Origin: Clostridiales bacterium
GTDB lineage: Bacteria; Bacillota; Clostridia; Lachnospirales; Anaerotignaceae
Length of the DNA: 14,234 bases
NCBI GenBank assembly: GCA_021202325.1
Contig: JAJQDF010000275.1
Location: 1 to 14,234, forward strand
Direction: 5' to 3'
A program made the position numbers and the translations under genes. How positions within the stretch are numbered: the first letter of the stretch is position 1; every line of letters starts with the position of its first letter. A model generated the notes under the pieces. That model saw only the letters and a list, made by a program, of their open reading frames with translations, did not search any database and had not been told where the DNA came from. This document shows positions 1 to 14,234 of the stretch, one piece after another.

Positions 1-148
1 TATGAGCTGCAGTCTTATCTTCAAAGCTTTCTATAAAATCCTCATATAATACTGTAACATTATTTGTCCTTTTAGCGGCGTTTCCGATATAAAGTCCAGC
101 CGCTATAATTATTGCAGTTATTCCCAAAACAGTTAAGTTTCTTCTCAT
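1..148 (-). CDS. N-terminal fragment of a membrane-anchored or exported protein, function unknown
   Basis: Partial gene: 49 codons are visible before the window edge cuts it. The start ATG at 148 is preceded by a strong AGGAGGT Shine-Dalgarno site about 8 bases upstream, which makes the start convincing. The product begins MRRN, followed by a hydrophobic stretch of about 18 residues (roughly residues 5-24, LTVLGITAIIIAAGLYIG). It then becomes polar and acidic (residues 26-49). This is the layout of an uncleaved signal anchor or a signal peptide with positive-inside charge, so the rest of the protein is probably outside the membrane. There is no lipobox cysteine. It lies downstream of the terminator of the neighbouring gene and has its own -10 element, so it is likely a separate transcription unit. 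The family cannot be named from this fragment. Confidence 0.75.
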   Translation of the reverse strand, partial: MRRNLTVLGITAIIIAAGLYIGNAAKRTNNVTVLYEDFIESFEDKTAAH

Positions 149-168
149 ATCCTTGCACCTCCTGCGTT

Positions 169-189
169 AACTATTATAAATTAATAGTT
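169..189 (-). promoter_or_regulatory. Candidate -10 element inside an inverted repeat, upstream of the membrane-anchored gene
   Basis: On the minus strand a perfect TATAAT (178 to 173) lies about 25 bases upstream of the start codon at 148. It sits within an 8-base perfect inverted repeat, AACTATTA / TAATAGTT (arms 182-189 and 169-176), with a 5-base spacer. No good -35 hexamer is found at 16-18 bases. The palindrome could be an operator for a dimeric regulator that needs or blocks RNA polymerase, or it could be chance in AT-rich DNA. Confidence 0.4.
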
Positions 190-224
190 TAAAATTTACT
201 GAAAGTTTTTCTTAAAAATATCCT

Positions 225-256
225 AATATAAAGAACCCCGGAAATATCCGAGGTTC
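225..256 (-). terminator. Intrinsic terminator of the 354-residue hypothetical gene
   Basis: Reading the minus strand, GAACCTCGG (256 to 248) pairs with CCGGGGTTC (241 to 233) in a 9-base-pair stem with one G-U pair and a 6-base loop. A T-rich tail (TTTATATT) follows. It begins 5 bases after the stop codon of the upstream gene. The tail is interrupted, so termination may be incomplete. Confidence 0.75.
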
Positions 257-261
257 ATGCT

Positions 262-1326
262 TTACAGCTCCTTTATCCAATAACCGACTCCATCCATATC
301 ACCTATTGTAAGAAAGTCATAAAATCCGTTTGCATTGGCCGATTTCCGCTGATTTTCATTGCCGGGAACTCCTATGTAATATTTCTCATCATTACGTCCG
401 GCTATCAAATGCCTGCCCTTTCTTGCTCCGTTTCGTACAAAAAGCTGACGCAGGCTTTTTATGGCGCCCGGTATAAAATATAGCTCTCTATAGTCCGTCT
501 GTACCCATTCTGTTGCCCCATCTATTGTTAGCTTGGCATTACTTAAAAACAGCATGTCCGCATCCATAGCAGTGGTAATTCTCTTAGATTCCTTATTTTC
601 TTTTTCCTCTGTAGGCAATTCTGCGCTTTTCTCATTACTTTCTGCTCCGCTCTCATTGCCTAAAATCATTGTTTTATCGACAATTCCCATTTCATCCAGC
701 ATATCAAGCTCACGTCTGAATTTTTCGGCTATTTCTCTGAATGTATCATGGGGACTGTAATAGGCAGTAGGTGCCTCTGCAGCTTCTATTGTTTCGTCTG
801 ACTGTTTGAGTTCATTTTCAATTAATTTCTGTTCGGCTTCTTTCTTAACCGGATTTTCCAGCGGTTCAAGATTTTTTTGCGGTTCATCATTAATATTATT
901 ATCAGCCTCAAATTCTCCTAAAATTTTGAGATTTTTCTGCCAATTGAATCTTTGGGATACGAATCCTTCAAGTACAGCTCTATAAGGCCCTTCCGATTCA
1001 TTCCATATGGCCGCAGCAGCTATATTTTCAACGGCCATTCCGCTGCCGAAAACGTCATCAGGATCGACATTACCTTCTAAAACTGCATTACTGCCCTTTG
1101 AATCGTAATTTCCCGCAGGCACTGCCAATGTTTTACCATTATTCTCAAATATAAGATACAGTTTGTGTTCCTTTTTCTTAAGACGGCCTATTCCGCCGAC
1201 ATATGAATATAGCTTTGCCTTTCCGTTTATTATTTCTATGTCACAGCTTCCATTGAGGTTCATACTGATGCCCTCGTTTTTTCCGCTAAGCAATAGAAAG
1301 ATTCTATTGTATTTCCTATTCAGCAT
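262..1326 (-). CDS. Hypothetical protein with conserved-looking ends joined by an acidic linker
   Basis: This 354-residue protein has no function I can name. The start at 1326 is supported by AAGGAGG 8 bases upstream. Residues 1-135 look like a beta-rich domain (INGKAKLYSYVGGIGRL near 34-49; VLEGNVDPDDVFG near 82-94; AVLEGFVSQRF near 117-127). Residues 140-250 are a Glu/Lys/Asn-rich, low-hydrophobicity linker with a short helical insert (about 195-215). Residues 252-354 form a second compact domain that ends with KYYIGVPG (315-322), GFYDFLTI (334-341) and GYWIKEL (348-354). This two-ended layout, with the C-terminal GVPG...GF..F...GYW signature, resembles uncharacterised Lachnospiraceae proteins of the DUF6128 kind; that match is from memory and tentative. 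No signal peptide or membrane helix is seen. It follows the purL terminator and has no convincing promoter of its own, so it may depend on readthrough. Confidence 0.85.
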   Translation of the reverse strand: MLNRKYNRIFLLLSGKNEGISMNLNGSCDIEIINGKAKLYSYVGGIGRLKKKEHKLYLIFENNGKTLAVPAGNYDSKGSNAVLEGNVDPDDVFGSGMAVENIAAAAIWNESEGPYRAVLEGFVSQRFNWQKNLKILGEFEADNNINDEPQKNLEPLENPVKKEAEQKLIENELKQSDETIEAAEAPTAYYSPHDTFREIAEKFRRELDMLDEMGIVDKTMILGNESGAESNEKSAELPTEEKENKESKRITTAMDADMLFLSNAKLTIDGATEWVQTDYRELYFIPGAIKSLRQLFVRNGARKGRHLIAGRNDEKYYIGVPGNENQRKSANANGFYDFLTIGDMDGVGYWIKEL

Positions 1327-1373
1327 ATTTATCCCTCCTTATTGGAATATATGCACCTAAAGAAAATATATAA

Positions 1374-1406
1374 CAGAAAAATACGCCTCCGAAAAAATCA
1401 GAGGCG
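1374..1406 (-). terminator. Intrinsic terminator at the end of the purine operon
   Basis: On the minus strand, CGCCTCTG (1406 to 1399) pairs with CGGAGGCG (1391 to 1384) in an 8-base-pair, GC-rich stem with one G-U pair and a 7-base loop. TATTTTTCTG follows directly. It starts 9 bases after the purL stop codon, so it closes the purE-to-purL transcript. Confidence 0.88.
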
Positions 1407-1415
1407 CACATATGA

Positions 1416-4400
1416 TTATTTATAATATTCTACTGCTGATTTAAACATTCCGATGTCATAGTTTCCGGGAACATTTTTGTAAAGTCCCTCATTCCATCTC
1501 TCAGAATGTCCCATTTTGCCGAATACTCTGCCATCCGGTGAAGTAATTCCTTCAATTGCAAAGGAAGAATTGTTGGGATTGAAGCGGATATTATCAGTGG
1601 GATTTCCGTCCAAATCCACATATTGCGTGGCAATCTGTCCGTTTTCGGCAAGCTTCATTATTGTTTCATCCGAAGCAAGGAAACGTCCCTCGCCATGTGA
1701 AATCGGCACTGTATAAATATCGTCAACATTGGTATTCATAAGCCAAGGCGATTTATTTGAAGCAATCCTGGTTCTAACTATCTTGGACTGATGTCTGCCG
1801 ATAGTATTAAAAGTCAGTGTCGGGCAGTTTTCATCGGTATCGATAATCTTTCCAAAAGGCACAAGTCCAAGCTTTATAAGAGCCTGGAAGCCGTTGCAGA
1901 TACCGCACATGAGGCCGTCTCTGTCCTCAAGAAGCCTTGTAACCTCTTCCTTAACCGCTCCGTTTCTGAAGAATGCGGTAATAAACTTACCGGAACCATC
2001 AGGTTCATCTCCGCCGGAGAAGCCGCCGGGAATAAATATTATCTGAGAATCCCTGACCTTAGCCGCAAACTTGTTGACTGAATCGGCAATTCCTGCCGGT
2101 GTAAGGTTGTTTATTACGAATATCTCAGCCTTTGCTCCAGCCCTTTCTACAGCCCTTACGGAATCATACTCGCAGTTTGTTCCAGGGAATACAGGTATAA
2201 GAACCTTAGGCTGTGCCGTCTTTATAATAGGCGTAGGATAAGAGAAAGCTTTATATTCAAACTTCTTAATATTTTTATTATCGGAAACTATATTGCAGGG
2301 ATATACACTCTCAAGCTTGTTTTCATAGTCTTCACAAATATTATCAAGAAGAATAGTATCGCACTTATAATCTATGACATGGTCTATTGTTGTATAACCC
2401 AATGTTGTTCCGACATTTGTATCGTCGTTTAATTCAAGGACAAATCCGCCGTAGTTATATTCAAAGATGGTATTCTTCGGTATCGTGTTCTCAAATTTGA
2501 ATCCAATCATATTTCCGATGCCCATCTTGAGTATAGCTTCAGCAACACCGCCATAGCCGATAGCATAGGCTGCACAAAGCTTTCCTTCTGATGCAAGACG
2601 GCTGACAATATCATAAACTTGCAACAGAGAATCTGTAACAGGAAGTCCATCTTTATCTGTTTCGGGGCAAACAAGAACAACCTTGTGGCCGGCTTCCTTG
2701 AACTCATTGGAAACAATATATTTCAAGTCGCTTGTAGTAACAGCGAAGGAAATAAGCGTGGGCGGTACATGAATATGCTCAAATGTTCCGCTCATGGAGT
2801 CCTTACCGCCTATAGCGGCAATTCCAAGATCCTTCTGTGCTTTATATGCACCTAAGAGTGCTTCAAAAGGCTTACCCCATTTTTCAGGATCATCGCCAAG
2901 TCTTTCGAAATATTCCTGGAAACTCAAATATACATCCTTGAATCTGGCTCCGCTGGCAATAAGCTTTGAAACAGACTCAACTACTGCCAAATATGCTCCG
3001 TGATAAGGGCTCTTTTCCGAAATATACGGATTGAATCCCCAGCTCATCAATGAGCATGTTGTTGTTTCACCATTAAGAACAGGTATTTTCTGAACCATAG
3101 CCTGTACCGGTGTCATCTGATATTTTCCGCCGAAGGGCATAAGTACTCCGCCGGCACCAATGGTTGAATCAAATCTCTCGGAAAGTCCTTTTTTAGAGCA
3201 TACATTGAGGTCCGCTGCCATATTTTTATATAACTCAGGGAATGTACCTTCCGTATTCTTTTTCCAATCCTGCAAAGGTGTATTCTTGACAGTTGTGTGC
3301 TTTTCAGCACCATTGGTATCAAGGAACTCTCTGGATATATCAACTATGTTTTTGCCGTTCCATTTTATAATAAGACGAGGATTATCCTTTACTTCTGCAA
3401 CAATGGAAGCTTCAAGGTTCTCGCTTTCGGCAAGTGCAAGGAATTTATCTACATCTTCCTTTGCTACAACTACAGCCATTCTTTCCTGTGATTCGCTTAT
3501 TGCAAGCTCAGTACCGTCAAGGCCGTCATATTTTTTAAGAACAGCATTAAGGTTAATTTCAAGGCCATCGGCAAGCTCTCCGATAGCAACGGAAACTCCG
3601 CCTGCGCCAAAGTCGTTGCAGCGTTTGATAAGCTTAGCGGCATCAGGGTTTCTGAAAAGTCTCTGGAGCTTTCTTTCCTCCGGAGCATTACCCTTTTGTA
3701 CCTCAGCTCCGCATGTTTCAAGGGACTTAACGTCATGGGCTTTTGATGAGCCTGTGGCTCCGCCGCAGCCGTCACGGCCGGTTCTGTCGCCAAGAAGTAT
3801 AACTATATCTGTGTCTACAGGTCTTTCTCTGCGGACATTCTCAATTGGTGCGGCGGCAATTACTGCGCCGACCTCCATTCTTTTGGCAATATATCCGGGA
3901 TGGTATAACTCGTCAACTATACCTGTAGCAAGACCAATCTGGTTTCCGTATGAGGAATATCCTGCCGCAGCAGTGGTAACTATTTTACGCTGAGGAAGCT
4001 TTCCTTCTATTGTTTCATTAATAGGTTTAAGGGGATCTCCGGCGCCTGTAAGTCTCATTGCTCCATATACATATGAACGTCCCGAAAGAGGATCTCTTAT
4101 TGCTCCGCCTATACATGTTGCAGCGCCGCCGAAGGGCTCGATTTCGGTAGGATGGTTATGCGTCTCATTCTTGAACATAAGAAGCCATTTTTCCTTCTGT
4201 CCGTTTACCTCAACATCCATTTTTATGGAGCAGGCATTGATTTCCTCGGATTTATCAAGCTTATCCAGCTTGCCGGCTTTGCTCAATACCTTTACAGCAA
4301 GTGTTCCTATATTCATAAGGCAAACAGGCTTTGTAATTCCAAGAGCTTCTCTGTCAGCCATATATTCGTCATAAGCGGCTTTTACAAGCTCATCCTCAAA

Positions 4401-5105
4401 TTCTACACTGTCAATTGTTGTGAGGAATGTCGTATGTCTGCAGTGGTCTGACCAATATGTGTCTATAACCTTTATTTCCGTTATTGTGGGATTTCTCTTT
4501 TCGCCTTTAAAATAATTCTGAACAAAAGCTATATCGTCATAATCCATAGCAAGACCGTTGTCAGCAATAAATTTATTTAAACCTTCAGCATTCAGCTCAT
4601 TAAAGCCTTCAAGTACGGCCACATCTGTGGGAATATCATAATTAACCTTGAGTGTTTCTGGCTTTTCAAGTGCAGCTTCTCTAGCTTCAACGGGATTTAT
4701 AACATATTTCTTTATTTTATCAATGTCAGACTCCGAAAGATTGCCGTAAAGAGCATATATTTTCATTGTCTTTACAAGGGGCTTCTCCTTCTGAGAAATT
4801 ATCTGTATACACTGAGCCGCTGAGTCTGCTCTCTGGTCAAACTGCCCCGGAAGATATTCCACAGCAAATACGCATGCATTTCCAAAGTCAGTCTCATCAT
4901 AAATAATATCAAGCTGAGGCTCTGAAAATACAGTCTTTTTGCAATATTCAAAGAGGTAGCTGTCAATGTTTTCGGCATCATAACAGTTTACGATTCTGAC
5001 ATCATCTATATTTTCAACGCCGAGAAAATCCTTAATATCGCTCAAAAGCGATTTTGCTTCATTGGCAAGCTCTTTTTTCTTTTCTACATATATTCTATAA
5101 ACCAT
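1416..5105 (-). CDS. purL: Phosphoribosylformylglycinamidine synthase, single-chain clade II
   Basis: Converts FGAR, glutamine and ATP to FGAM, step four of purine synthesis, in the cytosol. The 1229-residue chain joins the PurS-like, synthase and glutaminase parts that Bacillus encodes as PurS, PurL and PurQ. Visible in order: an N-terminal PurS-like region (MVYRIYVEKKKELANEA), YWSDHCRHTTF near 217-227, the ATP-site motif HNHPTEIEPFGG near 316, NDFGAGG and GGKDSMSG in the second half, then a class I amidotransferase domain with PVFPGTNCEYDS. Its triad is Cys1070 (GICNGFQ), His1200 and Glu1202 (GHSER). The length matches the clostridial/Bacteroides clade II type. The frame stays open upstream to a TTG at 5168, but that extension lies inside purD and lacks family similarity. 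The ATG at 5105 has TGAGG 5 bases upstream, overlapping the purD stop, and begins exactly where the family does. Last gene of the operon. Confidence 0.96.
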   Translation of the reverse strand: MVYRIYVEKKKELANEAKSLLSDIKDFLGVENIDDVRIVNCYDAENIDSYLFEYCKKTVFSEPQLDIIYDETDFGNACVFAVEYLPGQFDQRADSAAQCIQIISQKEKPLVKTMKIYALYGNLSESDIDKIKKYVINPVEAREAALEKPETLKVNYDIPTDVAVLEGFNELNAEGLNKFIADNGLAMDYDDIAFVQNYFKGEKRNPTITEIKVIDTYWSDHCRHTTFLTTIDSVEFEDELVKAAYDEYMADREALGITKPVCLMNIGTLAVKVLSKAGKLDKLDKSEEINACSIKMDVEVNGQKEKWLLMFKNETHNHPTEIEPFGGAATCIGGAIRDPLSGRSYVYGAMRLTGAGDPLKPINETIEGKLPQRKIVTTAAAGYSSYGNQIGLATGIVDELYHPGYIAKRMEVGAVIAAAPIENVRRERPVDTDIVILLGDRTGRDGCGGATGSSKAHDVKSLETCGAEVQKGNAPEERKLQRLFRNPDAAKLIKRCNDFGAGGVSVAIGELADGLEINLNAVLKKYDGLDGTELAISESQERMAVVVAKEDVDKFLALAESENLEASIVAEVKDNPRLIIKWNGKNIVDISREFLDTNGAEKHTTVKNTPLQDWKKNTEGTFPELYKNMAADLNVCSKKGLSERFDSTIGAGGVLMPFGGKYQMTPVQAMVQKIPVLNGETTTCSLMSWGFNPYISEKSPYHGAYLAVVESVSKLIASGARFKDVYLSFQEYFERLGDDPEKWGKPFEALLGAYKAQKDLGIAAIGGKDSMSGTFEHIHVPPTLISFAVTTSDLKYIVSNEFKEAGHKVVLVCPETDKDGLPVTDSLLQVYDIVSRLASEGKLCAAYAIGYGGVAEAILKMGIGNMIGFKFENTIPKNTIFEYNYGGFVLELNDDTNVGTTLGYTTIDHVIDYKCDTILLDNICEDYENKLESVYPCNIVSDNKNIKKFEYKAFSYPTPIIKTAQPKVLIPVFPGTNCEYDSVRAVERAGAKAEIFVINNLTPAGIADSVNKFAAKVRDSQIIFIPGGFSGGDEPDGSGKFITAFFRNGAVKEEVTRLLEDRDGLMCGICNGFQALIKLGLVPFGKIIDTDENCPTLTFNTIGRHQSKIVRTRIASNKSPWLMNTNVDDIYTVPISHGEGRFLASDETIMKLAENGQIATQYVDLDGNPTDNIRFNPNNSSFAIEGITSPDGRVFGKMGHSERWNEGLYKNVPGNYDIGMFKSAVEYYK

Positions 5106-5116
5106 GCCGGCCTCAC
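5106..5116 (-). promoter_or_regulatory. Ribosome binding site that fixes the purL start
   Basis: Minus-strand GTGAGG (5116 to 5111) overlaps the TGA stop of purD (5115 to 5113). It sits 5 bases from the ATG at 5105, suggesting stop-start translational coupling of purD and purL. Confidence 0.6.
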
Positions 5117-6375
5117 TTTCCCATAAGAGCGCGTTTTCCAATGTCTTTTCTGCAGTATCCGTTGTCAAATTTGACCTTGGCTGTCAGTGCATAGGCCTTA
5201 TCTATAGCCTCTTTAAGTGTAGGCGCTGTGGCAGTTACACCAAGGACACGGCCTCCTGCAGAAAGAAGTTTATCTCCGTCCTTTTTAGCACCGGCTACGT
5301 AAATAACGCCGTCGTCTGTTTCGGGGAGTACAATTTCAAATCCGCTTTCATATTTTACGGGATAGCCCTTAGAAGCCAGGATTACACAGCAGGCATTCTC
5401 ATCGCTGAATTTAACCTCAGTGTCGGCAAGTGTTCCGTTTGTAACAGCCTGCATAACTGTAAGAAGGTCGCTTTCAAGAAGAGGAAGCACTACCTGTGTT
5501 TCAGGATCGCCGAAACGGCAGTTATATTCTATAACCTTAGGACCATCCGATGTTATCATAAGACCGAAATAGAGACAGCCTTTAAAAGTTCTTCCCTCTT
5601 CATTCATGGCCTTTATAGTCGGAAGGAAAATCTTTTCCATACATTCGTCAGCAACTTCCTTTGTATAGTAAGGATTGGGTGCTACTGTACCCATACCGCC
5701 GGTGTTAAGTCCTTCATCGTTGTCAAGGGCTCTCTTATGGTCCATGGAGGAAATCATAGGAACAACTACATTTCCGTCTGTAAATGAAAGTACGGAAATC
5801 TCAGGGCCAGTAAGGAATTCCTCTATAACAATCCTTGTTCCGCTATCGCCGAAAATTTTATCCTCCATCATAGAGAAAACAGCCTTAACAGCCTCTTCCT
5901 TGTTTTCGGCTATAATTACGCCCTTACCAAGCGCAAGTCCGTCAGCCTTAACAACCGTAGGATATTTGCAGGTTTCAAGATATTCAAGTGAATCGGTAAC
6001 ATTGTCAAAAACCTCATACGCCGCTGTGGGTATGCCATATTTCTTCATAAGGTTTTTTGAAAATATTTTGCTTCCCTCTATTATGGCAGCATTGGCTCTG
6101 GGACCAAAGCAAGGGATTCCTGCAGCTTCAAGACTGTCAACCGCACCAAGCACAAGGGGATCATCCGGTGCAACAACAGCATAGTCTATTGTATTTTCTT
6201 TAGCGAATTTAGTAATTCCCTCGATATCCTTTGCGCCTATATTAACACACTCAGCATCAACGGCAATTCCGCCGTTGCCGGGAAGAGCATAAATTTTCTC
6301 AACTGTCTTATTTTCCTTTAACTTTTTGATTATGGCGTGCTCACGTCCGCCGCCGCCAACAACCATTATTTTCAT
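5113..6375 (-). CDS. purD: Phosphoribosylamine-glycine ligase (GAR synthetase)
   Basis: Joins phosphoribosylamine and glycine with ATP to make GAR, step two of the pathway. The 420-residue length is normal for PurD. The N-terminal domain opens with VVGGGGREHAI (residues 5-15). The ATP-grasp domain shows GPRANAAIIEGSKIFSK, PTVVKADGLALGKGVIIA and the metal/ATP-binding YNCRFGDPETQVVLP. The C-terminal domain ends in KDIGKRALMGK. The start at 6375 has GGAGG 8 bases upstream; an in-frame ATG at 6366 would be too far from it and would cut into the first strand. It lies 19 bases after the transformylase gene and 7 bases before purL, in the same transcript. Phosphoribosylamine is unstable, so co-expression with PurF fits direct hand-over, though this is inference. 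Confidence 0.97.
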   Translation of the reverse strand: MKIMVVGGGGREHAIIKKLKENKTVEKIYALPGNGGIAVDAECVNIGAKDIEGITKFAKENTIDYAVVAPDDPLVLGAVDSLEAAGIPCFGPRANAAIIEGSKIFSKNLMKKYGIPTAAYEVFDNVTDSLEYLETCKYPTVVKADGLALGKGVIIAENKEEAVKAVFSMMEDKIFGDSGTRIVIEEFLTGPEISVLSFTDGNVVVPMISSMDHKRALDNDEGLNTGGMGTVAPNPYYTKEVADECMEKIFLPTIKAMNEEGRTFKGCLYFGLMITSDGPKVIEYNCRFGDPETQVVLPLLESDLLTVMQAVTNGTLADTEVKFSDENACCVILASKGYPVKYESGFEIVLPETDDGVIYVAGAKKDGDKLLSAGGRVLGVTATAPTLKEAIDKAYALTAKVKFDNGYCRKDIGKRALMGK

Positions 6376-6394
6376 ATGTCAGCCCTCCGTATTA

Positions 6395-7576
6395 TTAGTG
6401 ATGGAACAGTCTCATACCTGTAAACGCCATAGCAATGCCGTATTTGTCGCAGCAGTCGATAACTATATCATCTCTTACCGAACCGCCGGGCTCAGCAATA
6501 TAGTCTACGCCGCTCTTTCTGGCTCTTTCGATATTGTCATCAAAGGGGAAGAAAGCATCGCTTGCAAGTGTAACTCCTCTGATGGTTGAAAGATAAGCCT
6601 TTTTCTCTTCCTTTGTAAAAGCTTCGGGTTTTGTTTCAAAATATTTGTCCCAGTTTTCAAGAAGCTGTTCGCTGTCCTCATCTGAAATGTACTGGTCTAT
6701 TACATTGTCTCTGTCAGGTCTGCCGATTGTCGATTTAAAAGGCAGATTAAGAACCTTATCGCTCTGTCTTAAATGCCAAATATCGGCCTTATTTCCAGCA
6801 AGACGAGTACAATGGATTCTGGACTGCTGTCCTGCGCCTACGCCTATTGCCTGTCCGTCCGAGGCAAAGCATACGGAATTTGATTGTGTATATTTGAGAG
6901 TGATGAGCGCTATAATAAGGTCACGCTTAGCGCTTTCTGAAAGCTCCTTATTTTTTGTAACTATATTGTTTAAAAGCTCTGCATCAATTTTGAAATTGTT
7001 TCTCTTCTGCTCAAATGTAATGCCGAAAACCTGCTTTGTTTCAATTTTATCAGGAACATAGTCGGGATCAATCTTGATTATATTGTACGAGCCTTTTCTC
7101 TTTCCTTTAAGTATTTCGAGGGCTGCATCTGTATATCCCGGTGCAATAATACCGTCAGAAACCTCTCTTTTTATTATCATGGCTGTTGTTTTGTCGCAGA
7201 CATCGCTTAAAGCTATGAAATCACCAAATGACGACATTCTGTCTGTTCCTCTGGCTCTTGCATAAGCGCAGGCCAAAGGCGAATCATCCAAACCTTCGAT
7301 ATCGTCAACAAAGCAGGCCTTTTTAAGCTTTTCGCTGAGCTTGTTGCCTACAGCCGCTGATGTGGGGCTAACATGCTTGAATGAAGCAGCTGCACACATT
7401 CCAAGAGCATCCTTAATTTCCTTTACAAGCTGCCAGCTGTTGAATGCATCAAGGAAATTTATATATCCCGGTCTTCCGTTAAGTATTTCAATAGGAAGGT
7501 CAGAGCCGTCAGCCATATATATTTTTGAAGGCTTCTGATTAGGATTACAGCCGTATTTGAGTTCAAATTCTTTCAT
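6395..7576 (-). CDS. purH: Stand-alone AICAR transformylase (PurH C-terminal domain only)
   Basis: Formylates AICAR (ZMP) to FAICAR with 10-formyl-tetrahydrofolate, the ninth step. Bacterial PurH is usually about 510-530 residues with an N-terminal IMP cyclohydrolase domain. This protein is 393 residues and starts directly in the transformylase domain (KYGCNPNQ at 7-14). The catalytic Lys-His pair is Lys67-His68 in SFKHVSP; the human ATIC pair is Lys266-His267, so the whole cyclohydrolase half of about 199 residues is missing. Other blocks are YARARGTDRMSSFGDF, VSDGIIAPGY, KYTQSNSVC, GAGQQSRIHCTRLAG, SDAFFPF and the C-terminal RLFHH. These match the eukaryotic ATIC branch, as recalled, more closely than Bacillus or E. 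coli PurH. The start at 7576 has only a weak AGAG site. The missing activity is supplied by the adjacent PurO-like gene 24 bases upstream. Its substrate is the ligand family of the operon's riboswitch. Confidence 0.95.
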   Translation of the reverse strand: MKEFELKYGCNPNQKPSKIYMADGSDLPIEILNGRPGYINFLDAFNSWQLVKEIKDALGMCAAASFKHVSPTSAAVGNKLSEKLKKACFVDDIEGLDDSPLACAYARARGTDRMSSFGDFIALSDVCDKTTAMIIKREVSDGIIAPGYTDAALEILKGKRKGSYNIIKIDPDYVPDKIETKQVFGITFEQKRNNFKIDAELLNNIVTKNKELSESAKRDLIIALITLKYTQSNSVCFASDGQAIGVGAGQQSRIHCTRLAGNKADIWHLRQSDKVLNLPFKSTIGRPDRDNVIDQYISDEDSEQLLENWDKYFETKPEAFTKEEKKAYLSTIRGVTLASDAFFPFDDNIERARKSGVDYIAEPGGSVRDDIVIDCCDKYGIAMAFTGMRLFHH

Positions 7577-7600
7577 AATCGTTACTCTTTTTTGGTCGGA

Positions 7601-8323
7601 TTACATAAGGTTCTTGTTATACATTTTGCTCTGTACGCTTCCGTTTTTCAGGTCAATATATCTTACATACAGCGAGATTTTATTGTCATCATTCAGATTG
7701 TTCCAAATTTTCTCGGCAAATTCATCCATATCGTTGGGAATAGCAACTCTTTCAGGCTCGCCCTGGAATGTGGGAATAGGATTGCCGTTATGCTCATATG
7801 TATGGATAAAGTGGCCAAGACCATTCATTGATTTATAATCAAATGTGTATCTGGCGCACTCTGTGCCTTCTGCATCCATGGATTTCAATATGCTCATGGA
7901 ATAAGTAAAATCGTTTGCACCAAATGTTATCATGCCGCTGATTCTCGGTGTAAAATTAGGAGAATCGGGCTCAAACTGACGTGTTTCAAGAGCATCCTTA
8001 AATGACTTGCCTATCCTTACAAAATCATAAATAGTGTCTGTCTGGTCGCCGTTTGTAACAATAAGCTTATTGTCTATTACTCTTATGGGTGAATATATAA
8101 TAAGGCTAGGATCCTCTACCTTTGACTCATCGAAAGGATAGATTGTAATATTTTCGCCCTCTTTTTTGAACACACGGTTGCGGCTGTTTTCGCTTCTGCC
8201 CATTATGAAATAAGCAACCGCCGCCTTTTCTCCATCGGCTGTTTTGCCAATGACAATGCCTCTGCCTACGTATTCATTGTCCTTTATAAGTTCTCCCATG
8301 TCATTGATTTTATAAATGTCCAT
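7601..8323 (-). CDS. purO: PurO-type IMP cyclohydrolase
   Basis: Predicted to close FAICAR to IMP, the final step. The 240-residue protein belongs to the PurO family first described in methanogens (Methanothermobacter, about 200 residues), which is unrelated to the PurH cyclohydrolase domain. Family-like blocks are YVGRGIVIGK (18-27), FIMGRSENSRNR (39-50), RVIDNKLIVTNGDQTDTI (81-98), NFTPRISG (123-130) and TYEHNGNPIPTFQGEP (175-190). The match is from memory of the archaeal sequence. The frame is open upstream to a TTG at 8344, but the ATG at 8323 has AAGGAG 6 bases before it and is chosen. Compared with the archaeal protein it has a longer C-terminal part with an acidic helix (198-212). It sits directly before the transformylase, which lacks this activity, and the pairing strongly supports the call. 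Confidence 0.9.
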   Translation of the reverse strand: MDIYKINDMGELIKDNEYVGRGIVIGKTADGEKAAVAYFIMGRSENSRNRVFKKEGENITIYPFDESKVEDPSLIIYSPIRVIDNKLIVTNGDQTDTIYDFVRIGKSFKDALETRQFEPDSPNFTPRISGMITFGANDFTYSMSILKSMDAEGTECARYTFDYKSMNGLGHFIHTYEHNGNPIPTFQGEPERVAIPNDMDEFAEKIWNNLNDDNKISLYVRYIDLKNGSVQSKMYNKNLM

Positions 8324-8335
8324 AGCTATCTCCTT
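8324..8335 (-). promoter_or_regulatory. Ribosome binding site that fixes the purO start
   Basis: Minus-strand AAGGAG (8335 to 8330) lies 6 bases before the ATG at 8323. This rules out the upstream in-frame TTG at 8344, which lies upstream of this site. Confidence 0.75.
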
Positions 8336-8360
8336 TTTCAGCAATTTCCTTAGCTACCTA

Positions 8361-8936
8361 TTAAGCGGCGGCAGGAAGAAGTATACATTCCGCCTGTACC
8401 ATTACACTTCGCTGCAATACTTCGGGAGTATCATCGTCTTCAATATTTACAGCCTTTTGGAATATTATTTCTCCTCCATCGGGTATCTCGTTTACAAAAT
8501 GCACTGTTGCACCGGTTACCTTAACACCGTATGCAAGTGCCTTTTCATGAACGTGGAGTCCATAGCATCCCTTTCCGCAGAAGGAAGGTATAAGCGAAGG
8601 ATGTATGTTTATAATTCTCTTAGGCCACTGTGATGTAAAATCAGCACTGAGTATGCACATAAAGCCTGCAAGAATTATCATCTCTATATTGTTTTCCGAA
8701 AGAACGGCCGAAAGTATATTTTCAAAATCAGCCTGTTCTCCCTTCTTTTTTGTAATAACAACCGCTTTTATACCGTTATTTTCAGCTCTAGTAAGAGCAT
8801 AGGCATCGGCCTTATCGGAAACAACTAGGACAATCTCGCCGCTTTTTATGTTTCCGGCCCTTTGGGCATCAATTAGAGCCTGGAGGTTTGTTCCGCCGCC
8901 CGATACGAATACGGCTATTCTTGTTTTATTATCCAT
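8361..8936 (-). CDS. purN: Phosphoribosylglycinamide formyltransferase (GAR transformylase)
   Basis: Transfers the formyl group of 10-formyl-tetrahydrofolate to GAR, step three. It has 191 residues, at the short end for PurN. Visible are the phosphate-binding VFVSGGGTNLQAL (9-21), ILAGFMCILS (88-97), INIHPSLIPSF (109-119) and TGATVHFV..IPDGG (141-155). The catalytic trio is Asn110, His112 and Asp153, equivalent to Asn106, His108 and Asp144 of E. coli. A clostridial-type CGKGCYGLHVH replaces the shorter HPGLHTH-type loop. The start at 8936 has GGAGG 6 bases upstream. The protein stops at LLPAAA with adjacent TAA and TAG codons, where most family members continue for another helix; the tail is not part of the active site, so the enzyme is probably functional. 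It lies 14 bases after purM and 37 before purO. Confidence 0.96.
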   Translation of the reverse strand: MDNKTRIAVFVSGGGTNLQALIDAQRAGNIKSGEIVLVVSDKADAYALTRAENNGIKAVVITKKKGEQADFENILSAVLSENNIEMIILAGFMCILSADFTSQWPKRIINIHPSLIPSFCGKGCYGLHVHEKALAYGVKVTGATVHFVNEIPDGGEIIFQKAVNIEDDDTPEVLQRSVMVQAECILLPAAA

Positions 8937-8950
8937 AAGATTCCTCCGCT

Positions 8951-9988
8951 TTAGGCTATAATAACGCCCTCGTCCGACTTAACAATCTCTCCAATAATAT
9001 AAGCATCTTCGCCGTTGGCCTTCAATATTTCAAGAGCCCTATCCGCGTCGTTTTTATCAACAACAATGCTCATGCCGATACCCATATTAAATGTGTTAAA
9101 CATATCTCTTTCGGGAATTTTGCCTGTTTTGGCGATAAGGTGGAAAATAGGAAGAATCTTAACAGCACTCTTATCAATTTTTGCACTGTAGCCCTTGGGA
9201 ATGCTTCTTGGAATATTCTCATAGAAGCCGCCGCCTGTAATATGTGAAACGGCCTTAATTGCAACCTGCTCGGAAAGTGCAAGCACAGGCTTAACATATA
9301 TCTTTGTAGGTGTAAGAAGTGTCTCTCCGAGTGACTTTCCGCCAAGCTCGGCTACAGGACTTGTGATGCCCTTATTTTCTATATCAAATACCTTTCTCAC
9401 AAGAGAAAAACCGTTGGAGTGTACTCCGCTTGAAGGAAGTCCGATAATAACATCGCCTTCCTTAACCTTGCTGTTGTCAAAAACCTTAGGCTTATCAACT
9501 ACACCAACCGAAAATCCGGCAAGGTCATATTCATCAATGCCATAAAATCCGGGCATTTCTGCCGTTTCTCCGCCGATAAGCGCCGCACTTGACTGAACAC
9601 AGCCTTCCGTAACTCCCTTTACAATCTCGGCAATCTTCTCGGGTACATTTTTTCCGCAGGCAATATAGTCAAGGAAGAAAAGAGGCTTAGCTCCGCAGCA
9701 AATAATGTCGTTTACGCACATAGCTACGCAGTCAATACCTATTGTATCGTGCTTATCAAGCAGAAAAGCTAATTTAAGCTTTGTGCCTACACCGTCGGTT
9801 CCGCTGACAAGTACGGGCTGTTCCATGCCTTTTACATCAAGCTCGAATAAACCGCCGAAGCCTCCGATGTCAGAAGCCGCACCCGCTGTTATTGTCTTTG
9901 CGATATGCTGTTTCATAAGCTCAACGGCCTTGTATCCGGCAGTAATATCAACGCCGGCAGCCTTATAGCTATCACTCATGCTCTTCAT
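8951..9988 (-). CDS. purM: Phosphoribosylformylglycinamidine cyclo-ligase (AIR synthetase)
   Basis: Closes FGAM to AIR with ATP, step five. The 345-residue length is normal. Motifs are [16 protein letters not shown] near the N-terminus, the ATP/substrate loop [14 protein letters not shown] (about 62-75), [57 protein letters not shown] and [11 protein letters not shown]. It shares the fold of the PurL synthase domains. The gene overlaps the end of purF. Two starts are possible: ATG 9988 (AGAAGG 9 bases upstream, 17-base overlap) or ATG 9979 (8-base overlap, ATGAGTGA, typical of translational coupling, and beginning closer to the usual family N-terminus). The first is listed because it has the better ribosome binding site; the difference is three residues. 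Confidence 0.96.
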
Positions 9989-11429
9989 TTTGCCTAGCCT
10001 TCTTTCCTTCTGTTATTTTTTGTTCGAATCTGCTCTTAGAAGCTGTCTTAGGAACCTCCGTAGGATATTTTCCGTCGAAGCAAGCGGCACAGTATCCTCC
10101 GCAATTTCCTCCGGCCGCAAGAAGTCCTACGTATTCCTTATTGAGATAACCAAGGCTGTCAACACCGATTATCTCGGCAATTTCGTCAATAGTATGCTGA
10201 TTTGCAATTAAGTTTTCTCTTGAATCTATATCTGTTCCGTAATAGCATGGATTTATAAACGGAGGCGCAGAAACACGCATATGTATCTCCGTTGCTCCCG
10301 CATCCCTCAAAAGCTGAACAATTCTTTTGCTTGTTGTTCCTCTGACAATGGAATCATCAATGAGGACAACTCTTTTTCCTCTTACGGCCTCAGCAATAGG
10401 ATTAAGCTTAATCTTAACTTTATCCTCTCTGGACTTCTGACCGGCCGCAATGAATGTTCTGCCTATATATTTGTTCTTTATAAAGCCTATTCCATAGGGA
10501 ATACCCGACTGTCTGGAATAGCCGATGGCCGCATCAATACCTGAATCAGGGACGCCGATAACTATATCGGCCTGTACCGGATGCTCAAGGGCGAGGAATG
10601 AACCTGCTCTTAGTCTTGCATTATGAACTGAACAGCCGTCGATAACAGAGTCAGGGCGGGCAAAATAAATATATTCAAATACGCACATGGAAGGATCGGC
10701 CTTTCCGCAATGATCCTCTATTGTACGCACTCCGTTTTTATCGAAAACAACTATTTCGCCTGGTTTAAGATCTCTTATGAGCTTAGCGCCTACGGCGTCA
10801 AGGGCACAACTTTCACTAGCCACAACATATTTACCGTCATCCGTCTGGCCGTAGCAAAGAGGTCTGAAACCTCTTTCGTCCCTAGCGGCAATGAGCTTTG
10901 AAGGCGACATTATTACAAGCGAATAAGCTCCTTTTATTTTATACATTGCTCTGTTGACAGCTTCCTCGATGGATGAGCAGTTTATACGCTCTCTTGTGAT
11001 TATATACGAAATTACTTCCGTATCGCTTGTTGTGTGGAATATTGAGCCGTTCATCTCAAGCTCCTCACGAAGCTCCATTGAGTTTACAAGGTTGCCGTTA
11101 TGTGCGAGAGCCATTCTGCCTTTGATATGGTTTACAACTATGGGCTGAGCATTTGCTCTGTCGTTGTTGCCCGTTGTGCCGTATCTGCAGTGTCCTACCG
11201 ACATATTGCCCTGGCCAAGCTTATTCATTACCTCAGGTGTAAATACGTCGTTTACCAAGCCGACATCCTTATGAAAACTAAAGAGGCCGTCATCATTTAT
11301 GACAATACCGCAGCTTTCCTGTCCTCTGTGCTGCAGGGCAAAAAGTCCATAATATGTCATTGGGCCAAGGTCGCAGGTTTCATTGGCAAATATGCCGAAT
11401 ACGCCGCATTCTTCTCTAAGTGAGCTCAT
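9972..11429 (-). CDS. purF: Amidophosphoribosyltransferase, Fe-S type with propeptide
   Basis: Makes phosphoribosylamine from PRPP and glutamine, the committed first step. It has 485 residues. The N-terminal Ntn-hydrolase glutaminase domain begins after a short propeptide: Cys8 (CGVFGIF) would become the nucleophile after cleavage. [18 protein letters not shown] and LAHNGNLVN follow. The C-terminal phosphoribosyltransferase domain has the PRPP loop [14 protein letters not shown] (354-367). Cys249, Cys395, Cys447 and Cys450 line up with the four 4Fe-4S ligands of Bacillus PurF, so an oxygen-labile cluster is expected. Bacillus PurF is also inhibited by nucleotides; the same is likely here but not visible. 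The start at 11429 has GGGGGAA within the end of purC, whose stop is only 4 bases upstream. It overlaps purM by 17 bases. Confidence 0.97.
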
Positions 11430-11433
11430 ATAA

Positions 11434-12144
11434 TTATTCCCCCATTAAACGGCGCATAACTTCCTGATACGCCTCCTCAGTTCCGCCAAGATCTCTTCTG
11501 AAACGATCCTTATCAAGCTTTTCATTTGTGTCCTTGTCCCAAAGACGGCATGTATCGGGAGAAATTTCATCCGCAAGAACGATTGTACCGTCATCAAGTC
11601 TGCCGAATTCAATTTTGAAATCTACAAGCTTAATGTTGAGGCCTAAGAAATACTCCTTTAATGTGTCATTTACTATAAATGCCATCTTTTTGATTGTCTC
11701 AATTTCATCTCTTGTAGCAAGCTTAAGGGCGATTGCATGATAAGCATTCATAAGAGGATCGCCAAGCTCGTCGTTTTTATACGAAAATTCAATTGTGGGC
11801 TCATCAAATACGATTCCTTCTTCAACGCCAAAACGCTTTGCAAATGAGCCGGCTGAAATATTTCTGATAATAACTTCAAGGGGAACAATGCTTACTCTCT
11901 TTACAACTGTTTCCCTGTCGTTTAATTCTTCAACAAAATGTGTGGGCACGCCTTTTTTCTCAAGCACCTGCATGAGCATATTTGTTATTCTGTTGTTGAT
12001 AGAGCCTTTGCCGACGATTGTGCCCTTCTTTTCGCCGTTAAAAGCTGTAGCGTCGTCTTTATAAGAGACAATATATAAATCCGGATTTTCTGTAGCATAA
12101 ACCTTTTTTGCTTTTCCTTCGTATAACTGCTCCATTTTGTCCAT
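11434..12144 (-). CDS. purC: SAICAR synthetase
   Basis: Condenses CAIR with aspartate using ATP to give SAICAR. The 236-residue length is typical of the single-domain bacterial enzyme. Seen are [10 protein letters not shown] (7-16), the [12 protein letters not shown] segment, [10 protein letters not shown], the substrate motif [32 protein letters not shown] and [12 protein letters not shown]. The start at 12144 has AAAGGAG 9 bases upstream; an alternative ATG at 12135 would remove three residues. It sits 20 bases after purE and 4 bases before purF. The next enzyme, PurB, is not encoded in this window. Confidence 0.97.
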
Positions 12145-12164
12145 TTTTGAATTCTCCTTTAAAA

Positions 12165-12662
12165 TTAGTTTTTACTGTACTTGGCTGTAATTTCAGCATT
12201 TTTAGCGAGTATTCTTTCCCTGTTAAATTGTCTGTCAGCTTTAAGCTTGTCCGAAAGCTCCTTGTCGGAAATAGCAAGTATCTGTACTGCCAATATTACC
12301 GCATTTCCTGCTCCGTTAATGGCTACTGTTGCAACGGGTATACCAGTCGGCATCTGTACAGTTGCAAGAAGAGCATCCAAACCGTCTATGGCGCCTCCCT
12401 TAACAGGTATTCCGATAACTGGAAGTGTTGTGTTAGCCGCAACGGCACCGGCAAGATGTGCCGCCATGCCGGCAGCCGCAATTATTACACCGAAACCGTT
12501 TTCTTCAGCCTTTTCAGTAAACTCCTTGGCTTCAATCGGTGTTCTGTGTGCCGAAAAAACATGTACCTCATAGGGTACTCCATAGGCATCGAGCTTATCA
12601 AATGCCTTGGAAACCACAGGCATATCACTGTCGCTGCCCATAATAATAGCTACCTTTTTCAT
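12165..12662 (-). CDS. purE: PurE, class I-type 5-(carboxyamino)imidazole ribonucleotide mutase
   Basis: Produces CAIR, step six. The 165-residue length is normal. The N-terminal [11 protein letters not shown] (6-16), SAHRTP (37-42), [14 protein letters not shown] (63-76) and [16 protein letters not shown] are class I features: the substrate-site His is in SAHRTP and another is in AAHL, in contrast to SAHKT and the diverged loop of class II AIR carboxylases. Class I enzymes normally use N5-CAIR made by PurK, yet purK is not in this operon. It is therefore either elsewhere, or this PurE works on AIR and CO2 or bicarbonate directly. The start at 12662 has GGAGGT 7 bases upstream. It is the first gene after the riboswitch leader. 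Confidence 0.96.
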
Positions 12663-12730
12663 AGAATCTACCTCCGGAAATTAATGATTAAATGGAAATT
12701 ATATAAGTTTGGCCGGTTATAATCCTGCTC

Positions 12731-12779
12731 AAACAAGAAAAGGACAGTCCTATCCCTTGTTCAATGATAGTAACTGCCC
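12731..12779 (-). terminator. Riboswitch-controlled terminator (expression platform) in the purE leader
   Basis: On the minus strand, GGGCAGT (12779 to 12773) pairs with ACTGTCC (12748 to 12742), and CTATC (12770 to 12766) pairs with GATAG (12754 to 12750). A TA/G internal loop separates the two stems and the hairpin loop is 11 bases. UUUUCUUGUUU follows directly. The first arm reuses the GGGCA that closes the ZTP aptamer, so aptamer and terminator cannot both form. This predicts transcription termination without ligand and read-through with ZMP/ZTP. A competing smaller hairpin (AGGACTGTCCT, 12750-12740) is also possible. Confidence 0.82.
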
Positions 12780-12847
12780 AGACGGTCGACAAAAATATAC
12801 TCTCTGCTCCCCTATGGTTCATCCATACATCCGTCAGTTACAGAGAA
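12775..12847 (-). ncRNA. ZTP (pfl) riboswitch aptamer
   Basis: Binds ZMP/ZTP, the AICAR nucleotides that report a shortage of 10-formyl-tetrahydrofolate. All expected parts are visible on the minus strand. P1 is TTCTCTG (12847-12841) with CAGAGAG (12806-12800). The conserved AACTGACGG follows P1. P2 is TATGG/CCATA (12827-12823 with 12817-12813) around a 5-base loop, and the conserved GGGGAGC is at 12812-12806. After a U-rich linker comes the 3' domain CCGTCTGGGCA (12785-12775). The pseudoknot is GACGG (12835-12831) with CCGTC (12785-12781). The class is recognised from the known pfl consensus. It sits between a good promoter and a terminator, upstream of the purine operon. Confidence 0.92.
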
Positions 12848-12857
12848 CTTCTACTCC

Positions 12858-12893
12858 AGCTTTTATTTTAGCATTTGCCTCAATTTAAGCCAA
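12858..12893 (-). promoter_or_regulatory. Sigma-70-type promoter of the purine operon
   Basis: On the minus strand: -35 TTGGCT (12893-12888), a 17-base spacer ending in an extended -10 TGC, and -10 TAAAAT (12870-12865). Transcription should begin near 12860-12858, about 12 bases before P1 of the riboswitch. The terminated leader RNA would be about 125-130 bases. No PurR-type box was recognised. Confidence 0.75.
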
Positions 12894-12902
12894 TATGCCC
12901 AA

Positions 12903-12931
12903 TAAACAAATTAAACAAGAAGTTTAAACAA
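12903..12931 (-). repeat. Three TTGTTTA direct repeats upstream of the purine promoter
   Basis: TTGTTTA occurs on the minus strand at 12931-12925, 12918-12912 and 12909-12903 (start-to-start 13 and 9 bases), ending 9 bases before the -35 element. Together with the surrounding AT-rich DNA it could act as an UP element or a regulator site, or be simple AT-rich repetition. The uneven spacing argues against a regularly phased operator. Confidence 0.35.
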
Positions 12932-12971
12932 AATTTATTGAAATCTTACAAAAACCGCTCTATATAAATGT

Positions 12972-14198
12972 TTAAACTACTTGAAAAATATAGAATTTAA
13001 GATAGTCTGTTTCCGGTACGTTCCAAAGTATGGGATGGTCAGGCGCCTGCTGTCTTGCTTCTATTTGCCTAAGCTCAACACCTGCATCAGCCGCCGCAGA
13101 ATGTAGCATCTTTCTGAAAAGCTCGTCCTTCATAAAGTGAGAGCATGAACATGTGGAAAGGTATCCGCCCCTCGGAAGAAGCTTCATTGCCTTCATATTT
13201 ATTTCCTTATAGCCCCTTTCGGCATTTTTAACCGTGGCCGAGCTCTTAGTAAATGCCAGCGGATCAAGAATTATATAGTCGTAGGGACATTTTCCGCTTT
13301 CGGCCATTTTAGTCAGCAGCTCAAATACGTCGCAGCATAAGAAATCTATGTTGCTAAAACCGTTCATTTCAGCATTGAGTTTAGTCATTTCAATGGCATC
13401 CTTAGACACATCAACAGCAGTAACACTTTCGGCACCGCCTGCAGCGCAGTTAAGCGCAAATGCTCCGGTGTGTGTAAAGCAGTCAAGCACTTTTCTGCCT
13501 TTAGCTATCTTTGCTGCGGCCAGTCTGTTATATTTTTGGTCCAGGAAAAAGCCTGTTTTTTGTCCGTTGATGTAGTCAACATTATATTTTATGCTGTTTT
13601 CTGTGATTATGGTTTTGCCGTCTGTATCTGCTTTAAGTCCATCATATTCATAGAACGCCTTATATTCCTCAAGGCCTTCCTTTTCACGTATTTTTACATC
13701 GTTTCTCTCATACAGTACATCTATAGTTTCGCCCATCTCACGAAGTACATCTATTATTGTTTTGTATATTACATCCTTTATCCTATCTATGCCAAGGCTG
13801 AGACACTGGGTGACCAGTACAGTACCAAATCTGTCCACAGTAAGCCCGGGAAACTGATCTGCTTCGCCGAATATAAGTCTGCAGCAGTTAAAATCCTTGC
13901 CCATTACTGTCTTTCTGTAATCAATGGCATAACGTATCCTGCGCTCCCAAAATGCCAAATCAAACTTATCATTGGCATTTTTAGAAATAACACGCACTCT
14001 AATCTTTGAATTATCGTTTATAAATCCGGTTCCCATATAACGGTTCTTTAGTGAAAATACATCCACAAGCTCACTGTTTTCGTAACTTCCGTCCACTGAA
14101 ATTATCTCGTCGGCAAATACCCAAGGATGTCCGCCCTTAAGAGCACGAACGGCTTTATCGGTTACTGTTATTTTGGGAAATTTTCTCTCTATCTTCAT
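12972..14198 (-). CDS. RlmI-like class I SAM-dependent rRNA (cytosine-C5) methyltransferase
   Basis: A 408-residue protein of the COG1092/RlmI family, whose E. coli member methylates C1962 of 23S rRNA at C5. Residues 1-75 form the PUA-like RNA-binding domain (GGHPWVFADEI at 22-32, LVDVF at 44-48, MGTGFIN). Then come the linker with FGEADQFPGLTVDRF (110-124), YINGQKTGFFLDQ (209-221), the SAM-binding VLDCFTHTGAFALN (237-250), AVDVSKDAIE, motif IV at 312-316 and the STCSCSHFM segment (348-356), which holds the likely catalytic Cys352. The C-terminus, ARQQAPDHPILWNVPETDYLKFY, is typical. Motif IV reads DPLAF, not DPPAF/DPPKF. The start at 14198 has only a weak purine-rich site. No clear terminator follows; the purine promoter lies about 80 bases downstream. 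The exact rRNA target is inferred from the family only. Confidence 0.9.
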   Translation of the reverse strand: MKIERKFPKITVTDKAVRALKGGHPWVFADEIISVDGSYENSELVDVFSLKNRYMGTGFINDNSKIRVRVISKNANDKFDLAFWERRIRYAIDYRKTVMGKDFNCCRLIFGEADQFPGLTVDRFGTVLVTQCLSLGIDRIKDVIYKTIIDVLREMGETIDVLYERNDVKIREKEGLEEYKAFYEYDGLKADTDGKTIITENSIKYNVDYINGQKTGFFLDQKYNRLAAAKIAKGRKVLDCFTHTGAFALNCAAGGAESVTAVDVSKDAIEMTKLNAEMNGFSNIDFLCCDVFELLTKMAESGKCPYDYIILDPLAFTKSSATVKNAERGYKEINMKAMKLLPRGGYLSTCSCSHFMKDELFRKMLHSAAADAGVELRQIEARQQAPDHPILWNVPETDYLKFYIFQVV

Positions 14199-14234
14199 AT
14201 TTTTCTTTCTTTACAAATTTATCTAACCATAGAC

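Follow-up and report, generated by a model that had tools for sequence, protein, structure and literature searches.

Riboswitches of the ZTP class have become a model for decisions taken by nascent RNA, and the best-studied of them, in the sources drawn on here, uses strand displacement through helix P3 and the pseudoknot of its aptamer. The locus analysed here raises the question of whether the same aptamer, placed before a run of purine genes, opposes its terminator in the same way. We refer to the whole stretch of DNA that was analysed, 14,234 nucleotides in length, as the window. We put the probability at about 0.88 that a ZTP-class riboswitch in it turns on transcription of a nine-gene purine operon, and that the switch is built so that the terminator shares only GGGCA with the aptamer, at the base of its own stem. 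We call this layout a base clamp. Papers are cited throughout for the portions drawn on in this analysis.

The aptamer and the genes behind it

The Rfam covariance model of the ZMP-ZTP riboswitch (RF01750, pfl motif) aligns end to end, model positions 1-86, with positions 12851-12769 of the minus strand and scores 61.7 bits (E 3e-08), far above the gathering score of 39. The element is a true member of this known class, as the preliminary description of the locus had claimed. No other Rfam family reaches its gathering score anywhere within the window, and the assembly that the window comes from, at 83% completeness, contains no second RF01750 match. All parts named in the preliminary description are present on the minus strand. 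The model alignments place P1 at 12847-12840 with 12807-12800, P2 at 12826-12823 with 12817-12814 and the GGGGAGC strand at 12812-12806. Alignment and covariation place the pseudoknot between GACGG in J1/2 (12831-12835) and CCGUC (12781-12785), and the 5' strand of P3, GUC, at 12788-12790. The 3' strand of P3, GGC (12778-12776), lies within the GGGC at 12776-12779, which adds G 12779 and also provides the first four bases of the 5' arm of the terminator. Aptamer sequence, P1, P2, P3, pseudoknot, GGGCA and purine context are all those of the class and nothing in the aptamer breaks with it; P3 (GUC/GGC) has a U-G wobble where C-G is usual. The conserved 3' domain CCGNCNGGGCA includes the U and G that are described as ligand-contacting residues of the ZTP aptamer (PMC10687018). 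By position, G 12779 would be the counterpart of G95 of the Clostridium beijerinckii pfl riboswitch, which contacts ZMP (PMC10687018), and the ligand of the window aptamer is presumed to be ZMP or ZTP.

Covariation among relatives supports the drawn structure. The alignment comprised 28 of the first 30 aptamers fetched from the host's family (L019 and L026 were excluded), including the window and three relatives from its genus. Over 22 pairs, 97.7% of 616 cells are paired. The covariation score of 0.397 compares with 0.170 +/- 0.012 for shuffles, none of 500 being as high, and it falls to 0.046-0.180 when the partner is slid by one to three columns. Two counting measures do not exceed shuffles: nine of the 22 pairs change on both sides, a number matched by 70 of 500 shuffles, and further pair types are as numerous in 402 of 500. 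Taken together, the structure with P1, P2, P3 and the pseudoknot is supported. All five pseudoknot positions are paired in 28/28 sequences and one of these pairs covaries between AU and GC, split 14:14, while variation in P3 is one-sided only.

Downstream of the riboswitch lie nine purine genes on one strand. The first is purE (12165-12662, minus strand; TIGR01162, 190.5 bits, cutoff 149.6), followed between 12144 and 1416 on the same strand by profile matches to purC, purF, purM, purN, a purO-type gene, an AICAR formyltransferase gene, purD and purL, in this order. Their order and shared strand suggest that all nine are co-transcribed. The AICAR formyltransferase is a user of ZMP, the presumed ligand of the switch, and the run also supplies ZMP precursors. 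The locus had been described as controlling an entire purine operon; this is borne out for the nine genes from purE to purL, but purB, whose product makes ZMP, lies outside the run on another contig (C153, 2659-3987; genome G000, locus L279; 389 bits), and the RF01750 search of the assembly gave no ZTP match near it. Two distinct minus-strand genes, at 7601-8344 and 6395-7576, code for the enzymes of the final two steps of IMP synthesis. One product is a PurO-type IMP cyclohydrolase that matches PF07826 and scores under the NCBIfam cutoffs of archaeal PurO, and the other is an AICAR formyltransferase of the stand-alone kind (NF005492/PRK07106). The purine run ends at a gene with a marginal DUF7922 match (262-1326, minus strand; 22.2 bits against a cutoff of 25). 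The upstream neighbour on the same strand is an RNA methyltransferase-like gene (12972-14198). Between this gene and the aptamer, a promoter-like site with an extended -10 TG (TTGGCT-17-TAAAAT, 12865-12893, minus strand) predicts an RNA start a few bases before the aptamer. By count the site is not significant (2 found, 1.3 expected); the three genus relatives (L002-L004) display a similar element upstream of the aptamer, as judged by eye.

A terminator that starts in the aptamer

The predicted intrinsic terminator is a hairpin at 12742-12779 (minus strand, -14.8 kcal/mol), whose base is closed by pairing of GGGCA with UGUCC; the U tract UUUUCUUGUUU at 12731-12741 follows directly. The U tract is the predicted termination site and coincides with the place named in the preliminary description, which had also stated that the terminator reuses the GGGCA of the aptamer. 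Indeed, its 5' arm starts exactly at the first G of this strand, and it does so in 4/4 genomes of the genus. When the GGGCA pairs are opened the terminator loses 10.5 of its 14.8 kcal/mol and the upper part keeps -4.3 kcal/mol. To judge chance, we kept GGGCA and shuffled the 90 nt downstream 1000 times with dinucleotides preserved: any base-clamp hairpin below -5 kcal/mol arose in 50 shuffles, and the observed energy was reached in 4. A simple terminator scan of the window reported none at this place, probably because it demands an unbroken stem and a loop of 3-8 nt.

How does this hairpin compare with the terminators of known ZTP switches? In the C. beijerinckii pfl switch the upstream strand of the terminator stem comprises the P3 hairpin, and the invading strand nucleates on the 3' nucleotides of P3 and branch-migrates through the pseudoknot (PMC10085676, PMC10687018). 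For Thermosinus carboxydivorans, P3 nucleotides are described to pair with downstream residues and the terminator to compete with the pseudoknot (PMC7337938); for Fusobacterium ulcerans, the aptamer is described to undergo strand displacement in the direction of transcription (PMC7484762). The latter two are compared here by their description as terminators that outcompete or displace the aptamer, rather than by exact arm extent. Common to the studied switches is that the bound ligand works against formation of the terminator (PMC10085676, PMC7337938, PMC10687018, PMC7484762).

The window could thus be read as working identically to C. beijerinckii pfl, with nucleation on P3 and displacement of P3 and pseudoknot. 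Both have the same aptamer class, a shared GGGC, a transcription terminator that competes with P3 and ON logic, and the studied switches are described with strand displacement of the aptamer in the papers cited. Unlike the P3- and pseudoknot-invading terminator of C. beijerinckii, however, the predicted window terminator pairs 0/5 bases of the pseudoknot strand, leaves the 5' strand of P3 unpaired (offset 0) and shares GGGCA only, and the apex of its stem is built from non-aptamer sequence (CUAUC/GAUAG). We therefore regard an identical mechanism as unlikely and favour the base clamp.

The preliminary description had called the overlap a clean either/or switch. The shared-strand logic holds, but the picture is slightly oversimplified. 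The full leader has as its minimum-energy fold a structure that corresponds to neither switch state and pairs GUAACUG with CAGUUAC, so that correct switching depends on kinetic folding. We rejected this pairing as a conserved third state, as it reaches 7 bp in only 1/47 measurable purE sites of the survey described below and 3-5 bp in the three genus relatives. A second alternative hairpin (12729-12764, minus strand, -13.1 kcal/mol), in which the U tract is paired as long as the aptamer retains GGGCAG, is a candidate antiterminator. With GGGCAG blocked, the U tract pairs in another hairpin in 4/4 genus members (-9.9 to -14.0 kcal/mol). We rejected it as a general means of antitermination by U-tract sequestration, since the U tract is paired in only 29/53 purE sites.

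These folds bear on the direction of the response. An OFF switch, in which ZMP binding favours termination, would shut the operon down when pathway product builds up, which is ordinary feedback; OFF switches of the ZTP class are predicted for moeA (PMC9481103), and the GUAACUG/CAGUUAC pairing could hold the terminator open in the apo state. Yet that pairing is not conserved, and GGGCA is needed by the bound aptamer and the base of the terminator alike, so that binding can only oppose the terminator. We consider OFF logic highly improbable and take the base clamp to act as an ON switch.

Some riboswitches of many classes act on translation. Control mainly via the purE ribosome-binding site is nonetheless very unlikely here, as about 55-65 bases separate the hairpin and its U tract from the GGAGG site downstream, the shared strand is within that hairpin and the leader 3' of it folds weakly (-12.2 kcal/mol over 101 nt).

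Terminator layouts across ZTP sites

In order to place the base clamp within the class, we assembled 223 ZTP sites, 217 of them distinct, from three sources. The family search contributed 86 sites fetched of 102 listed, the 16 left out being weaker matches. The contig set contributed 54 model hits in 53 of 80 loci encoding AICAR formyltransferase; these were the best 80 of 574 relatives of this protein, at 77-82% identity, and come from metagenome-assembled genomes called Clostridia, Oscillospiraceae, Ruminococcaceae, Lachnospiraceae, Anaerotignum and the like, mostly from animal gut by name. Where a contig locus displays the start of purE with more than 350 nt before it (58/80), a ZTP hit is present in 46 and absent in 12. 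The order search contributed 83 sites among the 91 non-family matches listed, 8 of which were left out. The phylum-wide sample consists of the 29 best-scoring new loci only.

At each site we recorded the best hairpin flanked by a U tract and the class of the first downstream gene. The purE, purO and purH groups were assigned by similarity to the proteins of the window; the fhs, pflB, pflA, formate/nitrite-transporter-like and TIGR02452 groups were named from one representative each. A first terminator count required GGGCA and lost 27/86 sites, and the counts given here use a looser anchor. Offsets below 0 in some purE sites mostly reflected outer pairing past an internal loop, which two later measures handle. 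Measure 1 is the number of the five pseudoknot bases that are paired in the terminator. Measure 2 is the 5' extent of the helix holding GGGC, with interruptions of up to 2 nt allowed, and values of 0 to -2 define a base clamp.

By measure 1, no pseudoknot base is paired in 48/54 purE-first sites, a count that includes L035, where another hairpin was taken; in the remaining six, 1-3 bases are paired, in five of them via outer pairs past an internal loop. In contrast, at least three pseudoknot bases are paired in 47/48 purH, 31/36 fhs, 24/31 purO, 19/21 pflB, 15/15 pflA and 7/7 transporter sites. By measure 2, every one of the 50 classified distinct purE leaders is a base clamp, 4 more being unclassified, as against 20 of 159 classified distinct non-purE sites, where 139 run further and 4 are unclassified. 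The Fisher value for clamp against gene is 3e-32, not corrected for phylogeny. The window platform therefore has a minority layout of a known class, found before every classified purE-headed operon in the survey, and the majority layout (139/209 classified distinct sites) runs the terminator back towards the pseudoknot strand. Among the 20 non-purE clamps, the pseudoknot strand is additionally paired, past an internal loop or bulge, in six sites, five before purH and one before fhs. The 14 clear ones precede purO (7), fhs (3) and pflB (2), together with two other leaders before purO or purE.

The unclassified purE-first sites (4/57) are L035, L107, L106 and L037, to which L101, with an incomplete hit, can be added. 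In L035 the finder chose another hairpin, L107 has an unusual P3 loop, and in L106 P3 lies beyond the model hit. L035, L101, L106 and L107 resemble the base clamp by eye, with the U tract of L035 starting 7 nt past the stem. L037 is the first half of an aptamer whose second half, L037b, is the one counted. Its two model hits had suggested a tandem ZTP arrangement, which we rejected since P1/P2 followed by P3 make up one aptamer. L037 (4232-4484) and L106 (4167-4410) are purE-leader aptamers in which some 180 nt are inserted between P1 and P3. Their Rfam scores of 38.3 and 38.1 are just below the cutoff, so standard searches would miss or split such aptamers.

The arms of the clamp match each other within leaders. 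Across the 50 distinct purE leaders, positions +4 to +8 are 93.6% paired within the leader against a permuted mean of 64.8%, and the maximum over 2000 permutations in which arms were swapped is 75.2%; arms found by folding favour paired cells, for which the permutation corrects only partly. The GUC wobble of P3 occurs in 18/50 purE clamps, 7/20 other clamps and 12/139 invading sites, and the weaker pseudoknot strand CCGUC in 48/50, 15/20 and 73/139, respectively. The weaker P3 and pseudoknot pairs of clamps may reflect tuning or common ancestry.

Operon and lineage are partly entangled in these counts. The contrast is sharpest within the host's family, where purE leaders are clamps in 11/11 cases and other genes give 2 clamps, 72 invading sites and 1 unclassified (2/74 classified); both of these clamps belong to the six with extra pairing of the pseudoknot strand. 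The contig set is uniform, all 49 classified sites being clamps (42 purE, 5 purO, 2 others). In the phylum-wide sample 28/28 classified sites are invading and 1 is unclassified; as no purE leader was recognised among them, this sample speaks for other genes only. The order sample has no purE-first site. Leaders before purO split by source, with 5/5 clamps in the contig set and 2/26 in the order set (24 invading), so lineage matters too and accounts for part of the association between purE and clamp. Yet both layouts can coexist in one genome: G011, G015 and G018 each have a clamp before purE and an invading terminator before fhs.

The reverse assignment was observed in G214, G289 and G293, where the fhs leaders (L214, L215, L242) are clamps and the purO leaders (L240, L249, L228) are invading, and both ZTP copies of G108 are clamps. 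A universal rule by which the gene decides the architecture was rejected on the grounds of this reversal and of the double clamp. Lineage or operon type, rather than the first gene alone, may set the layout.

Some leaders precede genes outside these main groups. In L009 and L011 the riboswitch stands before a TIGR02452-family protein, an unexpected target (L011 by similarity). The base-clamp leader L058 precedes a protein that we take, from its sequence, to resemble IMP dehydrogenase, and a purO match lies further downstream.

Mechanism and implications

Overall, class, anatomy, terminator overlap and purine genes support the reading of the locus as a purine-operon ZTP switch. The order of folding can be deduced from the topology, and with it a putative mechanism. 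Without ZMP or ZTP, the upper terminator would nucleate from CUAUC/GAUAG, wholly outside the aptamer, and zip down until its final five pairs capture GGGCA from the weak P3; the closed base would then abut the U tract and RNA polymerase would stop before purE. With ZMP bound, GGGCA would be locked in P3 and the ligand pocket and the base of the terminator kept open, leaving only the weak upper hairpin, which ends five bases ahead of the U tract, and transcription would continue into the operon. The ligand may thus mainly block propagation of the terminator here, as opposed to nucleation on P3 in the C. beijerinckii switch. Such a regime is described for the crcB fluoride riboswitch, in which the bound aptamer blocks the propagation of terminator pairs after nucleation (PMC10687018). 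The window switch would resemble it in its way of working and not in membership, given that the fluoride aptamer and its ligand are unrelated.

The class of the riboswitch and its ON logic are ordinary; the split in layout may be new. In the portions of the ZTP riboswitch papers drawn on here (PMC10085676, PMC13273304, PMC7266159, PMC9481103, PMC7337938, PMC2864571, PMC10687018, PMC7484762) we found no description of the base clamp or of this split, and an earlier mention is possible. One of these papers considered 73 Clostridium ZTP sequences, kept the 18 with a poly-U and the C. beijerinckii P3 sequence, and retained 15 of those with the C. beijerinckii loop-plus-invader design (PMC10085676); selection by this design set other layouts aside. 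Another gives, in the part used here, one full-length ZTP covariation model (PMC13273304).

A broader reading, to which we give somewhat less than even odds, is that ZTP platforms come in two topologies that sort largely by operon. The base clamp would be the rule before purE-headed operons of certain Clostridia, acting by a block of propagation and not of nucleation on P3, with weaker P3 and pseudoknot pairs and a different dose response. The same aptamer is joined to terminators of opposite build, sometimes in one genome, which would make nucleation block and propagation block comparable, and such a comparison would bear on sensitivity and dynamic range. The operon poses a regulatory puzzle as well, in that an ON response would boost most steps on the way to ZMP, with the exception of purB. 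Any difference in dose response between the two topologies would concern an operon whose products lead to the ligand of its own switch, a positive loop.
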